From NCBI GenBank assembly GCA_013360215.1, contig JABWCP010000016.1:3185-67184 (forward strand): a DNA stretch of 64,000 bases. The letters are read 5' to 3'. Of this stretch, positions 1 through 64,000 are shown piece after piece. The position numbers and the translations under genes are program-made. The notes beneath the pieces were generated by a model. That model was not told where the DNA came from and did not search any database. It saw only the letters and a list, made by a program, of their open reading frames with translations. The DNA comes from a bacterium. GTDB lineage: Bacteria > CLD3 > SB21. The first letter of the stretch is position 1; each line of letters starts with the position of its first letter.

Positions 1-386
1 TCTTCGCCTGTGACCAATAGCACACGACGAACACCCGTCGCCGCTATCGCTTGTAATTCTTTTTCGATCTGTGCTTGATTGAGCACAACGCGTTGAATTT
101 TATTTTCTACACGAAATCCACAATACGTACAACTGTTGTGACAATAATTTGACAGATAAAGCGGGGTGTACAAATGAATCGGGCGATGGATTTGCTGTTT
201 AGCTTGTTGAGCTATTACATGACGATATGCGTCGGAGGCCGGAGAAAGCAGAGTTATAACGTCTTCGGGAAATTTAATATCAGACGCATCGGCAAGGATA
301 TTTTCTACCGATTTTTTTGTTCGTGTGTCTAAAAGATTCTCTACTACAGGCCAGCGATAAGATTGCCAACGCGAATAAAAAGACAT
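1..386 (-). CDS. thiH: 2-iminoacetate synthase ThiH, N-terminal part (cut by window edge)
   Basis: Radical SAM enzyme of thiamine synthesis: cleaves tyrosine to dehydroglycine (2-iminoacetate) for the thiazole ring. Only about 128 N-terminal residues are in the window. The translation begins MSFYSRWQSYRWPVV and contains LYLSNYCHNSCTYCGF near residues 83-98. Its CX3CX2C cysteines are the [4Fe-4S]/SAM-binding motif, and LLVTGE follows near the cut; both fit ThiH. The ATG at 384-386 lies 7 nt after the stop of the TauE/SafE gene, so it is the last visible gene of the cco operon. No clear ribosome-binding site precedes it, as is common in closely coupled genes. HydG or another ThiH-like protein is possible, but the short N-terminus and the fit around the cysteines favour ThiH. 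Confidence 0.85.
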   Translation of the reverse strand, partial: MSFYSRWQSYRWPVVENLLDTRTKKSVENILADASDIKFPEDVITLLSPASDAYRHVIAQQAKQQIHRPIHLYTPLYLSNYCHNSCTYCGFRVENKIQRVVLNQAQIEKELQAIAATGVRRVLLVTGE

Positions 387-393
387 AGTAAGA

Positions 394-1110
394 TTAATGT
401 TTGGAACAACAGGATTCGCTACTACCGGCAGCCACGGCGTGCATATCCGGACTGATATACGGGATACCAAGAGACAGCCCCCTGAGAATCAATAAAACAG
501 CCACGCCACCTACTACGACAGGAATCAATCTAGTGATTTTCTGGCGCGTTGTGGTGGTAATGAATTGACCAAAAATTGCAACAGCGGTCATTGCCGGCAA
601 CGTGCCCAATCCGAATAATGCCATATACAACGCACCTTCCCACGCATGACCTGTGGCCATAGCACCTCCGAGCGCTATGTAGACCAATCCACACGGTAAA
701 AACCCGTTGAGTAAACCCAGTGTGAGGAGTGATGTAGGATTGGGATCACGCAGAACTTGACCAAACCATCTCCGCATCGCTGTCCAACCGCCCTGGAGCG
801 ATGAGTCCGGCCATATTTTTTGTTTGATCGAATTCGGCAGAAAAAGCGCTAACAAAATGGCCACACCAAGCCCAATAGATAATCCTTGTTGGAGCCCAAC
901 GGTCTGCAGCGTCGCACCAACTGCCCCTACAACCAAACCCATCATGGCATATGTAAAAGCTCGGCCGCCATTGTACAGCAAAGCTGATCTTACCAGCATA
1001 AACCACCGACGATCACGTTGTGGTATCGCTAATGCCAATGGACCACACATGCCGATACAGTGGAAACTTCCAAGTACACCCACCAATAATGCTGAGTATA
1101 TTTCAAACAT
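394..1110 (-). CDS. TauE/SafE-family membrane protein of the cbb3 oxidase locus
   Basis: 238-residue membrane protein with about six hydrophobic segments. Near residues 17-25 it has HCIGMCGPL, the Cys-containing signature of the small TauE/SafE (DsbD-like) proteins that occur after ccoGHIS in many genomes, and it ends in a Cys-rich tail (ESCCSKH). Homologues are thought to help copper or heme-copper oxidase assembly; sulfite export is only the family label and is not shown here. It follows ccoH with an 18-nt gap and precedes thiH, all on one strand. Location and cysteines suggest metal handling for the oxidase. The exact substrate is unknown. Confidence 0.8.
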   Translation of the reverse strand: MFEIYSALLVGVLGSFHCIGMCGPLALAIPQRDRRWFMLVRSALLYNGGRAFTYAMMGLVVGAVGATLQTVGLQQGLSIGLGVAILLALFLPNSIKQKIWPDSSLQGGWTAMRRWFGQVLRDPNPTSLLTLGLLNGFLPCGLVYIALGGAMATGHAWEGALYMALFGLGTLPAMTAVAIFGQFITTTTRQKITRLIPVVVGGVAVLLILRGLSLGIPYISPDMHAVAAGSSESCCSKH

Positions 1111-1128
1111 AATAAGCGACTCGCCGAT

Positions 1129-1575
1129 TTATTCGATGTAAATTACATCTTCAAGATAATAATCATTATTTTCCGATTTCCATTCTAGCTTTGCACGCCA
1201 CATCCCGGGTAATGCTTTTTGTAAATCTATCGCTTGCGATCGTAGGCTGTCAAGCTTCAAAGGTACGACGATATCCCGATCGGCATCCGATGCACGATAC
1301 AAGGTCAGTGTGCCGCCTGTGATTTGTGAGATTGGCTCAGGAAAAACTACTGTCATCGCACGCTCGGAAATATTCCATGTCGGTTTTTGTTCCAACTTCT
1401 TCGTACGTTTGATCGCTTGAATTCGCTTTTCATAAGCAATCTCATTGTCGTAATAGTTGGTACTTACTAAATCCTCACGACTCATGGAGGAAACAAATAC
1501 CATTCCAAGAATGAGAAGCGCAAAACCAACATAGAGCACAGTGATTCGGAATCCCCAGTTTTTAAATAATGACAT
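1129..1575 (-). CDS. ccoH: CcoH/FixH, cbb3 oxidase assembly protein
   Basis: 148-residue FixH-family protein: one N-terminal membrane helix (about residues 7-27) followed by a periplasmic domain. It is needed in other bacteria for stable assembly of the cbb3 oxidase and works with CcoI and CcoG. The segment after the helix (NYYDNEIAYEKRIQAIK) is the typical FixH feature. A longer reading could start at GTG 1590, overlapping the ccoG stop. The ATG at 1573-1575 is preferred because AAGGA sits 6 nt before it and gives an N-terminus ending in a normal signal anchor. Product supported by position directly after ccoG. Confidence 0.85.
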   Translation of the reverse strand: MSLFKNWGFRITVLYVGFALLILGMVFVSSMSREDLVSTNYYDNEIAYEKRIQAIKRTKKLEQKPTWNISERAMTVVFPEPISQITGGTLTLYRASDADRDIVVPLKLDSLRSQAIDLQKALPGMWRAKLEWKSENNDYYLEDVIYIE

Positions 1576-1586
1576 ACCTCTTCCTT

Positions 1587-3017
1587 TCACTGCATTGGTG
1601 ACACAAACGAAGTTTCTTCGGTTGAAACTTTCATTCCGTCTTTATATACACCTATTTTAATTCTAGTATTCATCGTACGGATTGACTTACGCGGAATATC
1701 TACTAAAAACGTAGACTCTACCAATTCGTCCGGATGCAACCGCAATTCATGGGTACCGATCAGTGCAATATTACCTTCCACACCTTCAAGTTTAAACTCA
1801 ATTTGCATCGCATCAAATGTCTTATTGAGCACTTTGGCTGTATACACATTCCGTATATCACCATTCTCCATAAGTTGGAAGATCGGTCCTTTCGCGCGTA
1901 AAATCGTTGTTTGAATATCTTTACGTTTGAAAAGGAAAACAGACGTCACTGTAATCAATACAGTGAGGACCGCCGAATACAAAACAATACGCGGCGTAAT
2001 TTTGAAAGGTAATTTTTGCGAAATAAGATTATATGAGCCGTAGCGGATGAGGTTTTTAGGCCGCTTGATTTTTTCCATGACGGAGTCGCAAGCATCCATA
2101 CATGCCGTACAGTTAACGCATTCCATCTGTGTGCCATTACGAATATCAATTCCTGTCGGGCATACCTGTACGCATAATTTACAATCAATACAGTCACCCA
2201 AGTTTTCACCATCGGTATTCCCTTTTTTTAGTTTTCCTCGGGGTTCACCACGCTGAAAATCATACATGACACCGATGGAATTTTTATCCAGTAATACGGA
2301 CTGCAGGCGGCCATAGGGACAAACATAGATGCAAGCTTGTTCGCGAAAACGGGAAAAGATACCATAGAATATCAGACTAAAAATCGTCATCGCCGTAAAA
2401 CCGTTGACGTGCATCCCGATCGGATCGTTGATGATTTTGAATAACTCATCAACACCGATAATATACGCGAGCAAGGTGTTACCGATAACCCACGAAATCG
2501 CAAAAAAGATAATATGCTTAAATGTTTTCTTGAGGATTTTGTCGGCATTCCATGGCGCTTGATCCAATGCGTATTGTTTGGGTCCGTCACCTTCAATCCA
2601 GAATTCGATTTTTCTAAAAACCATTTCCATAAAAATCGTTTGGGGACATGCCCAACCGCACCAAATACGCCCAAATACGGCAGTAAAAAGGACGATAAAT
2701 ATGACGATGGAAAGAAACGTGAGCGCAAAAAGATAAAAATCTTGCGGCCAAAAGGCTAAACCAAATAGTATGAATTTTCGCTCCAGTATATTGAGCATGA
2801 TAAAAGGATGGCCATCTACTTTGATAAACGGTACGCCAAAAAGCACGACGAGTAGAATGATCGAAACGATCACTCGCCAATGATGAAATGCTCCGGCGAC
2901 AAGCTTTGGGTAAATCCAAATACGTGCACCTTTTTTATCAATAATTCCTATACGGTCTCGATACGTTTCACCGTCCGCATTCTTAATCTGCGCTAATTCC
3001 TCTTTTATCTCAGCCAT
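1587..3017 (-). CDS. ccoG: CcoG/FixG, polyferredoxin-like Cu(II) reductase for cbb3 oxidase
   Basis: 476-residue membrane iron-sulfur protein. In characterised homologues CcoG reduces Cu(II) to Cu(I) for the CcoI/SenC copper pathway. Seen here: several membrane helices in the first 350 residues; CGWACPQ near 120; CIYVCPYG near 229; two ferredoxin-type clusters with cysteines at about 276/279/282/286 and 300/303/306/310; a further helix near 343-363; and a C-terminal Ig-like FixG domain. Length matches the family. It lies 24 nt after ccoP and its stop touches the ccoH region. No key cysteine is missing. Confidence 0.95.
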   Translation of the reverse strand: MAEIKEELAQIKNADGETYRDRIGIIDKKGARIWIYPKLVAGAFHHWRVIVSIILLVVLFGVPFIKVDGHPFIMLNILERKFILFGLAFWPQDFYLFALTFLSIVIFIVLFTAVFGRIWCGWACPQTIFMEMVFRKIEFWIEGDGPKQYALDQAPWNADKILKKTFKHIIFFAISWVIGNTLLAYIIGVDELFKIINDPIGMHVNGFTAMTIFSLIFYGIFSRFREQACIYVCPYGRLQSVLLDKNSIGVMYDFQRGEPRGKLKKGNTDGENLGDCIDCKLCVQVCPTGIDIRNGTQMECVNCTACMDACDSVMEKIKRPKNLIRYGSYNLISQKLPFKITPRIVLYSAVLTVLITVTSVFLFKRKDIQTTILRAKGPIFQLMENGDIRNVYTAKVLNKTFDAMQIEFKLEGVEGNIALIGTHELRLHPDELVESTFLVDIPRKSIRTMNTRIKIGVYKDGMKVSTEETSFVSPMQ

Positions 3018-3041
3018 AATACCGCGTAATCAACTTTCTTT

Positions 3042-3707
3042 TTATTGTTTGACCAGATCACCTTGCGGCGCTTTAGCATTCGGTGGATTGGTACCCCGTA
3101 GTGTTAGAATATAACTGGAAACCAAAAGCACATTTTTTTCACCGAGTTGTTTCCAAGAAATCATTCCTTTTTCGGGAACACCTTTCCAAGCCGTTCGCAC
3201 GACATTATTGATACCCGCGCCGTGAATCCAATAATCGTCCGTCAGATTAGGCCCGATACCACCTTCGCCCAGTTTACCGTGACAAGGTACACAGTTAACG
3301 GTGAAAATCTCTTTGCCTTTACCGAGGCTTGCGGCATCGGTTAGAGCCGTAAACTCTTTAGTAAGTTCTTCTTCTTTCGGTTTTTCGGCGGCCGGCATAA
3401 AGGCTACAACGCCTTTATTGGTCGGGTCGGTTGGCTTATAATAATACGGGCCTTTGTAACCGGTACCAAGCACATCAGCTTTTTGATAATTAGGATCCAT
3501 TTCTTTGGTCCATGTATTATCAAATTCTTTTTTGTATTCATCCACCGAGCGATCGCCTATTTCCAAAACATGATAAAATATCAAGTAGATGACAGCCCAA
3601 ACGATCGTGATGTAAAACATATTGACCCACCAGGGCGGGAGTGGATTATCGTATTCGCGAATGCCGTCATAATCATGATCAAGCAATTCATCTTTGACTT
3701 CAGCCAT
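3042..3707 (-). CDS. ccoP: CcoP, one-heme c-type cytochrome subunit III of cbb3 oxidase
   Basis: 221-residue subunit that delivers electrons from soluble donors to CcoO/CcoN. An N-terminal FixP-type segment (YDNPLPPWW) and one membrane helix (about residues 30-48) lead into a periplasmic cytochrome c domain with a single CVPCH heme site and a probable Met ligand in KGMISW. Classical proteobacterial CcoP carries two hemes and is about 300 residues; this short form has one. The ATG at 3705-3707 is chosen because GGAGG lies 8 nt upstream; an in-frame extension to 3761 lacks such a site and would overlap ccoQ. Gene order Q-P-G-H is conserved. Confidence 0.92.
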   Translation of the reverse strand: MAEVKDELLDHDYDGIREYDNPLPPWWVNMFYITIVWAVIYLIFYHVLEIGDRSVDEYKKEFDNTWTKEMDPNYQKADVLGTGYKGPYYYKPTDPTNKGVVAFMPAAEKPKEEELTKEFTALTDAASLGKGKEIFTVNCVPCHGKLGEGGIGPNLTDDYWIHGAGINNVVRTAWKGVPEKGMISWKQLGEKNVLLVSSYILTLRGTNPPNAKAPQGDLVKQ

Positions 3708-3708
3708 A

Positions 3709-3912
3709 TTATTTTCCTCCGTGTTTGTATCCGTTGTTTGATACAGCGATTTCTTCGCCATCGAGCGGCATCGTTTCCATATGGTGCAGATGCCGCTTAT
3801 CTATACGCACAAGCCACGCGATCAGACCCACAAAAAAAACGAAGAAGATCACGAGCGCTATGGTCGGCCATATTTCCAGACCGCCTGCGTTTTCCAAAAT
3901 GCGACGTAACAT
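3709..3912 (-). CDS. ccoQ: CcoQ/FixQ, small cbb3 oxidase subunit
   Basis: 67-residue protein with one membrane helix (about residues 16-36, TIALVIFFVFFVGLIAWLV) and a charged tail, as in CcoQ, which stabilises the interaction of CcoP with the core. Its ATG overlaps the ccoNO stop by one base (TAATG), implying translational coupling, and its stop lies just before the ccoP start. The N-terminus LRRILENAGGLEIWPTIAL resembles FixQ proteins. Sequence is short, so the call leans on position. Confidence 0.85.
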   Translation of the reverse strand: MLRRILENAGGLEIWPTIALVIFFVFFVGLIAWLVRIDKRHLHHMETMPLDGEEIAVSNNGYKHGGK

Positions 3913-6065
3913 TATTGTTTCACCTTGATATCGGTTCCCAATCGTTGCAAATACGCGATCAAGGCAACGATTTCTTTATCCGGTGTCGTGGGAAATCCGT
4001 TTTGTGTCAAGTCGCCTGCAACAGCCGTTGCTTGCGCTCTCAAATCATTATTGGCTACCTTCTCATATCCTTTTTCATACGGCACACCTACGATCTGCAT
4101 GGCCGAAATTTTCTTTTCTGTCGTTGATATATCGAGACTATTTTCAAAAAGCCACGGGTAGGCCGGCATGATCGAACCCGGTGAAATAGCTCTGGGATCC
4201 ATCATGTGACTATAATGCCATGAATTCGTGTATTTGCCGCCGACGCGATGCAAATCCGGACCTGTACGTTTTGAGCCCCATTGGAACGGGTGATCATAGA
4301 CGTATTCGCCGGCTTTGGAGTATTCGCCATAGCGTTCCGTTTCGGAACGGAAAGGACGCACAAGCTGCGAGTGGCAAGTATAACATCCTTCACGGATATA
4401 AATATCACGCCCTTGTAATTCCAGCGGTGAATAGGGTTTGACACTGGCAATAGTCGGAATATTGGATTCCACTGCAAACGTAGGAACGATTTCCAAAATA
4501 CCGCCGATAGCAACGGCGATCAGCGTTAAAACGATAAACGGTAAAGGCTTGCGTTCGATAAGGCGATGATAATACGATTGGCCATGTTGCACATATTCTT
4601 TAGTCAATGCCGGCGCTTCCGCTTTTTCGTCGGCAACAAACTGACCTTGTTTCGCCGTTTTGATGAGATTGTAAACCATGATAAACATGGATGCAAAGAA
4701 CATCGTACCGCCGATCGAACGAATCACGTACATCGGGATGATCTGCGTTACCGTTTCAAGAAAATTAAAATATTGTAGTGTACCTTCCGGTGTGAATTGT
4801 TTCCACATCAGACCTTGCGTAATACCGGCCCAATACATCGGTACCGCGTAAAACACTATACCGAGAAATCCTAACCAAAAATGCGCGTTGGCTAATTTTT
4901 TAGAGTACAATGTGGTATTCCACATTTTGGGTACAAGCCAGTATAAAATACCGAAAGTCAGGAACCCGTTCCATCCGAGTGCGCCGATATGTACGTGCGC
5001 GATCGTCCAATCCGTAAAGTGGCTAAGCGCATTGACATTTTTTATTGAAAGCATCGGACCTTCAAATGTTGCCATACCATAAGCGGTCACAGCAACCACC
5101 ATAAATTTGATCACCGGTTCTTCACGTACTTTATCCCAAACGCCACGTAACGTAAGAAGACCATTGATCATACCGCCCCAACTCGGTGCAATGAGCATGA
5201 TCGAAAAAACAGAACCCAACGATTGAGCCCAATCCGGAAGCGCACTATAAAGCAAATGGTGCGGGCCTGCCCAGATATATAAAAAGATCAATGCCCAAAA
5301 GTGAATGATCGAAAGACGATACGAGTACACAGGACGATTAGCCGCCTTGGGCATAAAATAATACATCAATCCGAGATACGGCGTCGTAAGGAAAAACGCT
5401 ACGGCATTATGGCCGTACCACCACTGTACCAGCGCATCCTGCACGCCGGCAAACACCGAATAACTCTTGAACCATCCTGCGGGAATGGCCAGCGAATTGA
5501 CGACATGCAACATAGTGACCGTTACCCATGTGGCGATATAAAACCAAATCGCGACATACATGTGGCGTTCGCGGCGCTTGATGATCGTACCGAACATATT
5601 GATACCAAATACGATCCACACGAGTGCAATGGCGATATCGATCGGCCATTCTAATTCTGCATATTCTTTACCGCTGGTAATACCAAGCGGCAAGGTGATT
5701 GCGGCCGAAACGATGATCAGCTGCCACCCCCAAAAGTGAATATTACTCAACGTATCGCTGAAAAGCCTTGCTTTGCAAAGTCGCTGCAGCGAATAGTAGA
5801 GACCCATAAAAATCCCGTTACCGACAAACGCAAATATAACCGCATTGGTATGCAGCGGCCTGATGCGTCCAAATGTCAACCAAGGGATATTCAGGTTAAG
5901 CGCCGGCATATAAAGCTGGATGGCAATGATCACGCCGACCAGCATACCGACAATACCGAAAATAACAGATGCGATAGCAAACTTCCGCACGATACCATTG
6001 TCGTACTCAAATTGTTCGAGCCGACCTGCCACCTGCGGTTCATGCGCTACGGATGTCTTTTCCAT
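3912..6065 (-). CDS. ccoNO: CcoNO, fused catalytic and cytochrome c subunits of cbb3 oxidase
   Basis: 717-residue fusion of the heme-copper catalytic subunit (about 1-490) with the monoheme CcoO (about 505-717). All expected CcoN ligands are visible at a constant offset from the Pseudomonas stutzeri enzyme: His72 (low-spin heme b), Tyr263 with His219/269/270 (CuB and the Tyr-His crosslink), and His357 and His359 (hemes b3 and b). The CcoO part has an anchor helix near 508-528, CYTCH at 561-565 and the Met ligand in SIMPAYPW near 633. The complex reduces oxygen to water with high affinity and pumps protons in the inner membrane. The fusion is known in Bacteroidetes-type oxidases. The next gene, ccoQ, overlaps by one base. 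Confidence 0.97.
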   Translation of the reverse strand: MEKTSVAHEPQVAGRLEQFEYDNGIVRKFAIASVIFGIVGMLVGVIIAIQLYMPALNLNIPWLTFGRIRPLHTNAVIFAFVGNGIFMGLYYSLQRLCKARLFSDTLSNIHFWGWQLIIVSAAITLPLGITSGKEYAELEWPIDIAIALVWIVFGINMFGTIIKRRERHMYVAIWFYIATWVTVTMLHVVNSLAIPAGWFKSYSVFAGVQDALVQWWYGHNAVAFFLTTPYLGLMYYFMPKAANRPVYSYRLSIIHFWALIFLYIWAGPHHLLYSALPDWAQSLGSVFSIMLIAPSWGGMINGLLTLRGVWDKVREEPVIKFMVVAVTAYGMATFEGPMLSIKNVNALSHFTDWTIAHVHIGALGWNGFLTFGILYWLVPKMWNTTLYSKKLANAHFWLGFLGIVFYAVPMYWAGITQGLMWKQFTPEGTLQYFNFLETVTQIIPMYVIRSIGGTMFFASMFIMVYNLIKTAKQGQFVADEKAEAPALTKEYVQHGQSYYHRLIERKPLPFIVLTLIAVAIGGILEIVPTFAVESNIPTIASVKPYSPLELQGRDIYIREGCYTCHSQLVRPFRSETERYGEYSKAGEYVYDHPFQWGSKRTGPDLHRVGGKYTNSWHYSHMMDPRAISPGSIMPAYPWLFENSLDISTTEKKISAMQIVGVPYEKGYEKVANNDLRAQATAVAGDLTQNGFPTTPDKEIVALIAYLQRLGTDIKVKQ

Positions 6066-6070
6066 GACGT

Positions 6071-6253
6071 TTAATTCTCCGTGGATGATGAAGGGTTTGA
6101 GGTTATGTGATTTTGATTTTCGTCTAATAGCATGCGCATCGCGGGTGTATGCGTATCTTCATACTGTCCCCTGTTCATGGCCCATAAAAATGCAGCCAAA
6201 AAACCAAACGCCAGCATCAGGCTGACGGCGATAAGTACAACTAATATGTTCAT
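6071..6253 (-). CDS. ccoS: CcoS, cbb3 oxidase maturation protein
   Basis: 60-residue protein with one N-terminal membrane helix (MNILVVLIAVSLMLAFGFL) and a short hydrophilic tail containing WAMNRGQYED, matching the family's typical helix followed by W-x(4)-GQ-[FY]-[DE]D. CcoS is needed for heme b and copper insertion in other organisms. The start at 6251-6253 overlaps the ccoI stop (ATGA), so it is translationally coupled. A longer in-frame reading to 6322 overlaps ccoI extensively and would bury the signal anchor, so it was not used. Confidence 0.88.
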   Translation of the reverse strand: MNILVVLIAVSLMLAFGFLAAFLWAMNRGQYEDTHTPAMRMLLDENQNHITSNPSSSTEN

Positions 6254-8727
6254 ACGTTTCTTAATGAAGATATCGGTACCTCCGGTACCGTTTTTAAAAG
6301 TTGATTTTTTCTTGCTATCCATCGAACGGCTATAACCGTGAAGGCTACCACGGAGATTGCTGAAATAGGCATGATCACTGCCGCAGCTACCGGCGCCAAA
6401 AGACCTTGCACAGCTAAAGTAACAGCCACAAGGTTATATAGTAGTGTGAGTCCGAACGCCGCGTACACTGTTTTTTTGGTTTGTCTAGCAAAAATTAAAA
6501 AACGCGCTAACTGTGGCAGCGCTTTAACATCCATGATCGCATCGGAACTCGGCGTGAACGCAGCCGTGTTTTCGGCAATCGCTACGCCCACATCGCTCTG
6601 CTTGAGCGCTCCGGCATCATTGAGTCCGTCGCCAATCATCAAAACACGACGTCCGGACACCTGCTGCTGCCGAATAAATTGTAGTTTATCTATCGGTAAT
6701 TGCCTAAAAAGCATTACCGCACGGTTGGTAAACAATTGCTCTAGCCGATTTTTTTCACGGTCACTGTCTCCGGAGAGTACGAAAAGTTGATAGTCCTTCG
6801 GTATGACTTTGCTCAGGTATTCTGTGCCTTCTCGAAATTCTGATAAAATTGTAAAACACCCCAAAAGCGATCCATCAATCACAATATGCACCTGACTGCG
6901 TTGCGCATCACTGTAAAATGGGGAGTTTTCTGCCGACGGTAACCCTTCTAGCCATGCCAAGGAACCGATTTTCACATGATGACCATGTACGGTTGCTGTA
7001 ATTCCTTTACCTGATATTTCTTCATACCGATCAACGACATACGTTTCAACGTGATCCAGATGGTCATATACTGCACGGCTAAGCGGGTGTGTAGAATTAC
7101 GAACTACGGCAGCAATAATAGCTTGCTGTTCTTTGGTCAACGGGCTTCCTTCAAACGAAACCGATGAACTTTGCGACTTAGTCAACGTTCCTGTTTTGTC
7201 AAAAACGATCGTATTGATCGCTGCTAGGTTTTCTACGACATGATAGTTTTTAATATAAAGTTGCTGCTCCGACAGTACGCGCAATGCGGTGCCAAATGTA
7301 AAGGGAATGGAGAGAGGTAAACCGCACCCGCAGGAAACAATCAGAACCGAAGTCACCGTGTCAATCAACATGGCCGGATCGGTCGCATACCAATACACGC
7401 CCGTCATAACGGCGATTGTTAATACGGCCGCCGTAAAATACTTGGCCACCGTATTGGAAATATTCTGAATTCGACTTTCCGATGAACCCGTGAAGGCTTC
7501 TTGATTCCACAACTGTTGCAAATAACTTTGTGATACTTCTTTGACCACTTCCACTTCGATAGCGGAACCGGTTTGACGCCCTCCGGCAAAAATTTTATCA
7601 CCCTGCATCACCGATACAGGTATACTTTCCCCGGTAACAAAACTATAATCAATCGTCGCAATCCCATTGATCAATACGCTATCCGCCGGTATGAGCTCCT
7701 GATAACGAACAATTAACACATCTCCAACCCGCACCTGTTCGATCGGTATCACTATGGCGGAATCGCCTGTTTTTTTCTGTACCGCAAGCGGAAAATAGGA
7801 TTTCAGATTGCGTTCAAACGACAACGTATAAAATGTTTTTTTCTGAAATATTTTTCCTATCAAAAGAAAAAAAGTAAGCCCTGCCAGCGAATCCAAATAA
7901 CCGGAGCCGAATCCGTGGGTGATATCCCAAAGGCTGCGAACGATCAACGTCGTTATACCGATCGAAATCGGTACGTCCATCGTGATCGTTTTTTCTTTTA
8001 GCGCATTAAATGCTGACGAAAAAAAACCGCTCACGGCATATAGTAACGGCAGCGCTACCACGATGCTTAAATATCTAAAATAATCCCTCAGTGGCGCCTC
8101 GATCTGCCCGCCGGCAAGGTAGTCGGGTAATGCCAGCAACATAATGTTACCAAAACAAAAACCGGCTATACCTAACTTGATATATAGATGACGCTCGACG
8201 GCAGGTGCTGTAGCCCCAGCTTTATCGTGCCTTGAAAAATCGGGTTCATAACCTATCGAAGCAAGCCTTTCCGCTATCTGCCGCAATGATGTCAATCGAT
8301 CATCAAATAGGATATAAGCTTCCTTACGTAGGAAATCTACACGTACCGATTGTATACCGGATTCCATTTTATGCAGATGTTCCAAAAGCCAGATGCATGC
8401 GCTACAATGAATTTGCGGTAAAAATAACGTTACACGAACACGATGATCATGTTCGAACTGTATAAATGAACTCCGTAACTCAGGTATATCCAGAAATTCA
8501 TATTTAACATTAACTTTGGCTTTAGGAAGGGAGCGCGCGCCGTCTTTAAGATCGTAATATTCCCCCAGATCATGCTCGTGCAAAATTTGATAAACCCATT
8601 GGCATCCTTGGCAGCAAAATGTTTTTCCGCTGATTTGGACTGTGTCCGTATCGCAAATATCACCACAATGAATACACGTTTGCTTGGATTGAATAGTTGT
8701 TTCTGCCATAGACGGTGAGTTAGACAT
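6250..8727 (-). CDS. ccoI: CcoI/FixI copper-transporting P1B-ATPase with CGC instead of CPC
   Basis: 825-residue heavy-metal P-type ATPase that exports Cu(I) towards the periplasm for cbb3 assembly. Order: Cys-rich N-terminal metal-binding segment (cysteines at about 18, 21, 25, 38, 39, 42), HMA domain with HCSAC near 107-111, membrane helices, actuator TGES near 365-368, phosphorylation DKTGTLT near 510-516, HP near 547-548, and GDGLNDAG in the hinge. The membrane metal site normally reads CPC; here it is Cys-Gly-Cys at 466-468 (SCGCGLPLSIPF), with proline three residues later. First gene of the operon; a sigma70-type promoter stands upstream at 8797-8825. Function in oxidase biogenesis follows from context; the altered motif leaves ion specificity less certain. 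Confidence 0.93.
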   Translation of the reverse strand: MSNSPSMAETTIQSKQTCIHCGDICDTDTVQISGKTFCCQGCQWVYQILHEHDLGEYYDLKDGARSLPKAKVNVKYEFLDIPELRSSFIQFEHDHRVRVTLFLPQIHCSACIWLLEHLHKMESGIQSVRVDFLRKEAYILFDDRLTSLRQIAERLASIGYEPDFSRHDKAGATAPAVERHLYIKLGIAGFCFGNIMLLALPDYLAGGQIEAPLRDYFRYLSIVVALPLLYAVSGFFSSAFNALKEKTITMDVPISIGITTLIVRSLWDITHGFGSGYLDSLAGLTFFLLIGKIFQKKTFYTLSFERNLKSYFPLAVQKKTGDSAIVIPIEQVRVGDVLIVRYQELIPADSVLINGIATIDYSFVTGESIPVSVMQGDKIFAGGRQTGSAIEVEVVKEVSQSYLQQLWNQEAFTGSSESRIQNISNTVAKYFTAAVLTIAVMTGVYWYATDPAMLIDTVTSVLIVSCGCGLPLSIPFTFGTALRVLSEQQLYIKNYHVVENLAAINTIVFDKTGTLTKSQSSSVSFEGSPLTKEQQAIIAAVVRNSTHPLSRAVYDHLDHVETYVVDRYEEISGKGITATVHGHHVKIGSLAWLEGLPSAENSPFYSDAQRSQVHIVIDGSLLGCFTILSEFREGTEYLSKVIPKDYQLFVLSGDSDREKNRLEQLFTNRAVMLFRQLPIDKLQFIRQQQVSGRRVLMIGDGLNDAGALKQSDVGVAIAENTAAFTPSSDAIMDVKALPQLARFLIFARQTKKTVYAAFGLTLLYNLVAVTLAVQGLLAPVAAAVIMPISAISVVAFTVIAVRWIARKNQLLKTVPEVPISSLRNV

Positions 8728-8777
8728 TTTTTTGTTAGACGGTTTCGAAATTACAATGAGGATAAAGGAATCCTCTG

Positions 8778-8790
8778 TCAGAATTTCTGA
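8778..8790. promoter_or_regulatory. Inverted repeat at the predicted ccoI transcription start
   Basis: TCAGAA-T-TTCTGA, a perfect 6-bp inverted repeat with a one-base centre. It lies just downstream of the -10 box of the minus-strand ccoI promoter, covering the expected start point. A second, looser repeat (GAGGAT-N6-ATCCTC) follows at 8758-8775. Position suggests a repressor site; the regulator is unknown. Confidence 0.4.
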
Positions 8791-8796
8791 TAACTA

Positions 8797-8825
8797 ATTA
8801 TAATTTTTTTACAATTCCTTCTCAA
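8797..8825 (-). promoter_or_regulatory. Promoter of the ccoI-to-thiH operon
   Basis: On the minus strand TTGAGA (8820-8825) is followed after exactly 17 nt by TATAAT (8797-8802). That is five of six consensus bases at -35 and a perfect -10. It would start RNA near 8790, giving a leader of about 60 nt before the ccoI ATG at 8727. No other equally good promoter was seen in the operon. Confidence 0.65.
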
Positions 8826-8842
8826 AGATGTGAATCATCTTT
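8824..8842. promoter_or_regulatory. Inverted repeat overlapping the ccoI -35 box
   Basis: AAAGATG-TGAAT-CATCTTT is a perfect 7-bp inverted repeat. Its proximal arm overlaps the -35 box at 8820-8825, a usual place for an activator or repressor. It does not match the FNR consensus TTGAT-N4-ATCAA. Confidence 0.45.
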
Positions 8843-9035
8843 AAGTATGACTTTTATCAGGCAATATCGTTTTTTCATTAGATTAATTATCATAAGATGA
8901 AGTTTTATTTATATTTAAATAAATTTAAACAATTAAAATAAACTACATTCCTGATTTAATACCATTTATATAATACATGATTTCAGATGTTTTTTAGAGT
9001 TAATCAATTTTGGTTGGAATAAATTTTAAAAATAA

Positions 9036-9067
9036 ATGTTGCAACATTAGGTGTTATAACATATATT
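9036..9067 (+). promoter_or_regulatory. yceI promoter with two nested palindromic operators
   Basis: TTGCAA (9039-9044) and TATATT (9062-9067) are spaced by 17 nt, like a sigma70 promoter. The palindrome ATGTTGCAACAT (9036-9047) covers the -35, and TGTTATAACA (9052-9061) fills the spacer up to the -10. Their centres are 15 bp apart, and both share the arms TGTT and AACA. A dimeric repressor bound there would block RNA polymerase. The MarR-family gene at 9802, downstream in the same direction, is the obvious candidate. Confidence 0.55.
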
Positions 9068-9123
9068 AACCTAATTAGTTCATAATCCACTTAACCGTTC
9101 TAAACATAAACAGGAGTTACCAG

Positions 9124-9708
9124 ATGAATCGCATGATGGTTTTTGCCGCCGCATTGCTTATCAATGTAAGCGCATTTGCACAGTCCAATTGGGGTGTTGA
9201 TGTTTCTCACTCCAATGTTCTTTTCACAGTTTCCCACCTTGTTGTTTCCGATGTACAAGGCTATTTCAAAGAATTTGATGCAACCCTAGGTTACAGCAAA
9301 GAAGATTTTTCTGATGCTACCGCTACGATGACCATCAAAGTCAACAGTATCAATACGGGAATCGAAAAACGCGATGCACACCTTAAAGCTGACGATTTTT
9401 TTGCGGCCGACAAATTTGCTGACATTACATTTGCAAGCAAATCATTCAAAAAAACCGGTAAAAACACGTTTAAAATAACCGGCGATCTCACTATGCGTGG
9501 TACCACTAAAACCGTGGAATTAGACGCTGTGTATCGCGGCGAGATCAAAGATCCGTGGGGCAATACCAAATCCGGCTGGAAAATCAATGGCACCGTCAAT
9601 CGTTTTGATTACGGCCTCAAATGGAATGCCGCAATGGAAACAGGTGGACTTGTCGTAGGAGAAAATGTTGATATTACCATTAACCTCGAAATGGTAAAAA
9701 AGAAATAA
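9124..9708 (+). CDS. YceI-family periplasmic lipid-binding protein
   Basis: 194-residue exported protein. A signal peptide (about 1-19, ending SAFAQ) leads into a YceI lipocalin-like beta-barrel fold: WGVDVSHSNVLFTVSHLVVSD at the start, SKSFKKTGKNTFKITGDLTM with the typical T-x-T-x-E strand after it, and a C-terminal VDITINLEM strand. Members bind isoprenoid chains such as polyprenyl quinones; the cellular role is mostly unknown. AGGAG lies 9 nt before the ATG. An upstream promoter is covered by palindromes and a strong terminator follows at 9730, so it is probably transcribed alone, with a MarR gene next. Confidence 0.9.
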   Translation: MNRMMVFAAALLINVSAFAQSNWGVDVSHSNVLFTVSHLVVSDVQGYFKEFDATLGYSKEDFSDATATMTIKVNSINTGIEKRDAHLKADDFFAADKFADITFASKSFKKTGKNTFKITGDLTMRGTTKTVELDAVYRGEIKDPWGNTKSGWKINGTVNRFDYGLKWNAAMETGGLVVGENVDITINLEMVKKK

Positions 9709-9729
9709 ACCCCCTTTTCCCCTTATATA

Positions 9730-9770
9730 AGAGGCGACGCAACTTCGGTTCGTCGCCTCTTTTTTATTTA
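9730..9770 (+). terminator. Rho-independent terminator after the YceI gene
   Basis: Stem AGAGGCGACG / CGTCGCCTCT with an 11-nt loop, directly followed by a T-rich run. Ends the yceI transcript 22 nt after the stop codon. Confidence 0.9.
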
Positions 9771-9801
9771 ATATCACTCATAGTTTTTTTACATTAATAC
9801 C

Positions 9802-10251
9802 ATGCGTATCGAAGAGCGAATACATCAAAAGAAATTTCGTAACGAATACCATAAGCTTTTAGCTAATATCGCCTACCACCATCACTGGCTTATGGTCGAG
9901 CAACAAAAATTACTGAAACCGTTTGGCATTTCATTTACTCAATGGAATGCCTTAAGTATCTTACGCGGCCAATATCCCCATGCGGCTTCGATTCTTTTGA
10001 TCAAAGAACGCATGATTGATCAAAGTTCGGATGTGTCACGTTTGGTTTCACGATTATTACATAAAAAATGGGTTACGCGAACTACTTGTCCGAAAGATCG
10101 TCGTCAGGTTGATGTCGTCATAACACAAAAAGGCCTTGACCTGCTTGCTCAGATTGATCCCTTAGCTGAACAATTTGAAAGCCTGATTACTCATCTTGAC
10201 GAAAAAGATGCGCAATTGGTTAATAGCATCATGGATAAATTGAGAAAGTAA
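9802..10251 (+). CDS. MarR-family transcriptional regulator
   Basis: 149-residue winged-helix protein. Residues about 40-100 form the MarR DNA-binding domain: FTQWNALSILRG, then SDVSRLVSRLLHKKWVTR as recognition helix, and the wing CPKDRRQVDVVITQKG with the conserved D-R-R. Helices at both ends make the dimer interface. Such proteins repress nearby genes and release DNA on binding a ligand or being oxidised. It lies just after the YceI gene, whose promoter carries two palindromes of suitable size. It could regulate that gene, itself, or the following lipoprotein and HAD genes, with which it probably forms an operon (gap of 4 nt). Confidence 0.9.
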   Translation: MRIEERIHQKKFRNEYHKLLANIAYHHHWLMVEQQKLLKPFGISFTQWNALSILRGQYPHAASILLIKERMIDQSSDVSRLVSRLLHKKWVTRTTCPKDRRQVDVVITQKGLDLLAQIDPLAEQFESLITHLDEKDAQLVNSIMDKLRK

Positions 10252-10255
10252 AATC

Positions 10256-11188
10256 ATGCGTTTTTTTATTCTCTTATGTCTATTTAATTTCTCAGCTTGC
10301 TCCGTCAAACAGTCATCGCCTATTACAGAACAACCTTTTACCCCCTCACACGAATTTAGTTCCTATTGGTATCAAGGGCAGGCTGAAATTACACGTTATG
10401 AACTCACGCAAGCCCGCTATGGCGAATTACGTAAGGGAAATGCAATTTTAATTTTTGTCACGGAGGATTTTCTCACCGAAAAACAAGTCAAATTAGAAAA
10501 TTATACACCCGATTCGAAGGCGCATTCAATCCCCATTTTGAAGCTTAATTTTGTTTCAAATTTTAATACCGGCATATACAGCTATTCACCGATGGTTTCC
10601 GCATTTATGCCGCTTGATACATCTCGCTACCGCTACCCTATCAAAATCACCGGTTCCGTCCAAGAGTGGTGCGGTCTTGTATTTACTCAAATCAATCATC
10701 GTAACAATCAATTTAACGTACAGAGTTATTCATACTTCGAAAATGAAGGCGACGAATCATATCCTCTTGAACCTGCCTGGCTTGAAGATGCATTGTGGAC
10801 TAAGGGGCGCCTTGGCCCGACCGCTTTGCCTACCGGCCGTATTCGAATAATCCCGGGACTTACCCAATCACGATTTTTACACCGTCGTCTGGGTGTGGAA
10901 ACGGCTGAAGCCTCGATTCAGGAGTTACCCGATGATCGCGGACAAACAGGTCCAATCATTTCATACAAAATCGAATATACATCCTACGATCGTACACTCA
11001 TCATCAACTTCAAAAAAGCGTGGCCTCACGAGATTACTTCGTTTGAAGGAATTTATATGGATGGTTTTGGGGAAAAAGCCAAGAAACTGCACTCCATTGG
11101 CATCAGGACACACACCATTAAAACAGACTATTGGACTAAAAATACCAATGCGGACTCCACCTATCGTGAATTGTTGGGCCTTAAATGA
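10256..11188 (+). CDS. Putative lipoprotein of unknown function
   Basis: 310 residues. The N-terminus MRFFILLCLFNFSACSVKQ is a signal peptide with a lipobox-like FSAC, so Cys15 could be lipidated. The rest is hydrophilic and beta-rich, starting with YWYQGQAEITRYELTQARYG and continuing with LIFVTEDFLTEKQVKLENY; these are recognisable as a conserved but uncharacterised Bacteroidetes-type family. From memory, relatives sometimes carry an unjustified Maf label; no Maf motif is seen here. The stop overlaps the next gene's start by four bases (ATGA). Probably exported and attached to a membrane; no function is proposed. Confidence 0.7.
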   Translation: MRFFILLCLFNFSACSVKQSSPITEQPFTPSHEFSSYWYQGQAEITRYELTQARYGELRKGNAILIFVTEDFLTEKQVKLENYTPDSKAHSIPILKLNFVSNFNTGIYSYSPMVSAFMPLDTSRYRYPIKITGSVQEWCGLVFTQINHRNNQFNVQSYSYFENEGDESYPLEPAWLEDALWTKGRLGPTALPTGRIRIIPGLTQSRFLHRRLGVETAEASIQELPDDRGQTGPIISYKIEYTSYDRTLIINFKKAWPHEITSFEGIYMDGFGEKAKKLHSIGIRTHTIKTDYWTKNTNADSTYRELLGLK

Positions 11189-11793
11189 TACGAGCTATTT
11201 TTTTTGATCTTGGAAAAGTACTTGTAGATTTTGATTGGAATACTGCGGCTGAACATATTTCTCGCAAGTCTGAACTCAAAATCACTGAAATCATTTATCG
11301 TTGCACAGCCAGCGACATAGCCATTGCATTTGAATGTGGGCAATTAGATTCAAAAGAGTTCCTTGAAAAACTAAAATTGAGTTTGAGATTTCGAGGAACA
11401 AACAATGAACTTCATTCTTTGTGGACTGAAATTTTTACCCCCATCCATAATAACATTGAACTGCTTTATCGGTTGAAACCACACTATACTTTAGGTTTGA
11501 TTTCCAATACAAACACACTTCATTTCGATTATATCTGCAACACGTATGATTTTACCAAAGAATTTGACAAACTAATACTATCATACGAAGTTGGTGCGAT
11601 GAAACCCGCTCGACAAATCTTTGAAAAAGCCATTGTCGGTATGAGCCTTCACTCTGAAGAAATAATTTTTATTGATGATATTGCGAAAAATCTAGTTGGC
11701 GCTACGGACTTAGGTTGGCAGACTATACATTATACCGGGCACGACGCCTTGATAAAAAATCTACAAATATTTAATGTTATCATATTAAAATAG
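11185..11793 (+). CDS. YihX-like HAD-family phosphatase
   Basis: 202-residue haloacid dehalogenase-superfamily hydrolase. Motif I is FFDLGKVLVDFDWN (nucleophile Asp8), motif II ISNTNTLH, the motif III lysine lies in GAMKPARQIFEKA, and motif IV is IFIDDIAKNLVGA. This is the arrangement of E. coli YihX, a sugar-phosphate (alpha-glucose-1-phosphate) phosphatase, with Gly at the second motif I Asp position as in that subgroup. Substrate is inferred only. The ATG overlaps the stop of the lipoprotein gene, so the two are coupled. A two-way terminator separates it from gdhA. Sequence is visibly AT-rich. Confidence 0.82.
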   Translation: MIRAIFFDLGKVLVDFDWNTAAEHISRKSELKITEIIYRCTASDIAIAFECGQLDSKEFLEKLKLSLRFRGTNNELHSLWTEIFTPIHNNIELLYRLKPHYTLGLISNTNTLHFDYICNTYDFTKEFDKLILSYEVGAMKPARQIFEKAIVGMSLHSEEIIFIDDIAKNLVGATDLGWQTIHYTGHDALIKNLQIFNVIILK

Positions 11794-11823
11794 AAAAGAG
11801 GGGTTCAATCGAACCCCTCTTTT
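11794..11823. terminator. Bidirectional terminator between the HAD gene and gdhA
   Basis: AAAAGAGGGGTTC, loop AATC, and the exact complement. The A and T runs on the two sides serve both converging transcripts. Confidence 0.92.
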
Positions 11824-11847
11824 ATCAATATTAATTTCAAATCGCTT

Positions 11848-13188
11848 TTATACCAAACCTTGATCCATCATAGCGTTAGCGACTTTTAAGAATCCGGCAA
11901 TATTTCCTCCAACCACATAGTTACCCGGGTGACCGTATTCTTTTGCTGTATGCAATGACGTATCGTGTATACTCTTCATGATACCACGCAGACGTTGATC
12001 CACCTCTTCAGCGGACCACGGCAACCGCATACTGTTTTGTGTCATTTCCAGACCGGATGTTGCTACACCGCCGGCATTGGAAGCTTTACCGGGTGAAAAC
12101 AGAATACCGGCTTGTTTGAACACTTCGTAGGCATCCAGAGTACTCGGCATATTAGCGCCTTCGCAAACGCAGATACATCCGTTTTTTACAAGCTCTTTGG
12201 CGTCTTCGACGCCAAGTTCATTTTGTGTAGCGCATGGTACGGCAACATCCACTTTTACACTCCATGGACGTTTGCCGGCATGATACTCTACTTTGAACTC
12301 ATCAGCGTAATCTTTGACGCGGTCTTTACCGCTTGCACGCATTTTGAGCATATAATTTATTTTTTCACCTTGAATGCCGTCTTTGTCATATACGAAACCA
12401 TCGGGACCTGAAATAGTAACTACTTTGCCGCCCAATTCCGAAATTTTAAGTGCCGCACCCCAAGCCACATTGCCAAATCCCGATACGGCAAAGGTCAACC
12501 CTTTAATGTCTTTACCTTTGGTGCGCAGCATTTCTTGTGCAAAATAGGTAACGCCAAATCCTGTAGCTTCCGGACGAATCAAAGAACCGCCCCAGTTGAT
12601 ACCTTTACCCGTGAGAACACCGGTAAATTCATTTTTCAGCCTCTTATATTGACCAAAAAGAAATCCGATTTCGCGACCACCGACGCCGATATCCCCTGCG
12701 GGAACATCCAGATCGGCACCGATATGTCTGTACAGTTCCGTCATAAAACTTTGGCAAAAGCGCATCACTTCGTTATCACTTTTTCCTTTGGGATCAAAAT
12801 CCGAACCGCCTTTTCCGCCGCCCATGGGCAGCGTAGTTAGGCTATTTTTGAAAACCTGTTCAAAAGCCAAAAACTTTAAAATCCCGAGATTGACGGACGG
12901 GTGAAAACGTAAACCACCCTTATACGGCCCGATAGCGCTGTTCATTTGCACGCGAAAGCCGCGATTGATATGTATTTCTCCCTGGTCGTCTTGCCAAGGA
13001 ACACGAAACATGACTACACGTTCCGGTTCGACCATACGCTCTAATATTTTAGCCGTACGATATTCCGGATGACGGTCTAATACCGGTTCTAATGATTCGG
13101 CCACTTCTTGGACTGCTTGATGAAATTCCGGCTCCGCCGGATTTTTGGCTTTAACTTGCGCCAAAACCGATTTGACGTAGTCTGACAT
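11848..13188 (-). CDS. gdhA: NADP-type glutamate dehydrogenase
   Basis: 446-residue hexameric-type GDH that converts 2-oxoglutarate and ammonium to glutamate. Length equals the NADP-linked enterobacterial enzymes (about 447). Visible: GPYKGGLRFHPSVN (substrate region), PMGGGKGGSDFDPKGKSD with the catalytic lysine region, DVPAGDIGVGGREIG, and the dinucleotide-binding AVSGFGNVAWGAA near the middle. Coenzyme choice is inferred from similarity to the small hexameric type. It is a single gene with its own terminator; its promoter must lie in the 596-bp gap upstream. Confidence 0.95.
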   Translation of the reverse strand: MSDYVKSVLAQVKAKNPAEPEFHQAVQEVAESLEPVLDRHPEYRTAKILERMVEPERVVMFRVPWQDDQGEIHINRGFRVQMNSAIGPYKGGLRFHPSVNLGILKFLAFEQVFKNSLTTLPMGGGKGGSDFDPKGKSDNEVMRFCQSFMTELYRHIGADLDVPAGDIGVGGREIGFLFGQYKRLKNEFTGVLTGKGINWGGSLIRPEATGFGVTYFAQEMLRTKGKDIKGLTFAVSGFGNVAWGAALKISELGGKVVTISGPDGFVYDKDGIQGEKINYMLKMRASGKDRVKDYADEFKVEYHAGKRPWSVKVDVAVPCATQNELGVEDAKELVKNGCICVCEGANMPSTLDAYEVFKQAGILFSPGKASNAGGVATSGLEMTQNSMRLPWSAEEVDQRLRGIMKSIHDTSLHTAKEYGHPGNYVVGGNIAGFLKVANAMMDQGLV

Positions 13189-13784
13189 ACTATGCCTCTA
13201 CCTGGATTAATTAAAACAAATTTTATTCATTTCCGCGCAAATCTCGTTATTTATACTCTGAAAGTCAATATTTTTGGAATGTTATCTGGCGTGAGAGACT
13301 CTAGTTACCCCCATATTTCGCTAAATTAATTTGGCTTGTGATTGGAATAAATATAGGCCTGCAACTTTATGTTTTAAAACACTCACTTATAGTATTATGG
13401 CGTGTAAGTTTGACCGCATACTTTTGGTTTCCGCTAATTTATGAATATATGTGAGATCTATCCCACATGGAGAGGTCAGCAATATCTTTTAGTTAAATTA
13501 TTTTTAATTGGGCTAAAGAAGAACATGCTACATTGTAGCCAATAGGACGAATGCCGATCCTACTATCATGTAGGCATTATTTAAAGAGTGCTCCTTATCG
13601 ACCAATATACGTACCCACCCTTATCCCGAAAGCAGTAAAATAGTTCGCTCGTGCCTGTAGGATTTTCTGGTGAGCATGTAAAGCTTTCCATATTTAGTTG
13701 TTGCCCATTAATTGTTCTCCTATGAATTTTCCAAAAAAAAACCCTTCCTCGATGAGGAAGGGTTCTTGTCAAAGGAAGATATTC
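13189..13784. other. Intergenic region with a possible gene remnant
   Basis: 596 bp with no convincing gene. It holds the gdhA upstream region and several short imperfect hairpins around 13510-13575 (for example GCTAC-ATT-GTAGC near 13530). On the minus strand, just after the PorV-operon terminator, a good AGGAG stands 8 nt before an ATG that opens only four codons (MGNN). A frame shifted by one base continues for about 40 residues to 13581 (contains MESFTCSPENPTGTS and KGGYVYWSIRSTL). This may be a decayed small gene. Confidence 0.35.
13733..13764 (-). terminator. Terminator of the TonB-exported protein-PorV operon
   Basis: On the minus strand AACCCTTCCTC, loop ATC, GAGGAAGGGTT, then a run of T. 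It lies about 20 nt after the stop of the PorV/PorQ gene. Confidence 0.92.
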
Positions 13785-14816
13785 TTAGAATTTAAACCCG
13801 ACGGAAAAACGATGTGTTCCGCCAAGAATTCCCATATTCAAATAACCGTAATCAACAGTAGCTCCAAAGCTGTCGTTGAATTTATAATCAACACCAGCGC
13901 CCATAGTCAAACCGCTCATACCAGCATCGCTACCGGTATTATAGTCACGGTCTTTTTTCAATGTCGAAGTGTAGCCTGCGCGAGCAAAAAACATATTTTG
14001 GAATCCATATTCCAATCCAAAATTTGTACGGCTGGCTTGAAAACTGTTAATATTTTGCTCTAACATACCCGTAATCGAATTCTGTTCGTTACGCATCAAA
14101 TCCATACTGGCACCAAAATTAACAGAAGCCGGCATATTGAAGAATTCAGACTCATATGCCAAATAAGCCGTTTCGTTCGTCAAAGGATCAACTGTAATGG
14201 TTTGTAGGAGACCATCACCTTTGTATGATGCTTGAGGGCCAAGGTTGTTTACAACAAAACCTAACTTCAAACCACGGAAATCGGTGTTATAGGTAAAGCC
14301 AAAATCAAACGCATAATTGCTCGCGCTAACAAGATCAATTTGCGAATTGATAAATTTGACCGTTAAACCGCCGCTTACTCGATCCGTGACTTGTTTGGCA
14401 AAAGTTACACCTACGGAAAGTTCGTAAGGTGCATAATTTCCAATTCCGCCATCAGGATTTGCTTCACTTGTGCGCTGAATATCGCCATAACTCATGTAGT
14501 TAATGCTGGCGCCGATCACACCTGCATCACCCATGGGAAATGTTATCGCACCGTAGTTTGAAGAAATGCCTGCAAAATGATTCAAATAAGAAAAACTAAA
14601 TGTCGGCGAAGTAGCTGCTGACACATTAGCCGGATTCCAATAAATAGCATTGGCACCGGATGTCGTAGTAATGCCCGATTGGCCGAGCGCGACTTCACGT
14701 GCGCCCATCGGAACTTTGAGGAACATAAAGCCGGCCGTACCGCGCTTTTCTTCACCTGCAAAAGCATTGATGGTGTACATCAGTGCCAAAGCTAAGGCTA
14801 ATATCTTATGTTTCAT
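13785..14816 (-). CDS. PorV/PorQ-family outer-membrane barrel protein
   Basis: 343 residues. Signal peptide about 1-20 (MKHKILALALALMYTINAFA), then GTAGFMFLKVPMGAREVALG and ANAIYWNPAN, the hallmark start of PorV/PorQ (UPF0164) proteins. Repeated amphipathic strands follow, ending in FSVGFKF with a terminal Phe typical of outer-membrane barrels. In the type IX secretion system PorV is the shuttle that receives cargo C-terminal domains. Whether this member does so is inferred from the cargo-like gene upstream. The ATG at 14816 follows AAAGGAGAAAGT; a longer frame to 14882 has no such site and would hide the signal peptide. Last gene of its operon, followed by a strong terminator. Confidence 0.85.
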   Translation of the reverse strand: MKHKILALALALMYTINAFAGEEKRGTAGFMFLKVPMGAREVALGQSGITTTSGANAIYWNPANVSAATSPTFSFSYLNHFAGISSNYGAITFPMGDAGVIGASINYMSYGDIQRTSEANPDGGIGNYAPYELSVGVTFAKQVTDRVSGGLTVKFINSQIDLVSASNYAFDFGFTYNTDFRGLKLGFVVNNLGPQASYKGDGLLQTITVDPLTNETAYLAYESEFFNMPASVNFGASMDLMRNEQNSITGMLEQNINSFQASRTNFGLEYGFQNMFFARAGYTSTLKKDRDYNTGSDAGMSGLTMGAGVDYKFNDSFGATVDYGYLNMGILGGTHRFSVGFKF

Positions 14817-14841
14817 ACTTTCTCCTTTTGTGATTAGTAGT

Positions 14842-14862
14842 CCCGCCGACAATGTCGGCGGG
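14842..14862 (-). other. Intercistronic hairpin without T run
   Basis: CCCGCCGAC, loop ATT, GTCGGCGGG: a perfect, GC-rich 9-bp stem between the 1180-residue protein gene and the PorV/PorQ gene. No U run follows, so a full terminator is unlikely. RNA processing or protection of the upstream mRNA is a reasonable guess. Confidence 0.6.
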
Positions 14863-14887
14863 GTTACTTTAAACTGCTTCAATACGA

Positions 14888-17800
14888 TTATCGAATATCC
14901 GGACCGCTAATCGTATATTTCTCCATGATGACAGCAAATTTCACTGTCTTCTTACCATATCCAGGAGCGTCAACTAACGCAATATACATTCCGCTTGCAA
15001 CACCATCACCGGTTTCGTTCAGCAGATCCCATATTTCTGTGCTGGTTTGGGCTGCTGTCGCATCGAAAGTGATATCCAACGGATTGGTATTTAAACGATC
15101 GTTGTTGGAACCTGCAGTATGACGCAACGTGCGCACAAGGTCACCGGCGACAGTAAATATACGGATCGTACATGTACCCGGCAGACCTGTGAATTTGACG
15201 CGTTTGTCAAATAAGCTAGCCTGGTATGTCGAACGGCCGTAGTAAGGATTAGGTACTACAAGAATACCATCCATACCTTTTTTCTTTGCACTGGATGTCG
15301 TAGCCGTTTTACCAGCCGTCGTAGAATAAGTGTATGTATCCGACGGTGTAAGTACGTGATTTACACGGAATTTGAACGTACCATTATCAATCCAGTTGGA
15401 GAAGATATTATGACGTTCTGCTGCCGTGATAGCCGTTCCACCATCTGAGCCGGCACCGCGAGCCGTGACATATAAGCCATGTAACGTCGCCGCATCGGCA
15501 TCCGGCGCTGAAGAAACTGCGTCACCACGATATCCCATCCACATGACAGCGTAGGAAACTTTATCATATGGCGCAGTATAAAAGCCCAGAGCGCGCGTAC
15601 CGCCGCTATAGGAGTTGGTGTCAAAGTATGTATAGTTAAAGCGACCGACACCACCTGAAGTGTAAGAATTAACACCGTCCATTGTCCAAGCATCGAATGT
15701 ATCACGATCGCGGAAGTTCACTTCGATTTGACGCGGAGCGGTATTACCGTCTGTTTCATCCACTTCGAACACGGAGAAAGGAGCCAACGTAGTATCATTA
15801 GAAGCCGCGGTGGAACCTGTGCCGTGTTTGTAAATGACCTGCCATCCCGAAGGATCGCGGCTCATCACGATATCAAAGTCACGACGATCCGGTATCTCAA
15901 CGCCACCGATACCCCAGAATTCTTCAGTAAACTCAATAACTCCACCAAATTCGGTAAGCCCGCCGGGACCTGACCACCAGCGAGTTTCTTTTCCTAATCC
16001 TGTGCGATAAGCACCGTATTCGTATGAAGAACTCTTCCAACCGCTGGCATCTGTTACTTTGATCATAACGCCATCAACGATGCCGAATTCTTCCTGATCC
16101 GGATGACCCGCTTGGGCAATCGTTGTGTTAAATAAGCGATCATCGTACACATAGTCGCTATCATTAGGAGCGGTCTTATCCGGATTATAAACTCCATTAT
16201 TATCCACATCCACGTACGTATCGGGATTGTCCACAAGATTTGAAAAAGCAACCGTCTGATTCGTTGTCGTATTGATCACGCGATACGCGAGTGTTCCTTC
16301 GGCGATACCATGGAGCGGTTTGCCATCCGCCGAATCATTGGTTGTAAACATTTCGATACGGTAGTTATTACCAGTCACTGCACCGGGATTGACCACTTCG
16401 ATTTCGACAACGCCGTCGCTTGGTCCTGCGTGTGTAAGCGTTGAAACTGAACCGTTAAAGTCGTTTCCTGCCACGGCCGCCATCGGCGTAACGGCGGTCA
16501 CATTGGAGCCCGTTGAGGTCTCAAGTGAACGCGGCACAACCGCAAACGGGTAAGGTACATTACCCATCAAAGGATCATTAATTAAAACATTGGCTATAGC
16601 AATGTAAGGCTGAGCATCATATGCCGTAACAGAATAATAATATGTCGTAAGATTGGTTACTTCTTCATCTACATAGCTATAACGCAAACCATTATCAGTG
16701 CCCAGGATTATTTCACGGCTTGAGAGGGTACCATTGGCATCAAAATACAGCTCCCGAATTCCCGTGATACCGTTATTATCATCATATTGCGCGAGCTGCG
16801 TAAAGGAGCCGGGTAAACCGGTCAAACTGCGATATACGCGATATCCTTCGAAGTCCATCACACGATAATCTGCGGTATATGGGGTTTCTGGATTCGTGGT
16901 ACGTATATAGGCTTTATTGGGATCGCCGAAATGATCTTCGGAATATTCCGAATTATTTTTCCAAGTTACAACTACTTTTCCGTCCAAACCGGCCAAGGAC
17001 ATTAGAGGTACATCCGGCGCTGACGGCGCTGCCAAATCCGCATCAAAAATAGTCTGGATCAAGTCATCCGTAGCAAACATTTTAGCTACGGCATTAAGGT
17101 TATCTACCGTACTGTTGGTACGATTTACATTAGCACCGACCACACCGGCCCAAACTTCCTGACGTGCACCGGCAACCACTTCAAACGGGCCTACACCGTG
17201 TAGAATACGTTTATCCGTTGGATTCGCATCAAGGGGGCCGGTCTGCGAAACAGGATCACCAGGGAAGAACCAACCACCATACGAATTTGGGCTAACTGAT
17301 CCGGCATTAGTCAAGCCTCTTAATAAGTTATAACGTTCCGTGTTATTATTAGGATCGCCATTGTTATTGTACGTATTAAGCGTCGTAGCGCCAAGCCAAA
17401 TCGAATCGCCACCTAATGTGCGACTAGCTACTAAACCAATATTTTCATCAATAACTTTCACTTTTTTATGACCAGCGTTTTTGACAGCCAAAAAAGGCGA
17501 AACACTTGCCGCAGAAACTACAGGACCCTGGAAGAAATCAAAACCAACGGCCGAATGAGCATCACTTTCATCAACATTGTATACGAAGCCCAAACCGCGT
17601 GAAGAGTCGGAACCGATTAAATCGTTGCCCGAATTATCCACATCGGCATCCATCCACAGACCCAAATAAGAATTCGGATAATTTGTGTTGGTTTTGTTGT
17701 CAAATATGAACTTCAAAAAGACGCCATCGCCCGCATCACCGCGATCGGCTAATACGATGGATTCGAGGGTAATTTGAATACCAAGACCGGCATAGGGACT

Positions 17801-18430
17801 GGAGGTTGTACCTTCCTGGCTCAGTGTGGTATCCAAATCATTGAAAACAGCCCACGTAATGCCTACACCGCCAGAGGAATATAAGTAGGGATCACCTGAT
17901 GAAGTTTTATCACCAGGCCATGCTAGCCAATCCGCATTGTTTTCACTGGAGGCGTCTCCAGATTTCTCGTCAATATAGTATACTTTATATTCAGGAAGCA
18001 GCGGATCCGCAGCTGTCAACTGTTCAAATGGAACGTTGGAGTTCGTGATCGGACCAGGTTGAAACTCCGTTCCAAACTGAGTCTCAGACACAACCGGTAC
18101 ACCATTCTTGATAGTACCCAACCATGCACCGGCTGCGAACACGATGGTGACATTACTTCCCTGAGGGAATTCGCCTCCTGCGTTATTACCATTTTCGTCG
18201 GCATCCGGCGAATCATACATAAAGGAACCTTGATTACGCATTACGTAATTCCAATTCGTTCCTTTACGTTTAACAAATATAATGTCCACAATATCCGGTT
18301 TACGTAATTTCATTTTAAGACGCGTATTCGCATCTACTTTTGCAATACTTGCAGTATTCATCGTTGCTATTAAGGCGACTACCGCCGCAACGACTACCGC
18401 AGGTATTACTATCCACTTTTTCATACTCAT
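14888..18430 (-). CDS. Large exported protein with type IX-like C-terminal domain
   Basis: 1180 residues. A hydrophobic N-terminal segment (about 5-30) acts as signal peptide. A long extracellular region follows, rich in Asp, Asn, Gly, Ser and Thr. Residues about 473-610 look like a fibronectin type III stretch (KVVVTWKNNSEYSED, FEGYRVYRS, YYYSVTAYD). Residues about 1053-1170 form a FlgD/T9SS-sorting-like domain: ILVVPNPYYG, VKFTGLPGTCTIRIFTVAGD, then GDGVASGMYIALVDA. Such domains direct cargo across the outer membrane through PorV-type machinery. GGAG stands 9 nt before the first ATG. It sits between a TonB receptor and a PorV-like gene, so it may be surface-exposed and work with the receptor. 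Its ligand or activity is unknown. Confidence 0.75.
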   Translation of the reverse strand: MSMKKWIVIPAVVVAAVVALIATMNTASIAKVDANTRLKMKLRKPDIVDIIFVKRKGTNWNYVMRNQGSFMYDSPDADENGNNAGGEFPQGSNVTIVFAAGAWLGTIKNGVPVVSETQFGTEFQPGPITNSNVPFEQLTAADPLLPEYKVYYIDEKSGDASSENNADWLAWPGDKTSSGDPYLYSSGGVGITWAVFNDLDTTLSQEGTTSSPYAGLGIQITLESIVLADRGDAGDGVFLKFIFDNKTNTNYPNSYLGLWMDADVDNSGNDLIGSDSSRGLGFVYNVDESDAHSAVGFDFFQGPVVSAASVSPFLAVKNAGHKKVKVIDENIGLVASRTLGGDSIWLGATTLNTYNNNGDPNNNTERYNLLRGLTNAGSVSPNSYGGWFFPGDPVSQTGPLDANPTDKRILHGVGPFEVVAGARQEVWAGVVGANVNRTNSTVDNLNAVAKMFATDDLIQTIFDADLAAPSAPDVPLMSLAGLDGKVVVTWKNNSEYSEDHFGDPNKAYIRTTNPETPYTADYRVMDFEGYRVYRSLTGLPGSFTQLAQYDDNNGITGIRELYFDANGTLSSREIILGTDNGLRYSYVDEEVTNLTTYYYSVTAYDAQPYIAIANVLINDPLMGNVPYPFAVVPRSLETSTGSNVTAVTPMAAVAGNDFNGSVSTLTHAGPSDGVVEIEVVNPGAVTGNNYRIEMFTTNDSADGKPLHGIAEGTLAYRVINTTTNQTVAFSNLVDNPDTYVDVDNNGVYNPDKTAPNDSDYVYDDRLFNTTIAQAGHPDQEEFGIVDGVMIKVTDASGWKSSSYEYGAYRTGLGKETRWWSGPGGLTEFGGVIEFTEEFWGIGGVEIPDRRDFDIVMSRDPSGWQVIYKHGTGSTAASNDTTLAPFSVFEVDETDGNTAPRQIEVNFRDRDTFDAWTMDGVNSYTSGGVGRFNYTYFDTNSYSGGTRALGFYTAPYDKVSYAVMWMGYRGDAVSSAPDADAATLHGLYVTARGAGSDGGTAITAAERHNIFSNWIDNGTFKFRVNHVLTPSDTYTYSTTAGKTATTSSAKKKGMDGILVVPNPYYGRSTYQASLFDKRVKFTGLPGTCTIRIFTVAGDLVRTLRHTAGSNNDRLNTNPLDITFDATAAQTSTEIWDLLNETGDGVASGMYIALVDAPGYGKKTVKFAVIMEKYTISGPDIR

Positions 18431-18473
18431 TGTATAACTCCTGTATTTGATAACTATCTTCGCTTGTAATATA

Positions 18474-18501
18474 GAGGGTGCTTTCGGATGAAAGCACCCT
18501 C
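18474..18501 (-). other. Intercistronic hairpin between receptor and exported-protein genes
   Basis: GAGGGTGCTTTC, 4-nt loop, and the exact complement (12-bp stem), starting 12 nt after the receptor stop codon. No T run follows on the minus strand. It resembles the hairpin in the next gap but with unrelated sequence. Confidence 0.65.
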
Positions 18502-18512
18502 CGGATCATACA

Positions 18513-21449
18513 TTAGAAATTGAAGATAACGCCAAGACGTGCTTGACGGGGTGTATCCCAACTAAAGCCATCATGATGATTGACATCATATTGTGGCAAT
18601 CTACGTGCTTTTTCTACTTTTGAATAGTCGTTCCATTCAGGCGAATTGATAAAACCTGAATCATCAGCACGACCACTACTTGCAAATACCGTGTTCACGT
18701 TTTTACGATCAAGAAGGTTTAACACTTGGACGTAAAGATTGACATTCATGTTCTCATTGATATAAAACGTCTTATCCGCTTTCATATCAATGCGGAATGT
18801 CCACGGTGAGCTTTGTGAATTACGGCGTGCTGTAGCATTACCTGCCGGTACACCAGTTTGCTGGATCGCTACTACCGTCGTCGGAGTATACGGGAAACCA
18901 CTACCAGCGGACACGAGGAAGTTTAGTCCTGCATTCTCAATGATATTCATACCTCCTACGGACGGGCCCTCACCTTTACCATTACGCACATCTACATTGG
19001 CATTAATGTTGTGACGTTGATCAAAATTCAAAGGGGCATTAAAACGGGCCGTGTTGAATCCAAGCCAGGAAGCACGGAAATTAGAATTTGTTCCCGAACC
19101 TGACCCTGTAGCTGTCTGCAGAGTATAAGCCAAACGACCGGAGAATTTACCTATACGACGGGCCTCAAGTGAAATATTCACGCCCTGTATAACGCCGGCA
19201 TCCTCGTTATCATAGATGATTAATCCATTGGGTATCGAAGTGATCGGGCTTGAATTCACAAGATCCGTAATATCCTTGTAGTATGCTCCGACGTCAAGTG
19301 CTACCTTATCACTCAACGCACGGCGAAGTCCGACTTCATATTGTGTGCTCTTTTCAGCTTGAAGATTGGGATTTCCCAATGTCGTTGCAAACGGAGCATT
19401 TAACGATTGTTTTTCGAGAAATGCCGGGGAAACATACAAATCTTGCAAATTTGGCTGTTGGAAGAATCTACCATAGCTCATACGGAACTGCGTTTTTTCA
19501 GAAATCGGGAAGCTGATCGAAAAACGCGGAGAAATACGATGGTCTGTCTTAGCTGAAGTATAGTCTTCTGAGCCTAAAACTTGATCAGCACCGGTAGGAT
19601 TACCTAGATCTTTAACACGTTTCACACCGGGGTTAAACGCGTCATAACGAATACCAGCACGCAATACTAATCCTTCGTATTCTAGTTTGTCTTGAACAAA
19701 CGTCGAGAAACTTGTCGGATGCGGAGGTCCCATAATCGGAGTTTCCGCATTTAGATTATCAGAATTAACCTTCTTAAATTTGATTTTGCCAGATGAAGTG
19801 ACATAGCCTTTGTATCCGATGTTATCATTGGAACCTGTAACCGGATTGTCAATATCAAGGATATTCAAATAACGAATCGTGTGATAAAAATAATCCGCAC
19901 CAATTTTGATCTGATTGTGCTTATCCAATTGGTTGGTATAGTTGGCTTTGAACGCAATATACTGGTCATCATCACGACGATAATTGAGTATGCCGTTATT
20001 CGGATCAAAAAGGAGATTATCCGCTTCGTACGTTCTAAAACCTGTTGAACCTTTTTGACGATCCGCATATTCACCCACATTATCAAACTCAAGAAAATCA
20101 TTCATGAGCTTACGGGTATTGGAAAAATAGTTGATCCCCAAATCAAAAAAGCTGTTTTGATCCATAGTATAGGTTGCTATAGTACCTACGTTTAGGTTTT
20201 GAATCTCACGGCGAAGATTGTCGGCGAGAGACAACGTTCTGGCAACCGTATTGCTACGGCGGACCGTATTACTATAATTACCCGATACGTCAATTCGCAG
20301 TTTGTTCGGCATTACGTCAAAGGTTAACTTGGCTTGAAGGTTTGTTCCTCTATCGGAATTAATACCCGCGCCGGAAAGACCGTCAGGACGTGCACCTTTT
20401 TTATATTTTACATTGCCGTTTTTGTCAGTTTTCCAAATAACGGTATCAATCGGTACTTTAGGCGTACTACTAGGCGTATCACCATCACCATCATGGTCAT
20501 ACAAACGGGCACCTTTTTCAAGTTCAAACTCAGGATAGCCCCAAACACTAGGTTCCGCATCATCTATTTCACGCACTTCACCGGAAACAAAGAACCGAAT
20601 CATGTTATTATTCGGAATCAACGGTCCACCGAAACCCGCACTCAACACTTTATAACCATAGGTTTCCGCAATACCGAGACCGGCCGGATCACCGACAGCT
20701 TCGATATTACCGCTATAACGTTGCGAGCCTGATTTCGTTGTCACTTGAATAATACCCGATTGATTACGTCCGTATTCCGCATCAAAACCACCAGTAATCA
20801 CTTGCACTTCTTCCACGGCACCCGAAGGTACATTGGCATTGGAAGTACCGGTCAAAAGGTTGTTTTGTTGGAAACCGTCCATATATACACCGGTTTCAGA
20901 CGAACGACCGCCGCGAACATTGACATTGGCAGTACCACCGTCAAGGTTACGGGTATTGCTGACCACGATACCGACGCCAAGGTTAGCCGCCGCCTGGAAA
21001 CCACGAACCGGCAGGTTCTTGATTTCTTCAGCCGTCGTAACGGACATCGTCATGGTTTGATCTTTTTGGATCAAAGGACGCTCGGCAACAACTACCTGCT
21101 CTTCGCCAGATACCGACGTAGCAGAAATTTCGAAGTCCAAACGTGTCGTAAAGTCCGGAATCACACGGACGTTTTGTTTGGTCAACTTCGTGTAACCGAT
21201 CATGCTTGTGGCCACCGTATAAACACCGGCGGGAACGTTGAGGATCGTGTACTCACCTTTGGCGTTGGTCGTTGCGCCCATGGAAGTACCCTCGATCAGG
21301 ATATTCACACCCGGAAGTGCGTCACCCGATTCCTTGTCTTTTACCACACCGGTGATCTTGCCCGTATTACCTGCAAACAGGTACATCGGAAGCAAGAACA
21401 CCATTGTTGCCACCAGCAACAATCGTTTTAGTCTCGTACTACCAGACAT
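18513..21449 (-). CDS. TonB-dependent outer-membrane receptor (Oar/SusC-like)
   Basis: 978 residues. Signal peptide ending near YLFAG; a carboxypeptidase-regulatory-like domain (about 28-110: GKITGVVKDKESGDALPGVN, then TSMGATTNAKGEYTILNVPAG); a plug domain (VNVRGGRSSETGVYMDGF, VEEVQVITGGFDAEYGRNQ); and a 22-strand-type barrel ending in LGVIFNF with terminal Phe. It imports or binds an unknown substrate at the expense of the proton gradient via TonB. The ATG at 21449 is chosen because AAGGAGGAC precedes it and gives a normal signal peptide. A second in-frame ATG at 21533, also next to AAAGGAGG, would add 28 residues. First gene of a three-gene operon. Confidence 0.92.
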   Translation of the reverse strand: MSGSTRLKRLLLVATMVFLLPMYLFAGNTGKITGVVKDKESGDALPGVNILIEGTSMGATTNAKGEYTILNVPAGVYTVATSMIGYTKLTKQNVRVIPDFTTRLDFEISATSVSGEEQVVVAERPLIQKDQTMTMSVTTAEEIKNLPVRGFQAAANLGVGIVVSNTRNLDGGTANVNVRGGRSSETGVYMDGFQQNNLLTGTSNANVPSGAVEEVQVITGGFDAEYGRNQSGIIQVTTKSGSQRYSGNIEAVGDPAGLGIAETYGYKVLSAGFGGPLIPNNNMIRFFVSGEVREIDDAEPSVWGYPEFELEKGARLYDHDGDGDTPSSTPKVPIDTVIWKTDKNGNVKYKKGARPDGLSGAGINSDRGTNLQAKLTFDVMPNKLRIDVSGNYSNTVRRSNTVARTLSLADNLRREIQNLNVGTIATYTMDQNSFFDLGINYFSNTRKLMNDFLEFDNVGEYADRQKGSTGFRTYEADNLLFDPNNGILNYRRDDDQYIAFKANYTNQLDKHNQIKIGADYFYHTIRYLNILDIDNPVTGSNDNIGYKGYVTSSGKIKFKKVNSDNLNAETPIMGPPHPTSFSTFVQDKLEYEGLVLRAGIRYDAFNPGVKRVKDLGNPTGADQVLGSEDYTSAKTDHRISPRFSISFPISEKTQFRMSYGRFFQQPNLQDLYVSPAFLEKQSLNAPFATTLGNPNLQAEKSTQYEVGLRRALSDKVALDVGAYYKDITDLVNSSPITSIPNGLIIYDNEDAGVIQGVNISLEARRIGKFSGRLAYTLQTATGSGSGTNSNFRASWLGFNTARFNAPLNFDQRHNINANVDVRNGKGEGPSVGGMNIIENAGLNFLVSAGSGFPYTPTTVVAIQQTGVPAGNATARRNSQSSPWTFRIDMKADKTFYINENMNVNLYVQVLNLLDRKNVNTVFASSGRADDSGFINSPEWNDYSKVEKARRLPQYDVNHHDGFSWDTPRQARLGVIFNF

Positions 21450-22307
21450 AATGTCCTCCTTCTGTTGGTTATTAAGAGCGTGTACGATGAATGAATTTTT
21501 TTCGATAAGTTTAGTAATCATATCTTTTCTCATTTACCTCCTTTGTAAATGCACATAGATAAGAAATGTGTTTTTCCGACTTGACATCTGCTTCTGAGAT
21601 TAATTCGACCTACCCTTTCGTTTTTTTGTGAAAGAATCAGCACTACGGTTACAAGCGTGCCGCCCTCTCCTTCACATCATACTCAAGGATACTGCTTTCA
21701 GAGAACAGTTTTAAGAGAACGTTATTAAAAAGATTTGTTTACAACCCGGCAACAAGCTTTTTGAAAAGACTAGGGACACTTATTGCACAAGATAAGGTTT
21801 TACAATAAACAATATAGGCGGCCTTAAAATTATTGTCAAGCTTTTTTTGGGAACCCGGTTTTACTTGGTTTTAAGACCACGATGGGCACTTTGAGCTAAT
21901 CAATAAAACCTTAATACCTAGATAATATTCCCGCCCTAATTACAAAACTACCGAAAAAACGAAAGAAATAAGTTTTCCACCCCCTTCTAAATTTTTTAAA
22001 TTTTTTCATTCATACGTAGAATCCGGACATGACACGCTCTTTTCATGCACATATCCGCAATACCGGTACCGTAATAATAGAAGTACGATGCGTTGTGGTT
22101 TTATTACAAAGTTTTTTAAAAAGATTTTGCGCCAACACGATTTAATCTATATATTAGCCGCCCCAAAGCGAAATGATACGCTTTTTCGTGTTATTTAGTA
22201 TGGATATACTATAATAATACAGTGCTAGTTTACTAAAAGATGATTTCCTGATTAACAGGAAACTTATTTAAATTTTGATTTTGTTAGGCTTATAAGGAAA
22301 TAACGGC
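21450..22307. other. Long AT-rich divergent intergenic region
   Basis: About 860 bp between the TonB receptor (minus) and smc (plus) without a credible coding frame. It should hold both promoters. A TATAAT at 22210-22215 is a possible smc -10, but no good -35 is paired with it. TTTCCTG-N5-CAGGAAA forms a small hairpin at about 22243-22261, in the presumed smc leader. No known RNA gene was recognised. Confidence 0.6.
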
Positions 22308-25300
22308 ATGTATTTGTCACGGCTTGAAGTTTTCGGTTTTAAAACATTTGCGCAGAAAGTGGATCTTCGTTTTGACGAGGGTATCACCAATATCGTCGGC
22401 CCCAACGGCTGTGGTAAGTCCAACGTCGTAGATGCCCTCCGCTGGTCACTCGGTGAACAAAAAGCCAGTATCCTGCGTTCCGAAAAAATGGAAAACGTCA
22501 TTTTTAACGGAACCAAACAACGTAAGCCCCTCAATTTTGCCGAAGTCAGTCTGACCATACAGAACACCAAAGGTATCCTGCCGACGGAATATACCGAAGT
22601 CACGATCACCCGTCGGATATACCGATCCGGTGAAAGCGAATATTTCCTAAACCGCCTCCCTTGCCGCCTCAAAGATATCAATGATCTTTTTATGGATACC
22701 GGTATGGGCGCGGACGCGTACTCCGTGATAGAGCTCAAGATGGTCGAACAAATCTTGTCCGATAAAACGGAAGACCGCCGGAAAATGTTCGAAGAAGCGG
22801 CGGGCATTACCAAATATAAAATTCGTCGTCGTCAGACGTTTAACAAACTGCAAACGACCAAACTCGATCTCAACCGCGCCAACGATATCATCGTCGAAAT
22901 CGAAAAAAAGGTCAATTCCCTCAAACGCCAAACTCAAAAAGCCAAGCGCCACATGAAACTGTCCGCCCGTCTCAAATTGGCGGAAGTCCAACTGGCGCAT
23001 CATGAATACCAAAAGTTTGCCGCGCAACTGGCGCCGATGGCCGAAAAACTGGAAAACCTCGAGTTTGTCGCCGAACAAATGCTGGGCGAAATTTCCAAAA
23101 AAGAAGCCGAAGTCGAGGCCATGAATACCGGCCTGATCGAGCGCGAACAAAGTTTACGTGCGATCCAACTGCAACTCGAAGAGCAGGATAAAAAAATCAA
23201 AACAATCGAGGATGAAATCCTCGTCAGCCGCGAGCGCAAAAAAAATCTTGAAGCGATGATAGGTCGCTATGCAGAAGAAAAAACCGCATTGGAAGCCAAG
23301 CGCGAACAACTGCAAGCCCGCATCACCGAACTCTCCGCGACGCTCGCCGATTTGGAATCGCAATACAACGGTATGTCCGGAACCGTCGAAGCCAAAAAAA
23401 CGGAAATGCTGGAGTTTGACCAGCAGATACAAGCCAAACGTACCGAACTGGATACCGTACGTAAACAATCCGTACAACTCATCGACGAAGTGGCTAAAAA
23501 ACGCAATGCGTTTCAACTCACTAAAAACAATATCCAGAATATCGAACGCAAAATCGCCGATCTGCATCGCGAAGGCGAATTTCATAACACCTCATCCGAA
23601 GACGCGATCAGCGCGCTGGATGAAAAACGCTATGAAAAGAAAAAACTCGGCGAACAAGTTGAAGCGTTGCGTAATAAAATAACGGCTGACCAATCGGCTT
23701 TAGATACGCTTCGCCATACACTGGACGATTTGCGCTCTAAAAAGCTGCATGATGAGGCCGAAATCAAAGCGCTGCATGCCAAGATGGCTATTATTCAAAA
23801 AGCCATCGAAAATCATGAAGGGTTTCCCGAAAGCGTTCAGTATATCCTATCTTCCAAACCGTCCGGCATTCAAGCAACGGTCGCCGATATGATCGCGACG
23901 GATGATACGTACAAAAAAGCAATCGAAACTGCACTCGGCGATTCCTTCGCCTACCTTGTGGCCGGCGGAAGTGATCACGTGCACGACGCGCTGACCCAGC
24001 TCAATACCAACAAAAAAGGCAGTGCGACATTCCTCAATCGTCAAAAAATCGGGCAATTCAAACCTGCTTTTGAAGCCGAAGCACTTGCTTCCGTACGCGG
24101 CGAGATCATCGGAATGGCTACCGAACTGGTGCGATGTGATGATCCGGCAATGGCGCGTCTGCTTTTGAGCGATGTGGTGATCGTCGAAAATTTTGAAAAA
24201 GCAACGCGGCTTGCCGATCAATTTCCCGCTGTACGTTTCGTCACATTGCAAGGTGAAATCGTCAAAGGCAATTATCTCATCAAAGGCGGCGGTACCGTCA
24301 AATCATCCGATAGCCTTATCGGTCAACGCGAAGCTTTGAATAAACTGCAGGATCAGTTATCCCAATACGAAGCCTCCGTTCGCCGTTATCAGGACGAACT
24401 GCAGACTACCGACACTACGCTGCGCGAACTCACCCAGACGATCGCAAATAATCAAAATCTTCTGAAGAATACTGAGCAAAAATTTGTCGCTCTGGAAAAA
24501 GAAATAGCCCAATCCGAATACGAACAAAAACGTTCTCGTGAATCCTTGACACGCAATGAGGATGCGCTTCTGCAAGCGCAGCGTGAGATGGAAGCGTTTC
24601 AGCTTACCATCGAAGATATGGGGCCTGAAATGGATGAACTCGAAGGCCGGCGCGGTTCGCTCGAACTTGAAACCCGGCGCATGGAACAACAGCTCGCCGA
24701 ACTGGAAAAGCAGCGGCGCGAACGTTCCGAAGGATTCAACGAAATGATTTCATCCTTTCTCCGTATGGAAGGAGAAATCAAAACAAACCGCAACAATATC
24801 GAATCCAGCCGCACACAAATTGCAGATATTGAAGCAACCATTCTTCGTCGCGAAGAAGAAACTGTCGCCGCTGAAAATGAAATTGCCCGTATGGGTGACG
24901 TTTTCACCGAACGCGAAGGCGAACTCATCACTCTTTCGCGTGAACGCGACGTGATCGAACGCAACCGCGATGCCGAAGGTACCGAAGTCGCCCGTCTGCG
25001 TGAAACGACCGGAAAAATAGAAGCCGAGTTGAAAAAAATGCGCCGTCAGCGCGAAGAATTCCTCAACTCACGCCATACCATGGAGCAAGAAACGACCAAT
25101 CTTCGTTTTGAACTTCGTGCGCTGGAAGAACGCATCAAACGCGATCACGATTTTGACTTGACCAAAGACTCCATCGAAATACTGATCCTCAGTACGGAAC
25201 CCGGCAGTAAAGAAGAGGAATCCGAAGAAGATGCACCGGAGAGCGCTCCGGATACCGCGCCGCAGGAAGTATCTGGCGTCGAAAATCAGGAAATGAATAT

Positions 25301-26123
25301 TGATGAAGTGCTGGAAAGCGATCTTGTTTCCGATGCATCGCAAGCACCTGAGACGGCATCTTTTGATCCGGAGGCGACTAAACTCGAAATAGATGAACTG
25401 CGCCGTAAACTCAAGAGTATCGGCCCGGTTAACATGGAAGCATTTGCTGAATTTCAAACGGAAAAAGAACGCCTTGATGTATTGCTCAAACAGCGTCAGG
25501 ATTTGCTGGACGCCGAAGCGCAACTTTTGGAAACGATCAATGCCATCAATGAACAGGCACAAAAACAGTTCATGGAAGTCTTTGAAAAAATCCGTGCTAA
25601 TTTTATCAAGATATTTACGGGTTTATTTGTTGATTCCGAAGCCGATCTCAAACTGGAAGCCAATGAAGATATTCTGGAAGCCAATATTGATATTTTAGCC
25701 CGACCGACCGGCAAAAAAATCCAACACATTCAGCTGCTCTCCGGCGGTGAAAAAACACTAACGGCTATTTCTTTACTTTTTGCCATCTACCTTGTCAAAC
25801 CTAGCCCATTCTGTATTTTGGATGAAGTGGATGCGCCGCTGGATGACACCAATATTGATAAATTCACTAAAATCCTCAAAGACTTCTCCAAGGATACTCA
25901 GTTTATCGTTGTAACGCACAATAAGCGTACGATGGAAGCTGCGCGTAATATTTTTGGTATCACCATGCAGGAAGCCGGCGTATCCAAAGTCGTATCGGTT
26001 AAATTTTCCAATCGCGGCGATGTCAGCAAAACCGACGATATCGAGCAATTTATCAACGAAAATCAGGTCGAAGACCTGACGAAAGAAGTCAAAGACACAC
26101 CGCCGTCGCCGAGCGTTGCGTGA
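22308..26123 (+). CDS. smc: Chromosome segregation ATPase SMC
   Basis: 1271 residues; bacterial SMC is usually about 1170-1190. Walker A GPNGCGKSNVVDALRWSLGE near 30-48; coiled coil; hinge about 505-680 (GFPESVQYILSS, IGMATELV); return coiled coil; signature LLSGGEKTLTAISLLFA near 1143 and Walker B FCILDEVDAPLDD. SMC forms ring-shaped dimers with ScpA/ScpB that organise and separate chromosomes. Residues about 962-1024 are a low-complexity, Glu/Asp/Ser/Pro-rich insert (KEEESEEDAPESAPDTAP) just before the conserved KSIGPVNMEAF motif next to the head. This explains most of the extra length. AAGG stands about 10 nt before the ATG. No scpA or scpB is in the window. Confidence 0.95.
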   Translation: MYLSRLEVFGFKTFAQKVDLRFDEGITNIVGPNGCGKSNVVDALRWSLGEQKASILRSEKMENVIFNGTKQRKPLNFAEVSLTIQNTKGILPTEYTEVTITRRIYRSGESEYFLNRLPCRLKDINDLFMDTGMGADAYSVIELKMVEQILSDKTEDRRKMFEEAAGITKYKIRRRQTFNKLQTTKLDLNRANDIIVEIEKKVNSLKRQTQKAKRHMKLSARLKLAEVQLAHHEYQKFAAQLAPMAEKLENLEFVAEQMLGEISKKEAEVEAMNTGLIEREQSLRAIQLQLEEQDKKIKTIEDEILVSRERKKNLEAMIGRYAEEKTALEAKREQLQARITELSATLADLESQYNGMSGTVEAKKTEMLEFDQQIQAKRTELDTVRKQSVQLIDEVAKKRNAFQLTKNNIQNIERKIADLHREGEFHNTSSEDAISALDEKRYEKKKLGEQVEALRNKITADQSALDTLRHTLDDLRSKKLHDEAEIKALHAKMAIIQKAIENHEGFPESVQYILSSKPSGIQATVADMIATDDTYKKAIETALGDSFAYLVAGGSDHVHDALTQLNTNKKGSATFLNRQKIGQFKPAFEAEALASVRGEIIGMATELVRCDDPAMARLLLSDVVIVENFEKATRLADQFPAVRFVTLQGEIVKGNYLIKGGGTVKSSDSLIGQREALNKLQDQLSQYEASVRRYQDELQTTDTTLRELTQTIANNQNLLKNTEQKFVALEKEIAQSEYEQKRSRESLTRNEDALLQAQREMEAFQLTIEDMGPEMDELEGRRGSLELETRRMEQQLAELEKQRRERSEGFNEMISSFLRMEGEIKTNRNNIESSRTQIADIEATILRREEETVAAENEIARMGDVFTEREGELITLSRERDVIERNRDAEGTEVARLRETTGKIEAELKKMRRQREEFLNSRHTMEQETTNLRFELRALEERIKRDHDFDLTKDSIEILILSTEPGSKEEESEEDAPESAPDTAPQEVSGVENQEMNIDEVLESDLVSDASQAPETASFDPEATKLEIDELRRKLKSIGPVNMEAFAEFQTEKERLDVLLKQRQDLLDAEAQLLETINAINEQAQKQFMEVFEKIRANFIKIFTGLFVDSEADLKLEANEDILEANIDILARPTGKKIQHIQLLSGGEKTLTAISLLFAIYLVKPSPFCILDEVDAPLDDTNIDKFTKILKDFSKDTQFIVVTHNKRTMEAARNIFGITMQEAGVSKVVSVKFSNRGDVSKTDDIEQFINENQVEDLTKEVKDTPPSPSVA

Positions 26124-26371
26124 TACTGTAAAAGTACACCGTCCATCCATTCACCGATCCGTCGAAATGTACGAATTTGCGCAATAATTCAACGCGTTGC
26201 TGCGTTCCGATTACATTTTTTTTCTCGCCTGTGCTAATTCCTGCTCCTTGTTAAGTTTTGTTACCATTTTTTAAATTCATCGCACACCTTATCACATCAA
26301 TTTTTTATTGGCTAACACCGTGCGAACATCTTATATTTTCAAAATACCGGCTATCGTATTCGGCTCTCACT

Positions 26372-27013
26372 ATGGAATCTATAGACTTTAAAAAACAGCG
26401 TGCACAGCGTATCGTGCGTTCGCTTGCCCGCTCGTATCCTGACGCACGATGCCGACTGACCTATCATGATGCGTTTGAGCTGCTCATCAAAACTATCCTC
26501 TCTGCCCAATGCACCGATGAGCGTGTCAATTTTGTCGGCGAAACGCTTTTCCGAAAATACCGTTCTCCTGAAGATTTTATTCAGGTTCCGCAGGCCGAAC
26601 TTGAAAACGATATCCGCTCCATCGGTTTTTTTCGGAGTAAAGCGCGGCACATTCAAGCGTGTTGCCGCACGCTCATACAAAACTTCAACGGATGCGTTCC
26701 GAGTACTATGGATGAATTGGTCACCTTATCCGGCGTAGGACGAAAAACAGCTAATGTTATTTTGGGTAATATTTATAATATTCCATCCTTGGCCGTGGAT
26801 ACACACGTGATAAGGATCAGCCGGCTGCTTAAACTAACGCGTCACACGGAGGCCGAATCCATTGAAGCCGATCTTATGAAAATTCTTTCGCCTAAAGATT
26901 GGGTTATGTTTTCACACCGCGTTCAAATGCACGGTCGGACTGTGTGTATTGCCCGTCGCCCTCAGTGCGATCATTGTTCCTTAGCTAAAGATTGCCCGTC
27001 CGCAAATAAATAA
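26372..27013 (+). CDS. nth: Endonuclease III, DNA glycosylase/AP lyase
   Basis: 213 residues, the usual size. Removes oxidised pyrimidines from DNA in base excision repair and cuts the abasic site. Visible: TILSAQCTDERVN near the start, the helix-hairpin-helix LSGVGRKTANVILGN with the catalytic Lys, the catalytic Asp in AVDTHVIRISRLL, and the C-terminal [4Fe-4S] loop C-X6-C-X2-C-X5-C (CIARRPQCDHCSLAKDC). The ATG at 26372 matches the family's N-terminus; a longer frame to 26258 adds a hydrophobic, unlikely extension. No strong ribosome-binding site is seen. The next gene starts 4 nt after its stop. Confidence 0.95.
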   Translation: MESIDFKKQRAQRIVRSLARSYPDARCRLTYHDAFELLIKTILSAQCTDERVNFVGETLFRKYRSPEDFIQVPQAELENDIRSIGFFRSKARHIQACCRTLIQNFNGCVPSTMDELVTLSGVGRKTANVILGNIYNIPSLAVDTHVIRISRLLKLTRHTEAESIEADLMKILSPKDWVMFSHRVQMHGRTVCIARRPQCDHCSLAKDCPSANK

Positions 27014-27017
27014 AAAA

Positions 27018-30000
27018 ATGAACCCTACGCGCCGTCTCCTGATCATTGCTTTTTTTTTCAGCGCTATCCCGGCATTGGGCCAACGCCTCTTCGTTCGCCA
27101 TTATTCGACCGCCGAAGGGTTGCCTCAAAATCAGGTTTTTGCCATTCATCAGGATCAACATGGTTTTCTTTGGTTTGGAACCGGCGGCGGCCTCAGCCGA
27201 TACGACGGGCGTCAATTTCGCAATTACACCAAAGAACATGGCCTAGCCAGTAATGTCATCCGGGCCATTCATCGCGACAAAGATCAAAACCTTTGGTTGG
27301 CTACCGATGAAGGTATCAGTTGTTACTTAGCCCAACGCGACACATTTATCAGTTATCATTCCGATCATATCGGCCAAGGTACGGTGCGCGCTATAGCCGG
27401 AGACGATCGCCGGCTCTGGTTTGCTACGGCCGGCGGACTTACGCGTTATGATTTTAACGATCATTCGTTTATAAACTTTACCACGGCCAACGGTTTACCT
27501 GCCAATCTCGTTCAAGCCGTTACTGTAACGGCCTACGGGAAAGTTTTCATCGGAACCAATCAGGGACTGGCTGTGATGCACGATCCGGTCAGTGATCGTA
27601 TCGAACAAGTTCCAATCCCTGGAAATAACAAATTACTTCTCCATGTCGAAGCGCTTTATTGTGATGCACGCAACCGTATTTTTGCCGGAACGCAAGGCGG
27701 TGTCATACGCATTGACAGTCTCAAACCGGAAATCATCAGCACAGCGGACGGTCTTACCAATCCTGTCATCCGAGGTATTACAAGCGACCAATCCGGTCAC
27801 ATCTGGTTTGCTACCGAAGACGGGCTTTATGTCATGACCCGATCAGAGCGCCCTTACTTATTTAACAGCTACACCACACGCAATGGTTTTTTTGCCAATC
27901 AATATTACGCTGTTTTTCAGGATTCCGAAAACAACCTTTGGTTTGGCTCCTCCCGCGGTGTCAGTAAACTGATTTCCGCTGACCTCATTTCATACACCGA
28001 AGCAGAAGGTCTTGGCAACGATGTCGTGATCGGCATAACAAAGGCTACGGATAAAACATGGTATATTACTACCAACGACGGTATTTCCATTTTTCGCGAA
28101 GGACGGTTTCAGAACCTGTCAGACACAGAAGGTCTCATTGCCAAAGAAATATGGGATGCCGCAACGGATTCGGCGGGAGTAATATGGTTAGCGACCTATC
28201 GCGGTCTTCAGGCTTTGCTTCCCAAAGAACCGCGCACGCGGCTTCCGATACATACCAAACTTCCGCGTGCAGGCACTATATCATCCGGATATTACAATCT
28301 TACCTTACCGCCTAACGATTTTATACATAATAACCGCATCGTGGATGTTTTGGTTGACCGCCGCGGACGCATTTGGTTTGCCAGCACGGATAAAGGAACG
28401 GGTTACGTTGAAATCAATTCGACCGGTGAAATTTCCGTTCGAACATTTACTACCGCAGACGGTTTGTACAGTAACAACGTATGGATGATCTATGAGGACC
28501 GGCGCGGGCAAATATGGGCGGGCACGATCGGCGGCGGTATAGCGCGTTGGGATGAGGTATCTCAGCGTTTTACCAGCCTCAATAAAGGTCGCGGGCTTTC
28601 GGACGATGTCGCATTAAGTATTTACGAAGACCGACGCGGCGGTTTATGGATCGGCACTGAGCGCGGCGCGATGCGTTTGGCACCGGAAATCGTGAGCGGA
28701 GATTCTTTTCCCGGCGATCTGCGTTCATACATTAGATTAGTGTCTAAACGCGACGGCTTGTCCGATAATACCATCAATGCGATTGTGGAAGATTCGGAAG
28801 GCATGATTTGGCTGGGTACGAATAACGGGCTTAATCAATTTAATCCCGAAACCGGGCTGACGCTTCAAGTTTACAACAAAAAGCGAGGCCTTATTGACAA
28901 TGAAGTAAGTACACAAAACGCACTGCGCTTTTATGATCACGAGACCTTGATCGTCGGTACCAGTGCCGGTATCACGTTGCTGCCATTACGTTCATTTCGC
29001 TCGCCCCTACCGACCCGACCTGTTGTTTTGATGCAAGAATTTATGGCCGAAGATAATGCCAACAAAACGACCCGGTTGATCCCCATTGCCATGCGCCCCG
29101 ATACAAACGTTTCGGATGCATTTTTCAGTACACTTCGTACATCCGTACCGGTGGTCAGTTATCTCGAAAACAATATCACATTTCGTTTTGTAGCGCCGTC
29201 GTTTAAAGATGAAAATGATGTGCGGTACCGTTACCGTTTACGCGGCTTTGACCGATTTTGGTCGGACCCGACGCCGGAAAATCATGTGCGTTATACCAAC
29301 CTCAACGACGGTGATTACGTATTTGAGGTAATCGCCGGCAACGGCAATGGCGCCTGGAGCGACGTTCCCACCCGCGTAACGTTTTCTGTCATGACGCCCC
29401 TATGGAAAAGCTGGTGGTTCATCACTTTTTCAATCACATTTTTCAGTTTAAGCATTTATACCGCTTATAAGTTCCGCGCCAATATCGCACGCCAACGCAC
29501 CGCCGAACTTGAACAAAAAGTATTGCAGCGTACACGCGAATTGGTCGTACAGAAAGAGACCGTCGAGCGTATTTTGAACGAACTCAAAGAAACGCAGATC
29601 CATCTGATACACTCCGAAAAAATGGCTTCACTTGGTCAGATGGTAGCCGGCATTGCGCATGAGATCAATAATCCGGTCGCTTTCGTCAAAGGTAATATTT
29701 CATTATTGGAACGGCGGCTTCATGATCTGGAACGCGTATTCACCAGTTTCTCCGACGTTTTTGATTTCTACGATAAATTCAACGAATTCAGCGACGATCT
29801 ACACAAAGATTTTCGCGCCAAACTGGAAGAAATAGATCGTATTATTGCGTCGACGCGATTTGAAAAATTTTTAGGCGATCTGCCTCAAGTTGTCAACGAA
29901 ATGCGGGACGGAGTGGATCGCACGCAAAAAATCGTAGAAGATCTGCGAAATTTTTCACGTCTGGACGAATCGCAATTCAAAGAAATTTCCATCATTGATA

Positions 30001-30443
30001 GCATTGAATCCACACTCAACATACTCAAAAACGAGTATAAAACGCGTATTACCATTCATCGCAATTTCGGCGACGTGCCACCGGTGTATTGCAATCCGGG
30101 TCATATCAATCAAGTTTTTATGAATTTGCTGCAAAATGCTTTTCAAGCGATCGAAGGTGACGGCAACGTTTGGATTCGCGTTGTAGCTGCCAGTAATAAC
30201 ATTTTAATCGCTATTCGCGACGACGGTAAAGGCATTCCCGGAGAAATTCAAAACCGCGTTTTTGATCCTTTTTTCACAACGAAACCGGTCGGTAAAGGTA
30301 CGGGGCTTGGTCTGGCTATTTCATACAAAATCATCGAAGCACACAAAGGCACGATTTTCTTTGAGAGCACCCCGCAGCAGGGAACTGAATTTAAAATAAC
30401 ATTACCGATACGCCGCTTGGCCGATCTCCAAAAGCCGGAATAA
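27018..30443 (+). CDS. Propeller-sensor histidine kinase (Reg_prop/Y_Y_Y type)
   Basis: 1141 residues. Signal sequence 1-21 (ends ALGQ); a periplasmic two-propeller region to about 700 with some 11 Reg_prop repeats such as FLWFGTGGGLSRYDG and IWLGTNNGLNQF; a Y_Y_Y domain about 715-790 (YRYRLRGFDRFWSDP); one membrane helix about 797-817; coiled coil; HisKA with phosphorylated His881 in GQMVAGIAHEINNP; and HATPase with NLLQNAFQAI, DDGKGIPG and GTGLGLAIS. It lacks a receiver or DNA-binding domain, unlike many Bacteroides hybrid systems, so it needs a separate response regulator, none of which is in the window. It follows nth by 4 nt, probably co-transcribed. The signal sensed is unknown. Confidence 0.9.
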   Translation: MNPTRRLLIIAFFFSAIPALGQRLFVRHYSTAEGLPQNQVFAIHQDQHGFLWFGTGGGLSRYDGRQFRNYTKEHGLASNVIRAIHRDKDQNLWLATDEGISCYLAQRDTFISYHSDHIGQGTVRAIAGDDRRLWFATAGGLTRYDFNDHSFINFTTANGLPANLVQAVTVTAYGKVFIGTNQGLAVMHDPVSDRIEQVPIPGNNKLLLHVEALYCDARNRIFAGTQGGVIRIDSLKPEIISTADGLTNPVIRGITSDQSGHIWFATEDGLYVMTRSERPYLFNSYTTRNGFFANQYYAVFQDSENNLWFGSSRGVSKLISADLISYTEAEGLGNDVVIGITKATDKTWYITTNDGISIFREGRFQNLSDTEGLIAKEIWDAATDSAGVIWLATYRGLQALLPKEPRTRLPIHTKLPRAGTISSGYYNLTLPPNDFIHNNRIVDVLVDRRGRIWFASTDKGTGYVEINSTGEISVRTFTTADGLYSNNVWMIYEDRRGQIWAGTIGGGIARWDEVSQRFTSLNKGRGLSDDVALSIYEDRRGGLWIGTERGAMRLAPEIVSGDSFPGDLRSYIRLVSKRDGLSDNTINAIVEDSEGMIWLGTNNGLNQFNPETGLTLQVYNKKRGLIDNEVSTQNALRFYDHETLIVGTSAGITLLPLRSFRSPLPTRPVVLMQEFMAEDNANKTTRLIPIAMRPDTNVSDAFFSTLRTSVPVVSYLENNITFRFVAPSFKDENDVRYRYRLRGFDRFWSDPTPENHVRYTNLNDGDYVFEVIAGNGNGAWSDVPTRVTFSVMTPLWKSWWFITFSITFFSLSIYTAYKFRANIARQRTAELEQKVLQRTRELVVQKETVERILNELKETQIHLIHSEKMASLGQMVAGIAHEINNPVAFVKGNISLLERRLHDLERVFTSFSDVFDFYDKFNEFSDDLHKDFRAKLEEIDRIIASTRFEKFLGDLPQVVNEMRDGVDRTQKIVEDLRNFSRLDESQFKEISIIDSIESTLNILKNEYKTRITIHRNFGDVPPVYCNPGHINQVFMNLLQNAFQAIEGDGNVWIRVVAASNNILIAIRDDGKGIPGEIQNRVFDPFFTTKPVGKGTGLGLAISYKIIEAHKGTIFFESTPQQGTEFKITLPIRRLADLQKPE

Positions 30444-30543
30444 GCTTGTATCAAAATAAGAGATGTATTATCTTTTTTTTGATTTTAACTTTCATTTTAA
30501 CCACATCAACTTACCGCCACTCCAAACGTTCTAAGGAGTCTAT

Positions 30544-31833
30544 ATGATTAAAAAAGCTTCATTATCTTACGATGATAAAGTGCTGGATTTACCGCTGATC
30601 ACCGGCACTGAAAACGAACAAGCCGTGGACATCGGCAAACTGCGCGGTGCTACGGGACTTGTCACCATGGACCCGGGTTACGGCAATACCGGTGCATGCC
30701 ATTCCGGTATCACGTTTCTTGACGGCGAAAAGGGTATTCTTCGCTACCGCGGATATAATATTCAGGATTTGTGCGAAAGTTCTAATTTCCAAGAAGTCAG
30801 CTATCTGTTGATTCATGGCGAACTGCCGTCGGCACAACAACTCGAAGAATTTAAACGCGGTATCACGCGTCATACCATGCTGCACGAGTCGCTGCGCAAA
30901 CTTTACGATGCCTATCCGCGCGATGCCCATCCGATGGCGCTTTTGTCTTCCATCGTGTGTTCGCTATCCACGTTTTATCAGGATTCCATTGATCCGTTGA
31001 ATAAAAAACATGTGGAAATTTCGATCTTCCGTTTGCTTGCCAAAATTCCGACGATAGCGGCCTATGCTTACAAAAAATCCATCGGCCAGCCTTTCATGTA
31101 TCCGAATAATTCGCTCAGTTACTGTGCCAATTTTCTGAATATGATGTTTGCAGTTCCTGCCGAACCGTATGAAGTGGATCCGGAAATCGAAAAAGCACTT
31201 GATCTGCTTTTTATTTTACATGCCGATCACGAACAAAACTGTTCAACGTCAACTGTACGTATGGTGGGCAGCAGCCAAGCCAATCTTTTTGCGGCTATTT
31301 CAGCCGGCATTTGTGCACTGTGGGGACCGCTTCACGGCGGCGCCAATCAGGAGGTGCTTGAGATGCTGCAGGAAATTCACAACGACGGCGGTGATGTCAA
31401 AAAATATGTGGAAAAAGCTAAAGATAAAAATTCCACATTCCGTTTGATGGGATTCGGTCATCGTGTATATAAGAACTTCGACCCGCGCGCAACGATCATC
31501 AAAAAAACCTGCGATCGTGTATTATCAAAACTCGGCGTAAATGATCCTTTGCTCGACATCGCGCACCAACTCGAAGAAGCCGCTTTAAAAGATCCGTATT
31601 TCATCGAAAAGAAGCTATATCCCAACGTAGACTTCTACAGCGGTATTATTTACAAAGCGATGGGATTCCCTGTCGAAATGTTTACGGTGCTTTTTGCCAT
31701 CGGACGTATGCCCGGATGGATCGCTCAGTGGAAAGAAATGATGGAATCCAAAGAAACGCGCATCGGACGCCCACGCCAGATCTATACCGGATCGGCAGAG
31801 CGCCCTTATACGCCGATTCATAAACGCGGATAA
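30544..31833 (+). CDS. gltA: Citrate synthase
   Basis: 429 residues. Condenses acetyl-CoA and oxaloacetate at entry of the TCA cycle. The N-terminal YDDKVLDLPLITGTENEQAVD and 429-residue length match the type II (hexameric, NADH-sensitive) GltA group. Catalytic regions: GPLHGGANQEVLEML (His), MGFGHRVYKNFDPRA (His) and NVDFYSGIIYKAMG (Asp). AAGGAG lies 5 nt before the ATG. A terminator follows closely, so it is a single-gene unit. No other TCA gene is adjacent. Confidence 0.96.
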   Translation: MIKKASLSYDDKVLDLPLITGTENEQAVDIGKLRGATGLVTMDPGYGNTGACHSGITFLDGEKGILRYRGYNIQDLCESSNFQEVSYLLIHGELPSAQQLEEFKRGITRHTMLHESLRKLYDAYPRDAHPMALLSSIVCSLSTFYQDSIDPLNKKHVEISIFRLLAKIPTIAAYAYKKSIGQPFMYPNNSLSYCANFLNMMFAVPAEPYEVDPEIEKALDLLFILHADHEQNCSTSTVRMVGSSQANLFAAISAGICALWGPLHGGANQEVLEMLQEIHNDGGDVKKYVEKAKDKNSTFRLMGFGHRVYKNFDPRATIIKKTCDRVLSKLGVNDPLLDIAHQLEEAALKDPYFIEKKLYPNVDFYSGIIYKAMGFPVEMFTVLFAIGRMPGWIAQWKEMMESKETRIGRPRQIYTGSAERPYTPIHKRG

Positions 31834-31851
31834 AAGTTTTCCCTGAAACTA

Positions 31852-31883
31852 AAAACCGGCATAATTTCATGCCGGTTTTTTTT
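31852..31883 (+). terminator. Terminator after gltA
   Basis: Stem AAAACCGGCAT / ATGCCGGTTTT with loop AATTTC and a continuing T run. Confidence 0.92.
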
Positions 31884-31982
31884 ATCTTCAGTTTGAAGAA
31901 GTTAGATAAATTAAACATATTGCGTTACGATCTTCGCTCGCACAGCAACTTCGTTTTATTTTCTTTTACTATAGGAAAAATC

Positions 31983-32417
31983 ATGCGTATCGTAGCGCAG
32001 CGTGTTAACAAAGCCCATGTATCGGTAGATGGTCGCATCACCGGTGCAATCGAAAAGGGTCTCGTTTTACTCATCGGCATTAAAAACGGCGACACATCGG
32101 CTGATGTAAAATTTTTTGCGGGAAAATGCCTCCACCTCCGCATCTTCGAAGATGCCGAAGGAAAAATGAATCGCAGTATTATAGATGCCAAAGGCTCTAT
32201 ACTCGCAGTTTCTCAATTTACGCTTTATGCCGATACAACCAAAGGACGACGGCCTAATTTTTTGGAAGCCGCGAGGCCGGAATTAGCCGAACCGCTGTAT
32301 AATGAATTTGTCACGCACTTACGAGCGCACAATATACACGTTGAAACCGGCATTTTTGGTGCCCTGATGGAAGTGGAAATTCACAACTCCGGCCCGGTCA
32401 CGATTATTATGGAATAA
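31983..32417 (+). CDS. dtd: D-aminoacyl-tRNA deacylase
   Basis: 144 residues, the family's size. Hydrolyses D-aminoacyl-tRNA (and glycyl-tRNA-Ala) to protect translation. Begins MRIVAQRVNKAHVSVDG and contains the hallmark SQFTLYADTTKGRRPNF and the Gly-cisPro motif NSGPVT near the C-terminus. The ATG at 31983 follows TAGGAAAAATC; an upstream in-frame extension overlaps the gltA terminator and was rejected. lptD starts 9 nt after the stop. Confidence 0.95.
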   Translation: MRIVAQRVNKAHVSVDGRITGAIEKGLVLLIGIKNGDTSADVKFFAGKCLHLRIFEDAEGKMNRSIIDAKGSILAVSQFTLYADTTKGRRPNFLEAARPELAEPLYNEFVTHLRAHNIHVETGIFGALMEVEIHNSGPVTIIME

Positions 32418-32426
32418 AAACGACGC

Positions 32427-34991
32427 ATGAATTTTTTCCCTCGCATCTCACTATTGTATTTCCATCTTTCACACTTGATCGTATTGAGCTTTTTCACAGC
32501 GCTTGCACAAACGGCTTCCGATTCTTCGTCTATTGCTACACAGAAAGATTCTTCCCAAACTCCCGGTAACGGCGTGGATACGATGATCTACTACGGTGCC
32601 GATACTACCGAAGGCACGCTGAATAATTCAACCGTGGTTCTCAAAAACAATGCATGGGTCCGGTTTAAAGGGATTGAAATCAAAGCCGCTAAAATCACCA
32701 TTGATCAGCCCCGCAAGATCATGATCGCCGAGGCTGTACCCGACTCCATCGATTCACTCGGCCAAGTGGCGCGCTATCGCGGTATACCCGAATTCACCGA
32801 ATCCGGCCAGATGTTTCACGGTAATGTGATGGAGTACAATTTTGAAACCAAGCGCGGTAAAGTCGTCATGGGCGAGACCAAAATGCAGGATGGCTTTTAT
32901 TACGGCTCTACCATACGAAAAATCGGCGACAGTACGTTATATATACGCGGCGGACGATTTACGACATGCGATGAGAAGGAACCGCATTTTTTCTTCCGCA
33001 CCAAAGAAATGAAACTTTCTGTGCGGGATAAAGTCGTCGCCAAACCGGTGATATTATACATACATGAAGTGCCGATTTTCGCCATTCCGTTTGGTGTGTT
33101 TCCCAGTAAAGGCGGACGCGCTTCCGGTATAACTCCTCCCGTTTATTTTGAGACACCCGGCGGCGAGAGACAAATTCGCAATTTCGGTTATTATTGGGCG
33201 CCCAACGACTATTTTGATGCGCTCCTGCAAGCCGATTATTTAGATAAATCCGGTTATCAATTTCACGGCGGGGGCAACTACGCCAAACGTTATCATTATT
33301 CCGGACGAATGGATTTTTCCTATTCTCAATTGCATTCACTTAGCACGACAAGCTATAACGATAACCGAACAACCGCCGGGGCACTCAGCCTCACCCATGC
33401 GCATACTTTGAGCGAACGATCCAATCTCAACGCCGATATTCGCTACCAGAGCAGTAAAAATTATTTTCAGAATACCAGTATCAACCAGCAGCAAATATTA
33501 AATCGTCAGCAGAATTCGAATGTCAGTTACAATAATACATTCGACTGGGGCGGCATATCTGCCAGCGCATCACATTCTCGTAATTTGGACAACGGTCAAA
33601 GTTCGCTAACATTTCCCAATGCGACGATCAGCAAATCGTCGGCGGCCGTGATACCCAAATCCGAAGAACGTCGCAACGAGCCGGACCGCTGGTATCACAC
33701 GATTCGTTATTCGTATAGTGCTAATCTGCTCGGACGACGTGAAATCGCCAATGATACTTCAGACGTGCAAAACGGGTACGGTCTACGGCACAATGCAGGA
33801 TTCAATGCGCCATTCAAAGTGTTTTCGTATTTTACATTCAACCCCAATATCAATGTCGTCGAGACGTGGTACGATCGCCGTCATGAGAATTTCGGCTATC
33901 GCGCCAATGGTCAGGACACCAGCGTCGTCAAACGCGGATTTTATGCCACGCACACGTATAGCATGGGCGCATCGCTTTCGACGAAAGTTTACGGTACGAG
34001 CAATCCCAATCTGTTGGGGTTAAAAACTTTTCGTCATGTCATGACTCCGAGTGTGAGTATTAATTACACGCCCGATTTTTCCGAATCAAAATGGGGATAT
34101 TATGAATCGGTTCAAGATACGTCGGGGAAAACCGTACGTAAAGACCGCTACGGAAAAAATCTGACGTTTGGCGGAACACCTTCCGGACGCCAGCTCTCCA
34201 TGGGCTTCGGGCTCGCGCATACATTTCAAGCCAAAGTCAAAACTTCCAAAAAAGACAGCACGCAACACGACCCTGATGTACGAAAAATAGATATTATGAA
34301 TATCAACAATGGCCTTAGTTACAATTTTGAAGCCGAAGAATTTAAGCTTTCCAATCTGACTACTTCTATCACGGTAGCCAATGATTTAGCCAAAAACGTA
34401 AGTTTATCCATGAATCTTACGCATGATTTTTACAAATTTGATACGACACTCAACCGCCGTATTAATAAATTCAGAAGCTTCCCGCGCTTGATCAATGCGG
34501 GTATCACCGGAGGATTTAGCGTCGAAGGCGGTTCCGGCACATCTTCAACATCATCGAGTTCCACACTTTCAACAACGGCCTCGACTACACCGCAAGGCAC
34601 GGTGACACCCAACTACGGGCAATCATACTTGCCGTCACAACGCGAGCTGCCGAGCGGCGTTCCGTGGAACGCCCGTTTTGATTTTAATTACGACATTCGG
34701 CGACTTGATCCGCATAATGTAACCAAAACATTTAACGGAAGTGTCAGCGCTGGCACGCGCATTACTCAAAATTGGCAAATTAATTATTCGGCGCAGATCA
34801 ACTTACTCAAAGAGAAAATTGTCAGCCAGAGTTTTTCGTTTGTTCGTGATCTCCATTGCTGGACGATGCGCTTTGATTGGACGCCTACCGGCCCGGCCGC
34901 AGGTTATTTTTTCGTCATTCAGGTCAAATCTACGCAGCTCCAGGATATCAAACTGCAACGTACCGACTATGGCAATCGCATTTTCCAATAG
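32427..34991 (+). CDS. lptD: LptD-like outer-membrane LPS assembly barrel
   Basis: 854 residues. N-terminal signal sequence; OstA-type beta-jellyroll (about 50-190: KAAKITIDQPRKIMIAEA, MEYNFETKRGKVVMGE); then a barrel domain whose strand-like repeats run to the C-terminus. Around 195-235 it has KPVILYIHEVPIFAIPFGVFP, the usual junction motif. LptD with LptE inserts LPS into the outer leaflet. The whole protein holds only two cysteines, Cys181 in the N-terminal part and Cys811 in DLHCWTMRFDW near the end, placed as if to make one long-range disulfide. A Ser/Thr-rich stretch (about 705-725) is probably a loop. It follows dtd by 9 nt; its own ribosome-binding site is weak. Confidence 0.88.
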   Translation: MNFFPRISLLYFHLSHLIVLSFFTALAQTASDSSSIATQKDSSQTPGNGVDTMIYYGADTTEGTLNNSTVVLKNNAWVRFKGIEIKAAKITIDQPRKIMIAEAVPDSIDSLGQVARYRGIPEFTESGQMFHGNVMEYNFETKRGKVVMGETKMQDGFYYGSTIRKIGDSTLYIRGGRFTTCDEKEPHFFFRTKEMKLSVRDKVVAKPVILYIHEVPIFAIPFGVFPSKGGRASGITPPVYFETPGGERQIRNFGYYWAPNDYFDALLQADYLDKSGYQFHGGGNYAKRYHYSGRMDFSYSQLHSLSTTSYNDNRTTAGALSLTHAHTLSERSNLNADIRYQSSKNYFQNTSINQQQILNRQQNSNVSYNNTFDWGGISASASHSRNLDNGQSSLTFPNATISKSSAAVIPKSEERRNEPDRWYHTIRYSYSANLLGRREIANDTSDVQNGYGLRHNAGFNAPFKVFSYFTFNPNINVVETWYDRRHENFGYRANGQDTSVVKRGFYATHTYSMGASLSTKVYGTSNPNLLGLKTFRHVMTPSVSINYTPDFSESKWGYYESVQDTSGKTVRKDRYGKNLTFGGTPSGRQLSMGFGLAHTFQAKVKTSKKDSTQHDPDVRKIDIMNINNGLSYNFEAEEFKLSNLTTSITVANDLAKNVSLSMNLTHDFYKFDTTLNRRINKFRSFPRLINAGITGGFSVEGGSGTSSTSSSSTLSTTASTTPQGTVTPNYGQSYLPSQRELPSGVPWNARFDFNYDIRRLDPHNVTKTFNGSVSAGTRITQNWQINYSAQINLLKEKIVSQSFSFVRDLHCWTMRFDWTPTGPAAGYFFVIQVKSTQLQDIKLQRTDYGNRIFQ

Positions 34992-35091
34992 CGATTAAAA
35001 AAATCGTGGTTTGAAAATAAAAGAAACTTGTCTCGTTGTAATACGTAAACAACTTAATCTTATTCTCATCATTATCCATGTCGGAGGAGTT

Positions 35092-35478
35092 ATGAATGTT
35101 TTGAACAGCACTTTTTTGCTGCGCCTTGCCGTTTCGATTACGTTATTCATGCACAGCGTGCCGGGCATGTTTAACGGCGGCGTCAATAATTTCGGTACTT
35201 TTTACCTCAACGAAGTCGGGTTTGCACCTCTAGGTGTTCCGCTGGCGTGGGCTATTAAGCTGTCGCATGTAGCGGCAATTTTTTGCCTGATGTTTGAGAA
35301 ATACGTAAAGCTGGCTTCGCTAGTAACGATATTTATTCTGCTCGCCGGTATCGTAATGGTGCACTATCCGGATGGCTGGTATGTGGTTGGCGGGGGACGT
35401 AACGGAATGGAATTTAATGTGCTTCTGATTTTTGTTTTACTGGCTATTATGTTCCCCAATGGGCTAAAGAAAAATTGA
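35092..35478 (+). CDS. DoxX-family membrane protein
   Basis: 128 residues with four hydrophobic segments (about 5-20, 45-65, 70-90, 105-122). LLRLAVSITLFMHSVPGMFNGG at the start and GRNGMEFNVLLIFVLLAIMF at the end fit the DoxX/DoxD-like family of small inner-membrane proteins, linked elsewhere to redox balance. GGAGGAGTT directly precedes the ATG at 35092, which decides the start against a longer frame from 35011. Function cannot be specified. It shares a bidirectional terminator with the converging uvrA. Confidence 0.8.
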   Translation: MNVLNSTFLLRLAVSITLFMHSVPGMFNGGVNNFGTFYLNEVGFAPLGVPLAWAIKLSHVAAIFCLMFEKYVKLASLVTIFILLAGIVMVHYPDGWYVVGGGRNGMEFNVLLIFVLLAIMFPNGLKKN

Positions 35479-35501
35479 TATATACTTTTTAAGCTTCTCA
35501 T

Positions 35502-35534
35502 AAAAAACGCTGCATGGTTTGTGCAGCGTTTTTA
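35502..35534. terminator. Bidirectional terminator between the DoxX gene and uvrA
   Basis: AAAAAACGCTGCA and TGCAGCGTTTTT around a 7-nt loop; A and T runs on opposite sides serve both converging units. Confidence 0.9.
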
Positions 35535-35552
35535 TTTTTAATGTTTTCGAAT

Positions 35553-38300
35553 TTATCTTTTCAGATACGACTTTAAATGTTTTCCGGTATATGAATTCCC
35601 AACCTGCGCTACTTCTTCGGGCGTGCCGGTGGCAACGATCGTACCGCCTTTATCGCCGCCCTCCGGACCGAGATCAATGATGTAGTCGGCACACTTGATC
35701 ACATCGAGATTGTGTTCGATGACGATGATGGAATGACCGGCTTCGATCAGTTTGTTAAAGCTCGTTAACAGTTTATTGATATCTTCAAAATGCAAACCGG
35801 TTGTCGGTTCATCCATAATATACAGCACGTGATCGCCCGATTTGTCCGCCAAATGAGCCGCTAATTTGACGCGTTGCGCTTCGCCGCCGGACAAAGTCGT
35901 TCCCGCCTGACCGAGTTTGAGATACCCCAAGCCAACGTCGTCCAACACCTGAAGTTTTTTTACAATTTTAGGATGCGCTTTAAAAAACGTCAACGCTTCG
36001 GTGATGGACATTTCCAACACATCATGGATATTCTTATCGTGAAAATGTACTTCTAAAACTTCTTTTTTATAACGCTTACCTTTACACTCTTCGCATTCGA
36101 GATACACGTCGGCAAGAAACTGCATTTCCACCAAAATTTGTCCCGCACCTTCACAGACTTCGCATCGCCCCCCCGGCACATTAAACGAGAAGGTTCCCGA
36201 TTGATAGCCACGCATTTTAGCGGTCGGCGTGGCTGCAAATACGTCACGAATCAGATCAAATACTTTGACGTATGTCGCCGGGTTGCTGCGCGGAGTGCGC
36301 CCGATGGGCTGCTGATCCACCATTTCGATAGCATCCACATGCTCCACACCGAGTATTTCTTTGTGCAATCCGATTTTATTAGACCATTGACCTTTTTTTC
36401 GCATAGCCGCGGCATACAAAATGTCATGTATCAGTGTGCTTTTACCGGAACCGCTGACGCCGGTGATGCACACAAACATGCCCAGCGGAAACTGAGCATC
36501 AATTCGTTTGAGATTATTTTCTGCGGCACCTTTAAGAACGATAGATTGGCCTCTACCTTGACGCCGTTCGGATGGAAGTGTAATTTCTTTTCGACCGGAG
36601 AGATACAATCCTGTCAGCGATGATGTGCTTTGACAAATCGCCGCATGATCCCCCTGAAACACCACTTCTCCGCCGTACATACCCGCACGAGGGCCCATAT
36701 CAATAATTTCGTGGCAAGAAGCCATCATATCGCGGTCATGCTCCACGACGACGACGGTGTTGCCTATCGCCTGAAGATTTTTAAGTATATGAATGAGTTT
36801 ATCATTATCGCGCGGATGCAAACCAATACTGGGTTCATCCAAAATATACAAAGAGCCGACCAACGCCGATCCAAGCGACGTCGCCAAACTAATACGTTGC
36901 GCTTCGCCGCCGGAGAGTGTCCCGGCCAGACGATTGCATGTCAGGTATTCGAGCCCGACATTTTTCAGATAGTTATAACGTTTGAGAATTTCTTCCAACG
37001 GGCGGCGTGCAATCTCACGATCCATTTCCGATAATTGAATGTTTTCAAAAAAATGTACGGCTTCACTAACCGTCATATCATTGATTTCGTGAATCGTTTT
37101 ATCGGCGACTTTAACACAATTGGCATCCGCACGCAGACGTGAACCGCCGCAATCCGAGCACGTCACATAACCCCGGTATTTGCTGAGTAAAACACGCACG
37201 TGCATTTTGTAGGTTTTGCTTTCGAGCCATTTAAAATATTCACGAATTCCGTCAAATCCGTCTCCGCCTTGCATGACTTTTTCGTATTGCTCTTTGGTAA
37301 GATCCATGACCGGAATGTTCAGCGGAAAGCCGTTTTTCTTAGCCGCTTTTTCCAATCGTTCCTGAAAATCGGCGTAACCGTCCGTCGTCCACGGTTTGAT
37401 CGCACCTTCCTTAAGTGTTTTGGTTCGATCCGGTATGACGAGATCCATATCTACTTCGATCTTATTTCCAAAACCCTGACATGACGGACAAGCGCCGTAC
37501 GGATTATTAAACGAGAATAAACGCGGATCAGGTTCGATATATGCCGTGCCGCACGCATTGCATTCAAACTTATTGGAGAAACGAAGCGTTTCGCCTTCCA
37601 TTATTTGAACGATCATTTTGCCTTCACCGTTGAGAAAAGCGGTTTCGACCGAATCGGCAATACGCGCTTTTTCTTCTTTGTTTACAGCGATACGATCTAC
37701 AAGTACACGGACTGTTTTTTGTTTCAGGATTTTTTTTACGATGGCTTCGTCATTGAGCTCAGCGATAACATCATCCACGATCAAACGCGTAAAGCCCTTT
37801 TCGTGAAGTGACAAAATCGTTTGTTCGTTAGCCGCGAGTTCAAAAAGAACATGTAATTTGGTTCGTTCCGGCAAAGCGAGAATCCGTTGTACGACATAAC
37901 CGACGGTATCTTTTCGAACCAATGCACCGCAATTTCGGCAGTATGTTTTTCCTGCACGACCAAAGAGCAAACGGAGAAAATCATAAATTTCCGTCACCGT
38001 CCCCACCGTTGAGCGCGGATTTTTGGCCAAAGTGCGCTGTTCGATGGCCAACGCGGGGCTGATACCTTTGATATGATCCACTTCCGGTTTGTCCATGCGC
38101 TCCAGAAATTGGCGCGCATACGCCGATAGTGATTCGACATACCGCCTTTGGCCTTCCGCATACAGCGTATCAAACGCTAATGAAGATTTGCCGGAACCAC
38201 TGACGCCGGTGATCACGATGAATTTGTTTCGTGGAATATTGAGGCTGATATTTTTGAGATTGTGTACGCGTGCACCGCGTATTTCGATCATGGGTTCCAT
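35553..38300 (-). CDS. uvrA: UvrA, damage-recognition ATPase of excision repair
   Basis: 915 residues, slightly short of the usual 940. Two ABC modules: Walker A GVSGSGKSSLAFDTLYAEG near 32 and GVSGSGKSTLIHDILYAAA near 613; signatures LSGGEAQRISLATSLG and LSGGEAQRVKLAAHLA; Walker B YILDEPSIGLHPRD and YIMDEPTTGLHFED. Zinc cysteines are present in CRNCG, CNACG with CPSCQGFG, CSDCGG, and in CEVCEGAG with CEECKG. UvrA with UvrB scans DNA for bulky lesions. It starts 4 nt after the GT9 gene, so it is probably read through from the polysaccharide locus, although a promoter inside the upstream gene cannot be excluded. The start could also be the ATG three codons later. Confidence 0.97.
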   Translation of the reverse strand: MEPMIEIRGARVHNLKNISLNIPRNKFIVITGVSGSGKSSLAFDTLYAEGQRRYVESLSAYARQFLERMDKPEVDHIKGISPALAIEQRTLAKNPRSTVGTVTEIYDFLRLLFGRAGKTYCRNCGALVRKDTVGYVVQRILALPERTKLHVLFELAANEQTILSLHEKGFTRLIVDDVIAELNDEAIVKKILKQKTVRVLVDRIAVNKEEKARIADSVETAFLNGEGKMIVQIMEGETLRFSNKFECNACGTAYIEPDPRLFSFNNPYGACPSCQGFGNKIEVDMDLVIPDRTKTLKEGAIKPWTTDGYADFQERLEKAAKKNGFPLNIPVMDLTKEQYEKVMQGGDGFDGIREYFKWLESKTYKMHVRVLLSKYRGYVTCSDCGGSRLRADANCVKVADKTIHEINDMTVSEAVHFFENIQLSEMDREIARRPLEEILKRYNYLKNVGLEYLTCNRLAGTLSGGEAQRISLATSLGSALVGSLYILDEPSIGLHPRDNDKLIHILKNLQAIGNTVVVVEHDRDMMASCHEIIDMGPRAGMYGGEVVFQGDHAAICQSTSSLTGLYLSGRKEITLPSERRQGRGQSIVLKGAAENNLKRIDAQFPLGMFVCITGVSGSGKSTLIHDILYAAAMRKKGQWSNKIGLHKEILGVEHVDAIEMVDQQPIGRTPRSNPATYVKVFDLIRDVFAATPTAKMRGYQSGTFSFNVPGGRCEVCEGAGQILVEMQFLADVYLECEECKGKRYKKEVLEVHFHDKNIHDVLEMSITEALTFFKAHPKIVKKLQVLDDVGLGYLKLGQAGTTLSGGEAQRVKLAAHLADKSGDHVLYIMDEPTTGLHFEDINKLLTSFNKLIEAGHSIIVIEHNLDVIKCADYIIDLGPEGGDKGGTIVATGTPEEVAQVGNSYTGKHLKSYLKR

Positions 38301-38304
38301 ATAC

Positions 38305-39297
38305 TTACGATTTGATAAATGGCTTTAATCCGAATTTCGAAGTGGTCAATGTTTGTACGACTTGTTCGAGCGTCACCTGATTAACATCGCGGCCGTTACG
38401 AATCACGGTATGTTTTTCACCGTAAGGTCCGATATGCCGCTCATCTTTGGGTCCAAAAATTGCAAACACCGGTGTTCCTACGGCGGTCGAAAGATGCATA
38501 ATTCCGGAATCGTTAGAAACAAAAAAATGCGCTTGTGCGATCAACGCTGCGGTCTCTTCCAAAGTACACTGTCCTGCAAAATTGAGCGGCTTATGCTGAG
38601 CCTGCTCCATAATTTTTCGCACATCATCCGCTTCATCTTTACCGCCGACAATAAAAACTGTTGCATCGTATGTAGTATATAAATAATCCGCCAAAGCAGC
38701 ATAACGTTCCGGCGGCCAACGCTTGAAAGCTGCGGCAGGGTTGCAGCCGGGATGAAAACCAATGACAAGTTTTTTCCTGTCATGTGCTATTTTAGTTTTC
38801 ATTTTGGCTAGCGCAACATCGCTGATATGAAATTTTGGTGATGGTTTTGACCAGTGATTAACTTTTAAAAAATGAAGCAGTTCAAGATTACATTCCAACC
38901 GATGAACGCCTTCACCGATCGGAGTAAGTGCATGATACAAGACATCTAAGTTTCTAGGAAATTTGTGCGGTGAGTGATGTTTGATTCGAACCGGTATACC
39001 CGCTAAAACAGGAAGTAAAAGTTGCGAGTAGGTGTTCGACGGAATGGCACCGATATACAGATCAAACTTTTCTTTGCGTATTTTTCCAACCAACCCGAGA
39101 TATTTTTTTATCGACGAAATATCCATCGCCCAGATTTTTTGAATACCCGGATGCGAACGAAACACATGCTGTGTAGCAGCACTACAGAGAACATGTATGT
39201 GAGACTGCGGAAAGTTATTTTGAATTTCGTTCAACAACGGCTGCGCCATCAGCGCGTCACCGATACCGGCGGAAATACTAAGGAGAATTTTTTCCAT
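38305..39297 (-). CDS. Glycosyltransferase family 9 (heptosyltransferase-like)
   Basis: 330 residues. GT-B fold protein: N-terminal SISAGIGDALMAQPLLNEIQ, the family's G-D-x-L-M-x-P motif; C-terminal nucleotide-sugar site GFHPGCNPAAAFKRWPPERY and FVSNDSGIMHLSTAVGTPVF, ending with FGPKDERHIGPYG. GT9 enzymes usually add ADP-heptose in the LPS core or related sugars. It is the last sugar gene of the locus, after asnB. The acceptor is unknown. Confidence 0.9.
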   Translation of the reverse strand: MEKILLSISAGIGDALMAQPLLNEIQNNFPQSHIHVLCSAATQHVFRSHPGIQKIWAMDISSIKKYLGLVGKIRKEKFDLYIGAIPSNTYSQLLLPVLAGIPVRIKHHSPHKFPRNLDVLYHALTPIGEGVHRLECNLELLHFLKVNHWSKPSPKFHISDVALAKMKTKIAHDRKKLVIGFHPGCNPAAAFKRWPPERYAALADYLYTTYDATVFIVGGKDEADDVRKIMEQAQHKPLNFAGQCTLEETAALIAQAHFFVSNDSGIMHLSTAVGTPVFAIFGPKDERHIGPYGEKHTVIRNGRDVNQVTLEQVVQTLTTSKFGLKPFIKS

Positions 39298-39318
39298 TTA
39301 TTATAAAAAAACCATAGG

Positions 39319-41172
39319 TTACATTTTCTTATAATATGTATCATACCAACGCGCCAAAAACCAAAGACTCCAAATGCGTGAAGCATGGTTTTTGGAACTG
39401 TTTAAATGGGTTGTAATCATGGTCTCTATAAAATGAAGGTTCATATGTTCTTTGATCAATTCACAATCCATTATTTCGCGATGAATCATACGGGTTAAAT
39501 CGGGATTAGATTTGAACCAGTCTCGCATCGGTAGCGAAAAACCGCGTTTATTTCGATAGATCAGTTCTTTAGGGAATTGTGGCTCCAATATTTTTTTTAG
39601 CACATATTTTTTTTCACTTTTACGCATTCTCATCGAAACCGGCATTTGTGCCGCAAGTTCAATAACCTTGTGATCAAGCAGAGGAACTCTGACTTCAATA
39701 GAATGCGCCATGCTGGCTCTATCCACTTTTGTGAGACCATTTTCAGGTAAATAGGTATGCATATCTATATTTTGCATTTTATTCAAAAGCGCATCGGAGC
39801 TATTCATATAAGAGTCGAATAATCGTTCCCGATGTTCTACAGGGAATTTCATCATATCTGCGATTTGGGCCGAATGAAAAATATTAATCATACCGTAATA
39901 ACGAGTCATATCTGATTGCGAATGAAATCGAAGATAATTTTTTCCAAGTATACTCTGCGGCCAAAAAGTGGCTATTTTTGATAACCAATCTTTATTTAAC
40001 CATGAATTTGATTGGGACCATTCCAAAAGTTGTTCGTATCGTTTATAACCGCCAAATACTTCGTCACCGCCATCGCCCGACAAAGCTACAGTCACATGAG
40101 ATCGGATTATTTTTGCAATTTGATATGTTGGTACAGCGGAACTGTCTGCAAAAGGTTCATCATAAGCATATACTAAATTCGATAAAATCGTATTGAGATC
40201 TGTCGCTTGCACGCTCTTTTCAACATGTCGGCTTTGTATGATAGCAGACACCTGACGAGCGTACGCGCTTTCGTCAAACTTGCTTTCGTTCATACTGATC
40301 GTAAACGTATTGATAGCGCCAACGTGTTTTGCCATAAAATGAGACACGATAGTAGAATCAATACCCCCGCTTAAAAACGATCCGACAGGCACATCGCTGA
40401 TCATATGCATGCGGACAGAATCTGAAACGACGGATTCAATTTTATCGATCCATACTGTATCGTTATGCGCTCCATCTGTATATTGGCCAAACTGAATGTC
40501 CCAGTAGCATTTGTTTTTCATATTATGTTTGTCCCCATCAAACGTAATATGGAGCCAGTGAGCCGGAGGTAGCTTTTTTATTCTATTATAAATGGAGGAC
40601 GGAGAAGGCACATAACCATATTGCAGGTATTCACGCATTGCTGAATAGTCAATAGTGCGATCTATACTTTTATCTTGAAGAATGGCTTTTATCTCTGAGC
40701 CAAATAAAAACTTATTCTGATCTGCGTAATAATAAATGGGTTTAATTCCAACTCGATCTCTTGCCAAAAAAAGCGATTTGGTACGTTCATCCCAAATGGC
40801 TAATGCGAACATTCCACGGAATCGGTCTAAGCAACTTGCCCCCCACTGTAGATAAGCTTTAAGAATAACTTCTGTGTCGCTTTGGGTACGAAAGTTCCAA
40901 CCTAATTTTATTAGTTCCTCCCTAACTTCACCAAAATTATATGTCTCACCGTTATATACTATGCAAGACTTGCCGTCGTCATCATACATCGGTTGTTGAC
41001 CTGTTTTCAGATCAATGATACTTAAACGACGATGCGCTAATCCGACATGTTGACGAATAAAAAAACCATCGCCATCAGGGCCACGATGAGCCAAGGCATC
41101 ACCCATCGCCTTAAGTAAAAACTCATTAACGGGCTCACCAGAAAAATTCATTACACCTGCAATGCCACACAT
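39319..41172 (-). CDS. asnB: Asparagine synthase (glutamine-hydrolysing)-type amidotransferase
   Basis: 617 residues. N-terminal Ntn glutaminase with catalytic Cys2 (MCGIAGVMNFSG) and the synthetase domain with the ATP-loop SFLSGGIDSTIVSH and LSGDGGDEVFGGYKRY. Paralogues inside polysaccharide loci often amidate a sugar carboxylate or an amino-acid substituent instead of making asparagine; here the setting (between GT4 and GT9) favours that, while general AsnB activity cannot be excluded. The N-terminal GAT and synthetase motifs look intact. GAGG stands 9 nt before the ATG. Confidence 0.9.
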   Translation of the reverse strand: MCGIAGVMNFSGEPVNEFLLKAMGDALAHRGPDGDGFFIRQHVGLAHRRLSIIDLKTGQQPMYDDDGKSCIVYNGETYNFGEVREELIKLGWNFRTQSDTEVILKAYLQWGASCLDRFRGMFALAIWDERTKSLFLARDRVGIKPIYYYADQNKFLFGSEIKAILQDKSIDRTIDYSAMREYLQYGYVPSPSSIYNRIKKLPPAHWLHITFDGDKHNMKNKCYWDIQFGQYTDGAHNDTVWIDKIESVVSDSVRMHMISDVPVGSFLSGGIDSTIVSHFMAKHVGAINTFTISMNESKFDESAYARQVSAIIQSRHVEKSVQATDLNTILSNLVYAYDEPFADSSAVPTYQIAKIIRSHVTVALSGDGGDEVFGGYKRYEQLLEWSQSNSWLNKDWLSKIATFWPQSILGKNYLRFHSQSDMTRYYGMINIFHSAQIADMMKFPVEHRERLFDSYMNSSDALLNKMQNIDMHTYLPENGLTKVDRASMAHSIEVRVPLLDHKVIELAAQMPVSMRMRKSEKKYVLKKILEPQFPKELIYRNKRGFSLPMRDWFKSNPDLTRMIHREIMDCELIKEHMNLHFIETMITTHLNSSKNHASRIWSLWFLARWYDTYYKKM

Positions 41173-41192
41173 AAATGTAACCTCAAATTTTA

Positions 41193-42419
41193 TTATTCGA
41201 AAAGTTCCGAATAAACTCTCAATGAGTTCTTATAAAACCGTTTAACATTGTATTTTTCAACCACTAGGCGGTGACCACTCTCACCCAATCGCTGCGCCAA
41301 AATCGGATCAGCTCGTAACTGTTCAACAATTCCCGGCATCTCCGATGGAGTATTTATAATATAACCGCAGTTTTGACCTAATATAATCTCTGCAGGACCA
41401 CCGCTATCGAAAAAAACAACTACAGGCTTCTTTTTATACATAGCTTCAACCAATGATACACCAAATGTTTCGTTATCAGAGGATAATACAAACAGATTCA
41501 TCGCAGACATTGCATCAGATGGATTTTCAAGAATACCTGTAAACGTTACTTTATCAAGCATGTTGTTATGCGCGACAAATTGTTTGAGGGTTTGTTCTAG
41601 AATTGTATCGCCGCCGCCAACGACAACTAAGTGGAAATCTTTTAAATTCGAAATCATTGAAAATCCCATGAGAAGCCTATCTAAGCGTTTGCGAGTGTCA
41701 AACCGACATACAGTTCCAATCAAAAAAACATTTTTATCAATATTATATGATGCACGAAAACCTGTTTCATCGCCTTTTCTATTATTGAATTCGATACCAT
41801 TCATTACTATGCGTATTTTCTGGGGTTGAATGCCATATTTCTCAACGGCACTTTTAGCGGTATAGCGGCTATTAGCGATTAAATAAGTACACCACTTGCG
41901 GAGAAATAGCTCGAAATATTTTCGTTTAATAAGTCTGTATAATGAACGTCTGTTAGGAATTTTTGATTGGGAAGTATTCTCCTTTGCCGGTAATTTTATT
42001 AATTGATCGCCCCTACGGCCATCATCGCTGCGTCGTCTCCATATTGTTTTTTTTATTTTTTTCGCCAAAACGAAGAACACATCCCTTAAGCTTTTCTTGT
42101 TAAGCAAATATATTCCTGATAAACGATATATGAGCGGTTTCCCTGATAAAATACCCGCCAAAAAAAATTTCCAATCTACAAAGTGAAAAACAATAATGTC
42201 TTGTTTATCCATTAAATTAATCATCTCTCGTAAATCAGTTACGTCGCAATAAACTGGAATTCCTAACGATTTTATTTTTTTAAAATAAGGACCAACAGGA
42301 TATTTAAAAAAAACCGAAGTTTGAGTTCTTTGATCTTTTGATTCTTCATTTAAAAGTATATAAAGAACTTTCTCTCGTCCGCCGATATTTCCGTTGCTTA
42401 TGATGTGAAGTAGTTTCAT
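41193..42419 (-). CDS. Glycosyltransferase family 4
   Basis: 408 residues. GT-B protein: GNIGGREKVLYILLNE at the N-terminus; FLIGTVCRFDTRKRLDRLLMGF; and the C-terminal donor site with E-X7-E in ETFGVSLVEAMYKKKPVVVF. A basic, Lys/Arg-rich insert near residues 135-175 lies between the two domains. It transfers a sugar to a growing lipid-linked oligosaccharide; donor and linkage are unknown. It overlaps the upstream deacetylase gene by four bases. Sequence is AT-rich. Confidence 0.9.
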   Translation of the reverse strand: MKLLHIISNGNIGGREKVLYILLNEESKDQRTQTSVFFKYPVGPYFKKIKSLGIPVYCDVTDLREMINLMDKQDIIVFHFVDWKFFLAGILSGKPLIYRLSGIYLLNKKSLRDVFFVLAKKIKKTIWRRRSDDGRRGDQLIKLPAKENTSQSKIPNRRSLYRLIKRKYFELFLRKWCTYLIANSRYTAKSAVEKYGIQPQKIRIVMNGIEFNNRKGDETGFRASYNIDKNVFLIGTVCRFDTRKRLDRLLMGFSMISNLKDFHLVVVGGGDTILEQTLKQFVAHNNMLDKVTFTGILENPSDAMSAMNLFVLSSDNETFGVSLVEAMYKKKPVVVFFDSGGPAEIILGQNCGYIINTPSEMPGIVEQLRADPILAQRLGESGHRLVVEKYNVKRFYKNSLRVYSELFE

Positions 42420-43420
42420 ATATCTCTGCCATAGTACTGTGTAGAGTCACTCAAACCGATGGAGTGGACAGAATGGCAACCATATAAGTAATCTAACGTG
42501 TACCTGATGGTACTTATTATTTGATCAACTTCTAATGGCGATTGCGCATACGGGCTCGCACCAGATTGTAATTCATTACTATGGAACATCATATTCAGTA
42601 CTATAGGTTCATGAGCATTATGAATCTTAATATGATTTTTAATAAGAGTTATCAAGCTATCAGCATTGGTAACTCTCGGTCTTAATGAATATGTTTTTTC
42701 TCTTTTCTTTGCAAAGAGAATACGTGAGAACTTTCTTATTTCGTTTTGTTCTGAAAGTGGTTTTCCTATGAAAAAAGGGATTCGCTGAAAAAGCCAATTA
42801 TGAACGGTCATTGGCACATGTAATATTTTGCAAGTTTCTTGTTTTCCAAAATTCATCCAGTTTTGCACATCAGGATAAAATGGCTTAACCGGAGTATAGT
42901 AAAAGTTATATGTGGCTTTCCCTGTTTTAATTATGTTAAAAGGTAATAAACTGGAGTCAACACTATATCCAAGTTCCGCTAAAATGCGCCATGTATTTTG
43001 CCCGATGCCAAACCTTCCGGCACGGAAGGACTTCGGCATATATCCGAACTTGATCTTAAATAGTTCTGTAAGTGTTCTAAGCTTTTCTCGTTCCAAAGTT
43101 TCATTGTAATCAGATTGAAAATCGTTAGTCCATCTTGGATTTTGAACCTTATCAGGGTCAATGAATTCACCATGTAAATGTGTACCTAATTCGCATCGAT
43201 CCTGAATTGATTTAAAATAACTCACACTTTCTTCATTATACATTACTTCAGGGCTCAATAGATAGGTTGGTTTTATTTTATATCCATCCAACATAGGTTG
43301 AAGTTTTTCAGCTACACCTTCGTAAATATTACGAAACGAAATCGGATATGGAATACTCCAATCGATACTTTTGTCGCACTCAGTATCAATCGATACTATG
43401 AAGAAAACAACTCTATTCAT
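42416..43420 (-). CDS. Polysaccharide deacetylase-like protein (WalW-type)
   Basis: 334 residues with a NodB-like fold. Candidate metal/catalytic residues: Asp12 in SIDTECDKS, His81 and His83 in ELGTHLHGEF, and SFRAGRFGIGQNTW near 131-144. The usual TFDDG motif is altered to IDTE, as in the WalW-like branch found in LPS loci. It may remove an acyl group from an amino sugar, but activity is not assured. Overlaps the GT4 gene by four bases; a 43-nt gap separates it from the upstream membrane-protein gene. Confidence 0.78.
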   Translation of the reverse strand: MNRVVFFIVSIDTECDKSIDWSIPYPISFRNIYEGVAEKLQPMLDGYKIKPTYLLSPEVMYNEESVSYFKSIQDRCELGTHLHGEFIDPDKVQNPRWTNDFQSDYNETLEREKLRTLTELFKIKFGYMPKSFRAGRFGIGQNTWRILAELGYSVDSSLLPFNIIKTGKATYNFYYTPVKPFYPDVQNWMNFGKQETCKILHVPMTVHNWLFQRIPFFIGKPLSEQNEIRKFSRILFAKKREKTYSLRPRVTNADSLITLIKNHIKIHNAHEPIVLNMMFHSNELQSGASPYAQSPLEVDQIISTIRYTLDYLYGCHSVHSIGLSDSTQYYGRDI

Positions 43421-43463
43421 ACGATCATTATACTAAATAGCAGTCAACTTGGTAAGTTTGATT

Positions 43464-44714
43464 TTATAGTTTTTGCAATAAAAGCCTTAGAATCGTACGA
43501 AACTGAAAGCTAACAAAAAAAACTGCGACTCCGTAAAAGGAAAACGTCAGCCACCGATTCCTCAAGCGATTTATATATGTTAAGATGATTTGATAGCCGG
43601 CCAGCATAGCAAAAGAAAAGAGAACATGATACAATGTAAGTACTCTGGGTGTGATAAAAAAAAACAAATAAAAACATGTTAACCCAATACCTAATGCGAT
43701 GAATCTTCGATATATTGAATTCCAAAACATCACACCAGCTATCAAAAAGCAACACCCTATCCACGAATAGGTAGAAATCAAATAGTAAAAAAAACGCTCT
43801 GTATTATGTGGCAGACGCTCGAGTATTTTACTACCAAAACTAGCCATATACTCCGTTGCCCCCCCCGCCTCTTCAGCATTATCCCATACTCGATGTATGA
43901 CGTCATATCGCGCATTATCGTTTGTTGGATTTTGGTAAGGACTGTTCAATTCGCCAAGGACAAGATTGACATATGTTTTACCGCTTAGTTGCCAAGAGCC
44001 AGTCTGATTTTTAAGAAACAAACTATACGGCAAATAGAGAACTATAAAACATAATACAGCAACCCATTTGACGTTTCGATTATTAAAAGCACTTAATGAA
44101 ATCACTACAAGCCCCAACAGAATCCCTTCCGGTTTAGTTAAAGACAATATTCCCCATAACATGCCTAACATAATTCCCCAAGTAAGGCCCTTATTTTCTT
44201 TTCCTATAATAGATGCCCAAATTAGAGATAAAAACAAAAAAATCATCGGTAACTCTGCATAGCCTCTCCCAGCCTGAATCAAAAACTGAGAATTAAATAC
44301 AAAGAACATTAACCCGACTGTACAGAGATGAGAGCAAAAACCCATCAACTGTAAAATTTTTTTCATCAAGATCGCGGATAAGACATACGAAGCAATTCCT
44401 ATTCCCAGCAGTGTAGGCCATTCTACCAAAGTTAGAAAATAAAGAAGTCCTATAAAAATAGGATATCCTGGCGGCAAAACAATATCATAATTATCGTTTA
44501 ATACGATTCCTTTTCCACTAAACAAGCCGCGAGAAATATTAAAATACTCCCATGGGTCATTGAAGGCCATTAAATCATACGGATTACTAATATACCATGC
44601 CGTTGAAGCTAAAAGCATCAATATCAAAATATCTGCATGATTTTGGATGTAAATAAGAAAACTCTTCTGCCTGTTTCGAAGTTGGAGAGCTTTTATTCTT
44701 GTATTTTTACCCAT
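43464..44714 (-). CDS. GT-C-like multispanning membrane glycosyltransferase
   Basis: 416 residues with about ten membrane helices. The first periplasmic loop carries AFNDPWEYFNISRGLFSGKG with an acidic residue of the GT39/ArnT type, and PPGYPIFIGLLYF follows. Such proteins transfer a sugar from polyprenyl-phosphate donors in the periplasm. It could instead be the locus polymerase (Wzy), which is equally variable; no separate Wzy is seen. Its ATG overlaps the methyltransferase stop by one base. Confidence 0.65.
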   Translation of the reverse strand: MGKNTRIKALQLRNRQKSFLIYIQNHADILILMLLASTAWYISNPYDLMAFNDPWEYFNISRGLFSGKGIVLNDNYDIVLPPGYPIFIGLLYFLTLVEWPTLLGIGIASYVLSAILMKKILQLMGFCSHLCTVGLMFFVFNSQFLIQAGRGYAELPMIFLFLSLIWASIIGKENKGLTWGIMLGMLWGILSLTKPEGILLGLVVISLSAFNNRNVKWVAVLCFIVLYLPYSLFLKNQTGSWQLSGKTYVNLVLGELNSPYQNPTNDNARYDVIHRVWDNAEEAGGATEYMASFGSKILERLPHNTERFFYYLISTYSWIGCCFLIAGVMFWNSIYRRFIALGIGLTCFYLFFFITPRVLTLYHVLFSFAMLAGYQIILTYINRLRNRWLTFSFYGVAVFFVSFQFRTILRLLLQKL

Positions 44715-45418
44715 TATCGTTTTGTAGCAATAAATATCATATTTTGACTGAATGGGTTATAGGAAAACATTTTGAAAATAACCTCAATTACTCGAAATAT
44801 CATACTGGAAACAATATCAGGGATAACTTTAGGTAAGTAAACCAGGCCATCATTCATTATTATTCGATCAACATTAAATCCTTGTTTTTCGAGAGCGGCT
44901 ACAATTTCCTTTCTTGAATAATATCTCGCAGAAGATTTTTTTTTTCTTTTCAAATATCGTGTGATATATTTTCTACCGCCATATTTATTAGGAGTCAGAA
45001 TCAACAAATGCCCGTTTTTTTTTAGAATGCGATGACATTCTTTGAGAACATTTTCTACATCAACATATTCTAACAAACCGACAGAATAAATCACCTCTAA
45101 TGATTCGTTTTCAATCCCTGTTTTTTGTGCATCTCCGAGAATGAAGTCAGCTTTTGGATAACGTCTTTTCGCCACATTCAACATATTTTGCGAAACCTCT
45201 AAACCTAATACTCTATTGGCCGATTCCAAAGCAAAACCTAAATAAGCTCCTGAACCACATCCCAAATCCAATACATTTCGTTTATCACAAAACGAACGAA
45301 TATGTTCTACGAGAATTGGATGCCAGTGGTCGTACAGATATTTCTCGAACACATTACGGTTTTTTCGGTTTTCGTATTGATCTACCGAAATAGTATCATA
45401 ATAAAGTTTATCATTCAT
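44714..45418 (-). CDS. SAM-dependent methyltransferase (class I)
   Basis: 234 residues. Rossmann-type fold with motif I VLDLGCGSGAYLGFAL near 49-64, then VLGLEVSQNMLNVAKRRYP, DFILGDAQKTGIENESLEVIYS and a post-motif LKKNGHLLILTPN. Within a polysaccharide locus it may methylate a sugar hydroxyl or a lipid-linked intermediate; substrate is unknown. It overlaps the flippase gene by 8 nt at one end and the next membrane gene by one base, so the three are coupled. Confidence 0.88.
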   Translation of the reverse strand: MNDKLYYDTISVDQYENRKNRNVFEKYLYDHWHPILVEHIRSFCDKRNVLDLGCGSGAYLGFALESANRVLGLEVSQNMLNVAKRRYPKADFILGDAQKTGIENESLEVIYSVGLLEYVDVENVLKECHRILKKNGHLLILTPNKYGGRKYITRYLKRKKKSSARYYSRKEIVAALEKQGFNVDRIIMNDGLVYLPKVIPDIVSSMIFRVIEVIFKMFSYNPFSQNMIFIATKR

Positions 45419-46967
45419 TAGAGTTCTTTTTTTTAAATGGTAGTTTTCTGAGAATCTTATTCAAAATCATTCGATCATCTTGAGTTAGTCCCAATAGAAT
45501 TAAAACGCTAACGTATAGGACGGCGAACATGATTATATGGATTAAAAAAGTGAGATCATAAAAGGGTAATTGATACCAGCTCGAAAAAGCGACAATGATA
45601 AAAGCCGAAATTAACGTTGCAACAAAAGGTTTTAATAATAAAAAATCAAATGGATGTATTTTTAGTATATACAACGTTTCGACAGTCGTGAGTATTGTCA
45701 AAAACGCTATTGAAAAAAAATTTCCGATCGCTGCGCCATACATCCCATAGTTTTGAATTAAAATAGGCATTAGAACTAAGTTGATGACGGCCATTACTAT
45801 GGAGTTAATAACATTAATGCGCACACGCCCTGTCATAAGTATGACATTTCCTGATAGACCCAAAAAATCATGAATCAAATTTCCAATACTCAAAATGGCC
45901 ACTAACTCAAAGCCAGCTGTAAATTCTTTACCAAAGACCCCGAGAATGTCTTTACTAAAAAGTATGATAATCAAGCATATAGGTAAACTAAGCGTAACAC
46001 TCCACTTAGTTGCAGTTTTATATAATTGGTTTAGCTCTTGTATTTTGCCAGCAGTATACAACTCTGCCGCCATTGGACCAAAAACTGAGGAAATCGAGTA
46101 ATGTGGTAGGTAAATTAATGGTTGTAGACGCAGAGCTAGTGTGTATATCCCAATCTCCGGTAATGTAGCGTAATATCCCAGAAAAAGAATATCAAGTTGG
46201 TAGGTGTATTTACTTAAAAGCGAATTAGCGAAGAGCGCCGAAGAAAACTTTATCATTTTCTTCTTTTCTATTTCAACGGGTATTGATCTATCCCTGAGCT
46301 CAGGAACTATCCGAAAAAGATAAAATGCCGAAACAGTAAGCACGACAATATCTTGAATAATATTCGAACCAAGTGCTGCGTAGAGGTTAAAATCCAACAA
46401 CAATAAAGATACAAGACTTATAATTTTGGCAGCTGGACCTAACACATCATTTGCCAAAACTTTGTATTGAACAAACTGATATCCCACTAGTGATGATAGA
46501 AATGCCTGATATAATGCTGTCAGTAATATTGAGACAGCGTAAAATTGAAACGCTTTTGTAACAAAATTTGAGAAATATTCTTCCGAAACAGTCTCAGGTC
46601 TATGGATAAATAAATCGCAAAATACATCAGGGAAGAATAGAATAAAACATGCTGCCATCGCACTCATCACTACAGAGACGCGGATGGTCGTAAATACAGA
46701 CCCTTTAATTAATGATTTTGACCCTATGGCTTTGTAAGTGGGTATAAATCGTAAATTCATTCCATTAAAACCAAAGCTGGATAAATTAGCAAGCATGGAT
46801 CCCCACGACTGAACTAATGAAAATATTCCATATAACTCTGCTCCTAGAAAGCGAGTTGTAATGACACTTGTAATAGGTGCCCAAATTAGACCGAAAACAC
46901 TTCCAATACCAGAAATAGCAAAGTTTTTGGCTAATTTAGTTATATTTTTTTGTCGAGCGTCGCCCAA
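45411..46967 (-). CDS. wzx: Wzx-like polysaccharide flippase
   Basis: 518 residues, 12-14 membrane helices, MATE/PST-type. The N-terminal FAISGIGSVFGLIWAPITSVITTRFLG is typical of O-antigen flippases, which move undecaprenyl-linked repeat units across the inner membrane. The start is a TTG at 46965-46967, preceded by GAGGTTCT. AT-rich: a hand count over 45421-45480 gives 16 G/C in 60, against 27 in 60 over 23041-23100 in smc. Substrate not predictable. Confidence 0.88.
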   Translation of the reverse strand: MGDARQKNITKLAKNFAISGIGSVFGLIWAPITSVITTRFLGAELYGIFSLVQSWGSMLANLSSFGFNGMNLRFIPTYKAIGSKSLIKGSVFTTIRVSVVMSAMAACFILFFPDVFCDLFIHRPETVSEEYFSNFVTKAFQFYAVSILLTALYQAFLSSLVGYQFVQYKVLANDVLGPAAKIISLVSLLLLDFNLYAALGSNIIQDIVVLTVSAFYLFRIVPELRDRSIPVEIEKKKMIKFSSALFANSLLSKYTYQLDILFLGYYATLPEIGIYTLALRLQPLIYLPHYSISSVFGPMAAELYTAGKIQELNQLYKTATKWSVTLSLPICLIIILFSKDILGVFGKEFTAGFELVAILSIGNLIHDFLGLSGNVILMTGRVRINVINSIVMAVINLVLMPILIQNYGMYGAAIGNFFSIAFLTILTTVETLYILKIHPFDFLLLKPFVATLISAFIIVAFSSWYQLPFYDLTFLIHIIMFAVLYVSVLILLGLTQDDRMILNKILRKLPFKKKNSNE

Positions 46968-47035
46968 AGAACCTCATCTTAAGGATTCACCAATGGTAGG
47001 TGAGAAAATTAAATAAAGAAAGTAGCGATAGACCA

Positions 47036-47983
47036 CTATGTCGACCGAAAATAATCGACAAATCGCTCTATTCCGATATTAATACTAACCGATGGTTTAT
47101 ACCCTATTAACCTTTTAGCTTTACTTATATCCGCATATGTTTTCTGTACATCCCCCGGCTGATTGGGCATCCACCGAATTTGAGCTTTTTTTCCTAGTGC
47201 TTTTTCTATCGTATTGACCAGGTCTATGAGAGAAATCGTTTGCGATTCGCCGAGATTTAATATTTCATATCCGCGAAGACCGTCAATGCATTGCATTATC
47301 CCATGAACAATATCATCCACATACGTATAATCGCGAAACGTCTGTCCATCACCAAATAAAGTGATCGGTTTGCCTTCATCTATCAAACGGGTAAACAAAT
47401 GAATCGCCATCTCAGGCCTTTGGCGAGGGCCATACACCGTAAAAAATCGTAAGCAAAACGCATCGATCCCAAATAAATGATGATAGGTATAAGCCAAAAC
47501 TTCACATGCCTTTTTGGTCGCGGCATATGGTGATATGGCATGATCTACATTGTCTGTCTCATGGTAAGGAACTTTTTCATTATTACCATACACGGATGAA
47601 GAGGACGCGAGTAGGAGTTTCTTTACATTGTGGGCTCGCATCGCTTCCAAAATATTCATCGTACCCTCAACATTGACCTTCTGATAAATTTTGGGATCTT
47701 GGATGGAGGGACGCACCCCGGCACGTGCCGCCAAATGAATTACCAAATCAAGCTTCGATTCGGAAAAAATACGACTCATCAAATCAGCGTCTAGAATATC
47801 ACCACGTAACAACCGAAAACCGGGACTTTGAATAGCGTTAGTAAGATTTTTTTCTTTAATCGCAGGATCATAAAAATGATCAAAATTATCCAAACCGACG
47901 ACTTCGTGGCCCGCTTTCAAAAGTGCATCCGTAACATGCGAACCGATAAAACCCGCACATCCGGTCACTAATATTTTACTCAT
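47036..47983 (-). CDS. NAD-dependent epimerase (UDP-glucuronate 4-epimerase-like)
   Basis: 315-residue extended SDR. NAD site TGCAGFIGSHVTDALLKAGH; active site Ser in ASSSSVYGNN and Tyr-X3-Lys in SPYAATKKACEV; FFTVYGPRQRPEMAIHLFTR is the substrate region shared with UDP-GlcA 4-epimerases. Supplies a nucleotide sugar to the locus. UDP-glucose/galactose 4-epimerase is the alternative. Its start overlaps the Wzc gene stop (ATGA). Confidence 0.88.
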   Translation of the reverse strand: MSKILVTGCAGFIGSHVTDALLKAGHEVVGLDNFDHFYDPAIKEKNLTNAIQSPGFRLLRGDILDADLMSRIFSESKLDLVIHLAARAGVRPSIQDPKIYQKVNVEGTMNILEAMRAHNVKKLLLASSSSVYGNNEKVPYHETDNVDHAISPYAATKKACEVLAYTYHHLFGIDAFCLRFFTVYGPRQRPEMAIHLFTRLIDEGKPITLFGDGQTFRDYTYVDDIVHGIMQCIDGLRGYEILNLGESQTISLIDLVNTIEKALGKKAQIRWMPNQPGDVQKTYADISKAKRLIGYKPSVSINIGIERFVDYFRST

Positions 47984-50241
47984 GCTTTTACACCTTCTTC
48001 GCTCGTGCTGATACGTTGTGACTTGGAAAGATAATACCCGTCGTATGCATATTTATAATAATTCTTCCGCTCATCTGCGTAATCATTCATCACGATACCG
48101 ATGATGTTGGCACGAACACCTTTTAAATTGTGAATAGCATTTTGGAGTTGCGACTTCGGCGTTACGGCATGTTTGACCACCATAAGCACCGCGTCAACTT
48201 TAGAAGCCAGAATAACTGAATCCGTCAACAACATTACAGGCGCGGTATCGTATACGACGATATCAAACTTTTTCTCTAATTCGTTCATCATAAAATTCAT
48301 ACGCAAGCTGGAGAAAATTTCTGAATGATCTTTAGCGTCTCTACCGACGGTAAGTGAATGAAGGTTGTTAATCGATGTTTTTTGAAGTGCCGTATCTAAA
48401 TCCGTTTGGCCTAAAATAATATCAGTAAGACCCGGTTGCTCCTGTATATCAAATAACATATGATGCTTGGCCTTACGTAGATCCGTATCCACTATACACA
48501 CACGATGTCCCATATCCGCAAACGAAATAGCCAAATTGACCGCCGTTGTTGTTTTACCTTCTCCAGGACCCGCACTCGCCACAAGCAACGAGCGAATCGG
48601 CGAATCAATATTGGCAAACTGAATATTTGTACGCAACGAACGGTAACGCTCCGATACAAACGAACGCGGATTAAACTGTGAAATCATCGCTTTCCGACGA
48701 ATTTCATTCTTATCTTCTTCCTCATCTTTGGTTTTGATTTTATTGATTTTTTTCCGCAAACCCTGTACAGCATTATCTTCATCGCCTACATTGATCGGAG
48801 GTATACGTCCGACAACAGCGATCGATGTAACCGAACTGATCGCTGCAATCGATTTGATTCGATTATCCATAAATTCTAACCCCACCGCAATGGCAATACC
48901 TATAATTAAACCCAGCACGGTTCCGACGAAAATATTGGTAAACACTTTATTATAGATCGCTATCGGTTCCTTGGCGGGATCAATAATTTTCAGGCTCCCT
49001 GTACTACCGTAATACTGAATCGACAAACTTTCTTTTTGTTTTATCAGTGAACTCAAACGTTCTTCGTAAACTTGTTTCAACCGCAATAGTCGGGAAATAT
49101 CAATCGCATCTTGCAACAGATTAGGGTTTTTCTTTTCGAAGTTAGTCAAAAGCCCGCTAAACAACCGTGCCTGACCTTTGAGTAAAAAAAGCTCAATCTC
49201 TTCCGTATTTTTTTTATCCCATATCGTCTTCCACACCTGGCTCATATCACCACTAACCGTATTGTCCGAACCGGTTTTAACGGACGACAGCAGCGTGTAA
49301 TACTGACTACGCAGGTCAGCGATTTGACGATCTATCCGCTGTACCTCGGGATTTTCTACAGCATCCGAACCAAGCTTTTCATATAAAACCGCTTTTTGCG
49401 ATGTCAACTGTTCGATCTGTAACTTGATTTGTTTTTCTTCTGAGGATTCGGCTGCCGCATAAGAGGACGAACCCGTAAGACGCCGTTGGATCGAATCTAA
49501 TTGTGAGTTGAGAGCGTTAATATTAGAACTGCGGATTTGTATTTGCGTTTCAAATTCCGCTAATTTTTCCTTCATGAGAAGCACTTTAGCCAGAGGGCCT
49601 TCCGATTGTTTGATATTAACGTCCGTCTTTTTCTGTAGGGCCTGAAGCTCCACTTCCGTTTTTTCAAGATTATTTCTAGTCACTTCCACTTGTTCGTCAA
49701 TGAATTCAATACTCCGCTGAAGCCCTTCCCGATCCAGCTCCGTCACGCGCGATTTCAAAACGTCCGTCGTCACTTCAATCATTTTTTTAACCAAAAACGA
49801 ATCATAGTTCACCGCCGATATTTCGATGAACTGCTCTACTTCTTTATATGGCTTGAGTGTAACCTGAGATGAGGATACGCTTTTAAGCGCCGTGACCGTT
49901 TCAGCATCATTACGTTCGCTCAACACGACACGTTCGAGTTCCTTACGAAACCGCTGATTAAAAAGATCCGTTGTTATGATAACTTCATAATAACCGAAAT
50001 CCTGCGATCCTAAGGCTATTTTTTGCTGTTGAGGAACATTAGCAAAAGCCAGATTGGATAACCCGTTATCAAAAAACAACAGTGCCGAAGAACGATATAA
50101 GGTCGGTTTACTCAACGAGTAATACGAAACTATACCGGAGAACACGATGAAAACTGTAAGTACAATCCACTTGTGCATCAATACAGTTTGCAGGATCGCG
50201 CGCGCGTCAATCCCTTGTTTATCATCGTTTAAGTCACTCAT
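47980..50241 (-). CDS. wzc: Wzc-like polysaccharide co-polymerase and tyrosine autokinase
   Basis: 753 residues. Membrane helix about 28-46, a periplasmic Wzz domain with coiled coils (about 60-420), a second helix about 430-452, and a cytoplasmic BY-kinase: Walker A SAGPGEGKTTTAVNLA near 553, Walker A' VCIVDTDLRK, Walker B VVYDTAPVML. The tail has a Tyr cluster (ERKNYYKYAYDGYY) as the autophosphorylation site. It sets chain length and drives export with Wza. No Wzb-type phosphatase is seen nearby. AGGA stands 6 nt before the ATG. Wza lies immediately upstream. Confidence 0.93.
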   Translation of the reverse strand: MSDLNDDKQGIDARAILQTVLMHKWIVLTVFIVFSGIVSYYSLSKPTLYRSSALLFFDNGLSNLAFANVPQQQKIALGSQDFGYYEVIITTDLFNQRFRKELERVVLSERNDAETVTALKSVSSSQVTLKPYKEVEQFIEISAVNYDSFLVKKMIEVTTDVLKSRVTELDREGLQRSIEFIDEQVEVTRNNLEKTEVELQALQKKTDVNIKQSEGPLAKVLLMKEKLAEFETQIQIRSSNINALNSQLDSIQRRLTGSSSYAAAESSEEKQIKLQIEQLTSQKAVLYEKLGSDAVENPEVQRIDRQIADLRSQYYTLLSSVKTGSDNTVSGDMSQVWKTIWDKKNTEEIELFLLKGQARLFSGLLTNFEKKNPNLLQDAIDISRLLRLKQVYEERLSSLIKQKESLSIQYYGSTGSLKIIDPAKEPIAIYNKVFTNIFVGTVLGLIIGIAIAVGLEFMDNRIKSIAAISSVTSIAVVGRIPPINVGDEDNAVQGLRKKINKIKTKDEEEDKNEIRRKAMISQFNPRSFVSERYRSLRTNIQFANIDSPIRSLLVASAGPGEGKTTTAVNLAISFADMGHRVCIVDTDLRKAKHHMLFDIQEQPGLTDIILGQTDLDTALQKTSINNLHSLTVGRDAKDHSEIFSSLRMNFMMNELEKKFDIVVYDTAPVMLLTDSVILASKVDAVLMVVKHAVTPKSQLQNAIHNLKGVRANIIGIVMNDYADERKNYYKYAYDGYYLSKSQRISTSEEGVKA

Positions 50242-50267
50242 AGATATCCTGTACTTTCTATGTGGTA

Positions 50268-51257
50268 TTACAATAAACCAGCTTGTTTGGAAAGGAAAAT
50301 CAAGGTTAAGATCGTCGCCGCGTAACTCAACACTTGAAATATCGTTTTCAGCGTAAACTTTTTCGCCGGCACAAATACAATATCGCCGGGTTGCACGAGC
50401 GGAACCGAACCACCTTTGGCCTTGAGAACCGCTTCTACATCGACGATTTCTTCCGTTTGCGCGACGCCGATACGACGTATCAATTTGACAGTGCGAATCG
50501 AAGCATCATCTTTGGGACCGCCTGCCAAAAAAATCACATCCACCAGATTCGCACCGGGAAATAATTCGTAATTACCGGGTTTTCCCACAGCACCGAGTAC
50601 ATTAGCATATACTGCACCATAAATAGACGGAACAAAAATAACATCACCGTCACGCAAAGCAGGCAGTTTCCTGATATCGCCGGTTTCTACTATGATGGAA
50701 ACCATGGGCACTTCAATTTCTTCACGCAAACTTGTTTCGGGGTTGATACGAATAAGTTTCGTTCGATCCAAATCACTGCGCACAGTCGCGCCGCCCGCCG
50801 TCGCAATAGCACCTTGAATAGTGTGGTTACGGGGAATTTTATGCGAACCCGGCTGAACGACTGAACCGAGAACAATCACTTCGATCATTTCATCTTTAGC
50901 ATAGGCCACGATCACTTCGGCGCGCCCGCCGATATATTGCGAAAGTCGGGCCGATAAGATATTCGTCAATTGTTCGACGCTCATACCGTCCACTTTGATA
51001 TCCTTCATGAAAGGATATTTGATGGTACCATCGGCTTCGACTTTGATTTGTTTAGGTAATTCGTCATGGCCGTAGACCACGACATCCAGAATATCACCCG
51101 GTCTGATTTTGCGATCAGCACGTATTTGCGATAAAGCATCCGTTTTGAGCGAATCTTTTGTTTGTGCGTAAAGCTGGCTCGCACTACTGCTCATGGAAAT
51201 TACCATCAGCAATCCGGTGACAAACATTTTCAAAAAATTATTTTTCTTCATGTACAT
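50268..51257 (-). CDS. wza: Wza-like polysaccharide export protein (SLBB)
   Basis: 329 residues. N-terminal signal region (about 8-32), a Poly_export domain (IRPGDILDVVVYGHDELPKQIKVEADGTI split over about 50-80), and SLBB domains (VLGSVVQPGSHKIPRNHTIQ; VLGAVGKPGNYELFPGANL; VQPGDIVFVPA). The C-terminus ends in a hydrophobic helix instead of the E. coli Wza amphipathic barrel helix. No lipobox is obvious. It forms the outer-membrane channel. The ATG at 51257 (or 51251) is chosen; a longer frame would reach 51311, deep into the gene upstream. GAGG lies 9 nt upstream; the start overlaps the stop region of the UPF0104 gene. Confidence 0.9.
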   Translation of the reverse strand: MYMKKNNFLKMFVTGLLMVISMSSSASQLYAQTKDSLKTDALSQIRADRKIRPGDILDVVVYGHDELPKQIKVEADGTIKYPFMKDIKVDGMSVEQLTNILSARLSQYIGGRAEVIVAYAKDEMIEVIVLGSVVQPGSHKIPRNHTIQGAIATAGGATVRSDLDRTKLIRINPETSLREEIEVPMVSIIVETGDIRKLPALRDGDVIFVPSIYGAVYANVLGAVGKPGNYELFPGANLVDVIFLAGGPKDDASIRTVKLIRRIGVAQTEEIVDVEAVLKAKGGSVPLVQPGDIVFVPAKKFTLKTIFQVLSYAATILTLIFLSKQAGLL

Positions 51258-52236
51258 TCGATAACGCCTCTTTGAGACTAAAATTAGTTTTAATCCAATA
51301 TCCGACACCAATAACTATCTGCGCGGCATAATTGAAAGCATGTATGACGATGGCAAATCCAAGCGCAACCTCCCGATCTACACGAAACATCATAAGACTC
51401 TGCTTGACGACTTCATGAAATGTACCCACATAACCCGGTGCCGCCGGAATCATCACAGCAAACGAAGAAAAAGTCATCACGATGGTCGCATCAATAAGGT
51501 CCAGCATCGCCAGTTCAGGGGCATTGCATGCTTTGAACATAATCCATATTGAGAAGGTATAAACAGCCCAGATCAAAAAACTCAGCACAGCAATGACTAC
51601 GGTTGTACCCAAAGCATGCGTAAATGTAATTCCCGACACAAAAGATCGTAAAAGACGATCTACGCGTTGCTTGAGACTATCCGGAAAAACTGAAATCATG
51701 GATTGCACCAAGCGGCATGTGGCTTCCGTATTTTTTACAAGCAGAATCATGAAAATAATAGCTGCTAAATCTATAGCACCGACAACAATGCCGGCCGTTT
51801 TGATCCATTCCGGAAAAGGAAAGATAATTACCAGTACACCAAAAACCGTCAACAACGAAATCACATCAATGACACGTTCCACCACCACCGTTGCCATCGA
51901 GGCCGTAAAGGAAATCTGATGTTCTTTTTTTAGAATATAACCTCGCGCTATTTCTCCAAGACGGAACGGCAAAATGTTGTTGATCATAAATCCGATACTG
52001 ACATTTGAAAACAGACTAAGCGTCGGCACGTCTTTTAAAGGAGCCAATAAAAACTTCCATCGCCAGGCACGAAGCCATAAGCTAAATTGATTGATGATCA
52101 CTGAAAAAATCACAAGCGTCAGACTGATCGAAGTTAATGAGGAACCCAGTTGTGTCCAATCTATACCGCGTGTCGCAAGCCATACAAAAAAAACACTAAC
52201 CAAAACATTAAGCAGAAGAAATAGTATTTTTTTCAA
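51238..52236 (-). CDS. UPF0104/LPG-synthase-like membrane protein
   Basis: 332 residues with about eight membrane helices, of the lysylphosphatidylglycerol synthase transmembrane family (YbhN/AglD-like). RAWRWKFLLAPLK near 57-70 and NNILPFRLGEIARGYILKK near 88-107 are the family signature. Relatives are linked to lipid flipping or glycolipid transfer; only the membrane part is here, with no aminoacyl domain. The start is TTG at 52234-52236, with GGAG 6 nt upstream. It links lolA to the Wza/Wzc genes, so an envelope lipid role is likely. Confidence 0.82.
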   Translation of the reverse strand: MKKILFLLLNVLVSVFFVWLATRGIDWTQLGSSLTSISLTLVIFSVIINQFSLWLRAWRWKFLLAPLKDVPTLSLFSNVSIGFMINNILPFRLGEIARGYILKKEHQISFTASMATVVVERVIDVISLLTVFGVLVIIFPFPEWIKTAGIVVGAIDLAAIIFMILLVKNTEATCRLVQSMISVFPDSLKQRVDRLLRSFVSGITFTHALGTTVVIAVLSFLIWAVYTFSIWIMFKACNAPELAMLDLIDATIVMTFSSFAVMIPAAPGYVGTFHEVVKQSLMMFRVDREVALGFAIVIHAFNYAAQIVIGVGYWIKTNFSLKEALSNVHEEK

Positions 52237-52248
52237 GTTACACTCCGG

Positions 52249-52884
52249 TCATCGCAAATCAATCACATCCATACCGGTTTCCGGCGTGAATGTAAAAAGA
52301 TTCATATTCATCGGCTGATCTATTTCGACGTGGGTAAACTCGTATGTAACTTGATTACCCTCCAAATCAGCGTATTCTATTTTTTGGGTGATCCACGTAT
52401 CGGAAGGCACCCAGATCTTCATGCTTTGCACAAAATCATCACGGTCCCGCGGATCAAGCTTGAGCACATAAACCAATCGGCCGTTGATCGTTTCCGTTTT
52501 GATGACTTCGGCAATAAATTTTTCCAAATAATCATACAAAAAATATTTGGGCATAAACAGGCTACGGCTGTTCTTTTTCAGTTTATCAATAATCACCTGA
52601 TTATTGACTTCCGAATATTGCCACACCGACTCCCCGTTGGTGATATTGAGTTGTTGACCCAGCTCATAGCGAATATTGTTTTCCTTTTTGAAGAACAATT
52701 TACCCTGAGCACTCTGACTTTTTCCGGTCAGTTTCCATTTGAAACGGTAATCAAACGAAAACGAAAAACTGTCCGTTTTTTTATACTTGTTTTGCACTTT
52801 ACGGATGACCGACTGTGCGTCTTCCGGTTTACCTTGGGCCCAAACACCGGAAAGAGCTATCAAACTTACGATCAAATACTTCAA
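52249..52884 (-). CDS. lolA: LolA-like periplasmic lipoprotein carrier
   Basis: 211 residues if translation starts at TTG 52882-52884, preceded by GGAG and 7 nt. This gives the signal peptide MKYLIVSLIALSGVWAQ with no extra residues. An ATG at 52920 would add 12 residues and lacks a site. LolA features: DAQSVIRKVQNKYKKTDSFS, GKLFFKKENNIRYEL, and KIWVPSDTWITQKIEYAD. LolA carries lipoproteins from the LolCDE transporter to the outer membrane. Pairing with ftsK upstream is common. Confidence 0.88.
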   Translation of the reverse strand: MKYLIVSLIALSGVWAQGKPEDAQSVIRKVQNKYKKTDSFSFSFDYRFKWKLTGKSQSAQGKLFFKKENNIRYELGQQLNITNGESVWQYSEVNNQVIIDKLKKNSRSLFMPKYFLYDYLEKFIAEVIKTETINGRLVYVLKLDPRDRDDFVQSMKIWVPSDTWITQKIEYADLEGNQVTYEFTHVEIDQPMNMNLFTFTPETGMDVIDLR

Positions 52885-52940
52885 ACGATAAACTCCATTC
52901 TTTGGAAAATGGTTATACAATAAACATAATCAAACGAACA

Positions 52941-55900
52941 CTAATTCATATACATCGCCATCTGATCTTCGGTAATAAGCACCTGGCGCGGTTTGGCTCC
53001 ATCAGGTGCGCTTACGATACCCGCACGTTCCAGTTGATCAATAAGCCTTGCCGCACGGGCGTAGCCGACAGATAGACGGCGCTGCAAAAGCGAAGCTGAA
53101 CCTTGATTGTGTTTGACGACGATCTCCATCGCCTGATTAAAAAGTTCATCAAATCCCGACGAATCCACCTCACCGCCTTCGTTCTCTTCACGCGGTTCTT
53201 CTTTCACCATAAAATCACGACGCGGGAATGCCTGCATGCGGTTTATAAAATCAACGATGGTTTCCGTTTCCTGCGTCGAAGTAAACGCGTTTTGGATACG
53301 TATCGGCACTTGCCCCGGCGGCATAAAAAGCATGTCGCCTTTGCCGAGTAACTGCTCCGCGCCGCCCATGTCCAGGATGGTTCGCGAATCAATCTTGGAA
53401 CGCACTGCGTATGCTATACGCGCCGGAAAATTGGCTTTGATCAAGCCGGTCAAAACATCTACCGAAGGACGTTGTGTGGCGACAATCAGGTGAATACCGA
53501 CAGCACGCGCCATCTGTGCAAGGCGCGTTATGGATGTTTCTATTTCGCGCGGCGCCGTCATCATGAGATCGGCAAGCTCATCAATGATCGCAACGATGTA
53601 TTCCAATTTGTAATGCTGATATTTGCCATCGTGCGGCATCCGACCTTCTTTCCAACGCTTATTATAATCTTCCAAATTACGCACATTGGCCTCCGCCAAT
53701 TTTTCATAACGCTCTTCCATTTCTTCGACAAGCGCTTTGAGAATAAGCTTCGCGTTTTCCGGTTTTGTGATGACGTCTTCAATTACTTCACCGCGATGAT
53801 TGCGCAGGGAAATCAAATGATGATTTTTTAACCTGCGATATAACGCCAATTCGACCTTCTTGGGATCCACCATGATAAACTTCACTTCCGACGGATCGAA
53901 CTGATACAGAAGACTGGTGATGATCGAATTGATACCTACCGATTTACCGGCACCCGTCGTACCGGCGATCAGCAAGTGTGGCATTTTGGCGAGATCTTCG
54001 AAATGAATATGACCGTCTATCGTTTTCCCCAATGCCAAACCCAGTTTGTATTTGTTTTTCGCATCGCGAAATGACGGATCTTCAAAAAGACTGCGAATCA
54101 TCACAGGCTCGGCTTTGAGTTTTGGTATCTCGACTTGTATCGTGCCTTTGCTGGTAACCGGTACCATACGCACGGATTTGACTTTGAGGGACAGTGCAAG
54201 TTCGTCTTCTAAGCCCGTGATTTTGGAAATTTTTAATCCCGACGGTAATTCCAGTTGATAAATAGCTACCACCGGTCCACCGTATTCCGTAGCCACCACT
54301 TTGGTTGCAATGCCAAACTCAGCCAGCTTGGCGATGATCTGTTCAACTTTTGTATTAAGGTAGCCGATTTCTTCCGGAGTTAATTTTTCAAGTGACTGCG
54401 TAGGCTCCAGCAAATCAATAGAAGGAAACTTATATTTTTTTCGCGCTTGTGAATTTTCTTTATCAAAATCAATCGCGGGTTCGGGTTTCGGCGCTTCCTT
54501 TTTTACGGCTTTGACCGACGCCGCCAAAGCCTCCGCTTCTTGTGCTGTTTCGGGAAGAGTCACTTCCGGTTGCGGCTCTTCCTGCGTTACGGGATTAACA
54601 TCGTTCGATGATAGTTGTGATGCATCCGTACTGTCCGACACGATCGTATGAATATCTTCTTTTGGCGCTTCTTGGGTTTCGACAATATCTTCGATTTTTA
54701 CCGTTTGTGTTTTCGGTTTACGCGCCGGCTTCATATCAAGACGCGTTTTTGCACGTTCAAGCTCGGCTGTTTCTTCTTTGACCCATTCTTTCTCCCACTC
54801 AATATGTTGATGCTCCGCATCAAACATACTGCGGGCAAGGTCTTTGAAGTCGGCATCCGCCATATCAAGATCGGCATCTTCCGGTCTTATCGTCAAATCT
54901 TTTGCTGGTTCGACCACACGCGGTTTCGGGCTCTCAGTAACAGGTGTATTTGCGGGCGCCGTCGTTTCTTCCTGAGGCAAATCCTGATGGGAATCGGTAT
55001 GACCTGCGGATGCTGAAAGTTCTTCCAGCTTGGTGCGATTAATCGAGAATTTTTTATCAATATGTCCGATCGCTTTGAGATCTCGGACAAACTGCGTATC
55101 CATCCCTAAATCTGTTCCCGTGATTGCATCGCGTTTAGGCTCCTCTGCTTTAGCCTGCACGGCGACCAATTCTTCCGGTGCTTTTTCTTCCTTGATCGCC
55201 GGGGCAATCGTCGTACTTTGTTTCGTTGTGACCTGAGGAATTTCTGTTTTTACCGGTTCGTTAACTTTTTCAGTTTTTGCAGACGTCGGGGATACTGACG
55301 TTTTAATGGTTTTTTTCTGCAAGTACTCAGGGATTAGCGGTTTTTCAGCAGCATCTTCACTGACATTGTCAGGCTCATCCTCAGAAACTTCACTCTCTTT
55401 TTCCAACAACTCCTGCTGACGGGATTTGAATTTGGAAATCGTGCCGGTCGTCGTGCGATACGATGTGAAAAGAATATTTTTGATCGCAGGGATAAGATCG
55501 GCGATACTCACGCGGGTAACCATCGTAATCCAGATGAGCGAAAAAACAACCCAGATCGTCACGCTGCCAAAGCCGCCAAGCCACGTGTACAGCTGATGCG
55601 CGAGCATACCGCCCAACATGCCGCTCGCATTCCAGTTTTCGGAATGATCCAACGCACCCGGTATCGCCAGCCACGTTGAAACAATCAACATCAGCGTGAG
55701 GATATAAAACGCAAACTGATTGACGAGAAAAATGCTTTTGTGCGTAAAGAAGAGCCAACCATATACCAAAAATAAAATCGGTACTGCAACAAAGGGGTAA
55801 CCGAAGGTATAACCTACCAAATAATGAGATAACATCGCACCGACCGGACCGAGCAGGTTTTGCAATTGCCCAGCCCTCCAAAGCTCCATGATCGTGCCGG

Positions 55901-56102
55901 GTTGTTCATTAGCAACATGCGTCACAACCGACAAAATAGACAATAAACTCACGGTCATCAGCAGCAAACCAAAGATTTCTTCTTTGAGTTTGATGCCAAG
56001 ATTGAGTTTCAGCCCCTTTGGCGGCTGCGGCTTTTGAGGTATCTTACCTTTCGGCGATTCGGCCGCTTTGGGTTTGGGATTATTTTTTTTCTTTGACGCC
56101 AT
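52941..56102 (-). CDS. ftsK: DNA translocase FtsK/SpoIIIE
   Basis: 1053 residues: a four-helix membrane domain (about 35-190), a long acidic/Pro-rich linker (about 225-590), and the RecA-like motor. Walker A IAGTTGAGKSVGINSIITSL lies near 712; Walker B is in YIVAIIDELADLMM. The gamma winged helix is present at the end (QGSASLLQRRLSVGYARAARL). It pumps chromosome ends at the division septum and activates XerCD at dif. Typical FtsK is 780-1330 residues. First of the ftsK-lolA-UPF0104 set. No clear ribosome-binding site; the ATG matches the family start. Confidence 0.95.
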   Translation of the reverse strand: MASKKKNNPKPKAAESPKGKIPQKPQPPKGLKLNLGIKLKEEIFGLLLMTVSLLSILSVVTHVANEQPGTIMELWRAGQLQNLLGPVGAMLSHYLVGYTFGYPFVAVPILFLVYGWLFFTHKSIFLVNQFAFYILTLMLIVSTWLAIPGALDHSENWNASGMLGGMLAHQLYTWLGGFGSVTIWVVFSLIWITMVTRVSIADLIPAIKNILFTSYRTTTGTISKFKSRQQELLEKESEVSEDEPDNVSEDAAEKPLIPEYLQKKTIKTSVSPTSAKTEKVNEPVKTEIPQVTTKQSTTIAPAIKEEKAPEELVAVQAKAEEPKRDAITGTDLGMDTQFVRDLKAIGHIDKKFSINRTKLEELSASAGHTDSHQDLPQEETTAPANTPVTESPKPRVVEPAKDLTIRPEDADLDMADADFKDLARSMFDAEHQHIEWEKEWVKEETAELERAKTRLDMKPARKPKTQTVKIEDIVETQEAPKEDIHTIVSDSTDASQLSSNDVNPVTQEEPQPEVTLPETAQEAEALAASVKAVKKEAPKPEPAIDFDKENSQARKKYKFPSIDLLEPTQSLEKLTPEEIGYLNTKVEQIIAKLAEFGIATKVVATEYGGPVVAIYQLELPSGLKISKITGLEDELALSLKVKSVRMVPVTSKGTIQVEIPKLKAEPVMIRSLFEDPSFRDAKNKYKLGLALGKTIDGHIHFEDLAKMPHLLIAGTTGAGKSVGINSIITSLLYQFDPSEVKFIMVDPKKVELALYRRLKNHHLISLRNHRGEVIEDVITKPENAKLILKALVEEMEERYEKLAEANVRNLEDYNKRWKEGRMPHDGKYQHYKLEYIVAIIDELADLMMTAPREIETSITRLAQMARAVGIHLIVATQRPSVDVLTGLIKANFPARIAYAVRSKIDSRTILDMGGAEQLLGKGDMLFMPPGQVPIRIQNAFTSTQETETIVDFINRMQAFPRRDFMVKEEPREENEGGEVDSSGFDELFNQAMEIVVKHNQGSASLLQRRLSVGYARAARLIDQLERAGIVSAPDGAKPRQVLITEDQMAMYMN

Positions 56103-56145
56103 TCAAATGTTATTAGAATTCATATTTAACCAAGACGCCTTGTCT

Positions 56146-57261
56146 CTAGAAATCCGAACTGGGATCCCCGTTATAAAACGGCGTCGGCGATACTTTAGCG
56201 TTAAGCTCACGGCCGCGTGCATTGATCTTGAGCATCGTACCGTCTTTTGCCAATGCCGTCTCTACGTACCCCACGGCAATCGCACGTTGTAAACTCGGCG
56301 AAAATGTACCGCTAGTCACTACGCCGACTTTTCGTCCGTCCGACATGATGTCGTAACCGTGACGCGCCGGTATTTTTCCTTCGACTTCAAGACCGACTAA
56401 TTTCCTCTTAACGCCATCGGCTTTTATTTTTTGTAATGCTTCGCGCCCGATAAACTCGCCTTTATTCAGTTTGGTGATCCAGCCGAGCGAAGCCTCAAGC
56501 GGGTTTGTCGTTTCATCAATATCGTTGCCATACAAGCGGTAATTCATCTCCAAACGCAGCGTATCCCGCGCACCAAGACCGGCTAAACCGATATTGTATT
56601 TTTCACCGGCTTTCATCACCGCATTCCATATCTGATCGGCAAACTTCGTATTGAAATACAGTTCAAAACCTTTCTCTCCGGTATATCCGGTACGTGAAAT
56701 TGTCATCGGCACGCCGTCCACTTCGCCCTCGCGGAACCAATAAAATTTGATGTCCGACAGATTGGTTTTTGTCAGCGACTGTACGACTTCTTTTGCGTGG
56801 GGTCCCTGAATCGCAAGCAACGCAATATCGTCGCTGATATTTTCCAATTGGAGATGAGAAGGGCAATGCGATTTTACCCAATTAAAATCTTTTTCCATAT
56901 TGGATGCGTTGACGACAAGCATAAATTTTTTATCGTTGTATTTGTACACGATCAGATCGTCCACAATACCGCCGTCGGGTTTGCACATCGCGGAATACTG
57001 TGCCTGCGTATCGGCCATTTTAGAAACATCATTGACCGTAATTTTTTGTACAAAATCTGCCGCGCCTTCGCCGGTTACCATAAATTCGGCCATGTGTGAC
57101 ACATCAAATACACCGACGGCTGTCCGGACGCGTTGATGTTCGACGATATCGCCGTCATAACGAATCGGCATATAATAGCCTGCAAAATCGGCCATTTTAG
57201 CACCGGCTGCGATATGTTTATCGTAGAACGGTGTTTTTTGGGGGTTAGTTGAAGTACTCAA
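56146..57261 (-). CDS. gcvT: Aminomethyltransferase GcvT (T-protein)
   Basis: 371 residues, the usual length. Glycine cleavage system subunit that passes the aminomethyl group to tetrahydrofolate. Visible: KMADFAGYYMPIRYDGDIVE, GVFDVSHMAEF, YTGEKGFELYFN, LGARDTLRLEMNYRLYG and the C-terminal barrel domain with VGVVTSGTFSPSL. The start is TTG at 57259-57261, preceded by GGAG and 8 nt. gcvH and gcvP are not in the window. A 43-nt gap separates it from ftsK. Confidence 0.95.
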   Translation of the reverse strand: MSTSTNPQKTPFYDKHIAAGAKMADFAGYYMPIRYDGDIVEHQRVRTAVGVFDVSHMAEFMVTGEGAADFVQKITVNDVSKMADTQAQYSAMCKPDGGIVDDLIVYKYNDKKFMLVVNASNMEKDFNWVKSHCPSHLQLENISDDIALLAIQGPHAKEVVQSLTKTNLSDIKFYWFREGEVDGVPMTISRTGYTGEKGFELYFNTKFADQIWNAVMKAGEKYNIGLAGLGARDTLRLEMNYRLYGNDIDETTNPLEASLGWITKLNKGEFIGREALQKIKADGVKRKLVGLEVEGKIPARHGYDIMSDGRKVGVVTSGTFSPSLQRAIAVGYVETALAKDGTMLKINARGRELNAKVSPTPFYNGDPSSDF

Positions 57262-57348
57262 AATATGTTCTCCAAATTCTTTACTACTTAAAAATGACTT
57301 ATTTACTATATCAGTCAGTTCACAAAAGACAATCTACTTTCAATTTTC

Positions 57349-58527
57349 TTACAATTTCTTCATCGCTTTATCAATTCGTTCCAGTGCCAATTTGATATTA
57401 TCGAGCGAATTGGCATAAGAAAACCGGAGATACCCTTCACCGAAACTGCCGAATGCTGTCCCGGATAAAGCTGCGACACCGGCTTCATTGAGCAGATAAT
57501 CCGCGAGTTTACGCGAATCCAAACCGGTTTTGATGATATTGGGAAATACATAAAACGCACCCAACGGTTTTTTGCAGGAAAAACCCTTGATCGCATTGAG
57601 TCCGTCCACGATAAAATCGCGGCGTTTTTCAAATTCGGTGACCATCGCATTCACGCTGTCTTGCGGCCCCTGCAACGCTTCGATGCATGCTTTTTGTACA
57701 AAACTATTCGTACACGAATTACTGTTGGTTTGCAGTTTGGAAACCATTGCTGCGAGATCTTTGGGCATCACACCAAAACCGGCGCGCCATCCGGTCATGG
57801 CATACGTTTTGGAAAATCCGTCCAAAATAATCGTGCGTTCTTTCATGCCCGGAAGACTGGCTATGGAATAATGTTCGTACCCGTACATGATGCGTGAATA
57901 AATTTCATCGGACATCACGTAACAATTATATTGTTTGACGATCGCCGCTATATCTTCGATATCTTTTTTGCTAAACACCCCGCCGGTCGGATTGGCCGGC
58001 GAATTGATAATCACAAGTTTGGTTTTAGGCGAAATTTTTTCCTTCAGTTCGTTCACATCAAAGGTAAAATTTTTTTCTTCGCTGATGTGCAGCGGCACGG
58101 CTTTACCGCCGACAAAATTGATCATGGACTCATAAATCGGAAAACCGGGATTAGGATAAATCACTTCATCGCCCGGGTCAATCAAGGCCATGATGGGGAA
58201 AAATATGATCGGTTTACCGCCGGGCGTGACGACCACTTCGTCCGGATGGGCTTCGATATGACGGGTTTGGGAAACATAATCGGCAATCGCTTTGCGCAAA
58301 TCGGGCAAACCGGGTGACGGCCCATAATGCGTCCATCCTTCACGTAGCGCTTTTATCGCCGCTTCGGAAATATTGGTCGGCGTGTCAAAATCCGGTTCGC
58401 CGATTTCCAAATGTACGATGTGTTTTCCTTGCGCCTCCAAAGCCTTGGCTTTTACGAGCACTTCAAAAGCCGTTTCGGTTCCCAAACGACTCATGGCCGA
58501 AGCCGGAGCAACTTTAAAATCTGACAT
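57349..58527 (-). CDS. PLP-dependent aminotransferase (aspartate/aromatic type, class I)
   Basis: 392 residues. Fold type I enzyme; PLP lysine about residue 238 in GFSKTYAMTGWRAGF; NSPANPTGG; EIYSRIMYG; GYLRFSYAN near the end with the substrate Arg. It most likely exchanges amino groups between aspartate, glutamate or other amino acids and 2-oxoacids. The N-terminal LEIGEPDFDTP places it with the AspC/AspB I-gamma-like enzymes. The ATG at 58527 is used; TTG two codons earlier is possible. GGAG lies about 10 nt upstream. 3' neighbour gcvT. Confidence 0.9.
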   Translation of the reverse strand: MSDFKVAPASAMSRLGTETAFEVLVKAKALEAQGKHIVHLEIGEPDFDTPTNISEAAIKALREGWTHYGPSPGLPDLRKAIADYVSQTRHIEAHPDEVVVTPGGKPIIFFPIMALIDPGDEVIYPNPGFPIYESMINFVGGKAVPLHISEEKNFTFDVNELKEKISPKTKLVIINSPANPTGGVFSKKDIEDIAAIVKQYNCYVMSDEIYSRIMYGYEHYSIASLPGMKERTIILDGFSKTYAMTGWRAGFGVMPKDLAAMVSKLQTNSNSCTNSFVQKACIEALQGPQDSVNAMVTEFEKRRDFIVDGLNAIKGFSCKKPLGAFYVFPNIIKTGLDSRKLADYLLNEAGVAALSGTAFGSFGEGYLRFSYANSLDNIKLALERIDKAMKKL

Positions 58528-58624
58528 GCCCAAAACTCTCCCGTGTTATTAAAGCTAAATCTCTAATAAAAAAGAATTTACCGTTTTTAAATGGTTTTAT
58601 CAAGAAATTATTCCCTTGTGTCAA

Positions 58625-58679
58625 GGCAAAATAGAAATGTCCTAATATAGCAAAGTAGAAATGTCCTGTTAGAAAGCCG
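58625..58679. repeat. 55-nt repeat, copy A (candidate insertion-sequence end)
   Basis: Matches 63914-63968 in 50 of 55 positions, with 30 identical bases in a row. It contains two 17-nt units, GCAAAATAGAAATGTCC (58626-58642) and GCAAAGTAGAAATGTCC (58650-58666), differing at one base and spaced 24 bp start to start. Such tandem units are typical of transposase-binding ends in some insertion sequences. It ends 5 nt before the comM stop codon. Confidence 0.7.
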
Positions 58680-58684
58680 GGTAT

Positions 58685-60232
58685 TTATCCGCTGTAACTG
58701 CGATCCAAACTTCGGTATTGGATTGCTTCGCTGACGTGTTCGGCGCGAATGGCCGGAGCATTGGCACAATCGGCAATCGTCCGCGCTACTTTAAGAATAC
58801 GATCGTATGCCCGCGCAGATAACCCCAGTTTGGTAATCGCGAGTTTCATCAATTCCTGACTGCGTGCATCGATCGTACAAAATTCGCGAATGGCGCGCGA
58901 CTCCATATCCGCATTACAGTACACAGGCTGGCCTTTTTTACGCAGAGATTCAAATCGTTTTAACTGAATTTGCCGCGCTTTTTTAACGCGTTCGCGGATC
59001 GCCGAGGAGGTTTCGCCGTGGCCTTCGGCAGAAAGTTCTTTATATTTTATCGCCGGACAGTCAATATGAATATCAATACGATCCAGAAGTGGCCCCGATA
59101 TTTTGGCCATGTAGCGCTGGATCATACCCGGATTACAAGTACAGCGATTGCCGGGATCGGTGTGAAATCCGCACGGGCAAGGATTCATCGCGCAAGCGAG
59201 CATAAAATTAGCCGGGTACGTCAGCGACATTTCAGCGCGACTAATGGTAACATGCCCATCCTCCAAAGGTTGGCGCATGACCTCCAATACGTTTTTTTTA
59301 AATTCCGGTAATTCATCAAGAAAAAGTACGCCGTGATGCGCAAGACTGACTTCACCGGGTTTGGGAATATGTCCCCCGCCGATCAGTCCCGCGTCGGAGA
59401 TCGTATGGTGCGGTGAACGAAAAGGACGCAGGGTAACCAGCGGCGTATTCTGCGGCAAAAAACCGGCGACAGAATGAATTTTGGTTGTTTCCAGCGCCTC
59501 ATCCGGTGTCAGATCAGGCAGTATTGTCGGGATACGTTTGGCTAACATCGTTTTACCGCTTCCGGGCGGACCGATCATAATGATGTTATGGCCTCCGGCG
59601 GCCGCAATCTCCAGCGCTCGCTTGGCATGTTCCTGCCCTTTGACATCACGAAAGTCCACCGGCATAGCCGGAGCCTGATCAAAAAGTGCCGACATATCTA
59701 CCTGGTGCGGTGCGATGTGTTTTTGTCCGTTGAGAAATTGAACAGCATCCGATAATGCGTTGACAGGTATAACTTCTAAACCTTCAGCCATGGCGGCTTC
59801 GGCGGCATTACCGGCCGGTACGATGATGCCTTTGATATGTTCGCGGCGGGCGCGAAGCGCAAGAGACAACACACCGTTGATGGGTCGCAAACTTCCATCC
59901 AAACTCAATTCACCGACGACCACGTATTCCTCCGTACGATGGGACTCGATCTGACCGTGCGCGGCCAAAATACCCACGGCGATCGGGAGATCAAACCCGG
60001 AACCTTCTTTCCGCAAATCCGCCGGTGCAAGATTGATCGTAATGCGTTTGATCGGAAATGTAAAACCGGAGTTTTTGATTGCCGCATTAACGCGCTCTTT
60101 GCTTTCGCGGACGGCATTATCCGGTAAACCGACCGTGATAAAACCGGGTACGGCGCCCTCCAGATGCGCTTCGACTTTGATGATAAAAGCATCAATACCA
60201 AATGTAGTCGCGGATAAAATCTGTGCTAACAT
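58685..60232 (-). CDS. comM: YifB/ComM-family Mg-chelatase-like ATPase
   Basis: 515 residues. N-terminal Lon-S5-like domain (VGLPDNAVRESKERVNAAIK, INLAPADLRKEGSGFDLPI); AAA+ motor with Walker A IGPPGSGKTMLAKRIP near 219; Walker B LFLDELPEF; a small Cys-rich stretch NPCPCGFHTDPGNRCTCNP; and the C-terminal Mg-chelatase helical part. ComM helps branch migration in natural transformation in some bacteria; elsewhere its job is unsettled. It stands after the secreted propeller gene and its terminator, with a 55-nt repeat right behind its stop. GGGGG precedes the ATG closely. Confidence 0.94.
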   Translation of the reverse strand: MLAQILSATTFGIDAFIIKVEAHLEGAVPGFITVGLPDNAVRESKERVNAAIKNSGFTFPIKRITINLAPADLRKEGSGFDLPIAVGILAAHGQIESHRTEEYVVVGELSLDGSLRPINGVLSLALRARREHIKGIIVPAGNAAEAAMAEGLEVIPVNALSDAVQFLNGQKHIAPHQVDMSALFDQAPAMPVDFRDVKGQEHAKRALEIAAAGGHNIIMIGPPGSGKTMLAKRIPTILPDLTPDEALETTKIHSVAGFLPQNTPLVTLRPFRSPHHTISDAGLIGGGHIPKPGEVSLAHHGVLFLDELPEFKKNVLEVMRQPLEDGHVTISRAEMSLTYPANFMLACAMNPCPCGFHTDPGNRCTCNPGMIQRYMAKISGPLLDRIDIHIDCPAIKYKELSAEGHGETSSAIRERVKKARQIQLKRFESLRKKGQPVYCNADMESRAIREFCTIDARSQELMKLAITKLGLSARAYDRILKVARTIADCANAPAIRAEHVSEAIQYRSLDRSYSG

Positions 60233-60304
60233 AAACCCCCTTCATCGCAAATTTTTTTTAAAAAAATTAAATATGGATGCGGAAGGTTTTCTGTCAAAAA
60301 ATGA

Positions 60305-60347
60305 CAATAAAAAAACGGCTCCGGGATTTTTTAACCGAAAGCCGTTT
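60305..60347 (-). terminator. Terminator of the Asp-box protein gene
   Basis: On the minus strand AAACGGCT and AGCCGTTT pair around an imperfect middle containing CGG/CCG, followed by a T run. It lies about 20 nt after the stop at 60368. Confidence 0.8.
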
Positions 60348-60367
60348 AATGGGACGAATTGTATTTT

Positions 60368-63300
60368 TTAGTTTTTGATTACAGACGGTAAACGACCCGG
60401 CGTAAAAGGCGCGCCATAACGATCCATCTGCTGTTCTATGCGTTTGATCTCCGCATCAGTCTCCTGGAGTGCACGAAGTAATCCTTCAAATTGTGCAGCC
60501 GCCACGTCATACAAATGCTGAAATGTAGTTGTCGCATCCGATGTGGTAGTCCACAGATTACCGGTGATGATTTCGACGCGCCCCCGCAACGATGTCGGCG
60601 GCACACCTTCATACAGCGCACGCAATCCGTCACCATTCATTTGACGTTGAATACGTTTGAGTTTATCCTCTGCAGCGACCACAGCTGCATACGTTCCTTC
60701 GGGAAGCTTTGCCGTTTCGATCACGGCTTGTTTGAGCAACGGTATTTTCTCCACCATACTCTCACGGTAGGCATCCGCACTGCTGATAGCCCGGATCAGT
60801 TCGGCTACTTTTTTATTGAAGGCGTCTAATTTATTGCGATCCGCAACAGGTAAAGACGGTGTTAAAAGCGGTTTACAAATAAAGGATTGCGACACGCCGA
60901 GATCCGTCCATTGACCGGCTTCGTAGCGCGACACGGAAACCGTGTATTTTCCCGGAACCACCATATATCCCCGATCCGGATCATTCCAAGGTATGCTGTT
61001 ATCAAATGGCGTCAGAGAAATCGGGGTAAATACATTGGTTCGAAAATCCCACACGATACGATTGACGCCTTTCTGAACGGAAGTTTTAATGCGTCGTACA
61101 GGTTGGCCCAATTCATCTTTGATCGTAAAAACAAAAAACGGTTCTTGCTCATCCGCTTCATTGCGCAGTGTTTGATACGAAGGCAGTTCGATGTCCTCGC
61201 CTTTTTTCTGTTTTTCTTTTTCGGTATCGCGGCGTTTTTTCTTCAGCGACTTGTAATCGTCCTTAACGTAATACGTAAATACGGCGCCTGTTTCCGGATT
61301 CGGCGTTGCAAAAAAACCGGCACCCTGAAAACCCGTTCCGGGAAAACCAAACGGATTGGAAGGAATAAACATGGATGCCTCTTTGATCGGCAGTATGGCA
61401 ATATCTTTTTGTAACGTTTCTTTGGACAGGTGACGGAGCGGCGTATAATCGTCGAGAATATACATACCGCGACCAAACGTGGCGACGACCAAATCGTTTT
61501 CACGTTTTTGGATGGTCATGTCGGTGATCAATCCCGGAGGAATACCATTGTTAAACGCTACCCAGTCCTGACCTCCGGTATTGGAAACATACAGACCAAA
61601 CATGGTACCCACGAATAACAAATTAGGATCCACGTGATCTTCTGCAAAAGAATAGGTAGAACCTCTCTTGGGAAGATTGCCGTTGAGTAACGTCCACGTC
61701 TTCCCGCCATCGCTTGTTTTGAGCAAGTACGGTTTATTATCGCCGTCACCAAAATTGTGGCAAGCGGCATACGCCACGCGTCTGTTATGCGACGATGCGA
61801 CGATCGTATGAACGCGTGCAAACTCCGGTAACCCTCCCGTGGATGCGGGTTTATTCCACGTTTTACCGCCATCATCGGAATAATGAATCAATCCGTCGCC
61901 CGAACCGACGAAAAGAATATTGGGATCTATCGGCGATTCCGCGATGGCCGTAATATTGGCCAGCGAACCTTTAGAGGCCAGCTCATCATAACTCCAGCTC
62001 TTGCCCTGCATTTTGATTAATTTTTGCGGAACACCGCGCGTCAGATCGCCGCTCAGCAGTGTCCACGTATTGCCGCGATCGTCTGTTTTAAATAAACGAT
62101 GACCGCCGAAATACAATCGTTTGGGATCGTGATGTGAAATCAATAACGCCGCATCCCAATCAAAACGATAACCCACATCGGCCGTATCAATGGGTTTGAT
62201 AAAAAGTTGTTCACCCGTTTTTTTATCATAACGTACAAGCCCGCCATTTTGGGACTGCACATAAAGTATGTTTTCATCACTCCAGTCGGCTTGGGTTTCA
62301 AATCCGTCACCGCCTAAAGTAAACGTCCAATCTTGATTGGTCACTCCGGCCGATGAATTCGTTCTTGATGGTCCGAAGAAACTGTTATTGTCCTGCGTAC
62401 CCGCATAGACATGATAAAACGGAAGCGCCTGATCTATCGAAACTTTATACACTTCGGCAATGGGCATATTGGCTTTAAAATCCCAGGTTTTACCTTGATC
62501 TAATGATTCGTACACTCCGCCGTCACTTCCTGCAATCAGGTGTTTGGTGTTTATAGGATTAATCCAAAGCGCATGATTATCTACGTGTTTGTATTTCTCG
62601 CCAAGTTTGGACCAAGTCGCACCGCCATCACGGCTGATCTGATTAAAAACATCCATGCTGTAAACGGTATTCTCATCCTTGGGATCGCAAAATAATTCCT
62701 GAAAATAAAACGCATACGTCGAAACATAACTGCTGCGTTTGACCCAGCTCGCACCGCGGTCGCTGCTGCGGTACACACCGCCTTTTTCTTTGGCTTGCAC
62801 GATAGCATAAAGCACTTGAGGGTTGGAAGGCGCTATCGCCAGTCCGATTTTGCCCACATCTTCGGAAGGCAGTCCGGACATCACTTTTTGCCACGACACA
62901 CCGGCGTCCGTGCTGCGATAGATCGCACTCTCCGGCCCGCCTTGAACGGTAGCGTATAGTTTTTTGAACCGTTGATGCGCCACGGCATATAAAACTGACG
63001 AATTATTCGGATCCATATGGATTTGCCAAAATCCCGTATAGTCGCTCACATGAAGTACACGTGTCCAGGTTTTACCGCCGTCGGTGGTTTTATAAACACC
63101 ACGCTCACCACCGTCGTTACGAAACGGGCCATATGCCGCCGCATATACGGTATTGGAATTACGCGGGTCAATAACGATCCCGCCGATATGCTCTGAATTT
63201 TCGAGTCCCATATTTTTCCAACTTTTACCGCCGTCTTCGCTGCGATAAATACCGTCGCCAAAAATCACATTGGACTGTCCATTGCTTTCACCGGTGCCAA

Positions 63301-63625
63301 CCCACACGATATTGGAATTGGACGGATCCATCACCACACAACCGATAGAGTACGATTTTTGCCCATCGAATACCGGCGCGAACGTCGTCCCGCCATTAGT
63401 GGTTTTCCACAATGACCCGTGACCCGAAGCAACAAAATATTCCGCCGGATTGGCAGGATTAACCGCAATATCTACGATGCGGCCGCCGGCAAAAGCCGGG
63501 CCGATACTGCGAAACTGCAGTCCCGATAATGAAATGTTCTTGAGCGAATCCGCTTTGGTTTGCGCTTCCAACGCAAAACTCATGCAGCATGACACAATCA
63601 GAATAATACGCGTGATATGATTCAT
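60368..63625 (-). CDS. Secreted Asp-box (BNR/VPS10-like) beta-propeller protein
   Basis: 1085 residues. Signal peptide about 1-22 (ends ALEAQ), followed by about ten Asp-box repeats of the S-x-D-x-G-x-T-W kind (TTDGGKTWTRV, SSDRGASWVKR, TSDGGKTWTLL, SDDGGKTWNKP), giving two sortilin/VPS10-like propellers to about residue 740. The last 330 residues hold a charged Lys/Glu linker (KKKRRDTEKEKQKKGED), an Ig-like part (GVNRIVWDFRTN, PGKYTVSVSRYE) and a helical tail. Labels such as glycosyl hydrolase are common for this family, but no catalytic residues can be named. AGGA lies about 8 nt before the ATG. Probably surface or periplasmic binding. Confidence 0.8.
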   Translation of the reverse strand: MNHITRIILIVSCCMSFALEAQTKADSLKNISLSGLQFRSIGPAFAGGRIVDIAVNPANPAEYFVASGHGSLWKTTNGGTTFAPVFDGQKSYSIGCVVMDPSNSNIVWVGTGESNGQSNVIFGDGIYRSEDGGKSWKNMGLENSEHIGGIVIDPRNSNTVYAAAYGPFRNDGGERGVYKTTDGGKTWTRVLHVSDYTGFWQIHMDPNNSSVLYAVAHQRFKKLYATVQGGPESAIYRSTDAGVSWQKVMSGLPSEDVGKIGLAIAPSNPQVLYAIVQAKEKGGVYRSSDRGASWVKRSSYVSTYAFYFQELFCDPKDENTVYSMDVFNQISRDGGATWSKLGEKYKHVDNHALWINPINTKHLIAGSDGGVYESLDQGKTWDFKANMPIAEVYKVSIDQALPFYHVYAGTQDNNSFFGPSRTNSSAGVTNQDWTFTLGGDGFETQADWSDENILYVQSQNGGLVRYDKKTGEQLFIKPIDTADVGYRFDWDAALLISHHDPKRLYFGGHRLFKTDDRGNTWTLLSGDLTRGVPQKLIKMQGKSWSYDELASKGSLANITAIAESPIDPNILFVGSGDGLIHYSDDGGKTWNKPASTGGLPEFARVHTIVASSHNRRVAYAACHNFGDGDNKPYLLKTSDGGKTWTLLNGNLPKRGSTYSFAEDHVDPNLLFVGTMFGLYVSNTGGQDWVAFNNGIPPGLITDMTIQKRENDLVVATFGRGMYILDDYTPLRHLSKETLQKDIAILPIKEASMFIPSNPFGFPGTGFQGAGFFATPNPETGAVFTYYVKDDYKSLKKKRRDTEKEKQKKGEDIELPSYQTLRNEADEQEPFFVFTIKDELGQPVRRIKTSVQKGVNRIVWDFRTNVFTPISLTPFDNSIPWNDPDRGYMVVPGKYTVSVSRYEAGQWTDLGVSQSFICKPLLTPSLPVADRNKLDAFNKKVAELIRAISSADAYRESMVEKIPLLKQAVIETAKLPEGTYAAVVAAEDKLKRIQRQMNGDGLRALYEGVPPTSLRGRVEIITGNLWTTTSDATTTFQHLYDVAAAQFEGLLRALQETDAEIKRIEQQMDRYGAPFTPGRLPSVIKN

Positions 63626-63913
63626 AAAAAAATCCTCATGCGATGGGTTAAATAATAATGATTACTTGATATGACAAATCAATAAAGCAATGAAACCGAG
63701 ATACCAAAAAAGAAAGGACATAGGCATGTCATATTACGAAAAACACAGCCTATAGTTTCAGTTCGATGCCGGTTTATTGGTAAAATAAGTCTATGAATTT
63801 TTCGTATGAGAATAAAGGTTATTACCATGAACGCTTTAATACGAATAATCCGTCCGACGATGTGGAAAGCCGCCAACCTGAGAATACATGGTAAAGGAAA
63901 AAATAACTATCTC
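63626..63913. other. Upstream region of the Asp-box protein gene
   Basis: 288 bp without a credible gene. It contains a 5-bp inverted repeat TTGAT-N7-ATCAA at 63666-63682, 41 nt before the ATG at 63625. A frame of 33 codons at 63793-63894 (starts MNFSYENKGYYHERF) lacks a ribosome-binding site. Confidence 0.4.
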
Positions 63914-64000
63914 GGCAAGGTAATAATGTCCTAATATAGCAAAGTAGAAATGTCGTGTTAGAAAGCCGTATTATTGTCTCCTAGTGAAGGAGGCAAGTAT
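63914..64000 (+). mobile_element. 55-nt repeat, copy B, with a ribosome-binding site: probable start of an insertion sequence
   Basis: 63914-63968 repeats 58625-58679 in the same orientation, with two related 17-nt units at 63915-63931 and 63939-63955. After it, 63969-64000 reads into AGTGAAGGAGGCAAGTAT at the window end; the GAAGGAGG lies 6 nt before AT, so an ATG would begin if the next base is G. This fits the left end and transposase start of an insertion sequence. The family is not identifiable from these bases. Confidence 0.5.

What the first reader, a model, noticed from the sequence alone, without database searches (positions are those of the whole stretch)
13785..21449. Three-gene operon: TonB receptor, cargo-like exported protein, PorV/PorQ barrel
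Seen: the three genes lie in one run with short gaps and one terminator at the end. The middle protein ends in a FlgD/T9SS-like domain and the last has the PorV/PorQ hallmark start. Known: in the type IX secretion system PorV binds cargo C-terminal domains. Inference: the operon encodes a dedicated surface module in which the PorV-like barrel receives the 1180-residue protein, and this protein works with the receptor. This grouping may be a lineage-specific system that has not been described.
Basis: partly seen in the sequence, partly recalled or inferred. Interest (0 to 1): 0.6.

Follow-up and report, generated by a model that had tools for sequence, protein, structure and literature searches.

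The report
Receptor, barrel-anchored surface protein operon
Three neighbouring genes, found in the same order in at least nine bacterial phyla, most likely build an outer-membrane uptake complex in which a large surface protein is exported by a type IX-like secretion pore and held on the cell by its own dedicated barrel protein beside a TonB-driven receptor.

Summary
The three genes are real, lie on the - strand in one run, and end at a strong terminator. They encode a TonB-dependent receptor (TBDT), a 1180-residue exported protein (called MID here) with a type A-like T9SS C-terminal domain (CTD), and a PorV/PorQ-family barrel. It is the opposite: TBDT>MID>PorV, same order and strand, in 56 of 79 loci fetched by MID alone, from nine or so FCB-related groups. 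The Sov/SprA translocon is present in 35 of 37 such genomes and in the window's own. The GldL/GldM motor is found only in the four Bacteroidota carriers. New here: MIDs next to a PorV carry a roughly 9-residue tail beyond the CTD, consensus [EQ]xL[DN]x[FY]-COOH (59/64 linked, 2/21 unlinked; changes with the linkage about six times). A CTD-PorV read-through fusion from a relative folds with pLDDT 93.4 and pTM 0.89, implying a defined interface. The MID N-terminal half is predicted as a beta-supersandwich, as in carbohydrate-active enzymes. Best reading: MID is held uncleaved on its own PorV-like barrel, as PorU/PorV and PorZ/PorQ are, as the surface subunit of a SusCD-like receptor. The role in uptake is inferred.

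The parts
18513..21449 (-). TonB-dependent receptor with CarboxypepD_reg-like N-terminal extension (978 aa)
   Evidence: Pfam PF13715, PF07715, PF00593; no SusC-type NCBIfam hit
14888..18430 (-). MID: 1180-aa exported protein; signal peptide, beta-supersandwich N-half, FN3-like middle (by sequence pattern), T9SS type A-like CTD and C-terminal tail
   Evidence: 58- and 60-sequence alignments A3 and A4
17021..18295 (-). MID residues ~46-470: predicted beta-supersandwich domain (as in GH94, GH116 and glucodextranase domain N)
   Evidence: AlphaFold2 model, VIA-align Z 19.1, 3.0 A over 238 residues
14927..15280 (-). MID residues ~1051-1168: type A-like CTD (VVPNPY...TIRIFTVAGDLV...ASGMYI...VKFAVI)
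   Evidence: alignment A1; PorZ 5m11 and PorU 6za2 hits
14891..14926 (-). MID residues 1169-1180: C-terminal tail beyond the CTD (ends ...SGPDIR), not aromatic-ended in this lineage
   Evidence: tail present in PorV-linked and absent from unlinked paralogues
13785..14816 (-). PorV/PorQ-family outer-membrane barrel (343 aa)
   Evidence: NF033709 197 bits, PF19572; profile hits PorV 6h3i_F at 2.1e-27
13737..13767 (-). intrinsic terminator closing the operon
   Evidence: strand folding -23.8 kcal/mol, z -3.83
21811..21839 (-). candidate promoter TTGACA-17-TATATT
   Evidence: consensus match 11/12 only

Best explanation
The operon encodes a surface receptor complex. (1) MID crosses the inner membrane by its signal peptide and the outer membrane through the genome's Sov/SprA pore, recognised by its CTD. 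(2) Instead of the general PorV it is taken up by its own PorV-like barrel. The CTD, with its extra C-terminal tail, stays bound to the extracellular loops of that barrel and is not cleaved, so the barrel is a permanent anchor, as PorV is for PorU and PorQ for PorZ. (3) The roughly 1000-residue exterior part sits beside the TonB-dependent receptor made from the same mRNA and acts as its substrate-capturing subunit, comparable in role to SusD beside SusC. The supersandwich N-domain suggests a glycan ligand. Shown here: the genes, their conserved order, the translocon, the tail, and the family assignments. Predicted: the CTD-barrel interface and the N-domain fold. Inferred: the lack of cleavage, the complex with the receptor, and the uptake role.
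For: Order and strand conserved in 56 complete triads among 79 loci fetched by MID alone, median gaps about 20 bp, across at least nine phyla; also three triads in one close relative and two in a class-mate. Tree distances of TBDT, MID body, CTD and PorV correlate at 0.61-0.85, against a null maximum of 0.23. SprA in 35/37 carrier genomes and in all 9 phylum genomes; across 41 genomes SprA and MID/CTD co-occur 16/16 versus 2/25. CTD-PorV fusion of relative L116: pLDDT 93.4, pTM 0.89; independently placed domains would give about 0.67-0.70 by my estimate. The nearest fold is PorV from the RemA-CTD complex, 8gl6_F. The tail is ordered in the fusion (block mean 89) but disordered in MID alone (47), in different proteins. 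Tail and linkage: 59/64 versus 2/21, p 2e-12; six co-changing branches. The only PDB sequence matches of the CTD are PorZ and PorU, whose CTDs are known to stay uncleaved on PorQ and PorV (PMC10202324). Most carriers lack SusD (39/46).
Against: No experiment. No predicted contact between MID and the TBDT was tested. Five linked members lack the tail, and in the window's family the tail does not end in an aromatic residue. The supersandwich fold is widespread and does not prove glycan binding. Flanking genes show no recurrent polysaccharide-utilisation genes.
Confidence: 0.55

Rival explanations
1. Dedicated shuttle, not anchor: the PorV-like barrel extracts MID from Sov and hands it to a PorU-type sortase, which removes the CTD and releases or covalently attaches MID. 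The receptor is merely co-regulated.
For: This is the known route of type A CTD proteins (PMC10202324, PMC12618676). PorU above cut-off in 37/46 carriers, a C25 PorU-like protein in the window's genome, and the CTD belongs to the type A kind.
Against: The extra conserved C-terminal tail is tied to PorV linkage. The strongest CTD relatives are the uncleaved PorZ and PorU. A shuttle that recycles would not need one copy per cargo. The window's own family lacks a canonical PorU.
Confidence: 0.2
2. The receptor takes part in export: with no GldL/M motor, the TonB-dependent protein energises or forms the exit path of MID, as proposed for Oar and PopC of Myxococcus (PMC6434023), and the PorV-like barrel receives MID.
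For: TBDT is the first gene, always adjacent to MID. GldL and GldM are absent from 42/42 non-Bacteroidota carriers. The CarboxypepD_reg extension is Oar-like.
Against: SprA is present in nearly all carriers and is the natural exit. The triad also occurs in Flavobacteriales that have the motor. Solo MID paralogues with CTDs exist without a TBDT.
Confidence: 0.1
3. MID is mainly a surface enzyme or adhesin, held by the barrel, that works independently of the receptor.
For: The N-domain fold is shared with domains of glycoside phosphorylases and hydrolases and with GH174. Solo and tandem MIDs occur without a receptor.
Against: Receptor linkage is as conserved as barrel linkage. The matched supersandwich domain is usually the non-catalytic part of those enzymes (from general knowledge).
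Confidence: 0.1

Closest known systems
PorU-PorV and PorZ-PorQ of the T9SS attachment complex
   Same: CTD protein kept uncleaved on a PorV/PorQ-family barrel (PMC10202324); MID's CTD finds PorZ and PorU in the PDB; barrel in the same NCBIfam family
   Different: A TBDT is added, MID is not a sortase or PorZ-like, there are several copies per genome, a C-terminal tail extends past the CTD, and most carriers lack the GldL/M motor
Type B CTD substrates with cognate PorP/SprF-like barrels
   Same: Cargo gene next to the gene of its own barrel, and the barrel proposed as anchor (PMC9143113, PMC12618676)
   Different: Here the CTD is type A-like and the barrel is PorV/PorQ family, with a TBDT in place of a PorE-like lipoprotein
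SusCD (RagAB) uptake complexes
   Same: TonB-dependent barrel encoded beside a surface-exposed partner
   Different: TBDT does not match SusC models; the partner is not SusD and not a lipoprotein; SusD found in only 7/46 carriers
BamG-BamH of the Bacteroidota BAM complex
   Same: FadL-family barrel holding a large surface protein through its extracellular loops (PMC12578637, PMC12611786)
   Different: BamH is a lipoprotein, no CTD; function is barrel assembly

Membership tests
PorV/PorQ family barrel (NF033709) | Score above curated cut-off over full length | tested here: met
   197 bits vs 90, positions 1-326 of 326
PorV/PorQ family barrel (NF033709) | Being the general PorV or PorQ equivalog (NF033710, NF033711) | tested here: not met
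   88 bits vs 250, 129 bits vs 220
T9SS type A CTD substrate | C-terminal domain of TIGR04183/PF18962 above cut-off | tested here: inconclusive
   Not met for the window protein; met for homologues L109, L123 and L159; near-invariant Lys near the CTD end present (A4)
T9SS type A CTD substrate | Sov/SprA translocon in the genome | tested here: met
   G000:C4, 674 bits summed, cut-off 200
T9SS type A CTD substrate | GldL/GldM (PorL/PorM) motor in the genome | tested here: not met
   No match in G000 or 41 other non-Bacteroidota carriers; found in all 4 Bacteroidota carriers, so the search works
T9SS type A CTD substrate | CTD needed for export, and cleaved or retained at the surface | not testable with these tools
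   needs experiment
SusCD complex | SusC-family TBDT with SusD lipoprotein | tested here: not met
   no SusC-type NCBIfam hit among 13 listed; no PF07980 in G000
TonB-dependent receptor | Plug and beta-barrel domains above cut-off | tested here: met
   PF07715 47.8 bits, PF00593 106.8 bits

The most novel reading that the evidence does not exclude
A third architecture of TonB-dependent surface receptors, ancestral to the FCB superphylum: the surface subunit is not a lipoprotein but a T9SS-type CTD protein locked by a C-terminal [EQ]xL[DN]x[FY] tail onto a dedicated PorV-like barrel, and the export pore works without the GldLM motor.
Probability: 0.4. Interest if true: 0.8.

Novelty: new variant of a known kind. 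Interest (0 to 1): 0.62.

Why it matters
It would show that retention of a T9SS cargo on its own PorV-like barrel, known from PorU/PorV and PorZ/PorQ and suspected as a general principle (PMC10202324), is a widespread way of building surface complexes, and it names a short tail that may do it. It would also give many uncultured phyla without SusD a plausible counterpart of SusCD uptake. The widespread Sov pore without GldL/M raises the question of what powers it.

Tried and rejected
Lineage-specific module: rejected. Chance adjacency: rejected (56 triads; the barrel family has about 14 members in this genome). Link to polysaccharide-utilisation genes in flanks: no recurrent family of that kind; recurrent flank families were few and mostly clade-specific. 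Direct coupling between CTD and PorV: not attempted, too few paired sequences. A read-through fusion of the window's own MID and PorV was not possible because they are in different frames, so relative L116 was used. Pfam and NCBIfam found no named domain for the MID body. Two members counted as tail-less (L102, L118) have tails; a pattern in my script misplaced them, and the table was corrected. Literature searches for a description of the triad found none, which covers only open-licence full texts.

Full report
What is there. The window lies in a 3.72-Mb draft genome (contig C16) of a small phylum with nine genomes held. Three - strand genes form one run: TBDT 18513-21449, MID 14888-18430 and PorV-like 13785-14816, with gaps of 82 and 71 bp, and a strong intrinsic terminator at 13767-13737. 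The neighbours are unrelated: a glutamate dehydrogenase-like gene downstream and an SMC gene upstream on the other strand (by sequence).

Families. TBDT has CarbopepD_reg_2, Plug and TonB_dep_Rec domains and is not a SusC-type receptor by NCBIfam. The third protein is a PorV/PorQ-family barrel (NF033709, 197 bits vs 90) but not the PorV or PorQ equivalog; a profile of its family finds the solved PorV 6h3i at 2e-27. MID has no Pfam domain. Its last ~120 residues carry the pattern VVPNPY...TIRIFTVAGDLV...ASGMYI...VKFAVI, aligned across 58-60 relatives. The family profile finds exactly two solved proteins: PorZ (5m11, E 0.004) and PorU (6za2, E 0.05), both at their CTDs. Homologues reach the T9SS type A cut-off.

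Conservation. I searched 84,980 species genomes with a MID alignment alone, so neighbours played no part in the choice of loci. Of the 79 loci kept, 56 hold a complete TBDT>MID>PorV run in that order and on one strand, with gaps mostly under 70 bp. Most of the rest are cut by contig ends. Carriers include Zixiibacteriota, Ignavibacteria, Marinimicrobia, Kryptonia, Latescibacterota, WOR-3, Calditrichota, Delongbacteria and Flavobacteriales/Cryomorphaceae. Within the phylum one genome holds three triads and another two. Distances among TBDT, MID body, CTD and PorV trees correlate at 0.61-0.85. Part of that reflects species descent.

Secretion machinery. Sov/SprA is present in all nine genomes of the phylum and in 35 of 37 carriers elsewhere. 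In a mixed set of 41 genomes SprA above cut-off and MID/CTD matches (E < 1e-10) coincide: 16 of 16 with SprA, 2 of 25 without; in distant genomes those matches are mostly to the CTD part. PorU is above cut-off in 37 of 46 carriers, but the window's family has only a 1744-aa C25 PorU-like protein followed by its own PorV. GldM and GldL are found in all four Bacteroidota carriers and in none of the other 42. So the module travels with the Sov pore, not with the known motor. SusD occurs in 7 of 46.

The tail. MIDs that are followed by a PorV gene extend about nine residues past the last CTD strand and usually end in F or Y; the consensus from the C-terminus is [EQ]xL[DN]x[FY]-COOH. Unlinked MIDs and other CTD proteins in the same loci end where ordinary type A CTDs end. 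Counted on 85 distinct proteins and corrected for two misread rows, 59 of 64 linked and 2 of 21 unlinked have the tail (p 2e-12). On the MID tree, linkage changes about eight times and the tail about seven, six of them on the same branch. One linked clade (L077, L079, L127, L154, L158) has no tail, and the window's family has a tail ending in PDIR or PDVR. The parsimony used a midpoint root, so the numbers are approximate.

Structure. MID alone: pLDDT 75.5, pTM 0.73, tail disordered. Its N-terminal half (46-470) matches the beta-supersandwich of glucodextranase, dextran dextrinase, GH94 and GH116 enzymes at Z 16-19 (3.0-4 A over about 240-265 residues); the Foldseek hit to PorZ covers the CTD. 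To test the CTD-barrel contact I used a relative (L116) whose MID and PorV genes are in the same frame, reading its stop codon as Gly. The 464-residue fusion gives pLDDT 93.4 and pTM 0.89 with a disordered linker. If the two domains were placed independently, pTM should be near 0.67-0.70; 0.89 needs low inter-domain error (my estimate). Residues of the tail are ordered in the fusion. The best solved match is PorV from the RemA-CTD-bound translocon, 8gl6.

Mechanism. In known T9SS, PorV loops bind type A CTDs inside the SprA pore and carry them out (PMC10994853). PorU and PorZ keep their CTDs and stay on PorV and PorQ, and a protective role of cognate barrels has been suggested (PMC10202324). 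Type B cargo has cognate PorP/SprF-like barrels encoded next door (PMC12618676, PMC9143113). The triad fits that logic with a type A-like CTD, its own PorV-like barrel and a TonB receptor. The most economical reading is a permanently anchored surface subunit beside the receptor, perhaps for glycans. Rivals are a recycling shuttle, an Oar-like export role of the receptor (PMC6434023), and an independent surface enzyme.

Limits. No structure of the full complex, no PAE, and no negative-control fusion. The distribution rests on one scan that kept the best 80 of more than 570 hits. I found no description of this triad in the open literature searched, but that does not exclude one.

Noticed in passing
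G000 and carriers G041-G073: Sov/SprA (and usually PorU) occurs in many non-Bacteroidota FCB genomes without any GldL or GldM match; what powers the pore there is unknown.
   Followed up: partly
L049:6990-8096 (G000:C11): A gene for a PorV-like barrel (368 aa) sits inside the ATP synthase operon, between the gamma and beta subunit genes (named from their start sequences).
   Followed up: no
L055:6353-13328 (G000:C13): A second kind of triad in the same genome, in another order: TBDT (772 aa), PorV-like (388 aa), then a 1036-aa FG-GAP/beta-propeller protein with a T9SS CTD above the Pfam cut-off.
   Followed up: partly
L060:8878-15126 and L057:6794-9468 (G000:C28, C12): Two more CTD-protein/PorV pairs: a 1729-aa C25 PorU-like protein with its PorV, and a 567-aa sortilin-like CTD protein overlapping a PorV gene.
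   Followed up: partly
L071-L073, L080, L087, L152: Tandem arrays of MID paralogues without receptor or barrel and without the C-terminal tail, some beside a ~1037-aa protein of unknown family.
   Followed up: partly
G000 contigs C11, C14, C33, C41: Several MID paralogues are cut by contig ends, so the draft assembly seems to break in these repeated genes and may hide further triads.
   Followed up: no
window:60368-63625: 1085-aa sortilin/BNR-repeat protein, of the kind often exported by T9SS; its C-terminus was not examined.
   Followed up: no
window:27018-30443: Sensor with two-component propeller repeats and a histidine kinase domain; large proteins followed by response-regulator-like genes lie beside MID triads in relatives L070 and L074 (start sequences only).
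   Followed up: no
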